From the NCBI GenBank assembly GCA_016870365.1, contig VGBW01000001.1, forward strand, positions 124,001 to 188,000: a DNA stretch of 64,000 nt, in the 5' to 3' direction. Position numbers and translations under genes: made by a program. The notes under the pieces were generated by a model that ran no database searches, was not told the origin of the DNA, and saw nothing but the letters and a program-made list of their open reading frames with translations. The DNA is from Actinomycetota bacterium. Lineage in GTDB: Bacteria; Actinomycetota; Actinomycetes; Nanopelagicales; Nanopelagicaceae. Within the stretch, counting starts at the first letter, position 1; each line of letters starts with the position of its first letter. Of the stretch, positions 1 to 64,000 are shown one piece after another.

Positions 1-216
1 GAGAAAAGCTAGCGGAAATGTGAGAAAGGCGGCATAGCCAGGACGGCCAAAGAAGGCTCCAATTCCGATACCCAAGCCCCAGAGCGGTGCGAATACGGCT
101 AGGCAGCGAAGTAAGACAAATGAGTACTGCTTTTTTGAAAGTGAATAGGCATCGCGAATTGTCTTGAATCTAACCTTCCTGGGAGCGTTTGGGTCTTTCC
201 TCTTTCTTCCGAGCAT
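1..216 (-). CDS. DUF4191 family membrane protein (partial, N-terminal part)
   Basis: Reading leftward from an ATG at 216, 72 codons stay open to the window edge, so only the N-terminus is present. The product begins with a basic stretch (MLGRKRKDPNAPRKVRF), followed by a YSLSKKQYSF segment and a hydrophobic membrane segment (LRCLAVFAPLWGLGIGIGAF). This matches the start of DUF4191 proteins, which actinobacteria commonly carry downstream of lipA. It follows the acyltransferase stop by 3 bp and should be the last visible gene of the lipB-lipA operon. Its function is unknown. The family call rests on the motif layout and on position. Confidence 0.7.
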   Translation of the reverse strand, partial: MLGRKRKDPNAPRKVRFKTIRDAYSLSKKQYSFVLLRCLAVFAPLWGLGIGIGAFFGRPGYAAFLTFPLAFL

Positions 217-219
217 CTC

Positions 220-951
220 TTAACTCTCCCTTTTACTTTCTCGCAAAGCCTCGAGCTCTGCCAGACTTGGAGCGCTTCCGCCCAATCTAGCCGGCGCCCA
301 TCTAGCGCCCTTATGGGGGTCAGGGTAATCACTCTGAACTTGTTTTAGTAATTGGCCCATCGCCTCCTTCAGGGCGGAGAGCTCCCTATCTATATCGCAG
401 CCTGGCTGGACATATCTGAGCTGCCCAATTGAAATGAAGACTGGGATGCTACTCCTAGATAAGTTCCTAGGTAGTTTCTTACTCCATATTCGCTGTGAAC
501 CCCATATAACCATCGGCAGAATTGGGGCACCAGATTCCATCGCTAGGCGAATGACACCGCTTTTCATCTCTTTTAGCTCAAAGCTCTGAGAGATCGTGGC
601 TTCGGGAAATACTCCAACAATCTCACCCTTCTTGAGCGTTTTAAGCGCTGCCAGAAAAGAAGGTGCGCCATTATTGCGATCTACTGAGATGTGTTTCATC
701 CCGCGCATTAGTGGTCCAGCTATTGGGTGATCAAAGATTTCTCTCTTCGCCATAAACCTAACTAAACGACCGGTGGGCAAGAAAGCAGTTCCAGCAAGAG
801 CAAAGTCAAGGTATCCAACATGATTCATCGCAAGAACTGCTGGACCTTTGGCAGGAATGTGGCCTTGGCCGTAGAAGGTGAAGCGAAGATCTAAATACTT
901 CCAGAGCGCTCGAACGATTCCAATTACTGGGGGATAAACCAGGTCAGCCAT
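220..951 (-). CDS. 1-acyl-sn-glycerol-3-phosphate acyltransferase family protein
   Basis: A 243-residue PlsC-type acyltransferase. It carries the catalytic HX4D box (NHVGYLD, His44/Asp49) and the phosphate-binding FPEAT box near residue 115. It should transfer an acyl chain to lysophosphatidic acid or a related lysolipid at the inner face of the membrane. The start ATG lies inside the end of lipA (8-bp overlap), so it is cotranscribed with lipB-lipA and probably translationally coupled. The acyl acceptor cannot be told from sequence; glycerophospholipid synthesis is the default assumption. Confidence 0.85.
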
Positions 952-1879
952 TTGCGATCCCTTGTCGGGCAGCGATAGCTTGCTTATATAACCTTCCTGC
1001 TCGATAACTTGATCTCACCAGCGGCCCACTCATAACTCCAAGGAAACCTAGCTCCTCTGCCTCTCTTGCTAGTTCCACAAACTCAGCTGGCTCTAACCAA
1101 CGCTCAACTGGGTGATGTAAATTAGATGGTCTCAAGTATTGAGTGATGGTGATCAATTCACATCCCGCTTGCCTTAGATCAAAGAGTGCTTGTGATACTT
1201 CACCTCGCTCCTCTCCCATGCCAAGAATGAGATTTGATTTGGTAATCAAGCCAAAATCTCTGGCTTGAGTGATAACGCTTAAAGATCTCTCATAGTCAAA
1301 GGCCGGTCTAATCCGCCTAAATGTTCTCCGAACAGTCTCTAGATTATGAGCGAATACCTCAGGTTGGCTCTCGAATATCTCATTTAGTAGCTCAGGTCTT
1401 GCTGAAAAATCCGGGGCTAGCATTTCAACTAAGCATCCAGGAACTGCCTGATGAATCTGGCGGATAGTCTGGCTATAGAGCCAGGCTCCCTCATCCTCTA
1501 GATCATCTCTGGCAACTCCGGTAACCGTTGCATACTTAAGACCCATGGTTGCCACTGATTCGGCAACCCTTCTTGGCTCATCTCTATCCAAAGGCTCAGG
1601 CTTTCCGGTATCGATATTGCAGAAGTCGCATCGTCTGGTGCAGGCGCTTCCACCAATTAGAAATGTTGCCTCTTCATCTTCCCAGCATTCATAAATATTG
1701 GGGCAAGCTGCCTCTTGGCAGACAGTGTGCAGACCTTCTTTGGCCACAAGCGATCGCAGTGCGCTGTACTGCCTCCCCATCTTGGCTTTGGTCTTAATCC
1801 ACTCTGGTTTTCGCTCAATTGGGGTGGCCGCATTACGAGCCTCAATTCTTATTAACTTACGTCCATTAGGCGCGAGCAT
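944..1879 (-). CDS. lipA: Lipoyl synthase
   Basis: A radical-SAM enzyme of 311 residues that inserts two sulfurs into protein-bound octanoyl groups. Both cluster motifs are visible: the auxiliary cluster CX4CX5C (Cys54, Cys59, Cys65) and the SAM cluster CX3CX2C (Cys80, Cys84, Cys87, in [10 protein letters not shown]). The length is normal for the family. The start shares one base with the end of lipB, so the pair is tightly coupled. Its clients (the E2 subunit at 6.8-8.2 kb and presumably the glycine cleavage H protein) are encoded nearby or elsewhere. Confidence 0.96.
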
Positions 1880-2547
1880 CAGAGGCAGACCTCCATTAGA
1901 GATTGCTTCATCCGCGCCTCGACAACCTCTAAGACCCTCTCTAATTCAATGCTTTGATTTAACTCCTTCTGCATAGAAGTCACGGTAGCATCAGGGATTC
2001 CGCAGGGGATGATGCGATCAAAATATGAAAGATCCGGGCTAACGTTGAGGGCGAATCCATGCATGGTTACCCCCTTAGCCACTCTAATACCAATTGCAGC
2101 AATCTTTCGATCACCTTGCTCATCACGAATCCATACCCCAGATCGTTGGCAGTAGGTCTGTCCGTTGAGACTAAAGTCTTGGCAGACTTGAATTAAGGCT
2201 CGCTCAATTTGCCTTACAAATCCCACCACATCATTGGGCCTTTTCAATCTAACGATGGGATATCCGACAATCTGTCCTGGGCCATGAAAAGTTATCTTTC
2301 CGCCTCTATCGACATCAATTACCTTTGAGCCATCAATGGGTCGTTCGCTATCTAGAGTCCTTCGTCCGGCAGTAAATACTGCTGGGTGTTGAAGCAAAAG
2401 CAGGCAGCTCGGCCCTTTTCCTTCTACTACTGCTTGATGAACCTGACGTTGAATTTTTAACGCTTCTTCATAATCTATTAATCCAAGACTCTGGCAATCA
2501 AGAGTCGAGATTTGGTCCCTCAGACTTGCCAGTGTGGGTGAAAACAT
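1879..2547 (-). CDS. lipB: Lipoyl(octanoyl) transferase
   Basis: LipB (222 aa) moves the octanoyl group from acyl-ACP to apo-lipoyl domains, providing the LipA substrate. The conserved [11 protein letters not shown] segment, the lysine of KIAAIG (Lys148) and the catalytic cysteine of [11 protein letters not shown] (Cys182) are present. It heads a leftward operon lipB-lipA-acyltransferase-DUF4191. On the minus strand a TAGGCT hexamer lies exactly 6 nt before the ATG, so the transcript is predicted to be leaderless. Confidence 0.95.
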
Positions 2548-2559
2548 AGGTAGAGCCTA
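2548..2559 (-). promoter_or_regulatory. Predicted leaderless promoter -10 of lipB operon
   Basis: Minus-strand TAGGCT occupies 2554-2559 and is separated by exactly 6 nt from the lipB ATG at 2547. This matches the actinobacterial -10 consensus TANNNT at the spacing expected when transcription starts on the start codon. No Shine-Dalgarno sequence is present. Confidence 0.55.
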
Positions 2560-2672
2560 ACTTTACAGCGGTGCTCTGGGCAGAATGAGGGTTAGACTCA
2601 GGCTCCTAAGATGTACAGGGTAGGGGTGGGCAGTCGCCAATTCACCTCTTAAATCTATCGAGCCAAGAGATT

Positions 2673-2680
2673 GGAAGGAG
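2673..2680 (+). promoter_or_regulatory. Strong ribosome binding site for the MMPL gene
   Basis: GGAAGGAG lies 5 nt before a TTG at 2686 and decides the start. It contrasts with the many leaderless genes in this window. Confidence 0.65.
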
Positions 2681-2685
2681 ACGCT

Positions 2686-4878
2686 TTGAGCCAGGAAGTT
2701 TCAAGCCAGAAGAGGCAGAGGTCTAAAGCTAAGGGTCGCAAGGCTCTATGGATAGCGATTATCTCCATCTTGGCCTGGCTATCGATTGGGGGTCTTGCGG
2801 GGGGAGCTTTTTCCAAAATCTCATCGGTTCAGGAAAATGATAGTTCTTCGTTCTTGCCTGAGAGCGCTGAATCAACTATTGCCAGTGAAGTGCTGGTCAA
2901 GTTTTCATCTCAGGATGATCAACTCTTTCCAGCCTTGCTCTTATTGCTTGGAGACTTAAGCCCGGTTACTAACGCCCAAGCCTTCGAGCGTGTAAATCAA
3001 TATTCAGCAACCCTACTTGCTAGAACTCTTCCTGAGACAGGAAAGCCGCTTAGCTCATATTTTGCCGCTGGGATCCCGCTTGCGCCCATCCCATCAGCTG
3101 ATGGAAAAGCCATCTTGATAAATGCTCAACTAGATTTCGAGAACGCTGACGCAGAAATCGAGGGGGAGCCAGTCTTTCCAAAGATTATCGAATTCATCAG
3201 AGAAGATATGGAGAAGGAGTTCTCTGACTTAGGAGTTACTACCCATGTCACCGGCCCTGCCGGACTGTTTGCTGATTTATTTGAAGCATTTGGGTCTATT
3301 GATACCAGGTTGCTCCAAACTACCTTAGTAGTTGTAGCAATCATTCTGATTGTGGTCTATCGCTCTCCATTGCTCTGGGTACTTCCTCTCTTTGCGGCAG
3401 GAAGCGCGCTAGGTATTGCCACGATGATCGTCTATCACCTAGCCAAGGAAGACATTATTGATCTAAATGGCCAGACTCAAGGAATTTTGGATGTTCTAGT
3501 TCTTGGAGCGGCGACGGATTACGCCCTGCTACTAATCGCCCGCTATCGCGAGGAATTGCACCATCATCAATCAAGTATTGATGCCATGAAGATCGCACTT
3601 CGTGGAGTGGTAGAGCCAATTATCGCCTCTGGTTCCACTGTCATCGCAGGACTGATGGTTCTGCTACTTAGTGATCTTTCGAGCAATCGCAGCCTTGGCC
3701 CAGTGGGTTCAATAGGAATTGCCTCCTCGATGCTTGCAGTTCTAACCCTACTTCCTGCACTTTTGATCGTATTTGGTCGCTGGATTTTCTGGCCAAAGAT
3801 TCCACGCTTTGATGATGCTGACGAGAAACTCTCTGGGCTCTGGTCCAAAGTTGGGAGTTTGGTCGACCGTCGCCCTAAGGCAGTATGGATCAGCACCGGT
3901 CTAGCACTTCTTATCTTTTCGGGCTTTGCCACTACTTTGAAATCTGATGGACTTTCACAGAGCGAGGCCTTTACAACTAGAACCGATTCGGTGATAGGAC
4001 TTGAAAAACTGGGAGAGCACTTCCCAAGTGGTGAGGGAACTCCAGTTGAAATTGTTGTTGATCGAAGAGATATTGCCTCCGCAGCTGCTGCAATTGGGCG
4101 GGTGGCAAGTGTGGCAACAGTCGTGCCATTAACAAATATAGATCCGGTTACACAAAGGCCAACTTCTGAATTAAAGGTAGTTGATGGAAAAGTAGTGCTT
4201 TATGCCACCTTAAAGGTCGCTCCAGATTCTGCTGAGGGCAAGGGGGCGATTCCTCTGATACGCCAAGTTGCCAAGGCGGTCAATCCCAACATTCTAGTGG
4301 GCGGTCAAAGCGCGATTGGTTATGACGTTGATCAATCATCTCGCAGGGATAATCGAGTAATCATTCCCATCGTCCTACTCCTAATTGCAGTTATCCTAGG
4401 GGCTTTGCTCAGAAGCATTCTGGCAGCTGCGCTTCTACTGGGAACAGTGATTCTCTCATTTGGTGCCACCCTTGGGGTCTGTGCTCTAGTTTTTGATCAT
4501 ATATTTGGATTTGCAGGCACTGATGCGGCCTTCCCACTATTTGCTTTCATCTTTCTTGTAGCACTTGGAATTGATTACAACATCTTCCTAATGACGCGCG
4601 TGCGTGAAGAATCATTGAAGATTGGAACCAGAGCTGGAATCATCAAAGGCTTAACCGTTACCGGCGGGGTCATCACCTCAGCTGGAATTGTTTTGGCAGC
4701 AACCTTTGGAGTCTTGGGGATCTTACCTCTGGTCTTCTTGGCAGAGATTGGTTTTGCAGTCTCCTTTGGCGTTCTTTTAGATACCATCATCGTCCGCTCT
4801 CTTTTGGTACCAGCGCTAGTCAGAGTAATGGGACCTAAGATTTGGTGGCCTTCGAAGCTGCATCATCAAGAGAGCTGA
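2686..4878 (+). CDS. MMPL/RND-family transporter
   Basis: A 730-residue membrane protein with the twofold RND layout. Each half has an N-terminal transmembrane helix, a large extracytoplasmic loop and a cluster of helices. Typical MMPL segments are GAATDYALLLIARYREE in the first half and LGIDYNIFLMTRVREE in the second. Proteins of this family export lipids or drugs using the proton gradient; the substrate here is unknown. I chose the TTG at 2686 because GGAAGGAG (2673-2680) sits 5 nt upstream; an in-frame TTG at 2671 would precede that site. This is one of the few genes here with a strong Shine-Dalgarno sequence. Confidence 0.88.
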   Translation: MSQEVSSQKRQRSKAKGRKALWIAIISILAWLSIGGLAGGAFSKISSVQENDSSSFLPESAESTIASEVLVKFSSQDDQLFPALLLLLGDLSPVTNAQAFERVNQYSATLLARTLPETGKPLSSYFAAGIPLAPIPSADGKAILINAQLDFENADAEIEGEPVFPKIIEFIREDMEKEFSDLGVTTHVTGPAGLFADLFEAFGSIDTRLLQTTLVVVAIILIVVYRSPLLWVLPLFAAGSALGIATMIVYHLAKEDIIDLNGQTQGILDVLVLGAATDYALLLIARYREELHHHQSSIDAMKIALRGVVEPIIASGSTVIAGLMVLLLSDLSSNRSLGPVGSIGIASSMLAVLTLLPALLIVFGRWIFWPKIPRFDDADEKLSGLWSKVGSLVDRRPKAVWISTGLALLIFSGFATTLKSDGLSQSEAFTTRTDSVIGLEKLGEHFPSGEGTPVEIVVDRRDIASAAAAIGRVASVATVVPLTNIDPVTQRPTSELKVVDGKVVLYATLKVAPDSAEGKGAIPLIRQVAKAVNPNILVGGQSAIGYDVDQSSRRDNRVIIPIVLLLIAVILGALLRSILAAALLLGTVILSFGATLGVCALVFDHIFGFAGTDAAFPLFAFIFLVALGIDYNIFLMTRVREESLKIGTRAGIIKGLTVTGGVITSAGIVLAATFGVLGILPLVFLAEIGFAVSFGVLLDTIIVRSLLVPALVRVMGPKIWWPSKLHHQES

Positions 4879-4889
4879 TTCGAACTTAG

Positions 4890-5903
4890 ATGAAGGCCGG
4901 GATAATTGGATATGGAATGGCGGGTCGCTATTTTCATGGACCAACACTTCTCGCCTCAGGATTTCACGTCACAGCAATCTGTGCTCGCTCATTAGATAAA
5001 AAGGCTGCTGTTCATCAAGATTTTCCTAGGGCAGTAATCGTCAATTCAATTGATGAGCTAGTTGCTGAAGATCTAGATCTGATTGTGGTGGCATCACCTA
5101 ATGAATTTCATAGCCAGCATGCCCTAGCGGCGATCAATTCTGGAATAAATACGGTAGTGGATAAGCCCATGGGACGTGATTATTATGAAACCTTGGGTCT
5201 TTATGAGGCAGCAGAACTAAACGGCGTGCTTCTAACCGTGTCTTTCAATCGAATTTGGGATTCGGACTCGCTAACCATAAAAAAGGTGATTCAAGAAGGC
5301 GCTCTTGGAAATATCTTTCGCTTGGAGTCAAGATTTGAGAGGTTTAGACCAGAGAGAAATTCTGGCTCCTGGCGTGAGAGCACGTCAATTGAAGCAGGTG
5401 GGGGAGTATTGCTTGACCTACAGAGCCATCTGCTTGCAACCGCCATTGATTTCTTTGGCGATGCAGATCTGGTTTTCTCTAGTGTAAGAAGTATCCGTGG
5501 GGGAAGCGATGATGATGTCCTTCTAGTTCTAAAGCATCACAGTGGAGTTGACTCATATCTTTCATCAAGTGCTATCAGTGGAAGTCCTGGGCCGAAGATT
5601 CGCCTAAATGGTGACAAGGCAACGCTTGTGATCACCGAACTTGATAAGCAGGAAGAGCTCCTAAGGAAGGGCTTTAGAGGCTCTCCAGGTGAATGGTTAG
5701 ATAGCGATGAGATTAGAAGCAGCGCGAAGATTCACAAAGGCACCGATTCCTTCTCCTATAAGAGTGAGCCCGGTTTCTATCCTGCCTTCTATAACGCAGT
5801 AAGACTTGCTATTGAGTATGGGAACGACCTACCGGTAAGTCGTGAGCTATCCCTTAGCGTTGCCAGAATAATTGATCAAGCGCGCCAGATGAGTATTAGA
5901 TAA
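4890..5903 (+). CDS. Gfo/Idh/MocA family oxidoreductase
   Basis: A 337-residue NAD(P)-dependent oxidoreductase. It has an N-terminal Rossmann fold (GYGMAGRYFHGPTL), a DKPMG motif in place of the usual EKP catalytic loop, and a C-terminal sheet domain with GGGVLLDLQSHL. Members oxidise sugars, inositols or related polyols; the substrate cannot be assigned. It follows the MMPL gene by 11 bp and is probably cotranscribed with it. It converges with the epimerase gene, leaving a 3-bp gap. Confidence 0.87.
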   Translation: MKAGIIGYGMAGRYFHGPTLLASGFHVTAICARSLDKKAAVHQDFPRAVIVNSIDELVAEDLDLIVVASPNEFHSQHALAAINSGINTVVDKPMGRDYYETLGLYEAAELNGVLLTVSFNRIWDSDSLTIKKVIQEGALGNIFRLESRFERFRPERNSGSWRESTSIEAGGGVLLDLQSHLLATAIDFFGDADLVFSSVRSIRGGSDDDVLLVLKHHSGVDSYLSSSAISGSPGPKIRLNGDKATLVITELDKQEELLRKGFRGSPGEWLDSDEIRSSAKIHKGTDSFSYKSEPGFYPAFYNAVRLAIEYGNDLPVSRELSLSVARIIDQARQMSIR

Positions 5904-5906
5904 GAC

Positions 5907-6797
5907 TTATTCAGAGATTAGGGCGGTAAGCGCTGGGGCAATGTGAGGGTAATCAAATTCAAATCCAGCATCCAATAGAGCAGTTGGCAACACCTTCTTA
6001 GATCCTAGAACCTCTGTTGAGAAGCCACCAAGAACAATTCTTAGGGCAACACCTGGTACAGGAATTAGCGCAGGACGATTTAGAGCCCTAGCAAGTGCTG
6101 AGGTAAATTCCTGATTAGTCGCCGGATTTGGGGCTGTTAGATTTACTGCACCACTTATGGGTTCTTCCAGAATGAAACAGATTGCCTCAACAAGATCATG
6201 CAAGGTTATCCATGACCACCATTGCTTTCCACTGCCTAACTTTCCGCCTACTCCAAACCTAAACAATGGAAGCATTTTTCCGAGTGCTCCACCTGTTGGG
6301 TCTAGGACTAACCCCGTTCTAATTTTTACAACCCTGGTCCCTGTGGCTAGGTCGGCCGCCGCTTCCCACTGCTTACAAACCGCTGCTAGGAAATTGTCTC
6401 CCGGCCTATCTGATTCACTCAAGGCTCTATTGCCCGTTTCGCCATACCAACCAATAGCACTTCCGGAGATAAATACATCAGGCTTTAGAGTTGAAACTGC
6501 ATTAGCAATTGTGGTGGTTCCAAGTAGACGGGAATTAAGGATCTCTGCGCGATAATCCTTGGTCCATCGCTTATCGCCAATATTTGCACCAGCTAGATGA
6601 ATGATGGCATCAACGCCGTCAAGGGCAGCTAGATCAATAGCGCCACTACTGGGATCCCAGAAAACTTCATCGGGAGAAACTACTTTTCTGCGCACTAGTT
6701 TTTGAAGAGTGTGGCCCTCAGACTTTAAATGGCCAACCAACGCAGTTCCTATAAGACCTGACGCACCGGTGATGGCAATGCGCTGTGGCAGTGACAT
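5907..6797 (-). CDS. TIGR01777 family (YfcH-like) NAD-dependent epimerase
   Basis: A 296-residue short-chain dehydrogenase/epimerase-like protein. The N-terminal glycine-rich nucleotide site reads GASGLIGTAL, followed by IHLAGANIGDKRW and SGSAIGWYG, which are characteristic of the TIGR01777 family. The C-terminus has the family's NLTAPNPATNQEFT segment. The substrate is not known for this family. It starts immediately after the E2 stop codon and is therefore the distal gene of the E2 operon. Confidence 0.86.
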   Translation of the reverse strand: MSLPQRIAITGASGLIGTALVGHLKSEGHTLQKLVRRKVVSPDEVFWDPSSGAIDLAALDGVDAIIHLAGANIGDKRWTKDYRAEILNSRLLGTTTIANAVSTLKPDVFISGSAIGWYGETGNRALSESDRPGDNFLAAVCKQWEAAADLATGTRVVKIRTGLVLDPTGGALGKMLPLFRFGVGGKLGSGKQWWSWITLHDLVEAICFILEEPISGAVNLTAPNPATNQEFTSALARALNRPALIPVPGVALRIVLGGFSTEVLGSKKVLPTALLDAGFEFDYPHIAPALTALISE

Positions 6798-8171
6798 TTA
6801 GAGCCCTAGATCAGATTCGAAACGTCCCTCTTCTAAGCGATCTTTAAGAGTTGTTAGGAATCTTGCCGCATCTGCGCCATCAACGATGCGATGATCATAG
6901 GAGAAGGATAAATAGACCATGGAGCGAATTGCAATCGTCTCTCCACCATCCTCTGCCTTCACGACCATTGGACGCTTAACCACTGCGCCTACCCCCAATA
7001 TTGCTACTTGGGGTTGATTGATGATGGGAGTATCAAAGAGCGCGCCACGAGATCCCGTATTTGTGATGGTAAATGTGCCACCACCTAGATCATCAGGTGA
7101 AATCTTGTTATCTCTAGTTCTTGAGGCCACATCAACAATTCGCCTAGCGATGCCGCCCATATTGAGATCTCCAGCATCACGAATTACTGGAACCAATAGG
7201 CCGCGCTCGGTATCAACTGCAATACCTAGGTGCTCAGCGTCATGATAAGTGATCTGATCGCCTTCAACTGAGGCATTTACTACCGGATGTTGCTTCAACG
7301 CTTCACATACTGCCACCGCAAAAAATGGTAGATAAGTTAATTTGACGCCCTCACGGCCTTCAAAAGTTGCCTTTGCCTTCTCCCGAAGTCGTGCAATCTT
7401 GGTGATATCAACTTCAATAACAGTGGTTAATTGAGCACTAACGGCAAGGGACTCAAGCATTCTTGCTGCAATAACTTTTCTAAGCCTTGACATGCTAACT
7501 GTGGTGCCACGAAGTGGAGAGACTGCCACTGATTGTGTGCGAACTTCGCTTGGAGCTGAGAAACTCTGGGTGGGAGCAGAAGCTGCTTGAGGGGGGCGAG
7601 AAATGGCAGCCATCACATCTTCTTTGCGAATTCTTCCGCCAACTCCAGTTCCACGGACCCGAGATAGATCAACACCATTTTCACTGGCTAGTTTTCTAAC
7701 AATTGGAGTGATATAAGAATCATCGAGCACTGAGGCCGTAGCAGGTTTTGGAAGTAGTGGTGGTGGAGTCCTTGGTGGAGCCGGAACTGGCCGCTTAACT
7801 GCAGTCACTGGAGCGGCTGGAGTTTGAGCAATGGGCGCTTGCACAGTGGGAGCGGGAGGAGGGGATGTAGCAGTGGCGGGAGTCGGTGCTGGAGTTGGAG
7901 CAGGTGCAGCAAAGGGAGCACTTGTTGATGATGTGCCATCGCCGATGAGAGCAAGTTCGGTGCCAACTGCCACAACGCTATCTACCGGAATCAAAATCTT
8001 TTCTAACTTCCCGGCAGCGGGAGATGGGATCTCGGTATCGACTTTATCTGTGGAGACCTCTAGTAATGGTTCATCAAGTGCAACTTGGTCGCCTTCGGCT
8101 TTGAGCCAACGAGTCACTGTTCCTTCGGTGACGCTCTCACCAAGGGCTGGCATCTTTACTGAAAATGACAT
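6798..8171 (-). CDS. sucB: 2-oxoacid dehydrogenase E2 (probable dihydrolipoyllysine succinyltransferase)
   Basis: This E2 subunit (457 aa) carries one lipoyl domain (Lys43 in [10 protein letters not shown]), a long Ala/Pro/Thr linker (about 80-150), a peripheral subunit-binding domain (about 153-188) and a catalytic acyltransferase domain with DHRIVDG (His about 427). The single lipoyl domain and its partner lpd gene next door fit the 2-oxoglutarate complex. In actinobacteria the same E2 may also serve pyruvate dehydrogenase, and no E1 lies in the window. The ATG has a weak GAGAG sequence about 8 nt upstream. Confidence 0.87.
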
Positions 8172-8255
8172 TTTCTCTCAACGCCCCTTTTGTCGAATCT
8201 GCGACTTAGTCTAACGAGCAACCTATCTGATGCTAAAAAGCCTAACCAAAGCACT

Positions 8256-9623
8256 CTATCCGTGGGCATGTAATGGCTTTCCGGCAAGGGCCATATGAGC
8301 CTCGCCTATCGCCTCAGAGAGGGTGGGATGGGCATGGATGTGAGGAGAGACATCATTGGCATCGGCTTGCCAATTAAATATTAACTGCGCCTCTGCTAGA
8401 AGTTCGCCAACTCTTGAACCAACCATATGTATTCCAATTACTGTGCCTGAGCTATCAGCGACTAGCTTGATGGCGCCAGCGGTCTTTAGAATCTGGGCCT
8501 TACCATTGCCAGCTAAGTCGTAATTCAGCTCTTTTGCTGCAATGCCACGCTTTCTTGCCTCAACTGCGGTTAAACCGACTGATGCAACCTCAGGCTCTGA
8601 GTATGTAACCCTCGGTACTCCGTCATAATTAATCGCACGAGGATCTAGACCGGCAATCTCTTCGGCTACCAGGATTCCCTCAGCAAATCCCACATGTGCC
8701 AATTGCAAAGTTGGGATTAGATCGCCAACAGCCCAGATGCCCTTGACATTGGTGCGACACTTATTATCAACCAAGATATATCCGCGATCCATTTTGATTC
8801 CAACATCCTCGTATCCCAGGCCCGATGATGTTGGGCCGCGACCGACTGCAACTAGCAGGATATCGGCAGCAAAGCGCTTGCCATCTTCAAGTAGAACTTC
8901 CACCCCTGATGAACTCTTACTAAGGCTCTTGAATTTAGCTCCGAGTTCAAAATCAATTCCACGCTTTCTAAAGGCTCGCTCTAGGGCTTTGCTCGATGAC
9001 TCATCTTCTAGGGCCACTAAATGAGGAAGGGCCTCAATGATTCGCACCTCAGCGCCAAATGATTTCCAGACCGAGGCAAACTCACAACCAATTACGCCGC
9101 CACCTAGAACAATCACAGACTTTGGGACATATCCCATGTGAATTGCGTGATCGCTAGTAATCACCTGTTTGCCATCTATCTCGAGGCCGGGAAGGCTTCT
9201 GGCATAAGAACCGGTTGCTAGCACGACATTCTTGCCGGTGTAGCTCTCTGCACCAACCTTTACTGTATTAGATGAGACTAACTTTCCCTCGCCTTCAACA
9301 AAGGTAATGTCTCTAGATTTAACTAAACCCTGAAGTCCTTTATGTAGCTTTGAGATAACGCCATCCTTGTAGGCATTTACTGCGGCCATATCCATCGAGT
9401 GAAACTCAGCCTTTACTCCAAATTCAGCTGAGTGCCTTGCCCCATCCGCTACCTCGCCTGCATGAAGCAGAGCTTTAGTTGGGATACAACCTTTATGGAG
9501 GCAAGTTCCGCCAAGTTTCTCCTTTTCAACAAGGGCAACCCTCAAACCTAGTTGGGCAGCTCTGAGAGCGCAGGCATAACCACCACTGCCACCGCCAAGG
9601 ACTACTAGATCAAAGTCCGCCAC
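8256..9623 (-). CDS. lpdA: Dihydrolipoyl dehydrogenase (E3)
   Basis: A flavoprotein disulfide reductase of 455 residues that reoxidises dihydrolipoyl groups of E2 and of the glycine cleavage H protein. It has an FAD-binding GGGSGGYACA, the redox disulfide CLHKGC (Cys41/Cys46), the NAD site GGGVIGCEFAS and the C-terminal catalytic HAHPTLSEA. The start is GTG at 9623 with AGGAAGG 6 nt upstream. It lies 84 bp upstream of the E2 gene in the same direction. Confidence 0.95.
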   Translation of the reverse strand: MADFDLVVLGGGSGGYACALRAAQLGLRVALVEKEKLGGTCLHKGCIPTKALLHAGEVADGARHSAEFGVKAEFHSMDMAAVNAYKDGVISKLHKGLQGLVKSRDITFVEGEGKLVSSNTVKVGAESYTGKNVVLATGSYARSLPGLEIDGKQVITSDHAIHMGYVPKSVIVLGGGVIGCEFASVWKSFGAEVRIIEALPHLVALEDESSSKALERAFRKRGIDFELGAKFKSLSKSSSGVEVLLEDGKRFAADILLVAVGRGPTSSGLGYEDVGIKMDRGYILVDNKCRTNVKGIWAVGDLIPTLQLAHVGFAEGILVAEEIAGLDPRAINYDGVPRVTYSEPEVASVGLTAVEARKRGIAAKELNYDLAGNGKAQILKTAGAIKLVADSSGTVIGIHMVGSRVGELLAEAQLIFNWQADANDVSPHIHAHPTLSEAIGEAHMALAGKPLHAHG

Positions 9624-9674
9624 ATCAAGCCTTCCTAGAGCTTTTGGTTTCTCAATGCCCCTATCCTGCCAGCA

Positions 9675-11180
9675 TTACTTAGCTGATGATGACTCGGCAA
9701 GGGCTACTAAAGTGCGGAGTGCGACACCTGTTCCGCCAACTGGGGTATATCCGTGGGCTTTTGCCTCGTTGTAGGCCGGCCCTGCAATGTCCAGATGGAG
9801 CCAAGGTAGCTCTGAATCAACAAACTCTTTTAAGAAAAGCCCTGCAACTAACATCCCGCCCATTCGATCACCGATATTTGCCATATCAGCAACTGGGGAA
9901 TCAAGGGATTCTCGAAGTTCCTCAGGTAGTGGCATGGGCCAGAACGCCTCTCCAGTGATTTCTGCAAGAGCTAAGAATTGCGCTCTAAAGCCCTCGTTGT
10001 TTGTCATCACCGCGCTAGTTCTAGTGCCAAGAGCTACAACTTGGGCACCAGTAAGAGTCGCCACATCCACCATGCCATCAAGGCCTCCAGCCTTCTTTCC
10101 AACTTCGGCTGCGCGAACCATGGCATCTGCAAGCACGAGCCGTCCTTCAGCATCTGGATTTAGTACTTCAACGGTCTTACCGCCATAGATAGTGATGATG
10201 TCACTTGGTCTTGTGGCCTTATCGCTGGCCATGTTCTCTGCCAGGGCCGCCCAAGCATCAACGTGAATTGGAAGTTTCAATTCAGCAATTGCTAGAACAG
10301 CGGCACATACCGCTGCTGCTCCACTCATATCGGATTTCATCGCTTCCATACCTTGAGCAGGTTTTAGCGCAAGACCTCCGGTGTCAAATGTGATTCCTTT
10401 TCCAATGTAGGCATAGCGCTTCTTTGCGCCCTTGCCGCTATAGGAGAGACGAAGTAAACGCGGGGGGTTAGCAGAACCTTGGCCAACGCCAACGATTCCA
10501 CCGTAGCCACCCTTTCTGAGTTGAGTTTCATTGAGAATCTCAACTTTCACTCCAAGGCTTGAGGCAATCCCTTTGAATCTCTGTGAAAAAGAATCAGGGG
10601 TTAGATGGCTTGGCGGAGTATTAATTAGGTCTCTAGTTAGGTGAGTGTATTTGGCAATTATCTCTGCCCGCTTGATTCCTTGAACATAACTCTTATTTTT
10701 CGCCTTCTTTGAGTAGAGGGTAATTTTCTTCAAGGCAAGTTTTCTATCAGCCTTTGAACTTCCTCTAAATTCATCAAAGGCATAGGCGCCAAGCAACGCC
10801 CCTTCGGCTATGGCTTGGAAATCTTGCTTAGAGTTCTGTGGCAGAGCAAATGTTGCTGAAGAAGTTCCAGCGAGGGCTCTTGCGGCCGCACCTGCTGCTC
10901 TTCGTAGAACCTCATGGGCGATAGAGCCATTTGGTAGCGCACTTAGCGCGGTTAAGAGAATCAATTTACTGGAGCTACCTGGAAGCTTTATTACCTCATC
11001 ACTTGCTCCACTTGCTTGCAGATCTGCAAGAGCTCGAAGCAGCGGTCCCTGATCTACTTGCAGGTCACCGCTTAGAATCGAATACTTCTTACTCTTGTTA
11101 TCAAGAGCAAATCCCAGGACTAATACTTCATCAATGACTGAGGTATCGGTAGCGTTGATAGTGGGCAATGTTGCCGGCAT
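9675..11180 (-). CDS. pepA: Leucyl aminopeptidase (M17)
   Basis: A 501-residue M17 cytosolic aminopeptidase that trims N-terminal residues from peptides with two divalent metals. The metal and catalytic segments are visible: KGITFDTGGLALKP, MKSDMSGAAAV and NPDAEGRLVLADAM. The poorly conserved N-terminal domain (about 1-170) is present. It is divergent from gcvT, with only 17 bp between start codons and -10 elements that share bases, so both genes are predicted to be leaderless. Confidence 0.95.
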   Translation of the reverse strand: MPATLPTINATDTSVIDEVLVLGFALDNKSKKYSILSGDLQVDQGPLLRALADLQASGASDEVIKLPGSSSKLILLTALSALPNGSIAHEVLRRAAGAAARALAGTSSATFALPQNSKQDFQAIAEGALLGAYAFDEFRGSSKADRKLALKKITLYSKKAKNKSYVQGIKRAEIIAKYTHLTRDLINTPPSHLTPDSFSQRFKGIASSLGVKVEILNETQLRKGGYGGIVGVGQGSANPPRLLRLSYSGKGAKKRYAYIGKGITFDTGGLALKPAQGMEAMKSDMSGAAAVCAAVLAIAELKLPIHVDAWAALAENMASDKATRPSDIITIYGGKTVEVLNPDAEGRLVLADAMVRAAEVGKKAGGLDGMVDVATLTGAQVVALGTRTSAVMTNNEGFRAQFLALAEITGEAFWPMPLPEELRESLDSPVADMANIGDRMGGMLVAGLFLKEFVDSELPWLHLDIAGPAYNEAKAHGYTPVGGTGVALRTLVALAESSSAK

Positions 11181-11197
11181 TAGGCTAGGTTATTGGA
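11181..11197. promoter_or_regulatory. Overlapping divergent -10 elements, pepA / gcvT
   Basis: The 17-bp gap holds TAGGTT (11186-11191, plus strand), 6 nt before the gcvT GTG at 11198. It also holds TAACCT (minus strand, 11192-11187), 6 nt before the pepA ATG at 11180. The two hexamers share five base pairs, so one site can serve polymerase in either direction but not both at once. Confidence 0.55.
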
Positions 11198-12298
11198 GTG
11201 AGCAAATATTCGCCATTACACCAGTTCCATCTTGATTTTGGAGCCAAAGTTACCGATTTTGGGGGATGGCAGATGCCTATCGAATACCCTGCAGCCAAGG
11301 GTGGTGGGGTTCTAAACGAGCATAACGCGGTTAGAAACAGCGTAGGCCTCTTTGATGTTTCTCATCTTGGCAAAGCTTTAGTAAAAGGCGAAGGCGCCCT
11401 TTGCTATCTAAACTCAATTTTTACAAATGACTTGAGAAAAATTTCAGATGGTCAGGCTCAATACACGCTGCTTTGCCAGAAAGGTAATGGTGGAGTAATT
11501 GATGATCTGATCATCTATCGCTACTCAACTTCTCACTTCTTATTGATTCCGAATGCGGCAAATTGTTCTGAAGTCATAAGACAGATAAGCCAAGATGCAC
11601 CCAAGGGCCTTGAGATAGAGAACCTGCATGAAAGCTTTGCCCTCCTTGCTCTTCAAGGACCAAGGTCTGGGGAGGTCTTGAGAGAGCTTGATATAGAAGT
11701 TGAACTTGATTACATGTCTTTCATGGAAAGTAAGTTGGATTCTGAAGAACTCATCATTTGCCGCACGGGATATACCGGGGAACATGGCTATGAAATCCTC
11801 ACCTCCTGGGCTTCTGCCAGAAAGATCTGGGATTTACTCTTAGGCAAGGTTAAGAAGTTTGCAGGATTGCCTGCAGGCCTTGGCGCTCGCGATACTCTAA
11901 GAACTGAGATGGGCTATGCCCTCCATGGTCACGAGCTCACACTAGAAATAACCCCGCTTGAATCAAGCGCTTCCTGGGCTCTGGCATTTGATAAAGAGTT
12001 CTGGGGAAAGAGCGCTCTAGAAAAACAACGTCTAGAAAAGAAGCATAGAAGGCTGGCTGCGATATTAATTTCTGACCGTGGGATACCCAGGGCTGGGATG
12101 GAGATAAGAGATAAGTCAGGCAAAGCTATCGGCTATGTCACTAGTGGAACTTTCTCGCCATCGCTCAAGACTGGAATTGCCCTGGGTCTTCTGGATAGTA
12201 AGTTGGCTATCGATAGTGAAGTATTTATCGATATTAGAGGCCGCCTTAGCCAGGGATTGATTAAGCCATTGCCCTTTCACCCCTCACGGGTGAAGTAA
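11198..12298 (+). CDS. gcvT: Aminomethyltransferase (glycine cleavage T protein)
   Basis: The 366-residue GcvT transfers the methylene group from aminomethylated H protein to tetrahydrofolate. Family landmarks include FGGWQMPIEY near the N-terminus, GLFDVSHLGK, RTGYTGEHGYEI and GLGARDTLRTEMGYALHG. The length is normal. gcvH and gcvP are not in the window. The GTG start is predicted to be leaderless. Its 3' end overlaps the convergent ECF S-component gene by 38 bp. Confidence 0.94.
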   Translation: MSKYSPLHQFHLDFGAKVTDFGGWQMPIEYPAAKGGGVLNEHNAVRNSVGLFDVSHLGKALVKGEGALCYLNSIFTNDLRKISDGQAQYTLLCQKGNGGVIDDLIIYRYSTSHFLLIPNAANCSEVIRQISQDAPKGLEIENLHESFALLALQGPRSGEVLRELDIEVELDYMSFMESKLDSEELIICRTGYTGEHGYEILTSWASARKIWDLLLGKVKKFAGLPAGLGARDTLRTEMGYALHGHELTLEITPLESSASWALAFDKEFWGKSALEKQRLEKKHRRLAAILISDRGIPRAGMEIRDKSGKAIGYVTSGTFSPSLKTGIALGLLDSKLAIDSEVFIDIRGRLSQGLIKPLPFHPSRVK

Positions 12299-13067
12299 GC
12301 CCCATTCTCATTGAGGCTCTAGATAGCGATGGGAGAAGCGCTCTAGCACTTACCGCAATTAGTATCGCCGTAGTCATAGCTCTAGGAATATCCCAAGCCA
12401 TAGCCGTCGTTAGATGAAATGTTAGAAATCGAGCAAGATTTTCCAGGACGGATGCTCCGGCGATAAAACCTAGTTGAGTATTAGTTGAGGCGATCCATGG
12501 CCAGAGCTGAAGATCCATAAGGGCGCCAAATGTAAGGGAGGAAATAATTCCGATTGCTATGAGAAACTGAATTTCAAAGCGCCTAGGGATCACTCTTGAG
12601 AATAGACCTGCAAAGAGCCCAATCCATCCTGCTGCCAACATTTGAAAAGAGAGCCACGGACCAATTCCTCCAGTGAGAATTGCAGAAACCGCCATAGAGA
12701 TGACTCCAAGTGAGAAGCCAAACTTTGCACCGAAAACATAGCTGGCGATTATCAAGATAAACCACATTGGTTCAACTCCAACAGCTCCTGCCCCCACTAA
12801 GCGCAGAGCAGCGATAAGGGCGGCGAGAACCCCAAGGAGGGCCACGATCTTGCTATTGAGTGCGCCTCTTGAAATCTCTAGTGAAATTGCTAGTACTGCA
12901 ATCCCTGCTACAAAGAGCGCCAGGAATCGAGCAGAGTCTGGTTCAAAGAGAAAGAAGTTGCTCTCTGGGATGTAGAGGGGCCAAGTGAATGAAACAAGTC
13001 CCACAATTGAGCCAATAAGTATGGGCAGCCAAGAGAAGAACTTAGAGAGATCCTTAATTCTTGGCAT
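12261..13067 (-). CDS. ECF transporter substrate-binding (S) component, predicted cobalamin
   Basis: A 268-residue integral membrane protein with about seven hydrophobic segments. The ECF S-component layout shows in the YVFGAKFGFSLGVISM and TGGIGPWLSFQMLAAGWIGL segments. It is the last gene of a four-gene operon with the ECF ATPase, the T component and an SCO2322-like protein, all behind a cobalamin riboswitch. B12 or a B12 precursor is therefore the predicted ligand; that assignment comes from context. Its start overlaps the ATPase gene by 14 bp, and its end overlaps gcvT. Confidence 0.8.
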   Translation of the reverse strand: MPRIKDLSKFFSWLPILIGSIVGLVSFTWPLYIPESNFFLFEPDSARFLALFVAGIAVLAISLEISRGALNSKIVALLGVLAALIAALRLVGAGAVGVEPMWFILIIASYVFGAKFGFSLGVISMAVSAILTGGIGPWLSFQMLAAGWIGLFAGLFSRVIPRRFEIQFLIAIGIISSLTFGALMDLQLWPWIASTNTQLGFIAGASVLENLARFLTFHLTTAMAWDIPRAMTTAILIAVSARALLPSLSRASMRMGLTSPVRGERAMA

Positions 13068-14661
13068 TTAGGAATCTTTCGACATCACTGAGGCAGAGCC
13101 AGGTGTTGTTGGGCAGAGCCTTTGATACTTGGGGGGCAAAGGCAGGAGATGCCTTAAGGACCTCTTGCCTGCTGCCATCAGCTATTACTTGTCCATCTGA
13201 AAGAAAGATCACGCGATCTGCAACCTCTGCAACTAACTCGACATCATGGGTTGAAATAAAGACTGCGCGATTGGTATCTGACGCAATTGACTTTAAGTTC
13301 TTAATAAGTACTTTCTTGGCCTCATAATCAAGACCTCGAGTTGGTTCATCCAGAATCACTAATGAAGGTTGTGCTGCAAGGATGATGCTTAGAGCAAGTC
13401 CTAGGCGCTGCCCTTCTGAAATATCCCTGGGGTGTGAGTTTAGGCCCGGAATCTTCATTAACTCTTGGTAGATGGAAAGGGTGGCTCCAGATTCCACCCC
13501 ATTATCAGAATCTGCCAGGTCACACTCATCCTCAATTGATTGTCCATAGAGCAGATCGCCAGCGTCTTGGGGGATGTAGCCGACAAACTCTATTAACTCC
13601 TTATCGGTAAGAGCCTCTGGGTCTCTCTCTTTAACTCTAACCTCGCCTTTGATTAGTGGAGCTGTCCCGACTGCACATCTAAGTAAGGTGGTCTTTCCCG
13701 CGCCATTTCTTCCCATTAGAGCAACGATCTCACCACCATTGATCTCAAGGCTCACCCCATCTAAGGCGTGAACCTTTCTACCCTCATCGTATGAAGCACT
13801 AACAGAATCAATTTTCAATATCGCAGCACCTTTAGCTTTTCTAACCGGCTCTACTTCGCTCTCCTTGATTTGGGGGGCATTCTTGCGGAATTCACGGATC
13901 GAAAGAGGGATATCGCCTAACTTTAGTTTTCTAGCTAACTCCACTAAAGGAGGGGCTATCGAAGAGTCGTTTAGTATCTGTCTTGCAGGACCAAGATCCA
14001 TAGATCCATCTCCGTGAATCAAGATTATTCGATCAACAAATCCAATTACTCGCTCCAGTCTATGCTCTGCCAGAATTACGGTAAGCCCTAGATCGTGAAC
14101 TAGGCGATGCAGAATCGATAGCACCTCCTCTGCAGCGATTGGATCAAGTGCGCTAGTGGGTTCATCAAGAAGTAGGACCTTAGGATTTGTCACAAGAGCT
14201 GCAGCTATTGCAACCCTTTGTTGCTCCCCGCCACTTAGCTCTGAGATATTTCTTCGTCTTAAGGGGGCAAGTGCCAGTAGATCCAACACCTCCTCTACTC
14301 GCTTTCTCATTATCTCTGGAGCAATTCCCAGGCTCTCAAGCCCGAATGCGATCTCATCTTCTACGACATCTGAGACAAATCCATTGATCGGATTTTGGCC
14401 AACGATTCCCACGACATCAGCTAGCTCTCCAGGTCTTAGCGCCCTGGTACTACGTCCATCAACGCTGATTTCACCGGTCAGGATTCCTCCAGTGTGATGG
14501 GGGATAAGGCCGTTAATCAACTTAAGTAGTGAGCTTTTACCAGCTCCAGTGTGGCCAATTAGAAGGAGCAACTCTCCTTCATTGACGGTAAATGTAATAT
14601 CTTCAACGATCGTTCTCTGCGCATTGGGATAGATCAGGGAGACATTAGAGAAGGTAATCAT
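13054..14661 (-). CDS. ECF transporter ATPase, two fused ABC domains
   Basis: A 536-residue fusion of the two ECF ATPases. Domain 1 (about 1-230) has Walker A GHTGAGKSS, signature LSGGEQQR and DEPTSALD. Domain 2 (about 280-500) has GRNGAGKTT, a divergent signature ISEGQR and DEPTRGLD. It energises vitamin uptake with the T and S components. I start it at 14661, where ATG overlaps the T-gene stop as TGATG; the frame runs 45 codons further upstream, but those codons lie within the T gene. Confidence 0.9.
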   Translation of the reverse strand: MITFSNVSLIYPNAQRTIVEDITFTVNEGELLLLIGHTGAGKSSLLKLINGLIPHHTGGILTGEISVDGRSTRALRPGELADVVGIVGQNPINGFVSDVVEDEIAFGLESLGIAPEIMRKRVEEVLDLLALAPLRRRNISELSGGEQQRVAIAAALVTNPKVLLLDEPTSALDPIAAEEVLSILHRLVHDLGLTVILAEHRLERVIGFVDRIILIHGDGSMDLGPARQILNDSSIAPPLVELARKLKLGDIPLSIREFRKNAPQIKESEVEPVRKAKGAAILKIDSVSASYDEGRKVHALDGVSLEINGGEIVALMGRNGAGKTTLLRCAVGTAPLIKGEVRVKERDPEALTDKELIEFVGYIPQDAGDLLYGQSIEDECDLADSDNGVESGATLSIYQELMKIPGLNSHPRDISEGQRLGLALSIILAAQPSLVILDEPTRGLDYEAKKVLIKNLKSIASDTNRAVFISTHDVELVAEVADRVIFLSDGQVIADGSRQEVLKASPAFAPQVSKALPNNTWLCLSDVERFLNAKN

Positions 14662-15509
14662 CAGATGAACCCTGGAGTTATTACTGCTATTAGAAGAAGG
14701 CAGGCCAGCAGCACGCCTGATAGCGCTGGAAGTAGAAGAACGAAAATCAAGCCATAGACCGGCGAGGCTAGCGCTAGCGTTTCTCGAAAGCGCCAAATGT
14801 GTGGGCGATATCTGCTGGGATTTGGAAAGTATCCATAGCCTCTAGATTCTAGAGAGGCAGCAAGATCTATCGATCGCTCCAAAGATTCTTCAAGAACAGG
14901 AATGCCAACATTTCTAAATGATGCAATTCCAGTCGATTTCTTCCCCCTTAAGCGTCTGGCTGCCCTGACTCTTTGAATGCTTCTAGCGCTCTGGGGAGCA
15001 ACGGAGCTAGCGATTACTGTGGCTAGCCCTATTGCGTAATACCTCCGCGGAAGAACTCGTAGGAGTTCATGAGGATTACTTAATGCATTCGCCGCAGCAA
15101 AGATGAGAATTAATGCAACTAGCAACATTGCTTCATCAAATGCGGTTGATAAGCGCTGTGAGGTGACTTCTCCGCCAAGTCTTACTCCCACAAAGAGGTC
15201 TGGAAGAGTAATTCTTGGAATGGTAAAGAGCACCTGCCCGGGCATGGGGACTCCAATTACTACCCCTATCGCCATTCGAAGAACAAAGGCCAGAGCTGCA
15301 AGTCGTAGCGCCCACCTAAATGATTGATACCAATAGGTGTTGCTGCGCTTTAGCAGAACTAGAGCAACTGCTCCAAGGGATACTGAAAATGAGATCAGAG
15401 TTGAATCTGCAACAAGGAGAATTACCAGGATAGTAAGCGCCCAGAGCCACCAGAAGAGCGGATGAAAGCTGCCGGTATCGACCTTGGGCATTAACTTCCT
15501 ACTTTCCAC
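14661..15509 (-). CDS. ECF transporter transmembrane (T) component, CbiQ family
   Basis: A 282-residue membrane protein that couples the ATPases to the S component. The two characteristic Ala-Arg-Gly type coupling motifs are visible as ARRLRG and LESRGYG in the cytoplasmic loop, followed by two more membrane segments. It lies between the ATPase (1-bp stop/start overlap) and the SCO2322-like gene (3-bp gap). The GTG at 15509 gives the longest product; an ATG six codons in (15491), with AGGAAG close upstream, is an alternative start. Confidence 0.88.
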   Translation of the reverse strand: MESRKLMPKVDTGSFHPLFWWLWALTILVILLVADSTLISFSVSLGAVALVLLKRSNTYWYQSFRWALRLAALAFVLRMAIGVVIGVPMPGQVLFTIPRITLPDLFVGVRLGGEVTSQRLSTAFDEAMLLVALILIFAAANALSNPHELLRVLPRRYYAIGLATVIASSVAPQSARSIQRVRAARRLRGKKSTGIASFRNVGIPVLEESLERSIDLAASLESRGYGYFPNPSRYRPHIWRFRETLALASPVYGLIFVLLLPALSGVLLACLLLIAVITPGFI

Positions 15510-15512
15510 AAG

Positions 15513-16187
15513 TTACTCAGCGCGACGGCGATTGATCAAGAAACCAATGACTAGTAGCGCTGCTAGAGCCCCTAGAAGTATTGGTGAATTGCTGCCGTAG
15601 CCCTTTGCCTCTTCACCAGTTGCCTCTATCGCCACTGGCTCATCAGGAGCTGGTTCATCAACCTCTGCACCGCACTCACTTGCTGGGTATCCAGCAATTC
15701 CGCAGATAAGCCCCGAGTCTGCGGCTCTTACTGGAAGTGCTGCCTCAAGTACATCAAGGCCAACTGCGCCTTTGTTTATTACCACGCAATCTGAGAAGAA
15801 CTCATTGGGAATCTCACCTTCAGGGGCAAGATTTCCGGCGCCAAAGTCAACGACTAGTCCTACGCGGATTCTTCCTGATGCTTCAGGGGTATCTGCGCAG
15901 AGAGTTGCAAAGTCAGGATCCATCATTGGCTCAATTGCTGGAATGTCATTGGAGCTAAATACAAATGCCCATCCCTCAACATCCCCATCTTTGACTTCAA
16001 CCGATGGCCCAGTCATTGCAGCGCTCCAAGAGGAAGCCCCTGCTGCTGCCTGAAAATATCCCCAGTAGCGATAGCCCTTAGCGCCATGAGATGGAATTGG
16101 AGCAAGCAAGCTAAGAACTAGCACTGCGAATGCAATTAGCTTTGGACAAGTATCTAAGATACCCAAACTGGTCTTTCGATTAAGCAT
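15513..16187 (-). CDS. SCO2322-like secreted membrane-anchored protein
   Basis: A 224-residue exported protein with an N-terminal signal segment (LIAFAVLVLSLLAPIPSHG). The early YRYWGYFQ motif and tryptophan-rich start are typical of the SCO2322 family. An acidic Pro-rich stalk (about 175-195) and a C-terminal membrane anchor with a basic end (INRRRAE) follow. The family is found beside ECF transporter genes, and its role is not known; capture or delivery of the vitamin outside the membrane is a guess. It is the first gene after the cobalamin riboswitch, with GAAAGG 6 nt before the ATG. Confidence 0.82.
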   Translation of the reverse strand: MLNRKTSLGILDTCPKLIAFAVLVLSLLAPIPSHGAKGYRYWGYFQAAAGASSWSAAMTGPSVEVKDGDVEGWAFVFSSNDIPAIEPMMDPDFATLCADTPEASGRIRVGLVVDFGAGNLAPEGEIPNEFFSDCVVINKGAVGLDVLEAALPVRAADSGLICGIAGYPASECGAEVDEPAPDEPVAIEATGEEAKGYGSNSPILLGALAALLVIGFLINRRRAE

Positions 16188-16268
16188 TGTGAACCTTTCA
16201 TAGAATAAAAGGGCTCACGACGGCGAAAAAAAGTTTCCGCCCCGCAAACCACGACGGGTGGTAAAGAT
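16188..16268 (-). promoter_or_regulatory. Expression platform of the cobalamin riboswitch
   Basis: Between the aptamer and the SCO2322-like ATG, the minus strand has a short hairpin (CCACCCGTCGTGG), a GGCG...CGCC stem around an A/T-rich loop, and a second copy of CGTCGTG. The repeated segment could allow alternative pairing. There is no clear stem followed by a U-tract, so control of translation seems likelier than termination. Confidence 0.4.
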
Positions 16269-16366
16269 GCTTTTTGGGTGGTAATCCGACTTACCTATCT
16301 TGAAAAAATAGGATCACGGTTGCGGGTCAGCGCCGGATTTTCACCGACTTCCCCATTCCAAAGAGC
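16269..16366 (-). ncRNA. Cobalamin riboswitch aptamer
   Basis: On the minus strand the conserved core reads GGTGAAAATCCGGCGCTG, then ACCCGCAACCGTGA, then (after a variable stem) AAGTCGGATTACCACCC. This follows the B12-box consensus closely. A closing P1 stem can be drawn between GCTCTTTGG (16366-16358) and CCAAAAAGC (16277-16269) with one mismatch. It precedes the SCO2322-ECF operon and should turn it down when adenosylcobalamin is abundant. This is the main evidence that the transporter handles B12. Confidence 0.93.
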
Positions 16367-16433
16367 TATTAAGTTGTAGGGGCTAATTAATCAGATAAGT
16401 GGCCAAATTGCAAGGAGGCGCTAGGCTCTCTTT

Positions 16434-17435
16434 ATGGAATTCAGAAAACTTGGCAGCTCGGGGATGTACATCTCAGAGATCTCTTACGGAAATTGGATCA
16501 CCCACGGCTCACAAGTCGAGCAAGATGCGGCAATCAAGTGCGTGAGAATGGCCTTTGACTTGGGTATTACCACCTTTGACACGGCAGATGTCTATGCCGG
16601 CACGCGCGCAGAGAGCGTGATGGGCAAAGCCCTTAAGGGAATAAGAAGGCAATCATATGAACTTTTCACCAAGGTTTATTGGCCCACAGGCAGTGGGAAA
16701 AATGATCGAGGCCTATCGCGTAAGCACATCATGGAATCAGTTCACGCCTCTTTGAAGCGCTTGAATACTGATTATTTGGATCTCTATCAAATGCATCGCT
16801 TTGATTATGAAACTCCACTGGAGGAGAGCCTGTCTGCCTTTGATGACTTAATACGCCAAGGAAAAGTTTTATATATTGGATTCTCTGAATGGGATGCTGC
16901 CCAGATTAGTAGCGCGCTAAAGATTCAAGATGCCAAGGGCTATACCCGTTTTATCTCGAGCCAGCCTCAATACTCCATGCTCTGGCGAGTGATTGAGAGC
17001 AAAGTCGACCCACTATGTCGCCAAGAGGGCATTGGCCACATTGTCTGGTCGCCGATTGCACAAGGTGCGCTAACTGGTAAATATCTGGCCGGCAAGAAGC
17101 CACCTAAAGGATCAAGGGCTACTGACAAGAAAGGTGGCGCAGATATGATCTCGCGCTGGGTTAAGTATGATGTTTTGACTGCCGTTCAGAAACTAAAACC
17201 AATTGCTGAAGAGGAAGGATTAACTCAGGCTCAACTAGCAGTGGCTTGGGTATTGCAGAATCCGAATGTCTCATCAGCAATCATTGGCGCAACCAAGCCT
17301 TCTCAAATTAAGGAAAATGTCAAAGCTTCCGGAGTCAAGTTAAGTAGCGAAACTATGAGAGCAATAGATGGCGCGCTAGGTGCTCTTCCTGAGAAAGATC
17401 CTGCGAAAACTGTTAGCCCAAATCCCCGGGCTTGA
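16434..17435 (+). CDS. Aldo/keto reductase family oxidoreductase
   Basis: A 333-residue NADPH-dependent aldo/keto reductase resembling the Kv-beta subgroup. The tetrad can be placed at the Asp and Tyr of FDTADVYAG, the Lys of LFTKVYW and the His of QMHRFDYETP. The nucleotide-binding end shows SAIIGATKPSQIKEN. The physiological carbonyl substrate is unknown. TAGGCT lies 6 nt before the ATG, so a leaderless start is predicted. It points away from the riboswitch and is not controlled by it. Confidence 0.92.
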   Translation: MEFRKLGSSGMYISEISYGNWITHGSQVEQDAAIKCVRMAFDLGITTFDTADVYAGTRAESVMGKALKGIRRQSYELFTKVYWPTGSGKNDRGLSRKHIMESVHASLKRLNTDYLDLYQMHRFDYETPLEESLSAFDDLIRQGKVLYIGFSEWDAAQISSALKIQDAKGYTRFISSQPQYSMLWRVIESKVDPLCRQEGIGHIVWSPIAQGALTGKYLAGKKPPKGSRATDKKGGADMISRWVKYDVLTAVQKLKPIAEEEGLTQAQLAVAWVLQNPNVSSAIIGATKPSQIKENVKASGVKLSSETMRAIDGALGALPEKDPAKTVSPNPRA

Positions 17436-17436
17436 C

Positions 17437-17955
17437 TTAGATTCTCTCGCCTCGCTTGACTTGGGGAAGTGGGGCTCTAAGCCTTCGAATCTGGGTGGAG
17501 CGCAGCCAGCCATACATGCCAAGGCCCTTCAATGCTTCACCAGGAAAGCGTGTGCTTACCTCGCGTTTGATCCGACGCGAGAGAATGTATCCATCGACAA
17601 CCGAGAGAATCAGCGCTGAATACATCAGAGCGATAGCAGCAAATTGCACATACATCACGGGAATTAGCGTCATGAAAAGAACTAGAACAATCATGGGGAG
17701 AAAGAACTCCCCAACAGAGCGACGTGAATCGACAAAATCTCTGACAAAGCGCCTCACCGGGCCCTTGTCTCTTGGCGGTAGAGCGTTCTCATCACCGCGC
17801 ATATATGCAGCACGTTGTCGAGCACGCAACACTCGAGCCTGGGCCTTCTGCAATTTCCTAGTCTCTTTATTCGCAGCAGGCGCAAGGCGGTTAACGATTC
17901 TTGATTGCTCTGCCTCTTTGCGCTTTGGGGTGGGACGACCCTTTTTCTCTACCAT
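17437..17955 (-). CDS. DUF3043 membrane protein
   Basis: A 172-residue protein with a charged N-terminal half (GRPTPKRKEAEQ, RVLRARQRAAYMRGDE), a central KGPVRRFVRDFVDSRRSVGEFF block and two hydrophobic helices. It ends in a basic tail. This arrangement is diagnostic for DUF3043, an actinobacterial family of unknown function. It lies 5 bp downstream of nadA and is probably cotranscribed. The aldo/keto reductase converges on it with a 1-bp gap. Confidence 0.88.
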   Translation of the reverse strand: MVEKKGRPTPKRKEAEQSRIVNRLAPAANKETRKLQKAQARVLRARQRAAYMRGDENALPPRDKGPVRRFVRDFVDSRRSVGEFFLPMIVLVLFMTLIPVMYVQFAAIALMYSALILSVVDGYILSRRIKREVSTRFPGEALKGLGMYGWLRSTQIRRLRAPLPQVKRGERI

Positions 17956-17960
17956 AGACG

Positions 17961-19106
17961 CTACGGTAGGCCAAGCATTCGATCTAGCGCAATTCGAGCA
18001 AACTTCGCCGTCTTAGGATCGACTTTGATCTGATTAACCACGCGCCCCCTAACCAAAGATTCCATAGCCCAAACCAGATGGGGTAGATCGATTCGATTCA
18101 TAGTGGAGCAGTAACAGATATCTCTATCTAGAAAAACTACAGTCTTATCTGGGTTATTAGCAGCCAGGCGCTTGACTAGGTTTAACTCAGTTCCAACTGC
18201 CCAGGCAGAGCCTTTAGGTGAATGAGTAACAGTCTTAATAATCATCTCGGTGCTACCAATGACGTCTGCCTCTAAGACAACTTCATGCTGGCACTCAGGA
18301 TGAACTATCACATTAACATTGGCAATATTCTGTCTTACTTGCTCAACATTTTCCACTGAGAAACGTCCATGAACCGAGCAATGCCCTCTCCATAATATTA
18401 CCTTGGCAGAAACTAGTTCTTCATCAGAAAGCCCACCATTGGCCTTCCAAGGATTCCAAACTACGCAATCGCTAAGTTTTAATCCAAGCTTGAGAACTGC
18501 GGTATTTCGACCAAGGTGTTGATCAGGCAAGAAAAAGACTTTCTCGCCCTTTTCAAAGGCCCACCTCATAGCTCGCTCGGCATTAGATGAGGTGCAGATA
18601 GTTCCACCATTTTCCCCGGTAAAGGATTTAATCGCAGCAGAAGAATTCATGTAGGTCACAGGAATTGTCTTGCTTGCAATCCCTAACTTTTCGAAGACTT
18701 TCCAAGCTTCATCTACTTGATTGGCCGCTGCCATATCAGCCATAGAACAACCTGCAGCAAGGTCTGGCAAAATTACCTTCTGATTATCTCTGGTGAGAAT
18801 ATCTGCGCTCTCTGCCATGAAGTGCACGCCACAGAAGATGACATACTCCGCTCCCTGATTATCAGCAGCAGCTTGGGCTAATTTGAAAGAATCTCCAGTG
18901 ATATCTGCAAAGGCTATTACTTCATCTCTCTGGTAGTGATGGCCCAAGATCATTGCTCTATCGGCCAAAGCAGCTCTTGCGCCACTTGCCCGTTCAGCTA
19001 GGCGTGGATCACTTGAGGCAGGAAGCTCACCTGTGCAGGAAACTCCGCGCTCACTAGAAAGGTCGGAGCCTTTTCCTAAGAGGAGCAGATCTGTGATTGA
19101 TGCCAT
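17961..19106 (-). CDS. nadA: Quinolinate synthase
   Basis: NadA (381 aa) condenses iminoaspartate with dihydroxyacetone phosphate to quinolinate, using a labile 4Fe-4S cluster. Visible landmarks are GHHYQRDEVI, ADITGDSFKLA, the cysteine of FCGVHFMAES (Cys92), the CTSSNA segment, and further cysteines in WRGHCSVHG and DICYCST. nadB and nadC, usual partners, are not adjacent. The minus strand has GATAAT 6 nt before the ATG, a possible leaderless promoter. Confidence 0.95.
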   Translation of the reverse strand: MASITDLLLLGKGSDLSSERGVSCTGELPASSDPRLAERASGARAALADRAMILGHHYQRDEVIAFADITGDSFKLAQAAADNQGAEYVIFCGVHFMAESADILTRDNQKVILPDLAAGCSMADMAAANQVDEAWKVFEKLGIASKTIPVTYMNSSAAIKSFTGENGGTICTSSNAERAMRWAFEKGEKVFFLPDQHLGRNTAVLKLGLKLSDCVVWNPWKANGGLSDEELVSAKVILWRGHCSVHGRFSVENVEQVRQNIANVNVIVHPECQHEVVLEADVIGSTEMIIKTVTHSPKGSAWAVGTELNLVKRLAANNPDKTVVFLDRDICYCSTMNRIDLPHLVWAMESLVRGRVVNQIKVDPKTAKFARIALDRMLGLP

Positions 19107-19185
19107 GGCCCCATTATCTCGCGAAAGTTAGGCTCGTGTGCGCTAAAGTATTGCCCTTAGGCCATCAAGAGCGAGGATGAGATAT

Positions 19186-19530
19186 ATGAGCACAGAAACC
19201 AAGACTGATGGGATCAAGCTATCTAGTGGGGCAGCTGAGAAGGTTGCAGCACTTCTTGCTCAAGAGGGTAGAGATGATTTAAGCCTTAGAGTTGCAGTTC
19301 AACCAGGTGGCTGCTCAGGCCTTCGCTACCAGCTCTACTTTGATGATCGCGCACTTGATGGCGATACCGTTTTGACCTTTGGAAGTGTCAAGGTTGTTAC
19401 CGACAAGATGAGCACTCCATATCTAATGGGAGCAACAATTGATTTCGCTGACACCATTGAGAAACAGGGGTTTACAATCGATAATCCAAATGCCCAAGGT
19501 TCATGCGCCTGCGGCGATTCCTTTAACTAA
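19186..19530 (+). CDS. erpA: Iron-sulfur cluster insertion protein (ErpA/HesB type)
   Basis: A small A-type Fe-S carrier (about 114 residues) with the three cluster cysteines: one in PGGCSGLRYQ and a C-terminal CXC in GSCACGDSF. It hands clusters to apo-enzymes such as LipA, NadA and respiratory proteins, several of which are encoded in this window. I start at the ATG at 19186 (MSTETK); an ATG three codons upstream is possible. Its last 30 bp overlap the convergent desulfurase-like gene. Confidence 0.92.
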   Translation: MSTETKTDGIKLSSGAAEKVAALLAQEGRDDLSLRVAVQPGGCSGLRYQLYFDDRALDGDTVLTFGSVKVVTDKMSTPYLMGATIDFADTIEKQGFTIDNPNAQGSCACGDSFN

Positions 19531-20622
19531 GACTGATACCAAATTCTTAAGTCCCTCTTTGCTATGGGCTGGCTTCAAAGTTATTCGATAATTTCCATGC
19601 TCGCTATATCCCATCGCCGCTAATACATGGCTCGGCGACAGTGGCCCTGATCCACAGGCAGAGCCTGCATCGATTAGCAAGCCTTGAGCTTCAACTTTTC
19701 TCAATACTTCTTCGCTATGAGTATTGGGAATCACAAATGCCAAGAACCTCGGATCACAATCATTACCACTTCCTGCAATCCGAATTTCCTCTATCTGCCG
19801 GCTGAGCTCTGCCCTGATGAAGGTATTCAATTCGCCTAATCTAACGAAATCCTCTCGTGACCTTTTTGACCAATTCTCTAGAGCCACTGCGGTGGCAAGA
19901 AGCAGCGGTTTGGAAAAAGACCCATAGACCCGTCGTTTATCTATTGCGGGGCCCGGGTTCTGCCACTTGCCGCTATTAGCAATTCCAATTAGAGCAATTC
20001 CTGAAGGCCCACCAAAATATCTTGGATCCCAGAGAGCGCTATCCCAACTGTCAGGAAGGTTTGATAGAGGGTAGGCAGAGCTCATATCGGCAAAAACCGC
20101 AGTCTTACTCGAGGTCTTTGGAGCTTGTTGAATCACTCCAGTCTCTCTATTAACAGCTTGGAAGCTAAGGGTTGTCTGCTCATTGCTATCCACTTGATAA
20201 TCAATGATTCCTTGGCTATTAACTCCTAGCTCTAGTACTTTTCCACCCTTTGCTTGATGAAGCCTTGCAAAAGCGTGAATTACTTGGCGATCAACGGATG
20301 AGTAAATAAATTTTGATTTGCTATCAGTCAATAGCCCTGCCAGAGCAGTTTGGAATCCAAAACCTAGCTCGCCAACTACTTCTAGTTCGCTACTAGCAAT
20401 GCCTAGATGTGAAACAATGGATTCTTTAGCTTGATTGATCAGATTTCTTAATTGCGCTGAATTTCGATGAATCTTTGCAGGATCAAACCAGGCAGAGTCA
20501 AAGAGTTCTGCTAGATGTTGACGGGCCATTGGCTCAAGAGGCAGTTCGCTCTGGAAGTCATCTTCGGGGGCGATATCTGTGATGGGCAACACCCTTAGAA
20601 ACCTACCCGCAAATGGGCGCAT
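19501..20622 (-). CDS. Cysteine desulfurase-like (class V aminotransferase fold) protein lacking the PLP lysine
   Basis: A 373-residue NifS/IscS-fold protein. The N-terminal IHRNSAQLRNLI, the aspartate of VFADMSSAYPL (Asp179) and the catalytic-loop cysteine of GSACGSG (Cys323), followed by SPSHVLAAMG, are conserved. The expected PLP-binding HK before the GGPSG loop is replaced: the sequence is WDPRYFGGPSG, with Tyr202 where lysine should be. It therefore probably cannot form the internal aldimine. It lies beside erpA and ctaC, suggesting an Fe-S or cofactor accessory role. A true IscS/SufS must be elsewhere. Confidence 0.78.
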   Translation of the reverse strand: MRPFAGRFLRVLPITDIAPEDDFQSELPLEPMARQHLAELFDSAWFDPAKIHRNSAQLRNLINQAKESIVSHLGIASSELEVVGELGFGFQTALAGLLTDSKSKFIYSSVDRQVIHAFARLHQAKGGKVLELGVNSQGIIDYQVDSNEQTTLSFQAVNRETGVIQQAPKTSSKTAVFADMSSAYPLSNLPDSWDSALWDPRYFGGPSGIALIGIANSGKWQNPGPAIDKRRVYGSFSKPLLLATAVALENWSKRSREDFVRLGELNTFIRAELSRQIEEIRIAGSGNDCDPRFLAFVIPNTHSEEVLRKVEAQGLLIDAGSACGSGPLSPSHVLAAMGYSEHGNYRITLKPAHSKEGLKNLVSVLVKGIAAGA

Positions 20623-20648
20623 ATGCGAGGTGCAAGTACTCTTATCCT

Positions 20649-21398
20649 ATGCCCGCTCTTAGAAAGATAGCCCTAGTAGCCCCTTTGCCGCTCTTGGCTG
20701 GTTGTTCCAATGAAGAGCTAACTGGAATTGGTTATCGCGGGGGAGTCACTAGCGTTAATGAGGCATCTTTCGGGCTCTGGCAATGGGCTTGGCTAGCGGC
20801 GGCAATTGTTGGCGCATTCACTCTGATCTTGATTCTCTGGCCAGTCCTCTTTCATCGCAAGAAAGATGATGGATCATTTCCAAGACAATTTCAATATAAC
20901 ATTCCCACAGAGGTTGCCTATACCGTTATCCCTTTCATCATCGTAGCTGTGCTCTTTGGATACACGGCAAAGGCAGAGAATGAAATTGTCGCACTCTCAT
21001 CTGAGAGCAATACCGCGCTTCATGATGTAGCGGTCAATGGTTTTCAATGGGCTTGGCAATTTACTTACAAGGAAGCTGGAGAAGGAACCACTGTTACTGG
21101 AACTCCTGGCCAACCGGCTGTGCTTCATATGCCTCTAGGCGAAAGAGTTAGATTTACCTTTACCGCATCTGATGTGATCCACTCCTTCTGGGTCCCTGAT
21201 TTCATGATTCAGATGCAGAGCATTCCGGGAGTTACCAACAAGTTGGAATTCACCGCCAATGAATTGGGTGAATATCGAGGCTTTTGCAATATCTTATGTG
21301 GACGTCAACACTCACAGATGAGATTTACTGTGAAAGTAGTTACTCCCGGTGAATATGATTCCTATATCCAGTCTCTCAAAGCTGAGGTGAGCTCTTGA
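20649..21398 (+). CDS. ctaC: Cytochrome c oxidase subunit II
   Basis: The CuA subunit of the aa3 oxidase. It begins with a lipoprotein signal (lipobox LLAGC, Cys19), has two membrane helices, and ends in a periplasmic cupredoxin domain. That domain carries the CuA ligands in [12 protein letters not shown] and an upstream HSFWVPDF histidine. I place the start at ATG 20649, since TACTCT is exactly 6 nt upstream and a signal peptide follows at once; an in-frame ATG at 20613 would add 12 unlikely residues. It overlaps ctaD by 4 bp. Confidence 0.94.
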
Positions 21399-23059
21399 CC
21401 ACATATGCCACCCGCCTGATAGCAGGAGATGAACTGCCGCCAGATCCAAAGCCTATGAGCAGAGGGCGTTTGGCAGTAAGGATATTGACCTCAACTGACC
21501 ATAAGGTGATCGGGTATCTTTATTTGGGAACTTCATTTGCCTGGTTCTTAATTGGTGGAATCTTGGCACTTCTCCTAAGAGCGGAGCTAACTCGTCCAGG
21601 GATGCAGTTTCTAAGCTCCGAGCAATATAACCAGGTATTTACTATGCACGGCACCATCATGCTATTGATGTTTGCCACACCACTCTTTGTTGGTTTTGCC
21701 AACGCGATCATGCCGCTGCAACTTGGCGCAGCCGATGTGGCATTTCCCAGGATGAACATGCTCTCGTACTGGCTCTATCTATTTGGTGGGACTGTTGCCC
21801 TTGCAGGCTTTCTAACTCCAGGAGGGGCAGCATCCTTTGGCTGGACTGCTTATGCTCCCTTATCAAATGACATTTACTCACCAGGAATTGGCGCAGATCT
21901 TTGGATAATGGGCCTTGCAGTTAGCGGACTTGGAACAATTCTTACTGGAGTTAACTTTGTAACAACTATCTTCACGATGCGCGCTCCAGGAATGACGATG
22001 TTTAGAATGCCAATCTTTTCTTGGAACGTGCTTCTGACATCTATTTTGGTGCTGATCGCATTCCCACCACTTGCTGCAGCTCTTCTTGCCCTGGAATCAG
22101 ATCGTCTCTTTGGGTCTCATATCTTCGATCCGGCAAATGGCGGAGCGATGCTTTGGCAGCATCTCTTCTGGTTTTTTGGTCACCCTGAGGTCTATATTCT
22201 GGCTCTGCCATTTTTTGGAATTGCTAGTGAGATCTTGCCGGTATTTAGCAGAAAGCCAATCTTTGGATATAAAGGCTTAATAGCAGCAACTATCGCAATC
22301 GCTGCCCTTTCGGTCGCAGTCTGGGCCCACCATATGTATACCTCTGGCCAAGTTTTGTTGCCCTTCTTCGCTTTTATGACTTTCTTAATTGCAGTTCCAA
22401 CGGGCGTGAAATTCTTCAACTGGATTGGAACTATGTGGCGGGGTTCGCTCACTTTTGAAACGCCAATGATCTGGGTAGTTGGATTCTTAGTCACCTTCCT
22501 TCTAGGTGGTCTTACAGGCGTCATTTTGGCTAGCCCGCCGCTTGATTTTGCAATCTCTGCCTCCTACTTCGTAGTGGCCCATTTCCATTACGTGCTCTTT
22601 GGCACAGTGGTCTTTGCCATGTTTGCCGGGTTCTATTTCTGGTGGCCAAAAATGACCGGGCGAATGCTTAATGAAACTCTCGGAAAGATTCATTTCTGGA
22701 CTGTCTTCCTGGGTTTTCACACCACATTTCTTATCCAACACTGGCTAGGCATTAAGGGCTTTCCACGCCGATATGCAGACTACCTGGCAAGTGATGGTTT
22801 TACCTGGATGAATATGGTCTCAACTCTTGGGTCAACCCTTCTGGCTATCTCCATGATTCCATTTGCGATAAATGTTTGGATTACTCGGAAGGCACCTAAG
22901 GTTCAAAGCAATGATCCTTGGGGATATGGCTCATCCTTGGAGTGGGCCACGACCTGTCCGCCACCAAGACATAACTTCCTTCGTATGCCTGAGATTAGGT
23001 CCGAGCGCCCGGCCTTTGACCTCAACCATCCAAATCATGCCCGAATTGAGGGGCATTAA
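21395..23059 (+). CDS. ctaD: Cytochrome c oxidase subunit I
   Basis: The 554-residue catalytic subunit of the aa3-type oxidase, with twelve predicted helices. It holds heme a and the heme a3-CuB centre. The [15 protein letters not shown] segment with the CuB histidine and crosslinked tyrosine is present, as are WAHHMYTSG (CuB His pair) and [18 protein letters not shown] (heme ligands). It reduces oxygen and pumps protons in the bcc-aa3 supercomplex. It is coupled by overlaps to ctaC and ctaF. Confidence 0.97.
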
Positions 23060-23460
23060 TGAAGGTTGGATACCGCCTATTTCTATTCCTCTTTGCTTTC
23101 TACGCGATTGTTGGCGCGATCTACTGGTCTCTAGGCGGCGAGCCCTTGGGAATTACCGCGGTTTTATTATGTGCCGGTCTCTCCCTAATCATTGGCTATT
23201 ACTTCTGGTTCACTAATCGAAGAACCGGGGGAGTCCTGCCTGAGGATAATAATGATGGACTGATCTCAGATGGGGCAGGAGAGCTTGGTTTCTACAGCCC
23301 TCACTCTTGGTGGCCACTTGCGGTAGGACTGGCAGCAACGGCTGCAGGAGTTGGATTAATTATTGGCTGGTGGTTGACGCTAATTGCTGTGGGGGCCCTT
23401 CTAGTTGCCGTGGTGGGATTTGTTCTAGAGTATGAAAAACCATCTGCCTCCCATCACTAA
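23059..23460 (+). CDS. ctaF: Cytochrome c oxidase subunit IV
   Basis: A 133-residue actinobacterial subunit IV with two helices in the N-terminal part, a hydrophilic loop (GVLPEDNNDGLISDGAGELG), the conserved FYSPHSWWPL segment, and two more helices. It is an accessory structural subunit of the aa3 oxidase. Its start shares one base with the ctaD stop, and its end overlaps the next gene by one base. Confidence 0.9.
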   Translation: MKVGYRLFLFLFAFYAIVGAIYWSLGGEPLGITAVLLCAGLSLIIGYYFWFTNRRTGGVLPEDNNDGLISDGAGELGFYSPHSWWPLAVGLAATAAGVGLIIGWWLTLIAVGALLVAVVGFVLEYEKPSASHH

Positions 23461-23936
23461 TGGAGAGAGTAAGAGCAGAGATAGTAGATACGGGTATTCC
23501 GCTTTTCTACAAGGTCAAATTAGAGATCAAGGCTTCAGCTAAAGTAGTTTTTGACTTGATCGCCGATCCTAAGAATCACGCTCTCATTGATGGTTCAGGC
23601 ACGGTTAGAGGGCAGTTAAGAGCCCCCTCACGCTTATCTCTAGGTGCAAGTTTTGGCATGAAAATGCGAATTGGAATTCCATACATAATCAATAATCATG
23701 TTATTGAATTTGAAGAGAATAGAGCCATCGCTTGGCACCATCTGCTAGGCAACATATGGCGCTATGAGTTGATGCAAATCGATCCCAATACGACTTTAGT
23801 TGTTGAAAGCTGGGATGGCAGAAAAGTTAGATTTACGTGGTGGCCAACTATGAAGAGCTCGGAAAGATGGGCGCCAAAGGCGATGGCCAAAACTCTAGTC
23901 AGACTAAAAGCTTTGGCAGAGGAAGGTGCTGGCTAG
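23460..23936 (+). CDS. SRPBCC (START-like) family protein
   Basis: A 158-residue protein with a START/polyketide-cyclase-like layout: VKLEIKASAKVVFDLIADPKNH near the N-terminus, central strands with RAIAWHHLLGNIWRYEL, and a C-terminal helix (AMAKTLVRLKALAEEG). The family binds hydrophobic ligands; the ligand here is unknown. It is fused by a one-base overlap to ctaF, so it is expressed with the oxidase. A link to oxidase lipid or heme handling is speculative. Confidence 0.82.
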   Translation: MERVRAEIVDTGIPLFYKVKLEIKASAKVVFDLIADPKNHALIDGSGTVRGQLRAPSRLSLGASFGMKMRIGIPYIINNHVIEFEENRAIAWHHLLGNIWRYELMQIDPNTTLVVESWDGRKVRFTWWPTMKSSERWAPKAMAKTLVRLKALAEEGAG

Positions 23937-23964
23937 TAGGTCCTTTGTCGGCTCGAAACCGAAT

Positions 23965-25557
23965 TTAGTGCTGTCCACTCTCTAGTTCTTTTAGGTCACT
24001 GGCCGCGGGTTTAGCAATCTGCTCAGCATGAGAGCGTGATAGACGAGCGCGGACTTTTGCGCGAAGGGATTTAGGATTCCGAACGCCACTTTCATCAGTG
24101 AGATTCGCCTGCAGTGCCGGCAACTGCTCATGTTGGGTGAGCAGATATGCCCTCTCAGGTGATAGTTGCTCATGCACTTCGATGAATTCACCATGTGGCA
24201 GCATTACAAGGCGCCCAGTCTCTTTGCCATGAAGCACTAGTTCTCGGTCAGCCCTTTGTAGGGAGAGACAGATGCGCTTAGTGATAACAAAGGCCAGTGG
24301 GGGCAGAACAATTATCCCGATTCGTGAGAACCACATAATCTGATTGATCGAGAGATCGAAGTGTGTGGCAAGTAAGTCGTTACCACCGTTGATCAATGTA
24401 ACCAACATGAAGGTGAGCGACATCGCTCCCAGAGCGGTTCTATTTGGGGCATTTCGAGGGCGATCTAGCAGATGATGCTCACGCTTATCGCCCGTGATCC
24501 AACTTTCAATAAATGGATATAGCGCCATTCCGGTAAAGATGATTCCTGGGATTATTAATCCTGGGATCATAATGTTTAAAGAGAGCGTGTATCCAAAAAT
24601 GTAAGCTTCAATTGGTGGCGCCATACGAACTAATCCATCCAGCCATCCCATATACCAATCAGGCTGTGAGCCAGCGCCAATCTGACCTGGGTTGTATGGT
24701 CCATAGATCCAAATTGGATTTATCGAGGCCACCGCTCCAAGAAATGCTGTCACACCAAAGACGATAAAGAAGAAGCCCCCAGCTTTAGCCATATAGACCG
24801 GCATAAGCGGATATCCCACAACGTTCTTCTCAGTTCTGCCTGGTCCTGGATATTGAGTGTGCTTCTGATACCAGACGAGCATCAAGTGCACGGTAATGAG
24901 AGCTAGGAAAATGCCTGGCAAGAGAAGGATATGAACCACATAAATTCTTTGGATAAACATCTCACCGGGGAAGGCTCCGCCAAAGATGAGGAACGAGAGG
25001 TATGAACCTACTACTGGCACTGCTTGAACAATTGCTTCAGCAATTCTAATTCCCGTTCCAGAGAGAAGATCATCAGGCAGCGAGTAGCCAAGGAATCCTT
25101 CAAGAATTCCTAGAGTCAATAGTCCAACACCGATGATCCAGTTGAATTCTCTTGGTTTTCTGAAAGCTCCAGTGAAAAATATACGCATTAAATGAGCAAC
25201 CATCGCTGCCATGAAGATAAGGGCTGACCAGTGGTGAATCTGGCGCATCAATAGTCCGCCTCTTACATCAAATGAGATGTGAAGGGTTGAGGCGTAAGCC
25301 GCGCTCATCTTCAAACCAGACAACGGTTGATAGGAGCCTTCGTATTCAACCTCCTTCATAGATGGGTCATACCAGAAAGTTAAGAAGGTTCCAGAGAGCA
25401 GCAAGATTACGAATGAGTAGAGAACGATCTCACCGAGCATAAATGACCAGTGATCTGGGAAAACCTTAGTTAGAGTTTTCTTCAGCCACTTGGCGGCGCC
25501 AGTACGTTCATCGACATAATTGGCAACTTGACCGACAACTCTCTCTCTTGCGCTCAT
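23965..25557 (-). CDS. qcrB: Menaquinol-cytochrome c reductase cytochrome b subunit
   Basis: The 530-residue diheme cytochrome b of the bcc complex. It has eight to nine helices, heme-ligand histidines in the RQIHHWSALIFMAAMVAHLMR and YVVHILLLPGIFLALITVHLMLVW segments, and a PDWYMGWLDG motif at the quinol site. The long C-terminal cytoplasmic extension typical of actinobacterial QcrB is present. It is the last gene of ctaE-qcrC-qcrA-qcrB and converges with the cta operon. Confidence 0.96.
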   Translation of the reverse strand: MSARERVVGQVANYVDERTGAAKWLKKTLTKVFPDHWSFMLGEIVLYSFVILLLSGTFLTFWYDPSMKEVEYEGSYQPLSGLKMSAAYASTLHISFDVRGGLLMRQIHHWSALIFMAAMVAHLMRIFFTGAFRKPREFNWIIGVGLLTLGILEGFLGYSLPDDLLSGTGIRIAEAIVQAVPVVGSYLSFLIFGGAFPGEMFIQRIYVVHILLLPGIFLALITVHLMLVWYQKHTQYPGPGRTEKNVVGYPLMPVYMAKAGGFFFIVFGVTAFLGAVASINPIWIYGPYNPGQIGAGSQPDWYMGWLDGLVRMAPPIEAYIFGYTLSLNIMIPGLIIPGIIFTGMALYPFIESWITGDKREHHLLDRPRNAPNRTALGAMSLTFMLVTLINGGNDLLATHFDLSINQIMWFSRIGIIVLPPLAFVITKRICLSLQRADRELVLHGKETGRLVMLPHGEFIEVHEQLSPERAYLLTQHEQLPALQANLTDESGVRNPKSLRAKVRARLSRSHAEQIAKPAASDLKELESGQH

Positions 25558-26549
25558 TACTTATTCCGCCTCCAGAAACTCGGTCCCACGGGTTCACTAA
25601 ACGGCTCCTTGGCCACCAGATATCCCTGGCTATCAACTGTGATGGGTAATTGTGGCAGGGCTCTGGCAGATGGCCCAAAAATAACTTTGGCAGCCCTAGT
25701 CACATCAAAGGTTGATTGATGACAAGGGCAGAGCAGATGCTTTGTGGTCTGTTCATAGAGAGCTACCGCGCATCCCATATGCGAGCAGATCTTGGAGAAG
25801 GCGATGATTCCTTCATAGGTCCATGAGAGGCGCTTAGCATCTAAGTTAAATTCCTCAGGGCGGATCCGGATGAGAAGCACCGAATCCTTTGCGATGTCAT
25901 CTAGATGTCGCACCTTTCCGGCAGCAAGCTCTGGTTGAACTTGAGCAACCCCGCCGACTTCAAGATCTGAAGGGCGGATTGGGCGATCACCTGGATCTGT
26001 TAGAAGCCGGGTTCCAGATTTCCAATTGGTCTTCTTCTGATCATCACCAGGAAGCGGACCGAGATCCCCAAGAAGGAGTATCGGTGAGATTCCAACCAGT
26101 CCAAGTGAGAGCAGCATGGTTCGCTTAATAAAGGGGCGACGACCAAGGCCCGCTTCAGCTGAGCGCTCCTTGACGGTTGCGACAAAATCATCACGCTCCT
26201 CATCCTTTGAGCGTTGCTCTTTCCGATGATCTATCACTTCATGATCTGGCATCAGAACCTTTGCCCAATGCACTGCCGCCATTCCAATGAAAAATAACGC
26301 AATTGCTAAGCCAAGACCTAAAAAGAGTTGATGGGCATTGGTACTGCCGAGTACGGGAAGGAAAATGAAACTATCCTCATCGATTCCAACATAGGCATAG
26401 ACAAATAAGAGAGTTCCAAATACTGAGAGCAGAAAGAGGATGCCGACTTGTCGCTCTGCCTTCTTAGCTGCCTGTGGATCGACATCCGCCTTGCGATGCA
26501 CATGTTCGGATAGACCTGGATCAGATAGCGGGGTGAGTTCTTTACTCAT
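25557..26549 (-). CDS. qcrA: Rieske iron-sulfur subunit of the bcc complex
   Basis: A 330-residue actinobacterial Rieske protein. It has a cytoplasmic N-terminus, three membrane helices (two in the first half, one ending near LGDLGPLPG) and a C-terminal Rieske domain. The 2Fe-2S ligands are in CSHMGC and CPCHQSTF. It passes electrons from menaquinol to the diheme cytochrome cc. Its end shares a base with the qcrB start. Confidence 0.96.
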   Translation of the reverse strand: MSKELTPLSDPGLSEHVHRKADVDPQAAKKAERQVGILFLLSVFGTLLFVYAYVGIDEDSFIFLPVLGSTNAHQLFLGLGLAIALFFIGMAAVHWAKVLMPDHEVIDHRKEQRSKDEERDDFVATVKERSAEAGLGRRPFIKRTMLLSLGLVGISPILLLGDLGPLPGDDQKKTNWKSGTRLLTDPGDRPIRPSDLEVGGVAQVQPELAAGKVRHLDDIAKDSVLLIRIRPEEFNLDAKRLSWTYEGIIAFSKICSHMGCAVALYEQTTKHLLCPCHQSTFDVTRAAKVIFGPSARALPQLPITVDSQGYLVAKEPFSEPVGPSFWRRNK

Positions 26550-26553
26550 CTAT

Positions 26554-27348
26554 CTACCGCGCCTTTGAAGTTAGCCATACTGCTACGCCAATCAATAGCC
26601 CAAGACCTAGAACCCATGCGAGCAAGCCTTCAGTAACCGGGCCTACTCGACCAAGTGCTGCGCCACCGAGCGCCGGCTCGTTCTCGGCATGCTTGATCCA
26701 TTTGATAACTGAGAGTTTTTCTTGCGGAGTCAGAATCGTCTCCGAAAAAACTGGCATCGCTTGCGGGCCGGTGAGCATCGCCTCATAGATATGCCTTGGT
26801 TCAACTCCCATGACAGTTGGCGCATATTTTCCTTGAGTAAGTGCCCCTCCTTGTCCGGCTAAGTTATGGCACATCGAGCAGTTATTTCTAAATAACTCTC
26901 CGCCCTCTGCGGTATTGCCATCGCGCTCCCAAGCAAGTTCTTCATTGGTAACAGCTGCAGGCCCTGGGGCAAGTGAAGCCACGTAGGCTGCAAGAGCAGC
27001 TACTTCTTGATCGTCATAAACCGGGGTCTTTCTGGCAATCTGTTGACTCATATCAGCTACTGGCATGCGACCTGTGGCCACTTGAAAATCAACGGAGGCA
27101 GCGCCAACCCCAACTAAAGATGGACCAATTCCGGCGCCCTCTGCATTTATCCCATGACAAGAAGAGCATCCACGAGCAAAAATTTCTTTGCCCTCGGCGA
27201 TTAATGTGGCTTTATCTGATTGCGAAAGAGTGGCCTGCCGAGTTACCGCTTGCGCAGCGCTGTAGGTCAGGCCAGCAAGAAAAAGAGCACCAAGAAGCAG
27301 GAGGGGAGCGGCAAATCTATGGCGGCGATACTTAGAGATAAATCTCAT
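26554..27348 (-). CDS. qcrC: Diheme cytochrome c subunit of the bcc complex
   Basis: A 264-residue protein with an N-terminal signal/anchor, two cytochrome c domains and a C-terminal membrane anchor. The two heme sites are CSSCH (Cys61-His65) and CSMCH (Cys157-His161). A diheme QcrC replaces a separate cytochrome c in actinobacteria, linking the bcc complex directly to the aa3 oxidase encoded on both sides of this operon. Confidence 0.97.
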   Translation of the reverse strand: MRFISKYRRHRFAAPLLLLGALFLAGLTYSAAQAVTRQATLSQSDKATLIAEGKEIFARGCSSCHGINAEGAGIGPSLVGVGAASVDFQVATGRMPVADMSQQIARKTPVYDDQEVAALAAYVASLAPGPAAVTNEELAWERDGNTAEGGELFRNNCSMCHNLAGQGGALTQGKYAPTVMGVEPRHIYEAMLTGPQAMPVFSETILTPQEKLSVIKWIKHAENEPALGGAALGRVGPVTEGLLAWVLGLGLLIGVAVWLTSKAR

Positions 27349-27975
27349 CTATGCCACCAGATAGATCGCTGAGAAGAGTGCGATCCAGACAATATCCACG
27401 AAGTGCCAGTAGTAAGAAACAACTATCGCCGTGGTTGCTTGTGAGTGTCTAAAACGACGAGCTTTAGAGACGCGTATCATCACAATAAGAAATGCAATCA
27501 GGCCGCCAGTCACATGTAGTCCGTGGAAACCGGTTGCCAAATAAAACACGGATCCATATGCAGTTGATGAAATGGTTAAACCCTCATGAACAAACTCTGC
27601 ATATTCATAGACCTGACCTCCGATAAAGAAGGAGCCCATAACAAATGTCAGAGCAAACCACTCGCGCATTCCCCATCTTGAGAATTGAAGTAGAGAACCA
27701 GTTCTAGCGTTTTGAAAACGCTCAGCAGCAAAGACTCCAAATTGGCAGGTAACTGATGAGAGCACCAAGACTGTGGTGTTAAGGGCGGAGAATGGAATGT
27801 TGAGCGTCTCCACACCCTCGGCCCAGACAGCAGGGCCTTGCACCGCTCTGGTCGTAAAGTACATGGCAAAGAGGGCGGCAAAGAACATCAGCTCACTTGA
27901 GAGCCAGACGATGGTTCCTACTGCAACGATATTGGGGCGGTTCAATCTGGGTGGTGTGGCAACCGCGCTACTCAT
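27349..27975 (-). CDS. ctaE: Cytochrome c oxidase subunit III
   Basis: A 208-residue five-helix subunit III. It begins with a short Pro-rich cytoplasmic segment and contains [34 protein letters not shown] and a terminal [19 protein letters not shown], all typical of the family. It heads the ctaE-qcrCAB operon. An AATAAT hexamer lies 7 nt before the ATG on the minus strand, a possible leaderless promoter. Confidence 0.96.
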
Positions 27976-28118
27976 AGGGGCGATTATTCCGTAAAAAGGG
28001 GCGATAGCCTCTTCTTGCAGGGCTCAATAGCTAGGTATCGGCGGTGAAACGCATCACGGATTATTGCCCTCGTTTGCAGCAGGTGGCCAGCAGTTAAACC
28101 CCTAGACTTAGATCAATT

Positions 28119-28529
28119 ATGGAAGCGAGCCAGAAGAGCCTAAAAATCGCGCTTTACTCAGACGATGCAAGCGTTCGGGTCACAGTAAAAAGCGCTCTCG
28201 GAAAGCAGATATCGCCGCACTTGGGTAAGCATGAGATCTTTGAATTCGCTACCGCAAAGGCCCTAAGGGGCGCCGTTGATGCTGGGAAGAATTTCGACCT
28301 TTTCATTCTTGATGGTGAGGCAGTTCCTGAAGGCGGGCTGGGAGTTGCCAAACAATTAAGAGACGAAGTCTTCAACTGCGGGGTAGTTATCGTCTTAGTG
28401 GCAAGAAGCTCTGATGCCTGGCTTGCTGGTTGGTCTAGGGCTGAGGGAGTAATAATCCATCCGATTGATCCCTTCACTCTTGCAAAGAGTGTTGCTGATG
28501 TTCTTGCCAAAACTCCTACCGCATCTTAA
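28119..28529 (+). CDS. Receiver-like (response-regulator fold) protein, atypical
   Basis: A 136-residue stand-alone receiver-like domain. The acidic pair (YSDDAS, Asp15/Asp16) and a phosphoacceptor-like Asp65 (LFILDGEAVPEGG) are present, followed by VKQLRDE-like and IVLVARSS strands. The usual KP at the last active-site loop is HP (IIHPIDPFTL), so the conserved lysine is missing. No output domain or kinase gene is nearby. It sits between the ctaE-qcr operon and trpD, 15 bp before trpD. The signalling role is unproven. Confidence 0.7.
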   Translation: MEASQKSLKIALYSDDASVRVTVKSALGKQISPHLGKHEIFEFATAKALRGAVDAGKNFDLFILDGEAVPEGGLGVAKQLRDEVFNCGVVIVLVARSSDAWLAGWSRAEGVIIHPIDPFTLAKSVADVLAKTPTAS

Positions 28530-28544
28530 GTCGGCAAGAAAAGC

Positions 28545-29603
28545 ATGAGCGAGAGATCTTCTTCTTGGGAAGAAATCTTTGAAAAACTAAGAGGTAGGGT
28601 TGATCTATCGGATCAGCAAATTACTTGGTCGATGCTTCAGATTCTAGATGGCCTTGCCAGCAATGATCAGATAAAAGACTTCCTGCTTCTACTCAAGGAA
28701 AAAGGGGAGAGAGCAAGTGAGGTAAGAGCCTTAGTTGATGTGATGTATCAAAGAGGCACCCCCATCGATATCCCTGATAGGGCAGTAGATATTGTTGGAA
28801 CCGGCGGTGATGGAGCATCAACGATCAATATCTCAACGACTGCTGCCATCATAACAACGGCGGCTGGAGCGAGAACTATCAAGCACGGTAATCGCGCAGC
28901 CAGTTCAAAGAGCGGGGCAGCAGACTTATTGGAGGCTCTTGGAATTGATATCTCACTAGGGGCCAAGCAAGTCGAAGAATGTGTGAGAAGAATTGGGATT
29001 GGTTTTGCCTTTGCCCCAGTCTTTCATCCGGCGATGAAGAACGCCGCTAGCGCAAGGCGCGAGCTTGCAACTCCAACGGTATTTAACATCCTAGGACCCC
29101 TGGCAAACCCAGCAAAGCCAAAGGCAGTAGCAATTGGTGTTGCCAGGGCTGAACTCTTAGAGCTAGTGGCAAGAGTTTCGGCAGAGCGGGGCTCTGAGGG
29201 CTTTATCTTTAGGGGGGATGATGGGCTAGATGAAATCTCACTATGTACGACGAGCACCATTTATCAGATAAGCAAGGGTGAGATGAGTAAAGATGTATTT
29301 GATCCAAGAGAGCTAGGACTAGAGCTGGCATCTATAGAAGAGTTAAAGGGAGGTAGCCCTGAGGAAAATGCTGCTATTGCCAGAGGGATATTTGCTGGAA
29401 AAGGTGGCGCTTATCGTCAGGCTGTTCTATTAAATGCAGCAGCAGCCATCGCTGCCTTTGAGGCAGATTTTCACCTAGGAATTACCCAACAATTAGCAAA
29501 TGGCTATACCTTGGCAAAACAAGCCATTGATTCAGGAGCTGCTGCTCAACTAGTTGAGCGTTGGGCAAATCTATCTACAGAGTTAGCGAAGTCTTCTTTA
29601 TAA
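28545..29603 (+). CDS. trpD: Anthranilate phosphoribosyltransferase
   Basis: This 352-residue enzyme joins anthranilate to PRPP in tryptophan synthesis. The PRPP-binding GTGGDG, the NISTTAA and KHGNRAASSKSGAADLLEALG segments and the anthranilate-site FAPVFHPAMK are present. trpD beside ctaE is a conserved actinobacterial arrangement. Other trp genes are not in the window. Its 3' end overlaps the convergent exonuclease gene by 58 bp. Confidence 0.95.
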   Translation: MSERSSSWEEIFEKLRGRVDLSDQQITWSMLQILDGLASNDQIKDFLLLLKEKGERASEVRALVDVMYQRGTPIDIPDRAVDIVGTGGDGASTINISTTAAIITTAAGARTIKHGNRAASSKSGAADLLEALGIDISLGAKQVEECVRRIGIGFAFAPVFHPAMKNAASARRELATPTVFNILGPLANPAKPKAVAIGVARAELLELVARVSAERGSEGFIFRGDDGLDEISLCTTSTIYQISKGEMSKDVFDPRELGLELASIEELKGGSPEENAAIARGIFAGKGGAYRQAVLLNAAAAIAAFEADFHLGITQQLANGYTLAKQAIDSGAAAQLVERWANLSTELAKSSL

Positions 29604-31345
29604 GTATTGGCATCAACTTTGGCTCTGACCTTCTCGATTTCTGATCTAGCTGCAGCAGAGCCGAAGGTGGGCAACGCCCATATTCCATCAATTTCAATAA
29701 TTCGGATGCCTTCTTGATCTAGATAACGAAGCAAAGCCTCAACCTCCTCATGATGGCTTGCCGGAAGTACTTCGCCATTGTCAAAGACCACTTCAGCAGT
29801 CAATCTCAAGGACTCTACGACCTCTTTGTAATTTGAACTCTTTGCAATTGCACTTGCTGCAAACTTTCCATGACGGACAATCACGATCTCCCAAGTATTA
29901 GTTGAGATAGCACGGGCGGCGATTAACTCTTTAACTCTAGTTAGACTCCTTATGCGCTGGGCTCTGGCACTTCCTCTAATTAGCGCGCCTAAGCGATTTC
30001 TTGCCTCAGCCGCTTCTTCAAATCGCTCCTGCTCTGCTAGCTCTACCATCCGCTGATTAAGTGAGGAGAGCGCTGGGCGAGCATCAAGGTGCAGGCTCTG
30101 ATGAATTGCTTTGACGTGAGATGAGTATGAATCGATAGATTCTTGACCAATACAGGGAGCCCCGCAACGTTTCATATCAAATAAGGCGCAAGGACTAGCG
30201 CTCTTGATGGAAGTAAGAGTGATTCTTGGTTTGCACTGTCTTAACTGGGTCACCTCATAGAGAGCCTCGATCGCCCTTGCTGCTTCATCGCGACCATTAA
30301 ATGGCCCTGCCCAGCCGCTGTCATCATCTAATCCTTTGGCACCTCTGATGGCTACCAGCCTTGGAAAGGCTTCTCTGGTTAACTTGATCCAGAGAGATTT
30401 CGCTTGAAACTTGGAGCGGCGATTAAAGCGAGGCTGTTTCTCGGTGATTAATCTCAGCTCTCTCACCTCAGCTTCGATGATGGTGGCTGTTTGGATCACA
30501 TCAAGTGATACAGCAATAGAGATCATGTCATGGATTCTTTTTCTAGTCTCTGCTGCAGTGAAATAGGAGCGAACTCTGTTTCTTAGGTTTCTAGTAGTTC
30601 CGATGTAGAGAGCAGAGCCTTGATCATCCCTAAAGACATACACACCAGGACTATTTGGAAGTCCTTCAGCTAGATACCTCTTTCTTCTCTGTGCACTTGT
30701 CACTCGATTACTAAAGGATCTTAGATCTTCAAGAGTTTGCACACCATGACCTCCCAGGCGATCTAGGATTCCATGGAAAACATCTACTGTGGCCCTGGCA
30801 TCGGAGAGCGCTCGGTGATCTGGATTGGTCGTTGCTCCAAAAAAGGTTGAGAGAGTTGAAAGTTTGCAATTGGGGGCCTCATCCCTAGTTATTACATATC
30901 TGGCGATCTTGGCAGTATCTAGAACTTGATAAGCTGGCCAAGCAATCTCCAATTTAGACCAAGCAGCCTTCAAAAAGCCAATGTCAAAGGGAGCATTGTG
31001 AGCGACTAAGACACTTTCTGATACAGGCCCGACAAATTCTAGAAATGAAAAAAGTGCCTCACCTATTTTCGGTGCTGTACTCGCCATCGCGTCGGTAATT
31101 CCCGTCAGAACTGTAATAAAGGGCGGAATTGGGCTTTCAGGATTTACCAGAGTTTGAAATTCACCGATGATTTCCCCAGCTCTTACTTTTACCGCGCCAA
31201 TTTCAATAATTGCCTCGCTGTTATGTGAGCCACCAGTGGTTTCCAGATCAACAACTACAAAGGTGGTTTCATAAAGGCTCGGAGATATCTCATCAAAACT
31301 TGGTTGAAAAGCTAGACCAAGTGAGTCCTCTTGCTCTGATTTCAT
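29546..31345 (-). CDS. DEDDh exonuclease fused to a UvrC-like GIY-YIG domain
   Basis: About 599 residues in two parts. The N-terminal DnaQ-like exonuclease has VVVDLETTGG (DxE) and a DHRALSDARAT Exo III motif. A GIY-YIG nuclease follows (PGVYVFRDDQGSALYIGTTRNLRNR), then a UvrC/Cho-like region with CALFDMKRCGAPC and a UvrB-contact-like helical segment. This architecture is known in actinobacteria and is thought to act in DNA repair. I start at ATG 31345 because TATCTT is 6 nt upstream; the frame is open 19 codons further to 31402. Confidence 0.88.
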   Translation of the reverse strand: MKSEQEDSLGLAFQPSFDEISPSLYETTFVVVDLETTGGSHNSEAIIEIGAVKVRAGEIIGEFQTLVNPESPIPPFITVLTGITDAMASTAPKIGEALFSFLEFVGPVSESVLVAHNAPFDIGFLKAAWSKLEIAWPAYQVLDTAKIARYVITRDEAPNCKLSTLSTFFGATTNPDHRALSDARATVDVFHGILDRLGGHGVQTLEDLRSFSNRVTSAQRRKRYLAEGLPNSPGVYVFRDDQGSALYIGTTRNLRNRVRSYFTAAETRKRIHDMISIAVSLDVIQTATIIEAEVRELRLITEKQPRFNRRSKFQAKSLWIKLTREAFPRLVAIRGAKGLDDDSGWAGPFNGRDEAARAIEALYEVTQLRQCKPRITLTSIKSASPCALFDMKRCGAPCIGQESIDSYSSHVKAIHQSLHLDARPALSSLNQRMVELAEQERFEEAAEARNRLGALIRGSARAQRIRSLTRVKELIAARAISTNTWEIVIVRHGKFAASAIAKSSNYKEVVESLRLTAEVVFDNGEVLPASHHEEVEALLRYLDQEGIRIIEIDGIWALPTFGSAAARSEIEKVRAKVDANTYKEDFANSVDRFAQRSTS

Positions 31346-31402
31346 GAAGCAAAGATAGATGGGATAAATGACATTTAGCGCGATTAACTTTAAGGTGAGC
31401 AT

Positions 31403-32173
31403 ATGGCTATTGAAGGGGCGCCCCCAGGTTGGCTATCTGACTTTCGGGCAAAGGGATCAGGTTCAAATGCCGATATCGGAATTCTTCTAGTCCATGGTTT
31501 CACCGGATCTCCAGCATCAATGCGACCATTTGCGCACTTCTTGAATGAAAAGGGATATCAGGTTTCAGTCCCCTTGATTCCCGGGCATGGGACTAGATGG
31601 CAGGATCTCAATGTTGTGCATTGGTCTAAGTGGGCCGAGAAGTTAGAAAACGAACTTCTTGAGATCAAGAGGGCATGTCGAAGAGTATTTATTGTAGGTC
31701 TATCCATGGGTGGGGGAAATGGTCTTTATGTGGCAGCTGATCATCAAGATAAGGTTGCTGGAATAATATTGATAAACCCGATGATCCACATCCCCGGTAT
31801 ACAAATTAGATTCATTTCAATTATTTCGAAACTGCAAAAGTCTCGCGCCTCCGTTGGCGATGACATTAAGAAGCCTGGAGTGACTGAATGGGGATATGAC
31901 GCGCTCCCCATCAAAGGAGTAGCCCAGTTATATAAATATTTGAAACTTGCTCGAAAACGCTTGCCGTCAATCAAAAGTCCTCTGCTTCTTTTCCATAGCG
32001 TAGAGGACCACACTCTAGATGTCTCCAACACCGAAATCGTTCTTGATGAGATAGGCTCTAACTGTAAACAGAGAATAGAGCTGTTAAATAGCTACCATGT
32101 TGCAACTCTGGATTATGATGCAGAGATGATTCATGAAAATACTCATTTGTTCATTCAGCGGGAGAGCAAGTGA
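31403..32173 (+). CDS. Alpha/beta hydrolase, carboxylesterase-like
   Basis: A 256-residue serine hydrolase of the monoacylglycerol lipase/carboxylesterase type. The oxyanion HGFTG, the nucleophile elbow GLSMGGG (Ser101), the acid in HSVEDHTLD and the His of SYHVATLDYD form a complete triad. Likely substrates are short or medium acyl esters. TAAGGT is 6 nt before the ATG (leaderless), and the end overlaps the M3 peptidase gene by 4 bp. Confidence 0.9.
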   Translation: MAIEGAPPGWLSDFRAKGSGSNADIGILLVHGFTGSPASMRPFAHFLNEKGYQVSVPLIPGHGTRWQDLNVVHWSKWAEKLENELLEIKRACRRVFIVGLSMGGGNGLYVAADHQDKVAGIILINPMIHIPGIQIRFISIISKLQKSRASVGDDIKKPGVTEWGYDALPIKGVAQLYKYLKLARKRLPSIKSPLLLFHSVEDHTLDVSNTEIVLDEIGSNCKQRIELLNSYHVATLDYDAEMIHENTHLFIQRESK

Positions 32174-34206
32174 ACAAGAATCCGTTCCTAACCAAATCAC
32201 CCCTTGCCTATGAGCTACCGCCATTTGCTGATATCGCTGAGTCTGACTATTTGCCAGCCTTCTATGCCGGGATGGATGAGCAGCTGGCTGAAGTTGAGAG
32301 GATAATTAATGAACCTGAAGTTACCTTTGAAAATACCTTGGTGGCCCTAGAGAGAAGTGGCCAGCTACTAAGTAGAGTAGCGGCGGTCTTCTATAACAAG
32401 TCCTCAAGCGATACCAATGAAGCAATAGATAAGATTGAAGCAGAGATTGCGCCCAAACTTGCTGCTCACTCAGATGAAATCAAACTAAACCAGAAACTAT
32501 TTGGCCGCATCAATCACCTCGTTCAGGCAGAGATAAGCCTCAATGGTGAAGATGCGTGGTTGCTAAGAAGATATCACCGTGACTTACTCCATGCCGGAGC
32601 AGGGCTATCAGAGGCAGAGCGGGAGGAAATCAAGACAATAAACGAGGAGTTATCCAAGCTACAGACTGAATTTAGTAAGAAGGTTCTAAGTGAGACAAAT
32701 GACTTGGCAGTATTTGTTGATGATCTCCAAGAGCTAGATGGTCTATCTGATAATCAGATAAAGGCCTGTAAGGCGGCAGCAGAGGCTCGGGGGATTTCGG
32801 ACAAATACATGATTGCTGCGGTTAATTTCACCGGGCATCCGCTTCTGCGTTCACTTAAGAATCGTGAATTAAGAAAAGAGATTATGCAAGCCTCACTTAG
32901 TAAAGGCCTTCGAGGTAATGATTTCGATACCAGGCAAGTTCTTTTGAAGATGGTTAAGTTAAGGGCTAAGAGAGCGGAGATTTTTGGCAAATCAAGTCAT
33001 GCTCAGTATTCACTATCGGAGCAAACAGCAGGAAGTCCGGAGAATGTTCACGCGATGCTTAAGAAAATCGCTCCAGCTGCCCTTGCCAACGCCAAAGCTG
33101 AGGGCAGAGAAATTGAGCGCCTAGCCAAACTGGATGGCATTGAAAAACTAGAGAGCTGGGATTGGGACTACTACACCGAGAAGGTAAGAGCCGAGAAGTA
33201 CGATCTTGATACCGCTTTGATGAAGCCCTACTTCGAATTAGAGAGCGTCTTATTTAATGGAGTCTTTTTTGCTGCAAGTAAGCTCTATGGAATGAGTTTT
33301 AAGGAGCGCCCAGACTTGATCACTTATCATCCAGAGGCCAGAGCCTTTGAAGTTTTTAGAGAGGACGGCTCAAAGATTGGGTTGTATATAGCTGATTTCT
33401 ACACCAGAGATTCCAAGCGAGGAGGAGCTTGGATGAACTCCCTAGTAAAACAGAGCCACCTACTTAATCAGTTGCCGGTTGTAGTCAATAATCTCAATAT
33501 TCCTAAACCTCCAAAATGTGAGGTAACTCTGCTCTCCTTTGATGAGACCACCACATTATTTCATGAATTTGGCCATGCCATTCATGGACTCTTGTCTGAT
33601 GTGAAATACCCAAGGTTTTCTGGCACTGCAGTGCAACGCGACTTCGTGGAATTTCCCTCCCAGGTCAATGAGATGTGGATACTTGATCCAGAAGTCGTTG
33701 ATAACTACGCCCGCCATTATGAAACCGGAGAGCGGCTACCCCAAGCTTGGATAGATAAACTCAATGAATCATCAACTTTCAATGAAGGACATGCCACAAC
33801 CAGCTATATGGCAGCAGCAATTCTTGATCTTGCTTGGCACTCTTTATCCTCAAATGAAGTCATCCCTGATGTTGAAAAGTTTGAAGAGCAAGCAATAGCA
33901 GAGTATGGCCTTTCCTACCACTGTGTTCCTACTAGATACCGCTCCACTTACTTCTCACATATATTTGGCGGGGAATATTCTGCTGGGTATTACGGCTATA
34001 TCTGGGCTGAAGTCTTTGATGCCGATACTGGAGAGTGGTTTAAAGAAAATGATGGTCTAAACAGAGAGAATGGAGACCACCTTAGAAAAACTCTAATGAG
34101 TCAAGGAGGTTCTCTTGATTCACTGGAGATGTTTAGAAATTTTAGAGGCAGAGATGCGGTGATTGAGCCGCTATTGAAACGACGAGGCTTAATAAGCAAT
34201 GCTTGA
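32170..34206 (+). CDS. M3 family oligopeptidase (peptidyl-dipeptidase Dcp-like)
   Basis: A 678-residue zinc metallopeptidase with HEFGHAIHG (first His about 465) and the downstream glutamate region ESSTFNEGHATTSYMAAAILD. The N-terminal two-thirds is helical, as in thimet/Dcp enzymes that cleave cytoplasmic oligopeptides. Normal Dcp length suggests it is intact. It is coupled at both ends: 4-bp overlap with the hydrolase and 8-bp overlap with uppP. Confidence 0.94.
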   Translation: MNKNPFLTKSPLAYELPPFADIAESDYLPAFYAGMDEQLAEVERIINEPEVTFENTLVALERSGQLLSRVAAVFYNKSSSDTNEAIDKIEAEIAPKLAAHSDEIKLNQKLFGRINHLVQAEISLNGEDAWLLRRYHRDLLHAGAGLSEAEREEIKTINEELSKLQTEFSKKVLSETNDLAVFVDDLQELDGLSDNQIKACKAAAEARGISDKYMIAAVNFTGHPLLRSLKNRELRKEIMQASLSKGLRGNDFDTRQVLLKMVKLRAKRAEIFGKSSHAQYSLSEQTAGSPENVHAMLKKIAPAALANAKAEGREIERLAKLDGIEKLESWDWDYYTEKVRAEKYDLDTALMKPYFELESVLFNGVFFAASKLYGMSFKERPDLITYHPEARAFEVFREDGSKIGLYIADFYTRDSKRGGAWMNSLVKQSHLLNQLPVVVNNLNIPKPPKCEVTLLSFDETTTLFHEFGHAIHGLLSDVKYPRFSGTAVQRDFVEFPSQVNEMWILDPEVVDNYARHYETGERLPQAWIDKLNESSTFNEGHATTSYMAAAILDLAWHSLSSNEVIPDVEKFEEQAIAEYGLSYHCVPTRYRSTYFSHIFGGEYSAGYYGYIWAEVFDADTGEWFKENDGLNRENGDHLRKTLMSQGGSLDSLEMFRNFRGRDAVIEPLLKRRGLISNA

Positions 34207-35029
34207 GGCAATATTTCTAGGAATCATTCAGGGCTTAACTGAGTTTCTACCTATTTCATCTAGCGCCCATATCCGTATTCTCGGCGAATTCTTGCCATCA
34301 GCTCAAGATCCTGGGGCAACTTTTACAGCAATAATGCAGATAGGGACTGAGCTGGCAGTACTGTTCTACTTTAGAGCCGATATTGCAAGGCTCATCTCTG
34401 CATCGTTCAAGTGGGCTACAAGGCGAAAAGATTTGCTTGGCCCAGAGCAATCAGATGCCCGTCTTTCAGGGCTAATACTTATTGGTTCTCTTCCCATCTT
34501 TCTTCTTGGCTACTTTGGGCAGGAATACATTCGCCAGAGTTTTCGCTCACTTTACCTAGTTGCCTTTACGCTTATCGCCTTTGGCCTCCTTCTTGGTCTA
34601 ATTGATCTCTACGGCAAGAAGATAAAGGATCTGGAGAGTCTGGAAGTTAAAGATGGTCTGGCTTATGGAATTGCGCAATCACTTGCTCTAATTCCAGGTG
34701 TCTCTCGCTCCGGGGCTACAATTGCTATGGGAAGAGCTCTGGGTTATAGGCGAGAAGCTGCTCTTCGCTACTCCTTTTTGTTAGCGATTCCAGCAGTTCT
34801 TGGAAGCGGATCCTTTGAGCTTTTCAACTCACTTTCTAGACCGCTGAATGCCTTTTCGCTTGCAGAAACTTTAGTTGCCACGCTAACGGCCTTGGTAATT
34901 GGATACCTAGTTATCTCCTGGGTTATGAAATATGTTGAAACCAAGAGCTTCATGCCTTTTGTAATCTATCGAATATTTCTTGGAACGCTTCTACTAATAC
35001 TTTTATTTACAGGGGTGATTACCGCTTAA
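34199..35029 (+). CDS. uppP: Undecaprenyl-diphosphate phosphatase
   Basis: A 276-residue membrane phosphatase that recycles the lipid carrier for peptidoglycan. The two catalytic motifs are GLTEFLPISSSAH (Glu15, Ser-rich) and PGVSRSGATIAMG with its arginine. About eight hydrophobic segments are visible. It is the last gene of the hydrolase-M3-uppP operon and overlaps the convergent zinc-ribbon gene by 4 bp. Confidence 0.95.
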   Translation: MLEAIFLGIIQGLTEFLPISSSAHIRILGEFLPSAQDPGATFTAIMQIGTELAVLFYFRADIARLISASFKWATRRKDLLGPEQSDARLSGLILIGSLPIFLLGYFGQEYIRQSFRSLYLVAFTLIAFGLLLGLIDLYGKKIKDLESLEVKDGLAYGIAQSLALIPGVSRSGATIAMGRALGYRREAALRYSFLLAIPAVLGSGSFELFNSLSRPLNAFSLAETLVATLTALVIGYLVISWVMKYVETKSFMPFVIYRIFLGTLLLILLFTGVITA

Positions 35030-35211
35030 GCGCCTGCAGGCTCGCTGGATTTTGTTAAATCAATCGATACTCTAGGGCTACTAGGCAATGGGCAAGGAGC
35101 TCCATCGCAACAATTGGTCTTCAAATGGCAATGCGGGCAGAGCCATCTAGTTGCTATCGGGTCATAGGGGCGCAAGCAGAAATCACAAGGCATCTGGTTA
35201 TTGGCACTCAT
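35026..35211 (-). CDS. Small zinc-ribbon protein (61 aa)
   Basis: A 61-residue protein with two metal-binding pairs (CDFC and CPHC, spaced by a WL-containing strand) and a following HLKTNCCDGAPC. It could bind one or two zincs. The length, the clean TATTCT-N6-ATG leaderless promoter on the minus strand, and the ordered cysteines argue that it is real. I recall similar small CCDGAP proteins in actinobacteria, but the function is unknown. It lies just downstream of where tRNA-Val would have ended before the island inserted. Confidence 0.68.
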   Translation of the reverse strand: MSANNQMPCDFCLRPYDPIATRWLCPHCHLKTNCCDGAPCPLPSSPRVSIDLTKSSEPAGA

Positions 35212-35244
35212 GAGTGAAGAATAGGTTCAGCCTCCTTAAAGTGG

Positions 35245-35286
35245 TGGACGATACTGGGATCGAACCAGTGGCCCCTTCCATGTCAA
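35245..35286 (+). repeat. Left attachment-like repeat (tRNA-Val 3' fragment)
   Basis: Forty-two bases match the intact tRNA-Val gene from its discriminator base through the T arm and variable region into the 3' side of the anticodon arm, with a single G/A difference. Identity stops abruptly at TGTCAA. The 5' half of the tRNA is missing, so it is not a functional tRNA. Confidence 0.85.
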
Positions 35287-35635
35287 TACTTTGTTTATGT
35301 AGTTTTAACTTCGTCCTTCACTTTGTTCAATTTGGCTACATATCCTGATTTCACACACTTGGTGCAGTATGGGTCAATCAGTTCTGTAGGGATACATAGG
35401 TTTATGTATTACCTCGGAATCTAGCATGGGGGAGTGACAGGTTAGCGAAGGTAAGGTTTGGGTAGTGACATCTGCTATAGTTCGATTTAGCACCAAGACC
35501 TCGTCGCTTCACGCGGCGAGGTTGTGTCCGTGAGCGCCGAAGTGCATTTCTTATTCCGAATCCATTCTGTTAACAAGTAGAAAAAACGTTTCTCAGACGT
35601 ATGTATACGATACTGTGCTGCGATAGCCTTCATAC
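35287..35635. other. Island left end, no intact gene
   Basis: No complete gene is visible in these 349 bp. On the minus strand, 35295-35408 holds a stop-bounded frame of 37 codons without a start, containing IDPYCTKCVKSGYV, which could be the tail of a zinc-binding protein (weak). A hairpin with 9-bp arms (CCTCGTCGC / GCGGCGAGG, one G-T pair) lies at 35499-35521. The last 12 bp are the predicted leaderless promoter of the next gene: TAGCCT, then 6 nt, then ATG at 35636. Confidence 0.4.
35499..35521 (+). other. Stem-loop in island left end
   Basis: CCTCGTCGC, a 5-nt loop and GCGGCGAGG form a strong 9-bp stem with one wobble. No U-tract follows on either strand, so a terminator is unlikely. 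It could belong to a small RNA or a recombination site. Confidence 0.4.
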
Positions 35636-36859
35636 ATGAAGCGGCTTTTTGCACTTCTATCATTGATGACAATGGTAATGGTGGCTCCTAAAGCAATATC
35701 AGATCCTGCCGATCTTGCTCAAAAGGGACCTTATGACGCGACTTTGATTGGCGAGAAGATTCTTTACCCATCACTATTCGGGGTCTCTGCGGGATTACCA
35801 GTTGCTGACGTAACCGGAATGCAATTATCAAACGGCAAACTCCGCGCCTATGTCTTCGCTCAAAACAAAGGTATTGAAATCGCAGAATCTAGCGACGGTA
35901 AGACTTTTACGCGAGTAGGAAATGCATTTGGTGGGGACAAAGGTTATGGAATGCCTCATGTTGTGAAATTGAGTGATGGAAGAGTTCGGATGTACAACAT
36001 GATTAGCAAAGGCGTAGCGTGTACAATCTCCACAGACGGATTAACTTTCACACTTGAGAAGGAGCTGTGTATTGATGCTCGAGATTATCCGTTGGCGCCA
36101 AATGGACTTACTGGTGTCTCGATTGTAAAACTCAAGGATGGTACATATCGTGCATATTTCTCTGATATGGTTAAAGCGGGTACGGGTCCAGATCCTCATA
36201 ATGTCTTCTCTGCGACTTCGAGTGATCTGGTTAATTGGAAAGCAGATTCCGGAGTTCGGATCGGTCCAAACGGAACCACATTGACTCGAAGCGCAGAACA
36301 TCCTGGGGCTATTGCGCACGAAGATGGAACAGTCACGCTTTTTTACTATGACAATTGCGCAAAGGCTACAAGAGATCCGGCAGGTAAAGATTCATTTCTT
36401 CCGTCTGGCTGGTACTGCGATCCACGAACTCAGGGGCTTTGGTATGCAACCAGCACCGATAATGGTTTGACATTTACTACGGAAGAGATGATTACTTTCC
36501 CAGCACTATTTCCTAGAGGTTTTGGAAATGATGCAAATGTCTTCTTGGACAAAGACGGGAATTTGGTTTTGTGGGCCGGTGGGTTCGATCCTTCATTGGG
36601 TGGATACATCGGAGCATTTAAACTAACTAAGGCCACAAGAGTGGTTGCTCCTTCACCAACTCCATCACCGGTTCCAGTTCCGGCACCTGTTCCGGCACCA
36701 GTTCCGGCACCGGTTCCGGCACCGGTTCCAGCACCAACTCCAACTCCAACGAAAGTTGCGGTTGCACAGAAGTCCACCATTACGTGCATTAAAGGCAAAA
36801 CCGTCAAGAAAGTAACTGCGGTCAAGCCCAAATGCCCTGCGGGCTACAAGAAGAAATAA
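35636..36859 (+). CDS. Secreted beta-propeller-like (glycosidase-fold) protein with Pro-rich stalk and CPAGYKKK C-terminus
   Basis: 407 residues. A signal peptide (about 1-22, LFALLSLMTMVMVAPKAIS) precedes a domain of repeated sialidase/GH43-like blades (AESSDGKTFTRVG, ISTDGLTFTLE, ATSSDLVNWKADSG, ATSTDNGLTFTTEEM). No catalytic residues can be assigned safely. A VPAP repeat linker (about 343-365) and a 28-residue basic tail follow, with Cys384 and Cys400 and ending CPAGYKKK. The tail looks like a surface-attachment or sorting domain. It is predicted leaderless (TAGCCT-N6-ATG). Likely role: binding or processing a surface or dissolved glycan. Confidence 0.72.
   Translation: MKRLFALLSLMTMVMVAPKAISDPADLAQKGPYDATLIGEKILYPSLFGVSAGLPVADVTGMQLSNGKLRAYVFAQNKGIEIAESSDGKTFTRVGNAFGGDKGYGMPHVVKLSDGRVRMYNMISKGVACTISTDGLTFTLEKELCIDARDYPLAPNGLTGVSIVKLKDGTYRAYFSDMVKAGTGPDPHNVFSATSSDLVNWKADSGVRIGPNGTTLTRSAEHPGAIAHEDGTVTLFYYDNCAKATRDPAGKDSFLPSGWYCDPRTQGLWYATSTDNGLTFTTEEMITFPALFPRGFGNDANVFLDKDGNLVLWAGGFDPSLGGYIGAFKLTKATRVVAPSPTPSPVPVPAPVPAPVPAPVPAPVPAPTPTPTKVAVAQKSTITCIKGKTVKKVTAVKPKCPAGYKKK
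36669..36738 (+). repeat. 12-bp tandem repeats encoding PVPA
   Basis: About five degenerate copies of a 12-bp unit such as CCGGTTCCGGCA encode the PVPA stalk of the secreted protein. Gain or loss of a unit keeps the frame, so stalk length can vary between strains. Confidence 0.75.
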
Positions 36860-36876
36860 ACGCTAAGGGACAAGAA

Positions 36877-36975
36877 TCAGCGACTACTAGACCCTCCTTC
36901 TTCCTCCCAAACTAGATCAATCCCAAGGGATCTAGCGAAACCCACTAGATCCTCTGAAGGTTGCCCTGGAAGCAT
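36877..36975 (-). pseudogene. C-terminal fragment of an unidentified gene
   Basis: On the minus strand a protein-like tail is open up to the junction with the nuoB fragment and ends at TGA (36879-36877). It includes [20 protein letters not shown] and then DLVWEEEGG. No start codon or N-terminal part exists because the sequence switches to nuoB on the other strand. I cannot identify the parent gene. Confidence 0.4.
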
Positions 36976-37244
36976 GACCAGATGCTCGCTCCCAAGTGGG
37001 TTCTATCGATGGGAGCTTGCGCCTCATCTGGTGGCATGTTCAATAATTATGCAATCGTCCAAGGCGTTGATCACATAATTCCTGTTGATATTTACCTGCC
37101 AGGCTGCCCACCAAGGCCTGAGATGCTGATGGATGCAATTTTGAAGCTGCATGAGCAGATTGGTAATGAAAAACTCGGTGTCAACCGGAAAAGATAGTTA
37201 AGGAAGTTGAAGCTTCAGCAATTGCTGCTACCCCAATTCACCAG
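36976..37244 (+). pseudogene. nuoB: NADH-quinone oxidoreductase subunit B fragment, frameshifted
   Basis: The translation matches the C-terminal half of Nuo[21 protein letters not shown], then [20 protein letters not shown], including two of the N2 cluster cysteines. The N-terminal half with the paired cysteines is absent. Near 37185 one base disrupts the frame; the homology resumes in another frame as [16 protein letters not shown]. It then stops at a junction with the cupin fragment. This is a nonfunctional copy, and a complete nuo operon must exist elsewhere if complex I is used. Confidence 0.85.
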
Positions 37245-37465
37245 GTCCCCGTCTTTGGATAGCAGGGACGGGAGACTCTATTAACTTTTCCATTGAGAGT
37301 GACTTGACCAGTGCCATCGGCGATGTACCAATGCTCACTTCTTTTGCTATGCCTTTGATAGGGCAGTCGCTTGCCAGGTGGGACGTGAATGGATTTGACC
37401 TTGTAGTTAGCCGCCTCCTGGAATACCTCATAACGACCCCATGGGCGATCAGATTTTTCTAGCAT
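37238..37465 (-). pseudogene. Truncated cupin-type (type II) mannose-6-phosphate isomerase
   Basis: From an ATG at 37465, about 60 residues match the cupin domain of mannose-6-phosphate isomerase/GMP proteins: RPWGRYEVFQEAANYKVKSI, then PYQRHSKRSEHWYIADGTGQ. The match stops at about 37286, followed by 15 unrelated residues and a stop. About half the cupin barrel is missing. It keeps a leaderless promoter (TAAAGT, 6 nt before ATG), so it may still be transcribed. It diverges from an intact class I isomerase. Confidence 0.7.
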
Positions 37466-37494
37466 GAAAGAACTTTAATCCTTAAACTACATAG
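37466..37494. promoter_or_regulatory. Divergent leaderless promoters of the two isomerase reading frames
   Basis: The 29-bp gap has minus-strand TAAAGT (37477-37472), 6 nt before the ATG at 37465. It also has plus-strand TAAACT (37483-37488), 6 nt before the GTG at 37495. Confidence 0.5.
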
Positions 37495-38511
37495 GTGAGT
37501 AAGATTTCTGCCAAACCCACCAAATTACCTTCAAATCAATTTGATCACTTTTATAAGGGCGGGTATCGGATAGGAAAGTTTCGAAATGGTCCAGGTGGTC
37601 CCATGCGCCCAGAGGAGTGGATAGGTTCAACTACCACCCGGTTTGGTGAAGCGGTAAATGGGCTTTCAAAATTACCAACAGGCAAACTTCTAAAGGACGA
37701 GATTGATTCAGATCCTTCATCATGGCTTGGACAAAAGCACTTTGAAAAATTTGGTACATCAACTGAGGTTTTAGTTAAACTTTTGGATCCTGATCAAAGA
37801 TTGCCAGTTCATTACCACCCAGATAAGAAGTTTGCGAAGGAAAAACTCCAACTTAACCATGGCAAGACAGAGGCGTGGATTGTCTTGGATGCACCCGATG
37901 GGGCTCGTGTTGGCGTTGGCTTCAAGGAATCTATGAAGAAAAATCAAGTTGCCCAGCTAGTAAAAGATCATGATTCAACTGGCCTGCTTAACTCATTAGA
38001 GTTTAAGAATGTTAAGGCAGGTGATGCAGTATTCGTGCCCGCTGGAGTGCCACATGCTATTGAGGCTGGAATTTTTGTACTCGAACTACAAGAGCCAACC
38101 GATCTTTCAATCTTATTGGAATGGGATGGATTTGCAGTCGATGGTGATAAAGATGGACATTTAGATCTTGGTTTTGACATCGCCTTAGATGCTCTGCGAT
38201 TAGATCCCTTGTCACAACAGCAGCGACTACAGATTGTAAGTCGGTTTGAACAAAACGAGGCAGCCTCACACCAAATCTTTAATTCAATAGCAGATAATTT
38301 TTTTAGGGCAGATTATTTAACTGGAGATAGTAAAAAGGTGGAGCCTGGATTTGGAATATTTCTTGTTCTAACTGGTGATGGAGTTATGAGCTTTGGAAAT
38401 AGCGAAAAACTATCTGTTCGAATTGGAGATGCAGTCGTGATTCCATATACAGCAGGCGGTTTTTCAATTGAAAACTGTGCTGGGATTCTCTCACGCCCAC
38501 CTCAGGCTTAA
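37495..38511 (+). CDS. Class I mannose-6-phosphate isomerase
   Basis: A 338-residue zinc isomerase interconverting mannose-6-phosphate and fructose-6-phosphate. GPMRPEEWIGSTTTRFG and the metal site LPVHYHPD (two His), the Glu of NHGKTEAWIV and the His of AGVPHAIEAG are all present. A second small beta domain forms the C-terminus. The gene looks intact and starts with GTG under a leaderless promoter. Within the island it may feed GDP-mannose into surface glycan synthesis, though no glycosyltransferase is carried. Confidence 0.85.
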   Translation: MSKISAKPTKLPSNQFDHFYKGGYRIGKFRNGPGGPMRPEEWIGSTTTRFGEAVNGLSKLPTGKLLKDEIDSDPSSWLGQKHFEKFGTSTEVLVKLLDPDQRLPVHYHPDKKFAKEKLQLNHGKTEAWIVLDAPDGARVGVGFKESMKKNQVAQLVKDHDSTGLLNSLEFKNVKAGDAVFVPAGVPHAIEAGIFVLELQEPTDLSILLEWDGFAVDGDKDGHLDLGFDIALDALRLDPLSQQQRLQIVSRFEQNEAASHQIFNSIADNFFRADYLTGDSKKVEPGFGIFLVLTGDGVMSFGNSEKLSVRIGDAVVIPYTAGGFSIENCAGILSRPPQA

Positions 38512-38522
38512 ATTATTGTTAG

Positions 38523-38593
38523 AGGTCGGAACGGAATTTGAACCCGTGTAGAGGGATTTGCAGTCCCGAGCCTCGCTTCTCGGCCATCCGACC
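38523..38593 (-). tRNA. Second tRNA-Cys (GCA), island copy
   Basis: A 71-nt cloverleaf on the minus strand. The acceptor is GGTCGGA paired with TCCGACC, discriminator T, anticodon loop CTGCAAA, T loop TTCAAAT. The body is nearly identical to the chromosomal tRNA-Cys at 39346-39416, but the acceptor stem differs with compensating changes on both sides. The anticodon stem has one C-T mismatch at its top. CCA is not encoded. It may be functional; compensation argues against a decayed copy. Confidence 0.82.
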
Positions 38594-38905
38594 GTGCTGG
38601 TTGCTAAATTCAATTTACTGCTAAGCGATTGGTACAGCATGAGGACGGAAATATTCTGAGACTTGGAGATATTCGTCCTAATACATCTACGCCTTTTGTA
38701 ACCGTCCTAGAAGATCCAAGGCAGCCTCCTTAAGGTCCTCCGGGCTTGAGCGACTACGACGTGGGACTGGTTCGGCAACTATTCGGAGAGGGCACTTGAC
38801 CTTCATCTTGGAAAACGAGTTAGCAACAAAAAGCTGAAGCAAAGGCAAGTCTTCGCTAAAGGTTATGGGCAAGAATCCCAAGTGTCTAAAGGGATATAAA
38901 AAGAA
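38594..38905. other. Island stretch without an intact gene
   Basis: No complete gene is supported. The 3' part (38838-38909) is the decayed C-terminal domain listed separately. A 64-codon minus-strand frame (38687-38881), ending SSPEDLKEAALDLLGRLQ, is antisense to that remnant for part of its length and is not convincing, although its last 38 residues read like a protein tail. Confidence 0.35.
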
Positions 38906-38909
38906 ATGA
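38838..38909 (+). pseudogene. Decayed CxxGYKKK C-terminal domain
   Basis: The frame ends in PKCLKGYKKK and, over about 22 codons, parallels the tail of the 35636-36859 protein (KGKSSLKV.. against KGKTVKKV.., then PKC and GYKKK in both). A TGA at 38835-38837 sits where that protein has its first tail cysteine. No upstream coding region remains. This is the remnant of a second protein with the same domain. Confidence 0.65.
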
Positions 38910-39178
38910 AGAAGTTCCTCGCGATATTTGTGACCATTTTGATGGTTGGTTCACATGTGGCAATTGCAGAAATTAAGAATTTCTTCTACAGATTTTCATT
39001 GACTCAAGCACAAGTAAAAGTGGGCGGCAATGATAGTTTTTTTTCAGGCTCTGACATTCTCTACATGATTCTGTCCTTTCTGATTCGGTTCAGATCGGCT
39101 AAAACCACACATACGAGTGCAAACAAGGTATGGGTCATATGGTTCGGATGGACAACACTTCCAAACACCTACGAATGA
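38906..39178 (+). CDS. Short exported open frame, probably truncated gene
   Basis: A 90-codon frame starting with a convincing signal peptide (KKFLAIFVTILMVGSHVAIA, then cleavage before Glu). The ATG overlaps the TGA of the decayed C-terminal domain (ATGA), as if the two were consecutive genes of secreted proteins. After about residue 45 the sequence has no recognisable domain, and it ends just before tRNA-Val. It is probably the 5' end of a secreted-protein gene cut by the island boundary. Confidence 0.4.
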   Translation: MKKFLAIFVTILMVGSHVAIAEIKNFFYRFSLTQAQVKVGGNDSFFSGSDILYMILSFLIRFRSAKTTHTSANKVWVIWFGWTTLPNTYE

Positions 39179-39189
39179 GGAAGTAGTGT

Positions 39190-39212
39190 TCGTTTTGCGA
39201 ACTTTTCTTCCA
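39190..39212 (+). terminator. Possible weak terminator next to tRNA-Val
   Basis: GTTCG, a TTTTG loop and CGAAC are followed by TTTTCTT on the plus strand. The stem is only 5 bp. It could end transcription coming from the island before the tRNA genes. Confidence 0.35.
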
Positions 39213-39228
39213 TTTTGTGCGTAGAGAG

Positions 39229-39270
39229 TGGACGATACTGGGATCGAACCAGTGACCCCTTCCATGTCAA
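39229..39270 (+). repeat. Right attachment-like repeat within tRNA-Val
   Basis: The copy inside the intact tRNA-Val gene, in the same orientation as 35245-35286. Excision by recombination between the two would restore a single tRNA and release about 4 kb. Confidence 0.8.
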
Positions 39271-39300
39271 GGAAGTGCGCTACCGCTGCGCTAATCGTCC
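39229..39300 (-). tRNA. tRNA-Val (GAC)
   Basis: A 72-nt cloverleaf on the minus strand: acceptor GGACGAT/ATCGTCC, anticodon loop TTGACAT (GAC), T loop TTCGATC, discriminator A, no encoded CCA. It is the third gene of a Gly-Cys-Val cluster transcribed leftward, and its 3' end is the island attachment site. Confidence 0.95.
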
Positions 39301-39345
39301 GGGGTGAGAACTATACATTTACGAAAATGAACATGTCCGAAATGG

Positions 39346-39416
39346 AGGTGGAGACGGGATTTGAACCCGTGTAGCGGGATTTGCAGTCCCGAGCCTCGCC
39401 TCTCGGCCACTCCACC
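39346..39416 (-). tRNA. tRNA-Cys (GCA)
   Basis: A 71-nt cloverleaf on the minus strand: acceptor GGTGGAG/CTCCACC, anticodon loop CTGCAAA (GCA) with a full 5-bp stem, T arm ACGGG/CCCGT, discriminator T as expected for Cys. CCA is not encoded. It is the middle gene of the Gly-Cys-Val cluster. Confidence 0.95.
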
Positions 39417-39450
39417 AAAACTATTGAGTTGAATATCTTCCAAAAAAGAG

Positions 39451-39523
39451 AGCGGACGACGGGGGTCGAACCCGCGACCTGAACCTTGGCAAGGTTCCGC
39501 GCTACCAACTGCGCTACGTCCGC
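39451..39523 (-). tRNA. tRNA-Gly (GCC)
   Basis: A 73-nt cloverleaf on the minus strand: acceptor GCGGACG/CGTCCGC, anticodon loop TTGCCAA (GCC), T loop TTCGACC, discriminator T. It is the first gene of the tRNA cluster, so the cluster promoter should lie within about 39524-39600. Confidence 0.95.
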
Positions 39524-39958
39524 ATCTAGTGGCATTCGCCAATAGAGGACGAAATCTATCGCAAGTAACGCCGCTTGCCCAAGTCCGGTTCAAGAAAAAG
39601 GCGCCACTTAGTGGATGGGTTGGCAGTACTTACCCGCCTCGCCTCTAGGTAGCGTAACCTTTATGCAACCGCTCTTTTGGATGGGTTTTGATCTGGCAAG
39701 AGAGCAGGTGGAAATATCTAAGGATCTGAAATCACTCAAAACACCTTGGCAATCATAGCCCTTTTTGTCGAAACCTTTGGAGTAAGGCAGGAGTTCTCAA
39801 GGTAGATGAGTTAGATAAGATGGAGGCGCAGGCTTTGACATCAAGTGTAGGAGAGATTGTTGGGGTTCAGGTTATTGAAGGCCATCTCTACGCCAAACTC
39901 TAAGGCGATTAGAGGACTAGCTCTCTTTTCGCAGTCGGATTTTGGGTAATCTAGAGAA
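39524..39958. other. Gene-poor stretch upstream of tRNA-Gly
   Basis: No convincing gene. The left part must hold the leftward tRNA promoter. On the plus strand a stop-bounded frame ends at 39903 with MEAQALTSSVGEIVGVQVIE and a terminal LYAKL, which looks protein-like but lacks a start and family match. A different frame upstream begins with an ATG near 39662 and stops at about 39760. This could be a frameshifted, decayed gene. The last 12 bp are the TAATCT-N6-GTG promoter of the next gene. Confidence 0.35.
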
Positions 39959-40276
39959 GTGAAAGTAAGACGACAGATTAAGTCCACTGCCTATGGCTCC
40001 CTTGTCTGGCGCATTTTTATTGGAATCATTGGTGGTTTGGTAACTGTGATTGGTTCAGCACTTCTCTTTGCGCCAGGTCCAGGACTCTTAGTTCTTCTAA
40101 CTGGTCTGGGTATCTTGGCAACAGAATTTGCATGGGCATCAAGGGCAATAAAGCAGACTAGAAGTATTGCTGAGGATTTATCAAGCAAGATTGGAATCCC
40201 ACTTTGGGTGAAATATCTCATCGCCTCGCTTCTTGCTCTGGCCTCTTTGCTGGCGATAGCGATTTATTACAGCTAA
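39959..40276 (+). CDS. PGPGW (TIGR02611) family small membrane protein
   Basis: A 105-residue protein with a membrane hairpin around the signature FAPGPGLLVLLTGLGILATEF and a third hydrophobic helix at the C-terminus. The family is widespread in actinobacteria and its function is unknown. The GTG start is supported by TAATCT exactly 6 nt upstream. Confidence 0.85.
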   Translation: MKVRRQIKSTAYGSLVWRIFIGIIGGLVTVIGSALLFAPGPGLLVLLTGLGILATEFAWASRAIKQTRSIAEDLSSKIGIPLWVKYLIASLLALASLLAIAIYYS

Positions 40277-40326
40277 TCTCCTATCTCCTAAGGCCTACTG
40301 GGCTTGGGCTTTGGTAACCTGATGTC

Positions 40327-42351
40327 ATGACGCCTGGCGAAATTGAGATAAGCGTTGACGGCTCATCGAGAAAAGTTGAAGCAGGGGTCAAGGCCACCCA
40401 AGTCCTAGGGCAGCTCTATCCAGAGCGGATGAAGCCGGGGGCTGATGCCATCATTGTCTGCAAGATAAATGGAGAACTAAAAGATCTCTGGAGTGATTTG
40501 GCTAATGGAGATGTTATTGAATCTATTGCTATTGGCTCGGAAGAAGGTCTCAGCGTCCTTCGCCATTCCACCGCCCATGTTCTAGCTCAAGCAGTGCAGG
40601 AAGTTTTTCCTGAGACTAAGTTGGGAATTGGTCCACCAATCAAAGATGGCTTCTACTATGATTTTGATCCAAAGAATCCCTTTACTCCAGATGATCTAGT
40701 CAAACTTGAATCTGCGATGAAAAAGATTGTCAGAGATGGCCAGAGGTTTAGACGGAGAGTGCTCAGTGATTCCGAGGCTCTGAGTGTATTATCAGCTGAG
40801 CCTTACAAATGTGAGTTAGTTAGATTGAAGTCAGCTGATGCGGCAGATGGGGCTGGCGTTGAGGTTGGCCAGGGTGAGCTGACCATCTATGAAAATCTTG
40901 GCAGAGATGGAAAGGCGGTTTGGATTGATCTTTGTCGAGGGCCACATCTTCCTTCTACAAAATACATCCCTACCTATAAGTTGATGAGAAGTGCTGGTGC
41001 CTATTGGCGTGGCTCTGAGAAGAATGCCATGCTGCAGAGAATTTACGGCACTGCTTGGCCAAGCCAGGAGTCCCTTGATGCCTACCTCCATTTTCTGGCA
41101 GAGGCAGAGAAACGTGATCATAGAAAGTTAGGGGCGCAGTTAGATCTCTTTTCATTTCCAGAGGAAATTGGTTCAGGCCTTGCAATCTTTCATCCCAAAG
41201 GTGGGACTATACGAATGGCGATGGAGGATTACTCTAGAAAGCGCCACGAAGAAGAGGGATATCAATTTGTTTACTCGCCCCATCTAGCTAAAGCTGCCCT
41301 CTTTGAAAAATCAGGCCATCTACAGTGGTACGGCGATGCAATGTATCCACCAATGATCATGGATGAAGAGCACCATACTGATGGCACAATAAAAAGAGCG
41401 GGTCAGCAGTATTACATGAAACCGATGAATTGCCCTTTCCATAATCTGATTTATCAGTCCGGCGCCAAGTCTTATCGAGATCTGCCTCTTCGTCTCTTTG
41501 AGTTTGGCACAGTTTATAGATATGAAAAAACGGGAGTGGTTCATGGAATCACTAGAGCCAGGGGCTTTACCCAAGATGATGCACACATCTACTGCGCTAA
41601 AGAGCAGATGGTCGATGAGTTAGATAGTCTTTTGACTTTCGTGCTTAATCTCTTGCGCGACTATGGATTGAGTGATTTCTATCTGGAAATCTCTACAAGA
41701 AATCCAGAGAAATCTATTGGGGAGGAAAGTGATTGGCAGGCAGCAACTGATGCTTTGGCAACTGCTGCCGCAAAACAGAATCTAGAGTTGGTTCAAGACC
41801 TTGGCGGGGCAGCATTTTATGGTCCGAAAATTTCAGTTCAAGCAAAAGATGCCATTGGCAGAACCTGGCAGATGTCTACTATCCAAGTTGATTTCCAACT
41901 GCCAGAAAGATTCGATCTTGGTTACACCGCATCTGATGGATCACGCTGTCGGCCAGTGATGATTCACAGAGCCCTATTTGGCTCAATTGAGCGATTCTTT
42001 GGAGTACTAACCGAGCACTATGCCGGAGCGTTTCCTCCATGGCTGGCACCAGTCCAAGTTCGAGCAATTCCGGTTGCTGAAGCTTTTAACTCGTATCTGG
42101 AGAAGATAGTTGCCGATATGAAAAAGCTCGGCATAAGGGCTGAAATTGACGCCTCTTTTGATCGAATGCAGAAGAAGATAAGAAACGCACAGAGTGAAAA
42201 GATTCCTTTCATGATGATTGCCGGAGAGGAAGATGTGAAAGCCGGTGCAGTTTCTTTCCGCTATAGAAATGGGGAACAGAAGAATGGAATTTCACTCTCT
42301 GATGCAATTGCAGAGATCCAAGGAGCAATAGCTACTCGAAGGCAGGTTTAG
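40327..42351 (+). CDS. thrS: Threonyl-tRNA synthetase
   Basis: A 674-residue class II synthetase with an N-terminal TGS domain (about 1-65), an editing domain with [13 protein letters not shown], the catalytic core with KPMNCPFHN (zinc Cys) and [11 protein letters not shown], and a C-terminal anticodon-binding domain. TAACCT lies 6 nt before the ATG, so the message should be leaderless and a T-box type leader is not possible. thrS-HIT-pgsA is the usual actinobacterial order. Confidence 0.96.
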
Positions 42352-42358
42352 CCTAGAC

Positions 42359-42889
42359 ATGAGTTTCGAATCAAGTGGCGGGGCTGGGATGCCTGATAGC
42401 TGGGAGCGGCTTTGGGCGCCCCATCGAATGGCATACCTTGCAGGTGAAAATAGACCTAAGCCTGATAGCGATGTGACCTGTCCCTTCTGCGAGATTTTGA
42501 AGATGAGTGATGAAAAAGCTCTGATTGTGGCAAGAGGGAGAGAAGTTTATGCGGTCCTAAATCTTTATCCCTATAACCCAGGCCATATGCTCATCTGCAG
42601 TAATCGACATGTCGCAGACCTAACTGATCTAAGCGTAAGTGAACGTAATGAGATGCAAGAGTTCACCGTCCATGCAATGTCCGTCCTTCGAAAGGTATCA
42701 AAATGTGGCGGCCTTAATATTGGCTTGAATCAAGGAGCTCTATCGGGAGCTGGAATTGCCGATCACATCCATCAACATATAGTGCCACGTTGGTTGGGAG
42801 ATGCTAATTTCATGCCGCTAATAGGGAAAACCAAAGTACTTCCAAAGTTGCTTAGCCAAACCAGAGATGAGCTAGCCTCTGCTTGGTAG
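42359..42889 (+). CDS. HIT family hydrolase/phosphorylase
   Basis: A 176-residue histidine-triad protein with the active-site HIHQHIVPRW. A CPFCEIL motif near residue 42 and YPYNPGHMLI follow the pattern of actinobacterial Ap4A phosphorylase-like HIT proteins found between thrS and pgsA. It probably cleaves dinucleoside polyphosphates or nucleotide adducts. It starts 7 bp after thrS. Confidence 0.92.
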   Translation: MSFESSGGAGMPDSWERLWAPHRMAYLAGENRPKPDSDVTCPFCEILKMSDEKALIVARGREVYAVLNLYPYNPGHMLICSNRHVADLTDLSVSERNEMQEFTVHAMSVLRKVSKCGGLNIGLNQGALSGAGIADHIHQHIVPRWLGDANFMPLIGKTKVLPKLLSQTRDELASAW

Positions 42890-42891
42890 TT

Positions 42892-43533
42892 TCACTTAAG
42901 TTGAGCTAGATATTCATTTACTTCAACTAATCCAAGTAATTTTGATTCCATCACTGGCAGTATTGGGACAAGAAGCCCTTGGGAAAATGAGTCAGATTCA
43001 AAGGCCGATAACTGTTCCTCATATTCAGAGGCAAACTCCTCAATTAGCGTCTGCAGTTCACTATCTGCTAGATAACGACTTGGGGTAGCACCTGAGTAAT
43101 CGTGCACCTCTTTGCTTCCAAGAGAGATCAATCCAATAGGTTCGCCCAGCTCATCATGAAGGACTAGGTAAGGGGTTAGTCCTTGTTCAAGAACTCTATT
43201 AACAATAACCACCATGTCATCAAAGTCAGTCTCACTCATACTCAACTTATTGACAATTATCATCCTGGGAAATTGTCGATCGAGAGCGTAATTCCAGAAA
43301 TCAATCATTGCCTGGGTCATGCCACTTTTTGCACTCACCAAGAGGGCAATTGCGCTGATTCCTTGGGTTAATTCCTGAGCCTGATCAAGGCTTAAGGCCT
43401 TGGGATCAAGGGTGGCAACCTTGGTCTCCATAGAAAGTAGTTCTGCAAGGATCTCCGGCTCAGAGGAAGCGTCTGCCGCAAGCAGGATTTGATTATTACC
43501 AGCTTTTTCTAGCGAGATATTGGGTTCAGCCAT
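42892..43533 (-). CDS. EF-G-like G-domain remnant lacking the P-loop
   Basis: A 213-residue protein that resembles the second half of the EF-G GTPase domain. ISAIALLVSAKSGMTQAMID, RQFPRMIIVNKLSM and DFDDMVVIVNRVL match the VVSA.G, IPR..FVNK.D and G' insert regions, and SQGLLVPILPVM matches the end of the domain. The P-loop and switch regions are missing, and the NKxD motif is NKLS. GTP hydrolysis is not expected. The frame is intact with a leaderless promoter (TAGGCT-N6-ATG), so it is likely expressed. It is divergent from pgsA. Confidence 0.7.
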   Translation of the reverse strand: MAEPNISLEKAGNNQILLAADASSEPEILAELLSMETKVATLDPKALSLDQAQELTQGISAIALLVSAKSGMTQAMIDFWNYALDRQFPRMIIVNKLSMSETDFDDMVVIVNRVLEQGLTPYLVLHDELGEPIGLISLGSKEVHDYSGATPSRYLADSELQTLIEEFASEYEEQLSAFESDSFSQGLLVPILPVMESKLLGLVEVNEYLAQLK

Positions 43534-43556
43534 GGCTAAAGCCTACGATGTACTCA
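43534..43556. promoter_or_regulatory. Divergent -10 elements, EF-G-like gene / pgsA
   Basis: Minus-strand TAGGCT (43545-43540) is 6 nt before the EF-G-like ATG. Plus-strand TACGAT (43544-43549) is 7 nt before the pgsA ATG at 43557. The two hexamers share two base pairs. Confidence 0.45.
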
Positions 43557-44150
43557 ATGATTCAGAATCGATTTAAAGCCCCAGTCACAGCCTTTATTAC
43601 CCCCAGCTGTAGATTCCTTTTGAAAATTGGCATTACTGCCAATTGGTTAACTTTCATCGGGGCCCTTGGTAGCTCTATCTGTGCTCTTTACTTCTTTTCC
43701 AAGGGTGACTTTCTCTTAGGAACTATCTTAGTTTCATTCTTTGCCCTAAGCGATCTCTTTGATGGAACTATGGCAAGACTTTCTGAAAAGGGAACAACTT
43801 CTTGGGGTGCCTTGATTGACTCCACGCTAGACCGAGCTATCGATGCTGCAATCTATGCAGGAGTGATTTCTTATGCCATATCTAATGACGATTCAAATTT
43901 ATCTGCCTTAGGCCTACTAGCACTTATTACCGGAGGGCTAATTCCATATATACGAGCCAAGGCGGAGTCAATGGGAATTGCCTGTAGCGTGGGGATTGCC
44001 GAAAGAGCTGAGCGCTTGATCATCATCTTGGCGGCGACTGGGCTCTATGGATTAGGCGTTGAGATTGCCTTAGTAGTTGGGCTAGCGCTGATTAATATCT
44101 TAGGTCTTGTGACCATAGCTCAGCGATTGCTAGTTGTTGCTCGCAGCTAG
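43557..44150 (+). CDS. pgsA: CDP-alcohol phosphatidyltransferase (phosphatidylinositol phosphate synthase-like)
   Basis: About 197 residues with the CDP-alcohol motif DGTMAR..G...D...D and six hydrophobic segments. In actinobacteria this gene, directly before PatA and PimA, makes phosphatidylinositol (phosphate). I prefer the ATG at 43557 because TACGAT is 7 nt upstream; an ATG three codons earlier overlaps that hexamer. It is the first gene of a five-gene lipid/glycolipid run. Confidence 0.9.
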   Translation: MIQNRFKAPVTAFITPSCRFLLKIGITANWLTFIGALGSSICALYFFSKGDFLLGTILVSFFALSDLFDGTMARLSEKGTTSWGALIDSTLDRAIDAAIYAGVISYAISNDDSNLSALGLLALITGGLIPYIRAKAESMGIACSVGIAERAERLIIILAATGLYGLGVEIALVVGLALINILGLVTIAQRLLVVARS

Positions 44151-44159
44151 GAAGAAGAG

Positions 44160-45050
44160 ATGATTAAGGATTGGCTCACTTACTTTATTTATAGCGCTCT
44201 GTGGCGAATAGTTCGCACTATTCCTGAGAAGAGCGCCTACTCACTTTTTGCATGGTTAGCAAAGTATGCTTATCGAAGAAATGGTAAAAGAGCGCAAAGA
44301 CTTCGCAGGAACTATATCCATGTTCGTCCCTCTGCTAGTGAATTAGAGTTAGAAGAATTAGTCCTATCAGGACTCAAATCCGGGATGCGTTACTGGTGTG
44401 ACACCTTTCGCATATCAGATTGGAACAAAGATAAGATACTGCGAGGTGCTAGAAGTATCAATGACAATTATCTCTTCGATCCCGTGGCAAGCAGACGTGG
44501 AGTAATAGTTGCCGTTCCTCATGCCGGTAATTGGGATCATGCTGGAGCAGTCTTCTGTGCTCGGGGATTAAAGGTAATAAGCGTGGCTGAGCATCTAAAG
44601 CCGGATCGTCTATTTAAGAGATTTCTCGAGCACCGAGAATCAATCGGCATGCGAATTCTTGACCTGGATGCTGGAGTAATGCGCGAACTCCGCTCCTTTC
44701 TTGAGCAAGGCCAGCTAGTTGCACTGGTTGCAGATAGGGACTTGAGTAAATCAGGAATTGACGTAACTTTTTTTGGGGCAAGGGCAAGGATGCCAGCAGG
44801 GCCAGCGATACTTGCCCTAGAGACAGGCGCTGATTTGGTGACAGTATATGTCTCATATACCGAAGATGGGATTCTTATCAATTGTGCACCTGCGATAGAG
44901 GTTGATAAGAGCGCTGAGCGAAAAGGTGAAATTGCTAGAATCACTCAAGTGATAGCTAATCGATTCGAAGATGCGATAAGGCAGAATCCATCCTCTTGGC
45001 ATATGCAACAACGAATATTCATCGACAGTGATTTTGTGGAACGAAGATGA
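44160..45050 (+). CDS. patA: Phosphatidylinositol mannoside acyltransferase
   Basis: A 296-residue lysophospholipid acyltransferase-superfamily protein with the HX4D motif in VPHAGNWDHAG and a downstream ARMPAGPAILALETGA segment. Its place between pgsA and pimA is the conserved actinobacterial PIM cluster, so it should acylate mannosylated phosphatidylinositol. GGAAG lies just upstream of the ATG. Confidence 0.88.
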   Translation: MIKDWLTYFIYSALWRIVRTIPEKSAYSLFAWLAKYAYRRNGKRAQRLRRNYIHVRPSASELELEELVLSGLKSGMRYWCDTFRISDWNKDKILRGARSINDNYLFDPVASRRGVIVAVPHAGNWDHAGAVFCARGLKVISVAEHLKPDRLFKRFLEHRESIGMRILDLDAGVMRELRSFLEQGQLVALVADRDLSKSGIDVTFFGARARMPAGPAILALETGADLVTVYVSYTEDGILINCAPAIEVDKSAERKGEIARITQVIANRFEDAIRQNPSSWHMQQRIFIDSDFVERR

Positions 45051-46219
45051 AGATCGGTTTGGTTTCACCTTATGCCTGGGATGTTCCGGGGGGAGTGCAA
45101 GCTCATATTCGAGATCTTGCCTCTCACTATATTATGCAAGGACATCAGGTTTCGGTCCTAGCTCCAGCAACTGATGAGAGCGCTATAGTTGAAAATTTTG
45201 TGATAAGCGCTGGCAGGCCCGTTGCAATTCCTTATAACGGAGCTGTAGCCAGGGTTCTCTTCGGCCCAGTAGCTTCCTCAAGGGTTAGACAGTGGATTGC
45301 TGGGGGCGATTTTGATGTTCTTCACCTTCATGAACCAGCAATTCCCTCCCTCTCACTTCTTGCCTGCTCAATTGCAGAAGGACCTCTGGTTGGAACATTC
45401 CACGCCGCAGCGCCCAGACAGAAGGCAACTTTTGCCATCGCGCCATTTCTAGAACCGGTTATTGAGAAGCTAAGGGCCAGGATCGCAGTAAGTGATATAG
45501 CACGTGAAACCCTACGGATTCATCTCGATACCGATGCGGTCGTCATTCCAAATGGGATAAGCGCGACTTTCTATGAGACAGCAGAACCAAATCCCGCATG
45601 GAAGAAGGATTTCACCATTGGCTTCATTGGCAGGTTCTCAGAGCCGCGAAAGGGTTTTGATGTTCTTCTTGAGGCGCTTGCTAGGATCGCACAAGCTATT
45701 CCAAATTCTCGCCTCCTTGTTGCAGGCCCTGGCGAGGTAGTTGAGGCGATAGAAGGCGTTGATCCACCCCTTCGATCACGGATCACTTTTCTTGGAAGAG
45801 TCGATGATGATGCAAAAGCTTCACTTCTCAAATCAATCAATGTCTATGTCGCCCCAAACACCGGAGGCGAGTCCTTTGGCATTATTCTCGCCGAAGCGAT
45901 GGCCTCTGGAGTTCCGATTGTGGCAAGTGATATACCAGCATTTAAGCAGTTACTAGAAGATGGTAAGTATGGATTGCTTTTTGAGAACGAGAATACATCA
46001 GATCTAGCAGAGAAGATCATCCATCTTCTTCAAGATGAAGCTCTTGCCAAGAGCTATTCAGAGGCTGGAGTTGAGTATGCCAAGAGATTTGATTGGAGTC
46101 AGGTTGGCGAGGAGGTTATGAATGTTTATCTGCATGCCAGGGCTGAGGATGAGAAAGTGACACTGTTATCAGAGGCTAGGCCCTGGAGCAGGCTTTTTAC
46201 TAGAGGTAATAAAGAATGA
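45047..46219 (+). CDS. pimA: Phosphatidylinositol alpha-mannosyltransferase
   Basis: A 390-residue GT4 glycosyltransferase that adds the first mannose from GDP-mannose to phosphatidylinositol. SPYAWDVPGGVQAHIRDLA at the N-terminus, GRFSEPRKGFDVLLEAL and the donor site EAMASGVPIVASDIP are typical. It overlaps patA and the next gene by 4 bp each. The need for GDP-mannose links it functionally to the island mannose-6-phosphate isomerase. Confidence 0.93.
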   Translation: MKIGLVSPYAWDVPGGVQAHIRDLASHYIMQGHQVSVLAPATDESAIVENFVISAGRPVAIPYNGAVARVLFGPVASSRVRQWIAGGDFDVLHLHEPAIPSLSLLACSIAEGPLVGTFHAAAPRQKATFAIAPFLEPVIEKLRARIAVSDIARETLRIHLDTDAVVIPNGISATFYETAEPNPAWKKDFTIGFIGRFSEPRKGFDVLLEALARIAQAIPNSRLLVAGPGEVVEAIEGVDPPLRSRITFLGRVDDDAKASLLKSINVYVAPNTGGESFGIILAEAMASGVPIVASDIPAFKQLLEDGKYGLLFENENTSDLAEKIIHLLQDEALAKSYSEAGVEYAKRFDWSQVGEEVMNVYLHARAEDEKVTLLSEARPWSRLFTRGNKE

Positions 46220-46734
46220 TGGAATTTCCGATACTTCTAATTCCTACAGTGATTCTTCTAATCATCTGGTATTTAACTGCTAGCGCAACTAGATTGGATC
46301 GCCTTCATCAAAGAGTGGAGACATCTTGGGCCAACCTTGACGCCATTCTGCAGAGAAGGGCCTCACTTGCTCTGCAGTTAACGCATCTTCCAGGATCTGA
46401 TCCTGCAGCCAATCTCCTACTTACCTCCGCTGCCCATCAGGCCAGGGCCGCTGATATCTCTGAGCGAAGTGAGGCAGAAAGTGCTCTGACGGGAGCTCTT
46501 TTGCTACTGCGCCAAGAGCAGTGGCTAGTTGAAAAGTACCCAGAAGTATTTGCAGAACTTGATCACCTGACAGAGCGGTTAAAGATCGGAATCTCACTAC
46601 ATGTTGAAGGGGTATCAGCGGCCAGAGCTCGCAGATCCAAGGCGATCTATCGAATCTTTCGTCTGGCAGGCAGAGCTCCTCTGCCAGTCAAGTATGCCTT
46701 TGAGGATGACTCTTTAGCAGAAGTTCAGAGATGA
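46216..46734 (+). CDS. LemA-like membrane-anchored helical protein
   Basis: A 172-residue protein with one N-terminal membrane helix (ILLIPTVILLIIWYLTASA), then long helices with RVETSWANLDAILQRRASLA, the segment most like LemA. Homologous small proteins follow pimA in actinobacteria. The function is unknown. It overlaps pimA and the DUF3048 gene by 4 bp each, so it is expressed with them. Confidence 0.75.
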   Translation: MMEFPILLIPTVILLIIWYLTASATRLDRLHQRVETSWANLDAILQRRASLALQLTHLPGSDPAANLLLTSAAHQARAADISERSEAESALTGALLLLRQEQWLVEKYPEVFAELDHLTERLKIGISLHVEGVSAARARRSKAIYRIFRLAGRAPLPVKYAFEDDSLAEVQR

Positions 46735-47705
46735 GAAAGCTCTCACTACTCCTACTGCTCCTTCTAGTTACTTCATGCTCCTCGCCTCCCTTAGCCGATG
46801 AAGATATTGAGATTGAGAGAAATGTCTACACAAATTTACCGGGAAGTAGCGGGAGAGTTCTTGCTGTTAAGTTCGATGACACCAGAGATGCCCACCCGCA
46901 AGAGGGAGTAGAGTCGGCTGACGTTGTCTACATAACTCAAGTTGAAGCAGGCTTAACTAGGTTGCTGGGGATTTATTCCTCCAATTATCCGGCAGTTCTT
47001 GGGCCAATCAGGTCTGCCAGAATCTCTGACCTGTCGATCCTTGGTGAATACGGAAGAGTCGGATATCTCTATAGCGGAGCGCAGAGCAAGATGCGGCCTG
47101 TAATTGCTGCGGCAAACTTAGTCAATCTCAGCGCCGAGCGAAATCCTGCGTCGATTTATTTTGATGATCCATCTCGTCGCTCGCCTTACTCCATGATGGT
47201 CAGGCCAAATCCCCTTCTAGAAAAGGCGGCAGACGTTGAGGCAGCCAGAGAACCTGGTTGGCAACATGGTATTCGAGCCAAGGAAGCAAAGAAGATCCTC
47301 TCTGCGAAAATCAATTGGCCTAATGCCAGTTATGAGGCTACCTGGAGTTTGGAAGAGAAGCGGTTTCTCCTAAAGCATAATGGCCAAGCAGATCTCGCAT
47401 CCTCTGGGACCCAGTTAGGCTCCACGATGATGGTGGTCCAAATAGTGAAAATCTCGCCATCGCAATACGCGGATAAATTTGGCGGAATTACTCCAAGGAG
47501 CGAAGTTGTAGGAAGTGGCCATGGTTATCTGCTTCGCAATGCAAGAGTGGTTAAGGCTCTCTGGAATCGGCCGAGCCTAAATGAGCCAACGGTTTGGAGT
47601 CTTGAAGATGGCAGCCCCGCCTACTTTGCGCCGGGACAGATCTGGTTCTTTCTGACTGATATCGAACCTGAATTCACCTATCTGCCAAAGGCTTCCAAGG
47701 GGTAG
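46731..47705 (+). CDS. DUF3048 lipoprotein
   Basis: A 324-residue exported protein with a lipoprotein signal ([10 protein letters not shown], lipobox VTSC). The conserved DUF3048 segments are [37 protein letters not shown] and a C-terminal [10 protein letters not shown]. YerB-like members occur in Gram-positives; the function is unknown, with a cell-envelope role likely. It is the last gene of the pgsA run. Confidence 0.88.
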
Positions 47706-47746
47706 TTCGATTCGCCAGATGGGCTATTCAAAGTAGAATCGTGCCT

Positions 47747-48646
47747 ATGTCAGAAGAGAAGTTAGTCCAGACCGGAACCTCGCGCGTTAAACGCGGCATG
47801 GCAGAGATGCTCAAAGGCGGGGTCATCATGGATGTGGTTGACGCTGAACAAGCGCGCATAGCCGAGGATGCTGGAGCGGTTGCGGTTATGGCACTTGAGC
47901 GTGTGCCAGCAGATATTAGAGCTCAAGGCGGGGTTGCCCGAATGTCAGATCCAGAGATGATCTCCGAAATTCAAAGGAGCGTTTCAATTCCTGTCATGGC
48001 TAAGGTTCGTATCGGCCATTTTGTCGAAGCCCAGATTTTGCAATCACTCGGCGTGGATTACATCGATGAATCTGAGGTTCTCACTCCTGCTGATTACACC
48101 CATCACATAGATAAGTGGAATTTCACAATTCCTTTTGTCTGCGGAGCTACCAATCTTGGCGAAGCCTTAAGGAGAGTGAATGAAGGCGCTGCCATGATCC
48201 GCTCAAAGGGTGAGGCGGGAACCGGCGATGTTTCCAATGCCACCACTCATATGCGCTCAATCTCAGATGAGATTCGTCGCCTAAGTTCTATGCGTGAAGA
48301 CGAACTATATGTGGCAGCAAAGGAACTACAAGCTCCCTACGATCTAGTAAAAGAAGTTGCTACCACCGGAAAACTTCCCGTAGTTCTCTTTACCGCAGGC
48401 GGCATTGCCACTCCAGCAGATGCGGCGATGATGATGCAGCTTGGAGCAGATGGAGTCTTTGTGGGCTCTGGAATCTTTAAATCAGCAAATCCTGCAAGGC
48501 GAGCTGCAGCGATTGTTAAATCAGTAACCTTCTTTGATGATGCCAAAGTACTAGCAGAGCAGTCACGAGGACTTGGTGAGGCTATGGTGGGCATCAACGT
48601 ATCTGATATCCCAGCGCCACATCGACTGGCAGAGCGAGGCTGGTAA
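47747..48646 (+). CDS. pdxS: Pyridoxal 5'-phosphate synthase, synthase subunit
   Basis: PdxS (about 299 aa) builds PLP from ribose 5-phosphate, glyceraldehyde 3-phosphate and ammonia. [20 protein letters not shown], the Schiff-base lysine in [10 protein letters not shown] and GEAGTGDV are present. Start: TAGAAT is 7 nt before ATG 47747; a GTG two codons upstream is less likely. It forms a pair with pdxT. Confidence 0.96.
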
Positions 48647-48650
48647 GAAA

Positions 48651-49247
48651 GTGAAGATTGGAGTCTTAGCGCTCCAAGGTGATGTTCGCGAGCATATTGC
48701 CTCACTTGGAGATTGTGGCGTTAGCGCGAGAAGCGTTAAGACCAGAGATGACATTGACTCTATTGATGCCTTGATAATTCCAGGAGGTGAGTCAACCACA
48801 ATCGCCAAACTTGCTAGAGCATTTGGGGTATTTGACTTGATCAAGGCTCGTATCGGCTCAGGCATGCCCACCTATGGTTCTTGCGCCGGAATGATATTGA
48901 TCGCCGATCAGATTTTGGATGGCGGGCCTGATCAGGAGATTCTTGGTGGAATTGATGTCCAGGTCAGGCGTAATGCCTTTGGCAGACAAGTTGATTCCTT
49001 TGAAACAGATCTATCATTTGCCGGAATTGGCGGCACGACTTTTCGGGCTGTATTCATTAGAGCTCCATGGGTTGAATCGGTAGGGGCAGGCGTTGAAGTT
49101 CTAGCTTCTTTCAATGGACATCCTGTGGCAATTAGGCAGGGCCATCTTCTTGCAACTTCATTTCATCCAGAACTAACTGGCGATAATCGCATTCATCGCT
49201 TCTTTGTTGACCAGCTCTGTAAGGAAAGCTCTAAGGTCAGGCTTTAG
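48651..49247 (+). CDS. pdxT: Pyridoxal 5'-phosphate synthase, glutaminase subunit
   Basis: A 198-residue class I glutaminase that supplies ammonia to PdxS. The nucleophile Cys in YGSCAGMILIA, the GGESTT motif and the HPEL histidine-glutamate pair are present. I start at GTG 48651, where homology begins (KIGVLALQGDVREH), 4 bp after pdxS. The frame is open further upstream, but that part overlaps pdxS. Confidence 0.94.
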   Translation: MKIGVLALQGDVREHIASLGDCGVSARSVKTRDDIDSIDALIIPGGESTTIAKLARAFGVFDLIKARIGSGMPTYGSCAGMILIADQILDGGPDQEILGGIDVQVRRNAFGRQVDSFETDLSFAGIGGTTFRAVFIRAPWVESVGAGVEVLASFNGHPVAIRQGHLLATSFHPELTGDNRIHRFFVDQLCKESSKVRL

Positions 49248-49250
49248 ATA

Positions 49251-50012
49251 ATGTCTGGTCATTCCAAATGGACCACCATCAAGCGCAGGAAGGCGCTAAT
49301 CGATTCCAAGAGGTCGAGAGCTTTTGCTAAATACATCAAGGCAATTGAAGTTTCTGCTAGAAATGGTGGAGCAGATCCTGGTGGCAACCCCACTTTGTAT
49401 GACGCTATAACTAAAGCTAAGAAGAATTCTGTCCCCAGCGAGAATATAGAAAGAGCCCTTAAAAGGGCAGTTGGTGAAGGTGGCTCTCAGGCGCAATGGG
49501 AGAACATCATCTATGAAGGCTATGGGCCTGGGGGAGTAGCGCTATTGATTGAGTGTCTATCTGATAATCGCAACAGGGCAGCATCTGAAGTGCGGGTGGC
49601 TATCACTAGAAACGGTGGAACTATGGCAGATCCTGGATCGGTTTCCTATCTGTTTGAAAGAAGAGGTGTCATTATTGTTAAGAAGAAGCAGGCTGATAGA
49701 AACCTAAACGAGGAGCAAATATTGGAAGCTGCTTTAGAGCATGGTTTGACGGAAGTTAATGACCTGGGAGAGAGCTTTGAGTTAATCAGTGCGGCCACAG
49801 ACTTAGTTCCTGTAAGACAGTCTCTACAAGACGCGAATATCGATTATGAATCAGCAGATGTTTCCTTCCTGCCTTCAATCTCCACCCCGGTTAGCGCAGA
49901 TGATGCCAAAACCCTCTTCGAGTTAATTGAGGCTATTGAGGAGTGCGATGATGTGCAGAATGTATATGGAAACTTCGACGTTTCAGATGAGGTGATGGCG
50001 AGCCTGTCATAG
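49251..50012 (+). CDS. yebC: YebC/PmpR family transcriptional regulator
   Basis: A 253-residue YebC protein with the invariant start [20 protein letters not shown], followed by [13 protein letters not shown] and RNRAASEVR. Family members act as DNA-binding regulators or, as recently proposed, translation factors for proline stretches. It lies directly upstream of ruvC, the conserved position. Confidence 0.95.
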
Positions 50013-50043
50013 CTCTTTGTTGACTGGCCAATAGGCTTAGCCA

Positions 50044-50607
50044 ATGCGCGTGCTTGGTGTTGATCCTGGTCTGACGCGCTGTGGTATTGGAGTTGTCGAG
50101 AAAGTTGGGGTAAAAGATCTCAAATTGATTGCCTGCGGCGTGATTCGAACGGGAGTTGATGTCCCTCTGGAGGAGCGCTTGATGCACCTAAGTAGCGAGC
50201 TTGAAGCTTGGATCAATCGATATAAGCCAGATGTGATAGCAGTTGAGCGGGTGTTTTCAAAGCTGAATGTTCGAACTGCTATGGCCACCGGTCAAGCGGC
50301 AGGAGTAGCGCTACTGCTAGCAGCAAAGGCCGGAGTTCCAATTTCGATGCACACTCCAAGTGAGGTGAAGGCTGCTGTCTCTGGCTCGGGCAGAGCAGAT
50401 AAGAGGCAAATAGCTGCTATGGTGGTTAAGGTCTTAAAATTGAAAGAAGCTCCAACGCCAGTGGATACCACTGATGCCCTTGCCCTTGCCATCTGCAATC
50501 ATTGGAGAGGAGCTGGGGCAAAGAGATTAGCAACTGCCACAGCCAAGGAGCGAAGGCGTTTGCAGCGATTAGGATCTGAGCCAAAATCTAGAAAGGCAAA
50601 ACGATAG
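50044..50607 (+). CDS. ruvC: Holliday junction resolvase RuvC
   Basis: A 187-residue RNase H-fold nuclease. The acidic catalytic residues fall in VLGVDPGLTRCG, AVERVF and DTTDALALAICNHW. A basic tail follows. TAGGCT lies exactly 6 nt before the ATG, making ruvC the head of the ruvC-ruvA-ruvB(-secDF) run. It ends one base before ruvA. Confidence 0.96.
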   Translation: MRVLGVDPGLTRCGIGVVEKVGVKDLKLIACGVIRTGVDVPLEERLMHLSSELEAWINRYKPDVIAVERVFSKLNVRTAMATGQAAGVALLLAAKAGVPISMHTPSEVKAAVSGSGRADKRQIAAMVVKVLKLKEAPTPVDTTDALALAICNHWRGAGAKRLATATAKERRRLQRLGSEPKSRKAKR

Positions 50608-51204
50608 ATGATTGCCTACATCACCGGCACGGTCTTTGAGATCAGACTCAATCGCATCATCCTATTGGTCAATGGAATCGGTTATGAGGTAATCGTCGCC
50701 CCAGATATTGCCTCTGAGTCAAGAGTTGGAAGTGAATTATCGCTTCACACATCTCTGGTTGTTAGAGAAGATTCTTGGAGTCTCTATGGATTCTTATCTC
50801 AGGGCGCAAAGGGCCTCTTCGAAGAGTTGCAATCAGTTACCGGGATTGGGCCGAAAGTTGCTAGTGCGCTCCTTGCCGTCTATAGCCCGGATGAATTGAG
50901 AAGCGCTATCGCCTCACAAGATAGTGACGCTTTGGAGAGAGTGCCTGGAATTGGCAAGAAAGTTGCTTCAAGAATCCTGCTAGAGCTAAGAGAAAGATTT
51001 GGAGTAAGCCATAGGTCAAAATCACCCCTTAGTGGGCCATGGAGAGCCCAAGTCATTGGCGCACTTACTGGACTTGGTTATTCTCGAAAAGAGGCCGAGT
51101 ACGCACTTGATAAAGCACTAGAGAGCTTTGATACAACGCCAACTTCGCAGGACACGCCAGAGATGTTGAAGCTCGCCCTGGCCCAATCGCGACAGAAGAG
51201 ATAG
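50608..51204 (+). CDS. ruvA: Holliday junction DNA helicase subunit RuvA
   Basis: A 198-residue protein with an N-terminal OB fold, paired helix-hairpin-helix motifs (VTGIGPKVASALLA, VPGIGKKVASRILLEL) and a C-terminal domain that contacts RuvB. It targets RuvB to four-way junctions. It abuts ruvC with no gap. Confidence 0.96.
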   Translation: MIAYITGTVFEIRLNRIILLVNGIGYEVIVAPDIASESRVGSELSLHTSLVVREDSWSLYGFLSQGAKGLFEELQSVTGIGPKVASALLAVYSPDELRSAIASQDSDALERVPGIGKKVASRILLELRERFGVSHRSKSPLSGPWRAQVIGALTGLGYSRKEAEYALDKALESFDTTPTSQDTPEMLKLALAQSRQKR

Positions 51205-51207
51205 CTG

Positions 51208-52245
51208 ATGAATGAAGAGATAATGAGTAGCTCTCTTTCTCCTGAGGAGATAGGCGCAGAGCAGGCCTTGAGACCACAATCACTTGATGATTTTGTCGGA
51301 CAACAGAGGGTAAAGGATCAGCTTGATCTACTGCTTAGGGCTGCCAGGGAGCGTGGCGCCCCAGCCGATCACATTCTTTTCTCTGGCCCTCCAGGTCTTG
51401 GTAAAACGACTTTGGCCATGATTGTGGCAAGTGAGATGGATTCACCAATTCGAATTACTAGTGGGCCTGCAATCACCCATGCTGGTGATCTAGCATCAAT
51501 TCTTTCATCTCTGGTCGAAGGCGAAGTGCTCTTTCTTGATGAGATTCACAGAATGGCAAGGCCTGCAGAGGAGATGCTCTATATGGCAATGGAGGATTTC
51601 AGAGTTGATGTAGTTGTCGGTAAGGGCCCTGGGGCTACTGCTATTCCATTGACGCTGCCACACTTCACGCTTGTCGGTGCGACTACCAGAGCTGGGCTGC
51701 TGCCAGGGCCGCTAAGAGACCGTTTTGGATTCACTGCTCACCTAGATTTCTACGATGAAGCAGATATTGCAGATATTGTTTCTCGGAGTTCTTCCTTACT
51801 TGATGTGGGAATCAGCAAGGATTCGATCGTAGAATTAGGAAAGCGCTCTCGAGGAACTCCGCGAATAGCCAATCGCTTGCTTCGTAGAGTAAGGGATTAC
51901 GCCCAAGTCCATAGCGATGGCTCTATTGATATTGATATGACCAAATCAGCACTTAACATGTATGAAGTCGACGAGATTGGTCTTGACCGTTTAGATAAAG
52001 CGATTTTGAAAGCATTGATCGAACAATTTGATGGCGGACCGGTTGGCCTTAGCACCCTGGCGATGGCTGTTGGTGAAGAGCGTGAAACTTTGGAATCTGT
52101 GGCCGAACCATTCTTAGTTCGCTCAGGTTTTGTTGCCAGATCTGCACGGGGGAGAACGGCGACAGCAGCAGCTTGGCGACATTTAGGTAAGAAAGCACCA
52201 GAGGCCGGGTTGGGGCTTTTCGACAGTGATGAACTTGAGCCCTAG
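51208..52245 (+). CDS. ruvB: Holliday junction DNA helicase subunit RuvB
   Basis: A 345-residue AAA+ motor: [19 protein letters not shown], Walker [10 protein letters not shown], Walker [10 protein letters not shown], sensor [10 protein letters not shown], and a C-terminal winged helix with [12 protein letters not shown]. It drives branch migration with RuvA. The start could also be the ATG five codons later (MSSSLSPEE). Confidence 0.96.
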
Positions 52246-52256
52246 ACTTTCTCCCC

Positions 52257-53792
52257 ATGTCTTACGGAAATTCGCAACGTAACTCAGGCGAGGTCAGAAA
52301 GGCCCGCCCGGCTAGAACCCTAACTCTGACGGTTCTAGCCACATTAATCTTCTTTGGCGTTGCCATTGTAATCGGAGCTACCTCTATCAACCTTGGCCTA
52401 GATCTACGTGGTGGAACGAGTGTGACCCTGCAGCCAAGGCTTCAGGCTGGTCAAAGCGGTGAGATTACTGGCGAGTCTATTGATCAAGCAGTTTCCATAA
52501 TTCGGCAACGCGTTAACTCTCTCGGCGTAGTAGAGGCTGAAGTCACTGCAGAGGGAGCAGGAAATAATCGACAGATTGTCATCTCAGTTCCAGGAGAGAC
52601 TGGAAGACGAGTTGTTGACTTAGTGGGGCAAACGGCAGAGCTTCGGTTCAGACAAGTCTTGTTAGTGGCAGGCTCTGTTCCGACACCTAATGATGGCTCT
52701 CTTCTTGAAGGATCAAGCCTAACTGCTGAGCAGTCTGCAGCGTTTCAAGCGCTGGATTGCACTAAACCTGAGTCAACCCTAGGCAGCGGAGGAGATGATG
52801 CTAATTCAGTAATCGTTACCTGCGAAAGAAATGGCGTAGCGCGCTATATCTTGGCACCTGCTCAAGTTGTGGGAAGTGATATCAAGGGGGCAACAGCCGC
52901 TATTGATCAACAGAGCGCTAGCGGCTGGTTTGTATCTCTCGATTTCACTGGCGATGGAACTCGCAAGTTTGGCTCACTCACCCAGAGCGTTGTTAATCTT
53001 GCCGAACCACTAAATCAAGTAGCAATTGTGCTAGATGGAGTTGTGGTTTCAGCGCCAAGAATCAATGAAGCAATCTTAGGCGGAAGCGCGCAGATAACAG
53101 GCAGTTTTACCCAACTTGAAGCGCAAGATCTAGCGAATGTTTTGAAATATGGCTCACTGCCTTTGGCCTTTGATCGAGGAGAGGTTCAGCAGATTTCGCC
53201 CACGCTTGGAAATGATCAGTTAGAGGCAGGTCTTATTGCAGGTGGACTTGGACTACTTCTAGTCATGCTCTATTCAATCTTCTATTATCGAGCACTTGGG
53301 CTAGTCGTTGTGGGGTCTCTAGTAATTGCCGCGGCTCAGTTATTGATTCTCTTCCTACTCTTAGGTGAGTGGATTGGCTTTACCCTAACCCTGGCAGCCG
53401 TGGCTGGAGCAATTGTGGCCATTGGTATTACCGCTGACTCCTTTGTCGTCTTCTTCGAGCGTATTCGAGATGAAATGCGAGAGGGCAAGCCTCTACGCGT
53501 TGCGGTTGAAACTGGTTGGCAGAGAGCACGGAGAACCATCATTATCGCCGACCTTGTTTCAATCATTTCCGCGGTGATTCTCTATACCGTCTCGGTCGGG
53601 AGCGTCCGTGGCTTTGCCTTTACCCTTGGTCTAACAACGGCTATTGACTTGGTGGTTATTTTCCTCTTCACCAAACCACTAGTAACACTGCTGGCAAAGA
53701 GCAAATACTTCCAGTCAGGCGGCAAGTACTCTGGAGTTTCCCAGCGCAGCATTGGGATTGCATCGCCATCCCTAGAGAGCAAGGGAGCATAA
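52257..53792 (+). CDS. secD: Protein translocase subunit SecD
   Basis: A 511-residue RND-fold Sec accessory subunit. It has an N-terminal helix, the LGLDLRGGTSVTL signature, a large P1 region outside the membrane, and five C-terminal helices with GIGITADSFVVFFERIRDEM. With SecF it pulls exported proteins using the proton gradient. It starts 11 bp after ruvB; the usual intervening yajC is absent. Confidence 0.95.
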   Translation: MSYGNSQRNSGEVRKARPARTLTLTVLATLIFFGVAIVIGATSINLGLDLRGGTSVTLQPRLQAGQSGEITGESIDQAVSIIRQRVNSLGVVEAEVTAEGAGNNRQIVISVPGETGRRVVDLVGQTAELRFRQVLLVAGSVPTPNDGSLLEGSSLTAEQSAAFQALDCTKPESTLGSGGDDANSVIVTCERNGVARYILAPAQVVGSDIKGATAAIDQQSASGWFVSLDFTGDGTRKFGSLTQSVVNLAEPLNQVAIVLDGVVVSAPRINEAILGGSAQITGSFTQLEAQDLANVLKYGSLPLAFDRGEVQQISPTLGNDQLEAGLIAGGLGLLLVMLYSIFYYRALGLVVVGSLVIAAAQLLILFLLLGEWIGFTLTLAAVAGAIVAIGITADSFVVFFERIRDEMREGKPLRVAVETGWQRARRTIIIADLVSIISAVILYTVSVGSVRGFAFTLGLTTAIDLVVIFLFTKPLVTLLAKSKYFQSGGKYSGVSQRSIGIASPSLESKGA

Positions 53793-53795
53793 GCC

Positions 53796-54812
53796 ATGAA
53801 GTTGACGGGTCTTGGTGGCAGGCTCTATCGTGGAGAAACTTCAGTAGATATTATCCGCGCCCGAAAGAAGTGGTATGCCTTTAGTGCCCTCTTTATTGCG
53901 CTCTCTGTTTTTGCACTCGCTGCTCAAGGATTACGCCTTGGAATTGAATTTGAAGGCGGATCAGCCTTTGTAGTTGCAACCTCTACTGGAACTGTTGAGC
54001 AGGCAAGAGAGGCTGTCTCATCTGCCGGATATAGCGATAATGCGATTATTCAAACTCTAGGTGAGGAAAAGATTCGTATCCAAACTGGCGTTTTGGAGAC
54101 AGCTCAATCAAATGCAATTCAAGATGCCCTCGCTGCCAAGTTTGGGGTCACTGTGGAGTCGATCGATACTCAAAATGTTGGACCGTCATGGGGAGAGGAG
54201 ATATCCAAGAAAGCTTTCCAAGGTCTTATCGCATTCTTGATTTGCATAATGATATATCTGGCGCTGACTTTTGAACCAAAGATGGCAGTAGCTGCTGTGG
54301 TATCCCTGATTCACGATGTCTTTATCACCGTTGGCCTTTATGCCCTTATTGGATTTGAGGTATCTCCGGCAACAGTCATCGGCTTCTTAACGATTCTAGG
54401 TTATTCGCTATATGACACCGTCGTGGTGTTCGACAAGATTCGTGAGAATACGAAAGGAATCACCAGCACTGGAAAGTCAACTTACTCTGATGCGACAAAT
54501 CTTGCAGTGAATCAATCAATCGTACGCTCTATGAATACCTCTCTAATAGCTCTGCTTCCTGTGGCTGGGATTCTCTTTGTTGGTGCGGGCCTGTTGGGTG
54601 CTGGGACTTTGAAAGATCTAGCGCTAGCCCTCTTCATCGGTCTTATTGCAGGAACCTATTCATCGATCTTCATAGCTCCTCCAGTACTGGCATCTTTACG
54701 TGAGCGTGAACCTGCGATTAAAGCTCTTAATGCCAGAGTCGCTGCAAGAGGGGGAGGTACTACAAGCCCGTTGCTCTCAAACAGAGATAGAAAGAGGAAG
54801 CGCAAGAAATAG
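53796..54812 (+). CDS. secF: Protein translocase subunit SecF
   Basis: A 338-residue partner of SecD with six helices, the GIEFEGGSAFVV signature, and GYSLYDTVVVFDKIRENTKG. The C-terminus is basic (SNRDRKRKRKK), a typical cytoplasmic tail. It follows secD by 3 bp. Confidence 0.96.
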   Translation: MKLTGLGGRLYRGETSVDIIRARKKWYAFSALFIALSVFALAAQGLRLGIEFEGGSAFVVATSTGTVEQAREAVSSAGYSDNAIIQTLGEEKIRIQTGVLETAQSNAIQDALAAKFGVTVESIDTQNVGPSWGEEISKKAFQGLIAFLICIMIYLALTFEPKMAVAAVVSLIHDVFITVGLYALIGFEVSPATVIGFLTILGYSLYDTVVVFDKIRENTKGITSTGKSTYSDATNLAVNQSIVRSMNTSLIALLPVAGILFVGAGLLGAGTLKDLALALFIGLIAGTYSSIFIAPPVLASLREREPAIKALNARVAARGGGTTSPLLSNRDRKRKRKK

Positions 54813-54832
54813 GGTAGAAGTAATCTATCCCC

Positions 54833-57004
54833 ATGAACGCTCTAATCATCCCAGTAATCAAACGCCTTAAGCAGGGCCAAGAGGGCATTGATACCGGCGC
54901 TGTTGAGCGCGCCTTTGAAGTTGCTGAGCGAGCTCATAAAGGGCAGTTAAGAAAAAGTGGCGACCCGTATATTACCCATCCAGTTGCAGTGGCTGAGATA
55001 CTTCTTGATTTTGGTCTTGATGCCAACAGCATTGCAGCTGCTCTGCTTCATGACACGGTGGAGGATACCAGTTATTCTCCAGAGGCCCTTCGCAAAGAGT
55101 TTGGAGTTGAAGTTGCAGCTTTGGTTGATGGAGTAACAAAGTTAGATCGCTTGACCTATGGTCCGACAGCTGAAGCTGAAACGGTCCGGAAAATGGTTGT
55201 GGCCATGGCGAAAGACATCCGAGTTCTAGTCATTAAATTGGCCGATCGCCTCCATAATGCAAGGACTTGGCAATATGTTGAGCCAGAGACATCAGAGCGC
55301 AAGGCTAGAGAAACTTTAGATATCTATGCCCCACTTGCTCACCGCCTGGGAATGAACGCAGTGAAATGGGAGCTAGAAGATCTCTCCTTCAAATATATTG
55401 AGCCCAAGAAATTTGATGAAATTGAACGACTAGTCCAAGAACGCAATCCCTCAAGAGAGAAGTTGACCAATCAAGTGATTGCCCTTGTTGAGCAAGACCT
55501 AGCCGCAGAGTCGATTGCTGCAAAGGTGATGGGACGCCAGAAGCATCTCTATAGCGTCTATCAGAAGATGGTGATCAGGGGACGCGAATTTAATGATATT
55601 TATGACTTGGTTGGCATCAGAGTCTTGGTCGATGATGTTCGCGATTGCTATGCTGTTCTTGGAGCAATTCACGCTAGGTGGAACCCGGTTCCTGGAAGAT
55701 TCAAAGATTACATCGCAATGCCCAAATCTAATCTCTATCAATCACTTCACACCACGGTGATTGGCCCAAATGGCAAGGCAGTTGAGATTCAAATAAGAAC
55801 TTATGATATGCATAGCCGAGCTGAGTATGGAATTGCTGCCCATTGGAAATACAAGCTTGGCAGCACGTCTAGGTCTAAAGACTCACCAGATATGCTCTGG
55901 CTTAAGCAACTACATGAGTGGCAACAAGAGACCTCGGATGTCTCCGAATTCCTTGATGCGCTGCGTTTTGATCTTAGGACCCCTGAGACTTTTGTCTTCA
56001 CTCCAAAAGGCAGCGTCATTGCCCTTCCCCTTGGAGCAACCGCGGTCGATTTTGCGTATGCGGTTCACACCGATGTTGGAAATAGGTGCATTGGGGCCAA
56101 AGTGAACGGCAAGTTGGTCTCTCTTGAAGTTCCTCTAGCAAACGGAGATGTCGTTGAAGTTCTAACCAATAAAGCAGAGGGCGCATCGCCCAGTAGAGAT
56201 TGGCTCAACTTTGTAAAATCATCTAAAGCCCGCTCCAAGATCAAAGCTTGGTTTTCTAAAGAAAGACGTGAGGAAGCCATAGATGCTGGGCGAGAATCCA
56301 TTGCTCGGCAGATGAGAAAAGCAGGATTGCCGCTCCAGAAAATTCTTGGCGGACATAGCTTGCTACAACTAGCTCACGATTTGAATTACTCAGACATCGA
56401 AGCTCTATACGCCGCAGTAGGCGATGGCCATGTCTCGGCAAGTCATGTAATTGAAAGGCTTGAGGCATCCTTAGGCCTGGCTGAAACTTATGACAGCCCG
56501 ATAGATGAGAACATCACTACCGGTGCGCCAAGTCGAATCAATAGACGAAGCGCTTCAGGTATTATTGTCGAAGGTGTTGGCGATGTTTTGGTAAAGCTAG
56601 CAAGATGTTGCACTCCCGTGCCGGGAGATGCCATCACAGGTTTTGTCACACGTGGAAATGGAGTATCAGTTCATAGAAGTGATTGCGTAAATGTTGCAGA
56701 TTTGAAGTTTCATCAAGGAGATCGCATAACTGGAGTCAGGTGGGATCTAGGGACCAAGTCAGTTTTCTTAGTCAATATCCAGATTGAAGCTCTAGATCGT
56801 GCCCGACTTCTTTCAGACATCACTCGGGCCTTATCTGATCAGGAAATAAACATTGTGCATGCAGCGGTAAATACCACGAAAGATCAGGTGGCTTTCTCTC
56901 GTTTTACCTTTGAGATGGCAGATGCCTCACATCTTGAAGCAGTCTTAGCCTCGGTTAGGAAAATTGAAGGTGTCTACGATGTTTATCGCATCACCAATAA
57001 CTAA
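54833..57004 (+). CDS. rel: Bifunctional (p)ppGpp synthetase/hydrolase
   Basis: A 723-residue long RSH protein. It has an N-terminal HD hydrolase with HDTVEDT, a synthetase with PGRFKDYIAMPKSN and EIQIRT, a TGS domain (FVFTPKGSVIALPLGATAVD), a zinc-finger-like CCTPVPGD region and a C-terminal ACT domain. Intact HD motifs and the RFKD switch indicate both activities, so this is probably the main stringent-response enzyme. TAATCT-N6-ATG predicts a leaderless transcript. No apt gene intervenes between it and secF. Confidence 0.95.
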   Translation: MNALIIPVIKRLKQGQEGIDTGAVERAFEVAERAHKGQLRKSGDPYITHPVAVAEILLDFGLDANSIAAALLHDTVEDTSYSPEALRKEFGVEVAALVDGVTKLDRLTYGPTAEAETVRKMVVAMAKDIRVLVIKLADRLHNARTWQYVEPETSERKARETLDIYAPLAHRLGMNAVKWELEDLSFKYIEPKKFDEIERLVQERNPSREKLTNQVIALVEQDLAAESIAAKVMGRQKHLYSVYQKMVIRGREFNDIYDLVGIRVLVDDVRDCYAVLGAIHARWNPVPGRFKDYIAMPKSNLYQSLHTTVIGPNGKAVEIQIRTYDMHSRAEYGIAAHWKYKLGSTSRSKDSPDMLWLKQLHEWQQETSDVSEFLDALRFDLRTPETFVFTPKGSVIALPLGATAVDFAYAVHTDVGNRCIGAKVNGKLVSLEVPLANGDVVEVLTNKAEGASPSRDWLNFVKSSKARSKIKAWFSKERREEAIDAGRESIARQMRKAGLPLQKILGGHSLLQLAHDLNYSDIEALYAAVGDGHVSASHVIERLEASLGLAETYDSPIDENITTGAPSRINRRSASGIIVEGVGDVLVKLARCCTPVPGDAITGFVTRGNGVSVHRSDCVNVADLKFHQGDRITGVRWDLGTKSVFLVNIQIEALDRARLLSDITRALSDQEINIVHAAVNTTKDQVAFSRFTFEMADASHLEAVLASVRKIEGVYDVYRITNN

Positions 57005-58305
57005 GATTTGAAATCTGCCAGACCTTTTTGAGCCTCACTCAGCCACATTCGTCTTGCAGTAGCGGCTTCTAGTAGATCGGCCGCCTTCTTTGAATCTCCC
57101 GCGGCTTGAGCCCTGGCTGCCTTTGCTTCGTAATCAGCTACGGCGTTGGTTAATTGAGTAACCACATCATTTGCCCTAGCAATGGCTGTTGGATCGCTGC
57201 GGCGCCAGCGCTCTTGCTCAGCTTCTTTGATCGTCATTTCAACGCTGTCAACGCGTTTATCCAAAACGGAACGCTTCTTACGATCTACCATGCCAACCCT
57301 TGAGAGCTTCTGGCGAAGAGCACGATGTTTTCTGCGCACATCCTCTAGGTTTGTAATCGGCAATAGAGCTTCCATCTCGAGCACAATCGCTTCACGCTTT
57401 TCAAGGTTGGCAGCCATTGTCTCACCGCGTTTTTCTAAGTCAGCATTCTTTGCGGAGAAGAAGGTATCTTGCGCAGCCTTAAATCGAGCCCAGGCTTTGG
57501 CATCGTTGCTTTTCTTTCCCCGGCCACTTGCCTTCCATTGATCCATTAGCGCCTTATAGCGTCTAGCCGTTGCCACCCAATCTGTGGAATCGGCCAGAGA
57601 TTCAGCTTCACTAACGATCTTCTCTTTAGAATCTTTGACTAGATTCTGTTGGGCGCTCAACGCCGAAAAGTAAACTCGACGACGCTTATCAAACTTATTG
57701 CGCGCAGAGGAAAAACGCTTCCAAAGCTCTGAATCTGTCTTCTTATCTAAACGTGGCGCCTTCTTCCACTCCTCTAGCAGAGCCTTCAGGCGCTCCCCAG
57801 TAGCTTTCCAACTAGTTGATTCAACTAGACCCTCTGCTTCAACAACCAAAGCTTCTTTAGTGGCAATCGTCGCGGCACGCTTTTCGGCCTTGGCTTGAGC
57901 TTCTGCCGCCCTCTTTGCTTCATAGGCTGGTCGATGCTCATCAATTAATGGAGGAATTTGCTCTAGCGAACTCTTTAGGGCTTCCAGGTTTCCTACTCCA
58001 TTTAGATGCTCAATCTGATTCCTTAGCTTCTTGACTGACTCGTTAGCATCGTGAGGGACCATGGCACCACTAATAATGCGTGCAGCAAGTAGGGCAACTT
58101 CTGATGCCACAAACTCGAATTTACGGACGAAGTAGGCAAGTGCTTCTTCGGCAGACTTTCCTGGATATGAACCAACTACCTTTTCGCCCTCGCTGGTGCG
58201 TACATAGACCATGCCATTTTCATCAACGCGACCATATTTAGAAGGATCACCGATTAGCGCCGCAGCGGCCGAATTGGGTAGAACTTGGTTGTCTAGAACT
58301 TCCAT
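57001..58305 (-). CDS. DUF349 helical-repeat protein
   Basis: A 434-residue, highly charged helical protein with repeated DUF349 units: STSWKATGERLKALLEEWKK, STDWVATARRYKALMDQWKA and similar, each with paired tryptophans. A small N-terminal domain contains GMVYVRTSEGEKVVGSYPG. Function unknown; the repeats suggest an RNA- or protein-binding scaffold. It is convergent with rel, with a 4-bp overlap. Confidence 0.88.
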   Translation of the reverse strand: MEVLDNQVLPNSAAAALIGDPSKYGRVDENGMVYVRTSEGEKVVGSYPGKSAEEALAYFVRKFEFVASEVALLAARIISGAMVPHDANESVKKLRNQIEHLNGVGNLEALKSSLEQIPPLIDEHRPAYEAKRAAEAQAKAEKRAATIATKEALVVEAEGLVESTSWKATGERLKALLEEWKKAPRLDKKTDSELWKRFSSARNKFDKRRRVYFSALSAQQNLVKDSKEKIVSEAESLADSTDWVATARRYKALMDQWKASGRGKKSNDAKAWARFKAAQDTFFSAKNADLEKRGETMAANLEKREAIVLEMEALLPITNLEDVRRKHRALRQKLSRVGMVDRKKRSVLDKRVDSVEMTIKEAEQERWRRSDPTAIARANDVVTQLTNAVADYEAKAARAQAAGDSKKAADLLEAATARRMWLSEAQKGLADFKS

Positions 58306-58478
58306 CAGGTCCCACTTTCTCGAACGTTGCGCGCCACAAGATTTTCAACCCTGGCGTTATGGATTCAGCGGTCAATAGGGGTCACACGCTACCGCCCTAG
58401 GGGCAATTCTGTAAAAAAAGTGCCTCATCTTGGGTTCTTTTGAACGGAAGTTGTGGGTTGGGTTGAAAGAATGCCTAG

Positions 58479-59186
58479 GTGAGCCTTCTAGTTGATCGAG
58501 TCGTGGCCTCTTACTTCGGCACCAATTGCTGGATTGTCGCCCCATCTAGGAACTCCCACTGTGTAGTCGTAGATCCAGGCATTGGTATTCCAAATTTGAC
58601 TAAGGAGATCAAAGCAAAGTTAGCAGAACATAATCTTCTTATCGGTGCCATCTTTATCACTCACGGACATCTAGATCATACATTCTCTCTCTTTTCACTC
58701 TCTGAAGACTTCGTTGAAAGTGATACTTACATCCATGAAGCTGATAGAGATTTACTCTCTAATCCAGAGCCAGCCATGGGTCCTCAATCACAAGCGCTCC
58801 TCGTTGAACTTGGAAAATTGTCTGGAAAGAAAATTGATTTTCGTGAGCCGAGGCGAACTTGGTCGATAGAGTCAGATAGCATTGCAAGGCTAGGTGGAAT
58901 GAACTTTTCCTTTAGGCATGCCCCTGGCCATACTCCAGGTTCGACTCTTGCCATCGTTGATGATGAACTTTTAATAAGCGGAGATGTCCTCTTTAAGGCC
59001 GGTATTGGAAGAACTGATCTGCCACAGGGCTCAATTAGCGACATGGAGATAACTCTTCGTGAGAAAATAGCGCCCTTGCCACCTCATCTTCGCGTTCTCC
59101 CTGGACATGGAGATGAGAGCAGGATGGATGAGGAAATGAAGAGTAATCAATACCTCTTATCGGCGATTCAAGGGAGATTGGCATGA
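58479..59186 (+). CDS. MBL-fold metallo-hydrolase (glyoxalase II-like)
   Basis: A 235-residue metallo-beta-lactamase fold hydrolase with the metal motif THGHLDHT, the further histidine in [11 protein letters not shown], the bridging Asp in LLISGDVLF and a final LPGHGDE. Proteins of this kind sit upstream of hisS in actinobacteria. Likely a thioester or related hydrolase. The start is taken as GTG 58479. The end overlaps hisS by 4 bp. Confidence 0.88.
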
Positions 59187-60472
59187 GTTCAAAGTTTGCA
59201 GCTCCTAAGGGCGTTTCTGAGTATCTGCCTCCTAGATCGGTTATTTTTGATTACATCTGCCGAGGACTAAGGATTCCAGCACTTGCAGCTGGCTATGAAT
59301 TGATTGAACTGCCTATTTTTGAAGATACTGAATTGTTCACTCGGGGAGTTGGCACCTCAACTGATGTGGTCAGCAAAGAGATGTACACCTTTGAAGATCG
59401 CGCAGGACGCTCTTTAACACTGCGCCCTGAGGGAACTGCTAGCGTGATTAGGGCTGTGATTGAACATGGGTTAGATCGCGGAGCTCTCCCGGTCAAACTC
59501 TTTTATCAGGGCCCTTTCTTTAGGGCAGAACGGCCGCAGGCAGGTCGCTATCGCCAGTTTTATCAATTCGGAATCGAAGCTATCGGAAGTGATGACCCCT
59601 ACCTTGATGCTGAAGTAATCTCTATCGCTTATCATGGTTATAGAAAGCTTGGGCTGAAGGACTTTGAACTGCAAATTACCTCACTGGGAGATAGTGAGAG
59701 TCGGTTTACACATAGAAGAGATCTCGATTCTCTTATTTCTAGATTAGATCTTGATGAAGAAACAAGTCAGCGAGCGCAGAAAAATCCCTTACGTCTCTTT
59801 GATGATAAGCGTGAAGAGATCCGGATTGCTATGAGTTCAGCCCCCTTGCTCCTTGATTACTTAAGTAAGGAGAGCAGAGAGAACTTTGACCAAGTCAAGG
59901 CGGCACTTGACTCTTTGCAGATTCCTTATCGGGTCAATCCAAAAATGGTGAGAGGGCTTGATTACTACACTGGAACAACTTTCGAGTTTGTTCACAAGGG
60001 CCTAGGCGCCCAATCTGCTATTGGCGGTGGCGGTCGATATGACGGCTTAATGGAAGTTCTTGGAGGTTCGAAACTGTCTGGTATCGGGTTTGGATTAGGA
60101 ATAGATCGAATACTTCTTGCCCTTGAAGCAGAAGCGAAGTCAGGGCAATCGCTACCCGGAGAACTTAGGTACGTTGATCTATATGTGATTGGACTTGGCG
60201 ATAAGGCTCGTTCTAAATGCTTTACTCTGGTCGATTCGCTTCGAAAAGAGGGTTTTGTTGTGGAGCAGAATTTTGGCAATAGGGCGATAAAGGGAGCCAT
60301 GAAAGCTGCCGATAAATCTGGAGCACGTTTTACGATAGTTCTAGGTGATAGAGAACTGCAGTCAGAGAGCGTTGGGTTGAAAGAGATGAGCACTGGAGCT
60401 GTGACTTCGGTTAGACTTGACGCTCTTGCAAAAGTTTTGGCCGAAAAGTCATCTGGGCTGAAAAAGATATAG
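59183..60472 (+). CDS. hisS: Histidyl-tRNA synthetase
   Basis: A 429-residue class II synthetase: [10 protein letters not shown] start, motif 2 in [19 protein letters not shown], the His-specific [14 protein letters not shown] and motif 3 in [17 protein letters not shown], and a C-terminal anticodon-binding domain. The AGGGAG about 6 nt upstream and the ATGA overlap indicate translation coupled to the MBL gene. Confidence 0.96.
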
Positions 60473-60488
60473 AGAGTAGGTTTCTTAG

Positions 60489-62222
60489 TTGCTTCGCTCG
60501 CATTTAGCTGGTTCGCTTCGATCAAGTGAAATCGGAGGAAAGGTAAGACTCGCTGGCTGGGTGGCTAGACGGCGCGATCATGGCGGCGTGGCATTTATTG
60601 ATTTACGTGATTACTCAGGAATTGTTCAGGTCGTTATATCCGATGAGAAGGTAGCTGCAGCGCTGAGAGCAGAGTGGTGCGTGTTAGTTGAAGGCGTAGT
60701 CGCCAAACGTCCAGCAGGCAATGAGAATCCAGCTCTGCCAACTGGTGAGATTGAAGTTAATTGTGAAAACCTTGAAGTTTTAGGTGAAGCTTCGGCCTTG
60801 CCATTTCCAGTAGACAGTAGAGAGACTGTTGATGTAAGTGAGGAGGTAAGACTCAAATATCGTTATTTGGATTTAAGACGCGAAGGACCAAGTAACGCTC
60901 TACGCTTACGTTCAAAAGTCACTTCAATCATCAGATCTGTTATGGACAGTGAAGGCTTTCTTGACATTGAGACGCCAAATCTGACTCGCTCAACCCCGGA
61001 AGGGGCTAGGGATTTCTTAGTTCCGGTAAGACTGCAACCAGGGTCTTGGTATGCCCTTCCGCAATCTCCTCAGCTATTTAAGCAGCTTTTGATGGTAGCT
61101 GGGATGGAGCGGTACTATCAAATCGCTCGATGCTTCAGGGATGAGGATTTCAGGGCCGATCGTCAACCAGAGTTCACCCAATTAGACATCGAAATGTCTT
61201 TTGTCGATCAAAGTGATGTCATTGCAATTGTTGAGAAGATTCTAAAAGAGGTATTTAGGAAGACGCTAAATATCGACATTGAATTGCCAATCTCTCATAT
61301 GACTTATCACGAGGCGCTCTCAAGGTATGGCTCTGATAAGCCAGATCTGCGTTTTGGTAATGAAATAGCAGATGCCACAGAATTCTTCAAAGACACAAGC
61401 TTTAGAGTTTTCCAAGCAGACTTTGTCGGCGCTGTTGTTATGCCGGGTGGAGCAGCCTCGGCAAGACGAGAGCTTGATGCTTGGCAAGATTGGGCAAAGA
61501 CTAGAGGAGCCAAGGGACTTGCCTACATTCTCGTTGGCCAGGATGGCACGCTGGGCGGCCCAGTTGCCAAGAATCTCTCAGTGGAGGAAAGTAAGGAAAT
61601 TGCTTCCTTTGTAGGCGCCAAGAGTGGGGATGCCATCTTTTTTGCAGCAGGCGACCGAAATGCCTCACTTCAACTTCTTGGAGCAGTCCGCCTAGAGATT
61701 GGACAGAGATGCAATCTGATCGCAAAGGATGAATGGAGATTCCTCTGGGTGGTTGATGCGCCAATGTTTGAGGCAACAGAGTCTGGGGGATGGACAGCAG
61801 TGCATCATCCCTTTACTGGGCCAAAACCAGAATATGAAAAGAGCTTTGAATCCGATCCTAAGTCAGCCCTTGCCTATGCCTATGACATTGTTCTAAATGG
61901 CAATGAAATCGGTGGTGGATCCATCCGCATACATAAGCGCGATGTACAGCAAGCAGTCTTTGATGTAATAGGTTTAGCTAGACATGAAGCAGAATCCAGG
62001 TTTGGTTTCTTGCTAGAGGCCTTTAATTATGGTCCACCACCTCATGGAGGAATTGCCTTAGGTCTTGATCGCTTGTGTGCTCTTATTGCTGGGGCTGAAT
62101 CCATCCGCGAAGTTATTGCCTTTCCCAAGACGGCAAGCGGCGCAGATCCACTAACTGGAGCTCCGACTCCAATAACCACCGCTCAGAGACGAGAAAGCGG
62201 AGTGGATTTCAAGCCAGAATAG
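60489..62222 (+). CDS. aspS: Aspartyl-tRNA synthetase (probably non-discriminating)
   Basis: A 577-residue bacterial-type AspRS with an N-terminal OB anticodon domain, GAD insertion (about 300-410) and class II core ([29 protein letters not shown]). The anticodon domain has [15 protein letters not shown]; histidine at this position has been associated with non-discriminating AspRS that also charges tRNA-Asn. The start is TTG at 60489, supported by TAGGTT exactly 6 nt upstream. Confidence 0.94.
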
Positions 62223-62250
62223 GGCGAGAGATCTTTAGTAGGCTAGCGCT

Positions 62251-62649
62251 ATGTCCGCAGGTGGAATCGCAGCGATCATCTCAGCCAGCGCCCTGCTAAT
62301 CATCGGTATCGCCATCGCCTACGCCGTCATTCGACTAGGTAGAGCCATAGACGAAGTTGGAATTGCGGTGCGCGATATCTCTAAAGAGACCACCCCGCTG
62401 CTAAGTGAAGTGGCCACCACTGTGGAGTTAGTAAATGGACCTCTGCAGAGCATCAATATGGTGACAAAGACAATGGAGGAGTTCAGTTCAAAGGTCACCC
62501 AAAGCGCCTCAGGGTTCCTAGATAGGAATCAGATGGCGATGAAGGCAGCAGGGGCCGTACTATCAGCCGCTCAGCTACGTAAAAAGAAAAAGGCAAAGAA
62601 GTCAAAGAAGGCGAAAAACAGCAAGTATGTTGACGACGAGGAGTTCTAA
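62251..62649 (+). CDS. DUF948 membrane-anchored protein
   Basis: A 132-residue protein with an N-terminal helix (IAAIISASALLIIGIAIAYAVI), a coiled-coil-like middle (GIAVRDISKETTPLLSEVAT) and a lysine-rich tail (KKKKAKKSKKAKNSK). This matches DUF948, often found beside alaS in actinobacteria; function unknown. TAGGCT-N6-ATG predicts a leaderless start. Its stop codon lies within an inverted repeat that reaches the alaS start. Confidence 0.85.
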   Translation: MSAGGIAAIISASALLIIGIAIAYAVIRLGRAIDEVGIAVRDISKETTPLLSEVATTVELVNGPLQSINMVTKTMEEFSSKVTQSASGFLDRNQMAMKAAGAVLSAAQLRKKKKAKKSKKAKNSKYVDDEEF

Positions 62650-62657
62650 CTCCTCGT
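62636..62657 (+). promoter_or_regulatory. Perfect inverted repeat between DUF948 stop and alaS start
   Basis: ACGAGGAGTT, two bases, then AACTCCTCGT: 10-bp perfect arms (effectively 9 bp with a TCTA loop). It buries GAGGAG, the only Shine-Dalgarno-like sequence near alaS, and the first two bases of the alaS GTG. A ribosome finishing DUF948 would open it, so it could couple the two genes. There is no U-tract. Confidence 0.5.
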
Positions 62658-64000
62658 GAATTCAGCGGAAATTCGTTCTCGCTGGCTAAGATTCTTTGAG
62701 TCAGCCAATAGCCAAGGCATCAACCATACTGTGGTTCCTTCTGCATCTCTTATTGCAGATGATCCAAACCTTCTTTTGGTAAATGCTGGCATGGTCCCAT
62801 TTAAGCCTTTTTTTCTAGGTGAACTGACTCCTCCCTACAAGCGCGCTACCTCGGTGCAAAAATGCGTGAGAACCTTGGATATCGAAGAGGTTGGAAAGAC
62901 AACTCGCCACGCATCTTTCTTTCAGATGTGTGGCAACTTCTCATTTGGAGATTATTTCAAAGAGGGGGCTATCACACTTGCTTGGGAGTTGCTTACTAGA
63001 TCGATTAACGATGGCGGTTATGGTTTTGCAGAAGATAGGTTATGGGTCACGGTATATCTAGATGATGATGAAGCCGCTGACATCTGGCATGAGAAGATTG
63101 GCGTTCCCAAAGAGCGAATTCAGAGAAGGGGGATGGGCGATAATTTCTGGTCTATGGGCGTTCCAGGTCCATGTGGTCCATGCTCTGAAATCTATTTGGA
63201 CCGCGGATCTGCCTATGGCAAAGAAGGCGGGCCAATTGCTGACGAGGATCGCTATCTAGAGATCTGGAATCTGGTTTTTATGCAAAATATAAGAGGTGAA
63301 GGGGGCGGGAAAGAGAACTTTCCGATTATAGGCGAACTTCCCGCAAAAAATGTTGATACCGGACTCGGCCTTGAGCGCACTGCTGCTCTTCTGCAGGGGG
63401 TTGAAAATATCTATGAGATCGACACTACGCGCCATGTTCTTAATCGGGCGAGCGATCTAAGCGGAGTCAAATATGGCAAGTCGTCATCTGGCGATATCTC
63501 GCTGCGGGTTGTTGCTGACCATGCCAATACTGCGACCATGCTGATTGGCGATGGAGTAACCCCTGGAAATGAAGGTCGTGGTTATGTCTTAAGAAGGATG
63601 ATGCGCAGGACTACTAGAAACATGAAATTGCTTGGGGCAGATGATCGAAATATGGGAGAACTAATCAGAGCCTCCATCGAGGCGCTGGGCACACAATACC
63701 CAGAGCTGAATACCGATAGTGCTCGAATACTCAAAGTTGCAGAGGCGGAAGAAGAAACCTTCTTGCAAACTCTAAAGAGCGGGACTCTGATATTTGATCA
63801 AAGAAGTGCTTCACTAAAAAAGATTGGTGCAAGAGTGCTCTCAGGCGAAGATGCATTCCAACTGCATGACACTTATGGCTTTCCTTTTGACTTAACCCTT
63901 GAGATGGCCAATGAAGAAGGCTTGAGTATTGACGCCGAGGGCTTTACTCGATTAATGAAGCAACAACGCGAGAGAGCAAAGGCTGATGCGAAGTCAAAGA
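62656..64000 (+). CDS. alaS: Alanyl-tRNA synthetase (partial, N-terminal part)
   Basis: The frame is open for 448 codons to the window edge. Class II AlaRS signatures are clear: [34 protein letters not shown], the motif region [16 protein letters not shown], and a [17 protein letters not shown] segment. The editing and C-Ala domains lie outside the window. I take GTG at 62656 as the start, since homology begins at once ([12 protein letters not shown]). Confidence 0.95.

Follow-up and report, generated by a model that had tools for sequence, protein, structure and literature searches.

The 64,000-nucleotide window analysed here, taken from a Nanopelagicaceae MAG (G000; 1.29 Mb in 25 contigs), contains at tRNA-Val(GAC) an island that is the scar of a site-specific element: its ends are conserved, it encodes no integrase, and the corresponding sites of relatives are variable or empty. 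We consider it likely, with a probability of roughly 0.66, that the island is a non-autonomous, att-flanked element belonging to a family of integrase-less Nanopelagicaceae cassettes, with its integrase presumably supplied in trans, and that it became a mosaic later.

The attachment site is an intact tRNA-Val(GAC) on the minus strand (39228–39300), detected with ARAGORN. Its 3' end is repeated 3.98 kb away at the far end of the island, where positions 35244–35286 (plus strand) match 39228–39270 over 43 bp with a single mismatch; no such repeat arose in shuffled sequences, and the copy had been given as 42 bp in the preliminary description. This distal att copy spans the tRNA from its 3' end up to the anticodon loop, and its core is identical to the putative attP of an IMG/VR phage contig (L036). 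Outside it lies the chromosomal flank, a small Zn-ribbon-like gene (35026–35211, minus strand) that follows bacA (34199–35029) and is kept beside it in the same-genus loci L047, L072, L054, L062, L012 and L049. On the other side, the native tRNA-Cys and tRNA-Gly (39343–39523, minus strand; ARAGORN) form a conserved flank towards the PGPGW gene and thrS. The island was described earlier as an AT-richer 4-kb segment; its GC content of 45.1%, compared with 47.5% for the window, is among the lowest 4–5% of 4-kb windows, a difference that is real but mild.

Comparison with relatives indicates that tRNA-Val is used repeatedly for integration and that what is found there varies. Two same-genus loci have an empty or near-empty site, with 34 bp between the tRNA and the Zn-ribbon gene in L049 and 29 bp between the tRNA and bacA in L065, and other same-genus relatives carry a kinase, a PhzF-like enzyme, a flavoprotein or a transporter permease at this position. 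Neither the same content in all relatives nor an unrelated tRNA pseudogene present in every strain, two outcomes contemplated in the preliminary description, was found. The survey covered 102 tRNA-Val loci, mostly from MAGs and each with at least 500 bp downstream, and in 14 rows the tRNA 3' end is repeated with at least 21 matching bases. Four rows were set aside (L043/L182, which are the same locus; L210 and L211, which are full-length duplications; and L059, a locus outside the family whose repeat is just 74 bp from its own tRNA). Nine of the ten remaining repeat-bearing loci are without an integrase and one (L105) has an integrase; further cases (L054, L066 and L159) are interrupted by contig ends.

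The DNA immediately inside the repeats is conserved as well. The class I distal end, a non-coding arm at 35287–35390 (plus strand) that begins with TACTTnnnTTATGTAGTTTTAACTT, is 87% identical over 110 bp to positions 1–109 of L066, a locus from another genus (G118), and the class I proximal end (39151–39227, plus strand) is 81% identical over 74 bp to L066 2853–2926, beside the tRNA-Val of that locus. The interior of L066 is unrelated to that of the window and encodes trypsin-like and metalloprotease-like secreted proteins, the latter without a Pfam match and assigned to its family by eye. Exact copies of the first 25 nt of the class I distal end occur in only 4 of the 296 family genomes, representing three genera and located in each case at a tRNA-Val att core; in a third genus, two genomes have this end, and in one of them it accompanies a lone secreted protease. 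A pattern match located downstream of tRNA-Leu in four genomes proved not to be the tRNA-Val end. The class I proximal end is confined to G000 and G118 among the 296 genomes, and both ends together are known from just two class I members. The motif TATGGGTCA is present in both arms of the window, distal and proximal, and in the distal arms of L066 and of L105, which bears an integrase; it has a background rate of 7e-6 per base, was picked after inspection, and is suggestive of a shared arm site.

A second type of end, class II (TAGTAGAAATTCCTACTTGGTTC), was detected in several genera. In the 296 genomes, every match to it with zero or one mismatch comes directly after a tRNA-Val 3'-end copy, and the matches with two mismatches lie within one recurrent coding context. 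At least seven class II cassettes are complete (G010, G014, G015, G024, G032, G093 and G119); these are 0.55–1.8 kb in length, and each contains a single gene and no integrase. Since G032 is IMCC26077, a complete single-contig genome, the cassettes are not only an effect of MAG assembly. Significant RNA structure was considered and discarded for four class II ends, none of which folded better than shuffled sequences (z −1.7 to +1.75).

No integrase was found among the island ORFs, in agreement with the preliminary description, and the search of these ORFs for transfer genes was also negative. The two complete tyrosine recombinases of the window genome resemble housekeeping XerC and XerD, an assignment based on neighbouring genes, and integrases of the tRNA-targeting type are represented in this genome only by two truncated remnants outside the island. 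Candidate integrases are present elsewhere. In the phage contig L036, a tyrosine integrase lies about 160 bp from an exact copy of the 43-nt core, and relatives of this integrase are encoded in 12 of the 296 genomes; they adjoin tRNA-Val(GAC) in three of these (G191, G219 and G173), and tRNA-Val(TAC) or tRNA-Lys in others. The integrase-bearing elements are about 5–8 kb long with distal repeats of 20–32 bp, and the att core is common to the small elements of three genomes and to L036. The integrase-bearing relatives at tRNA-Val yielded neither a relaxase nor a conjugation gene. The proximal end in the nearest relative of the window genome (G001) is nearly identical to that beside the G191 integrase. 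A search of viral contigs for class I ends, class II ends and the G191-type proximal end returned none of them; the att core alone was found, in L036.

These data bear on a rival reading in which the island is the fossil of a single autonomous element: a prophage or a small integrative element would have integrated once, had its integrase deleted and decayed since, with no mobilisation in trans. The visible decay of the window island, the truncated integrases of the same type elsewhere in the genome, and the known integrase-bearing elements at the same tRNA would all fit such a history. However, tiny complete one-gene cassettes with shared ends are found across genera with no integrase remnant, and one class II version of about 57 bp, the start of which is also present in G001, is near-identical in three genera and therefore too conserved for old fossils; we regard a fossil as unlikely. 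Action of an integrase in trans, as raised in the preliminary description, is plausible because one att core serves both the integrase-bearing elements and the phage contig, and the integrase-less cassettes share ends. Judged from the sequence comparisons, the island most likely owes its integration to an integrase acting in this way and was scrambled later; it may still be mobile.

The intact cargo next to the distal end is a secreted protein of 407 aa (35636–36859, plus strand) with a weak GH43/beta-propeller match and only weak partial matches to PDB entries. It has a secreted-type N-terminus, a Pro-rich linker and a basic, Cys-containing tail (KSTITCxKGK...KCPAGYKKK), and is probably an exoprotein. 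In G313, a clean one-gene case of 1.42 kb, the class I distal end accompanies a secreted trypsin-like protease that has this tail too. The earlier suggestion of an exoprotein locus is borne out by the intact cargo and by those relatives that share the end type. Towards the proximal end, a C-terminal tail remnant of a secreted protein (approximately 38836–38906, plus strand), which has an in-frame stop upstream and ends with KNPKCLKGYKKK before its stop codon, is followed by the truncated start of another secreted-protein gene (38906–39178, plus strand), whose N-terminus is signal-peptide-like and for which Pfam and PHROG searches gave no match. A source for 38690–38797 was sought in 41 genomes, and no relative was found. 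The preliminary description named four broken genes in the island, three of which (nuoB, cupin and the secreted-protein tail) were upheld. The fourth, a minus-strand tail at about 35290–35380, is probably not a gene, because this region is the conserved non-coding element end and the corresponding frame of L066, by inspection, soon runs into a stop.

The middle of the island contains a truncated cupin of the MannoseP_isomer family (37238–37465, minus strand), identified by a profile match and cut at its C-terminus, with homology to the genes of relatives beginning at about 37283. Beside it are an intact manA-like cupin isomerase (37495–38511, plus strand) and a degenerate second tRNA-Cys (38522–38593, minus strand; ARAGORN) carried with manA; this tRNA-Cys scores 49.9 bits compared with 62.5 bits for the native copy. 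The window manA groups in the tree with that of G116 (g2, another genus) with 100/98 support, and the two genomes share 87% identity in manA compared with 76% in thrS; the manA/tRNA-Cys block was therefore probably imported from another genus. Many relatives have the gene order tRNA-Val, cupin, manA, tRNA-Cys, tRNA-Gly, PGPGW gene, thrS. Because manA and the cupin are thus conserved neighbours of tRNA-Val in other genera, a surface-glycan cluster, which had been proposed for this locus, was rejected.

The foreign manA and tRNA-Cys, together with the homology offered by the flanking tRNAs, could also point to homologous recombination only, that is, uptake of DNA and crossover within the tRNA cluster and shared ends, with no site-specific recombinase. 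Such a process would not produce a truncated tRNA copy next to the Zn-ribbon gene, and the distal att copies, which reach no further than about the anticodon loop, pass into element-specific arms, as expected for site-specific integration in a tRNA 3' end. We consider recombination of this kind on its own improbable.

Between the intact cargo and the cupin lies a decayed 3' fragment of nuoB (36974–37266, plus strand; 293 bp), copied at 99% identity from the nuoB of this same genome. It matches that gene exactly over the first 215 bp, after which it has lost 1 bp and acquired a nonsense mutation. The location of this host piece, spliced between unrelated genes, supports the illegitimate joining envisaged earlier. 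The genome's real nuoB is located at the ends of contigs C3 and C14, which share an exact 127-bp overlap, and this raises the question of whether the MAG contig was misjoined via k-mers common to the nuoB and tRNA copies. Overlaps of exactly 127 bp are a usual feature of this assembly, being present at eight pairs of contig ends; the assembler therefore saw the nuoB repeat, which is best read as a resolved repeat rather than an artefact. An assembly error in the fragment itself is unlikely, as the window copy differs from the real gene by the deletion and substitutions, and an alternative pairing of the nuoB joins, which would split the nuo operon, is likewise unlikely. Moreover, an independent MAG has the two island ends together, and a misjoined contig is a very improbable origin for the island as a whole.

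The preferred reading, a non-autonomous element integrated in trans and later scrambled, may be set out as follows. The tyrosine integrase of a small element or phage would act in trans on the core and ends and so place cassettes at the tRNA, and the window copy would have turned into a mosaic after integration. The window order of att, GH43-like gene, gap, cupin, manA and tRNA-Cys appears collinear with a donor chromosome in which, on the basis of gene order, the island would be followed by tRNA-Val, cupin, manA and tRNA-Cys. The donor tRNA-Val and the end of the cupin were apparently lost, and the host nuoB fragment would fill the resulting gap. The donor segment would then adjoin the remnants of one older secreted-protein cassette, which keeps the proximal end at the native tRNA-Val. 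A broader possibility, which we advance only tentatively, is that tRNA-Val(GAC) serves as a family-wide platform for cassette exchange, in which integrase-less single-gene cassettes with a few standard ends would pass from genus to genus and borrow integrases from phages or small integrative elements, in an integron-like manner but with no integron integrase.

The island is CIME-like and of the additive-island type. CIMEs keep their att sites, lack recombination and transfer genes, and are mobilisable after accretion (PMC5704250, PMC7563491). The window island resembles them in being att-flanked, associated with a tRNA 3' end, decayed and accreting (PMC5704250, PMC7563491); the 43-bp core and conserved arms are retained at both ends as attL and attR, and its ORFs include no integration or transfer genes. 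It differs in that no ICE or IME parent with conjugation genes was identified here, and in that the units are mostly solitary and single-gene, with ends conserved across genera. Those ssrA islands of Dehalococcoides that lack an integration module have been suggested to be CIMEs and are similar in their short direct repeats of an RNA-gene 3' end, conserved neighbouring sequence and variable integration module, but they involve a serine recombinase and tmRNA, in contrast to the tyrosine integrases, tRNA-Val and smaller cargo of the present loci (PMC3146451). Cassettes at tRNAs with tell-tale repeats have been described in Ca. Actinomarinales and Methylophilaceae, and the accessible text of these reports does not describe conserved ends or candidate helper integrases (PMC7771536, PMC10872708). 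As in such additive flexible genomic islands, direct partial-tRNA repeats mark the tRNA site, and content varies among relatives, some of which have empty sites. Tycheposons are described as likewise being tRNA-bordered cargo elements of streamlined aquatic bacteria, but they have a tyrosine recombinase and measure 4–200 kb (PMC10872708), whereas the window island is bordered by a tRNA and encodes no recombinase. Integron cassettes and CALIN are also mostly one-gene units with no recombinase of their own, presumably served in trans (PMC11389934). The present cassettes differ from them in using a tRNA 3' end as their site and in having no integron integrase, the complete tyrosine recombinases of the window genome being the two Xer-like proteins; nor did the four class II ends that were folded show significant structure of the attC-hairpin kind.

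New here are standard ends that cross genera, the finding of such ends on cassettes of one gene, and the presence of candidate helper integrases at this tRNA. Nanopelagicales rank with the most abundant bacteria of fresh water, yet their genomes are very small, so that their means of gaining genes is an open question. The shared end sequences provide a concrete handle for tracking and testing the cassettes. If the proposed exchange is true, a tRNA dock with borrowed integrases would offer these bacteria a cheap route to exoproteins, transporters and enzymes without the cost of carrying mobility genes.

Integrase-bearing small elements of about 5–8 kb each were observed at four loci (L105, L110, L111 and L112), where the insertion sites are tRNA-Val(GAC), tRNA-Val(TAC) and tRNA-Lys and the distal repeats measure 20–32 bp. 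The cargo of L105 includes a DUF4379 protein, and other cargo proteins resemble methyltransferases. Elsewhere in the window genome lie two integrases of a kind that targets tRNA genes, both truncated (L101, contig C2, 1469–1744; L104, contig C7, 317–508), one of them near a tRNA-Arg(CCT). A tyrosine integrase together with an attP-like core, identical to the 3' end of the Nanopelagicaceae tRNA-Val, is found on the IMG/VR phage contig L036 (3738–4770), which probably represents a temperate phage infecting freshwater actinobacteria.

Other arrangements were also seen at tRNA-Val. In genomes G159 and G282 (L210 and L211), the tRNA-Val is duplicated as full-length, identical copies spaced 6.7 and 2.0 kb apart, and the complete genome G163 carries a 4.5-kb island (L234, 4615–9084) that is bounded by a 33-bp repeat and whose cargo looks like an entire sugar ABC-transporter operon with a regulator.

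The tail KSTIxCxKGKxxKKVxxxxPKCPxGYKKK forms the C-terminus of otherwise unrelated secreted proteins and lies outside every Pfam match reported in this analysis. Two of the three copies in the window genome are in the island (36743–36859 and 38836–38906), and further copies occur at L066, L160 and L238.

Several Nanopelagicaceae loci (L039, L043, L044, L046, L053, L054 and L066) come from MAGs whose record titles name Bifidobacterium breve or Candidatus Fonsibacter lacus; these are apparently misnamed or mixed bins.

Four genomes from three genera (L163, L169, L173 and L174) share an identical 25-nt sequence downstream of tRNA-Leu(TAA), and two contigs break directly after it; this downstream region is possibly another docking site.
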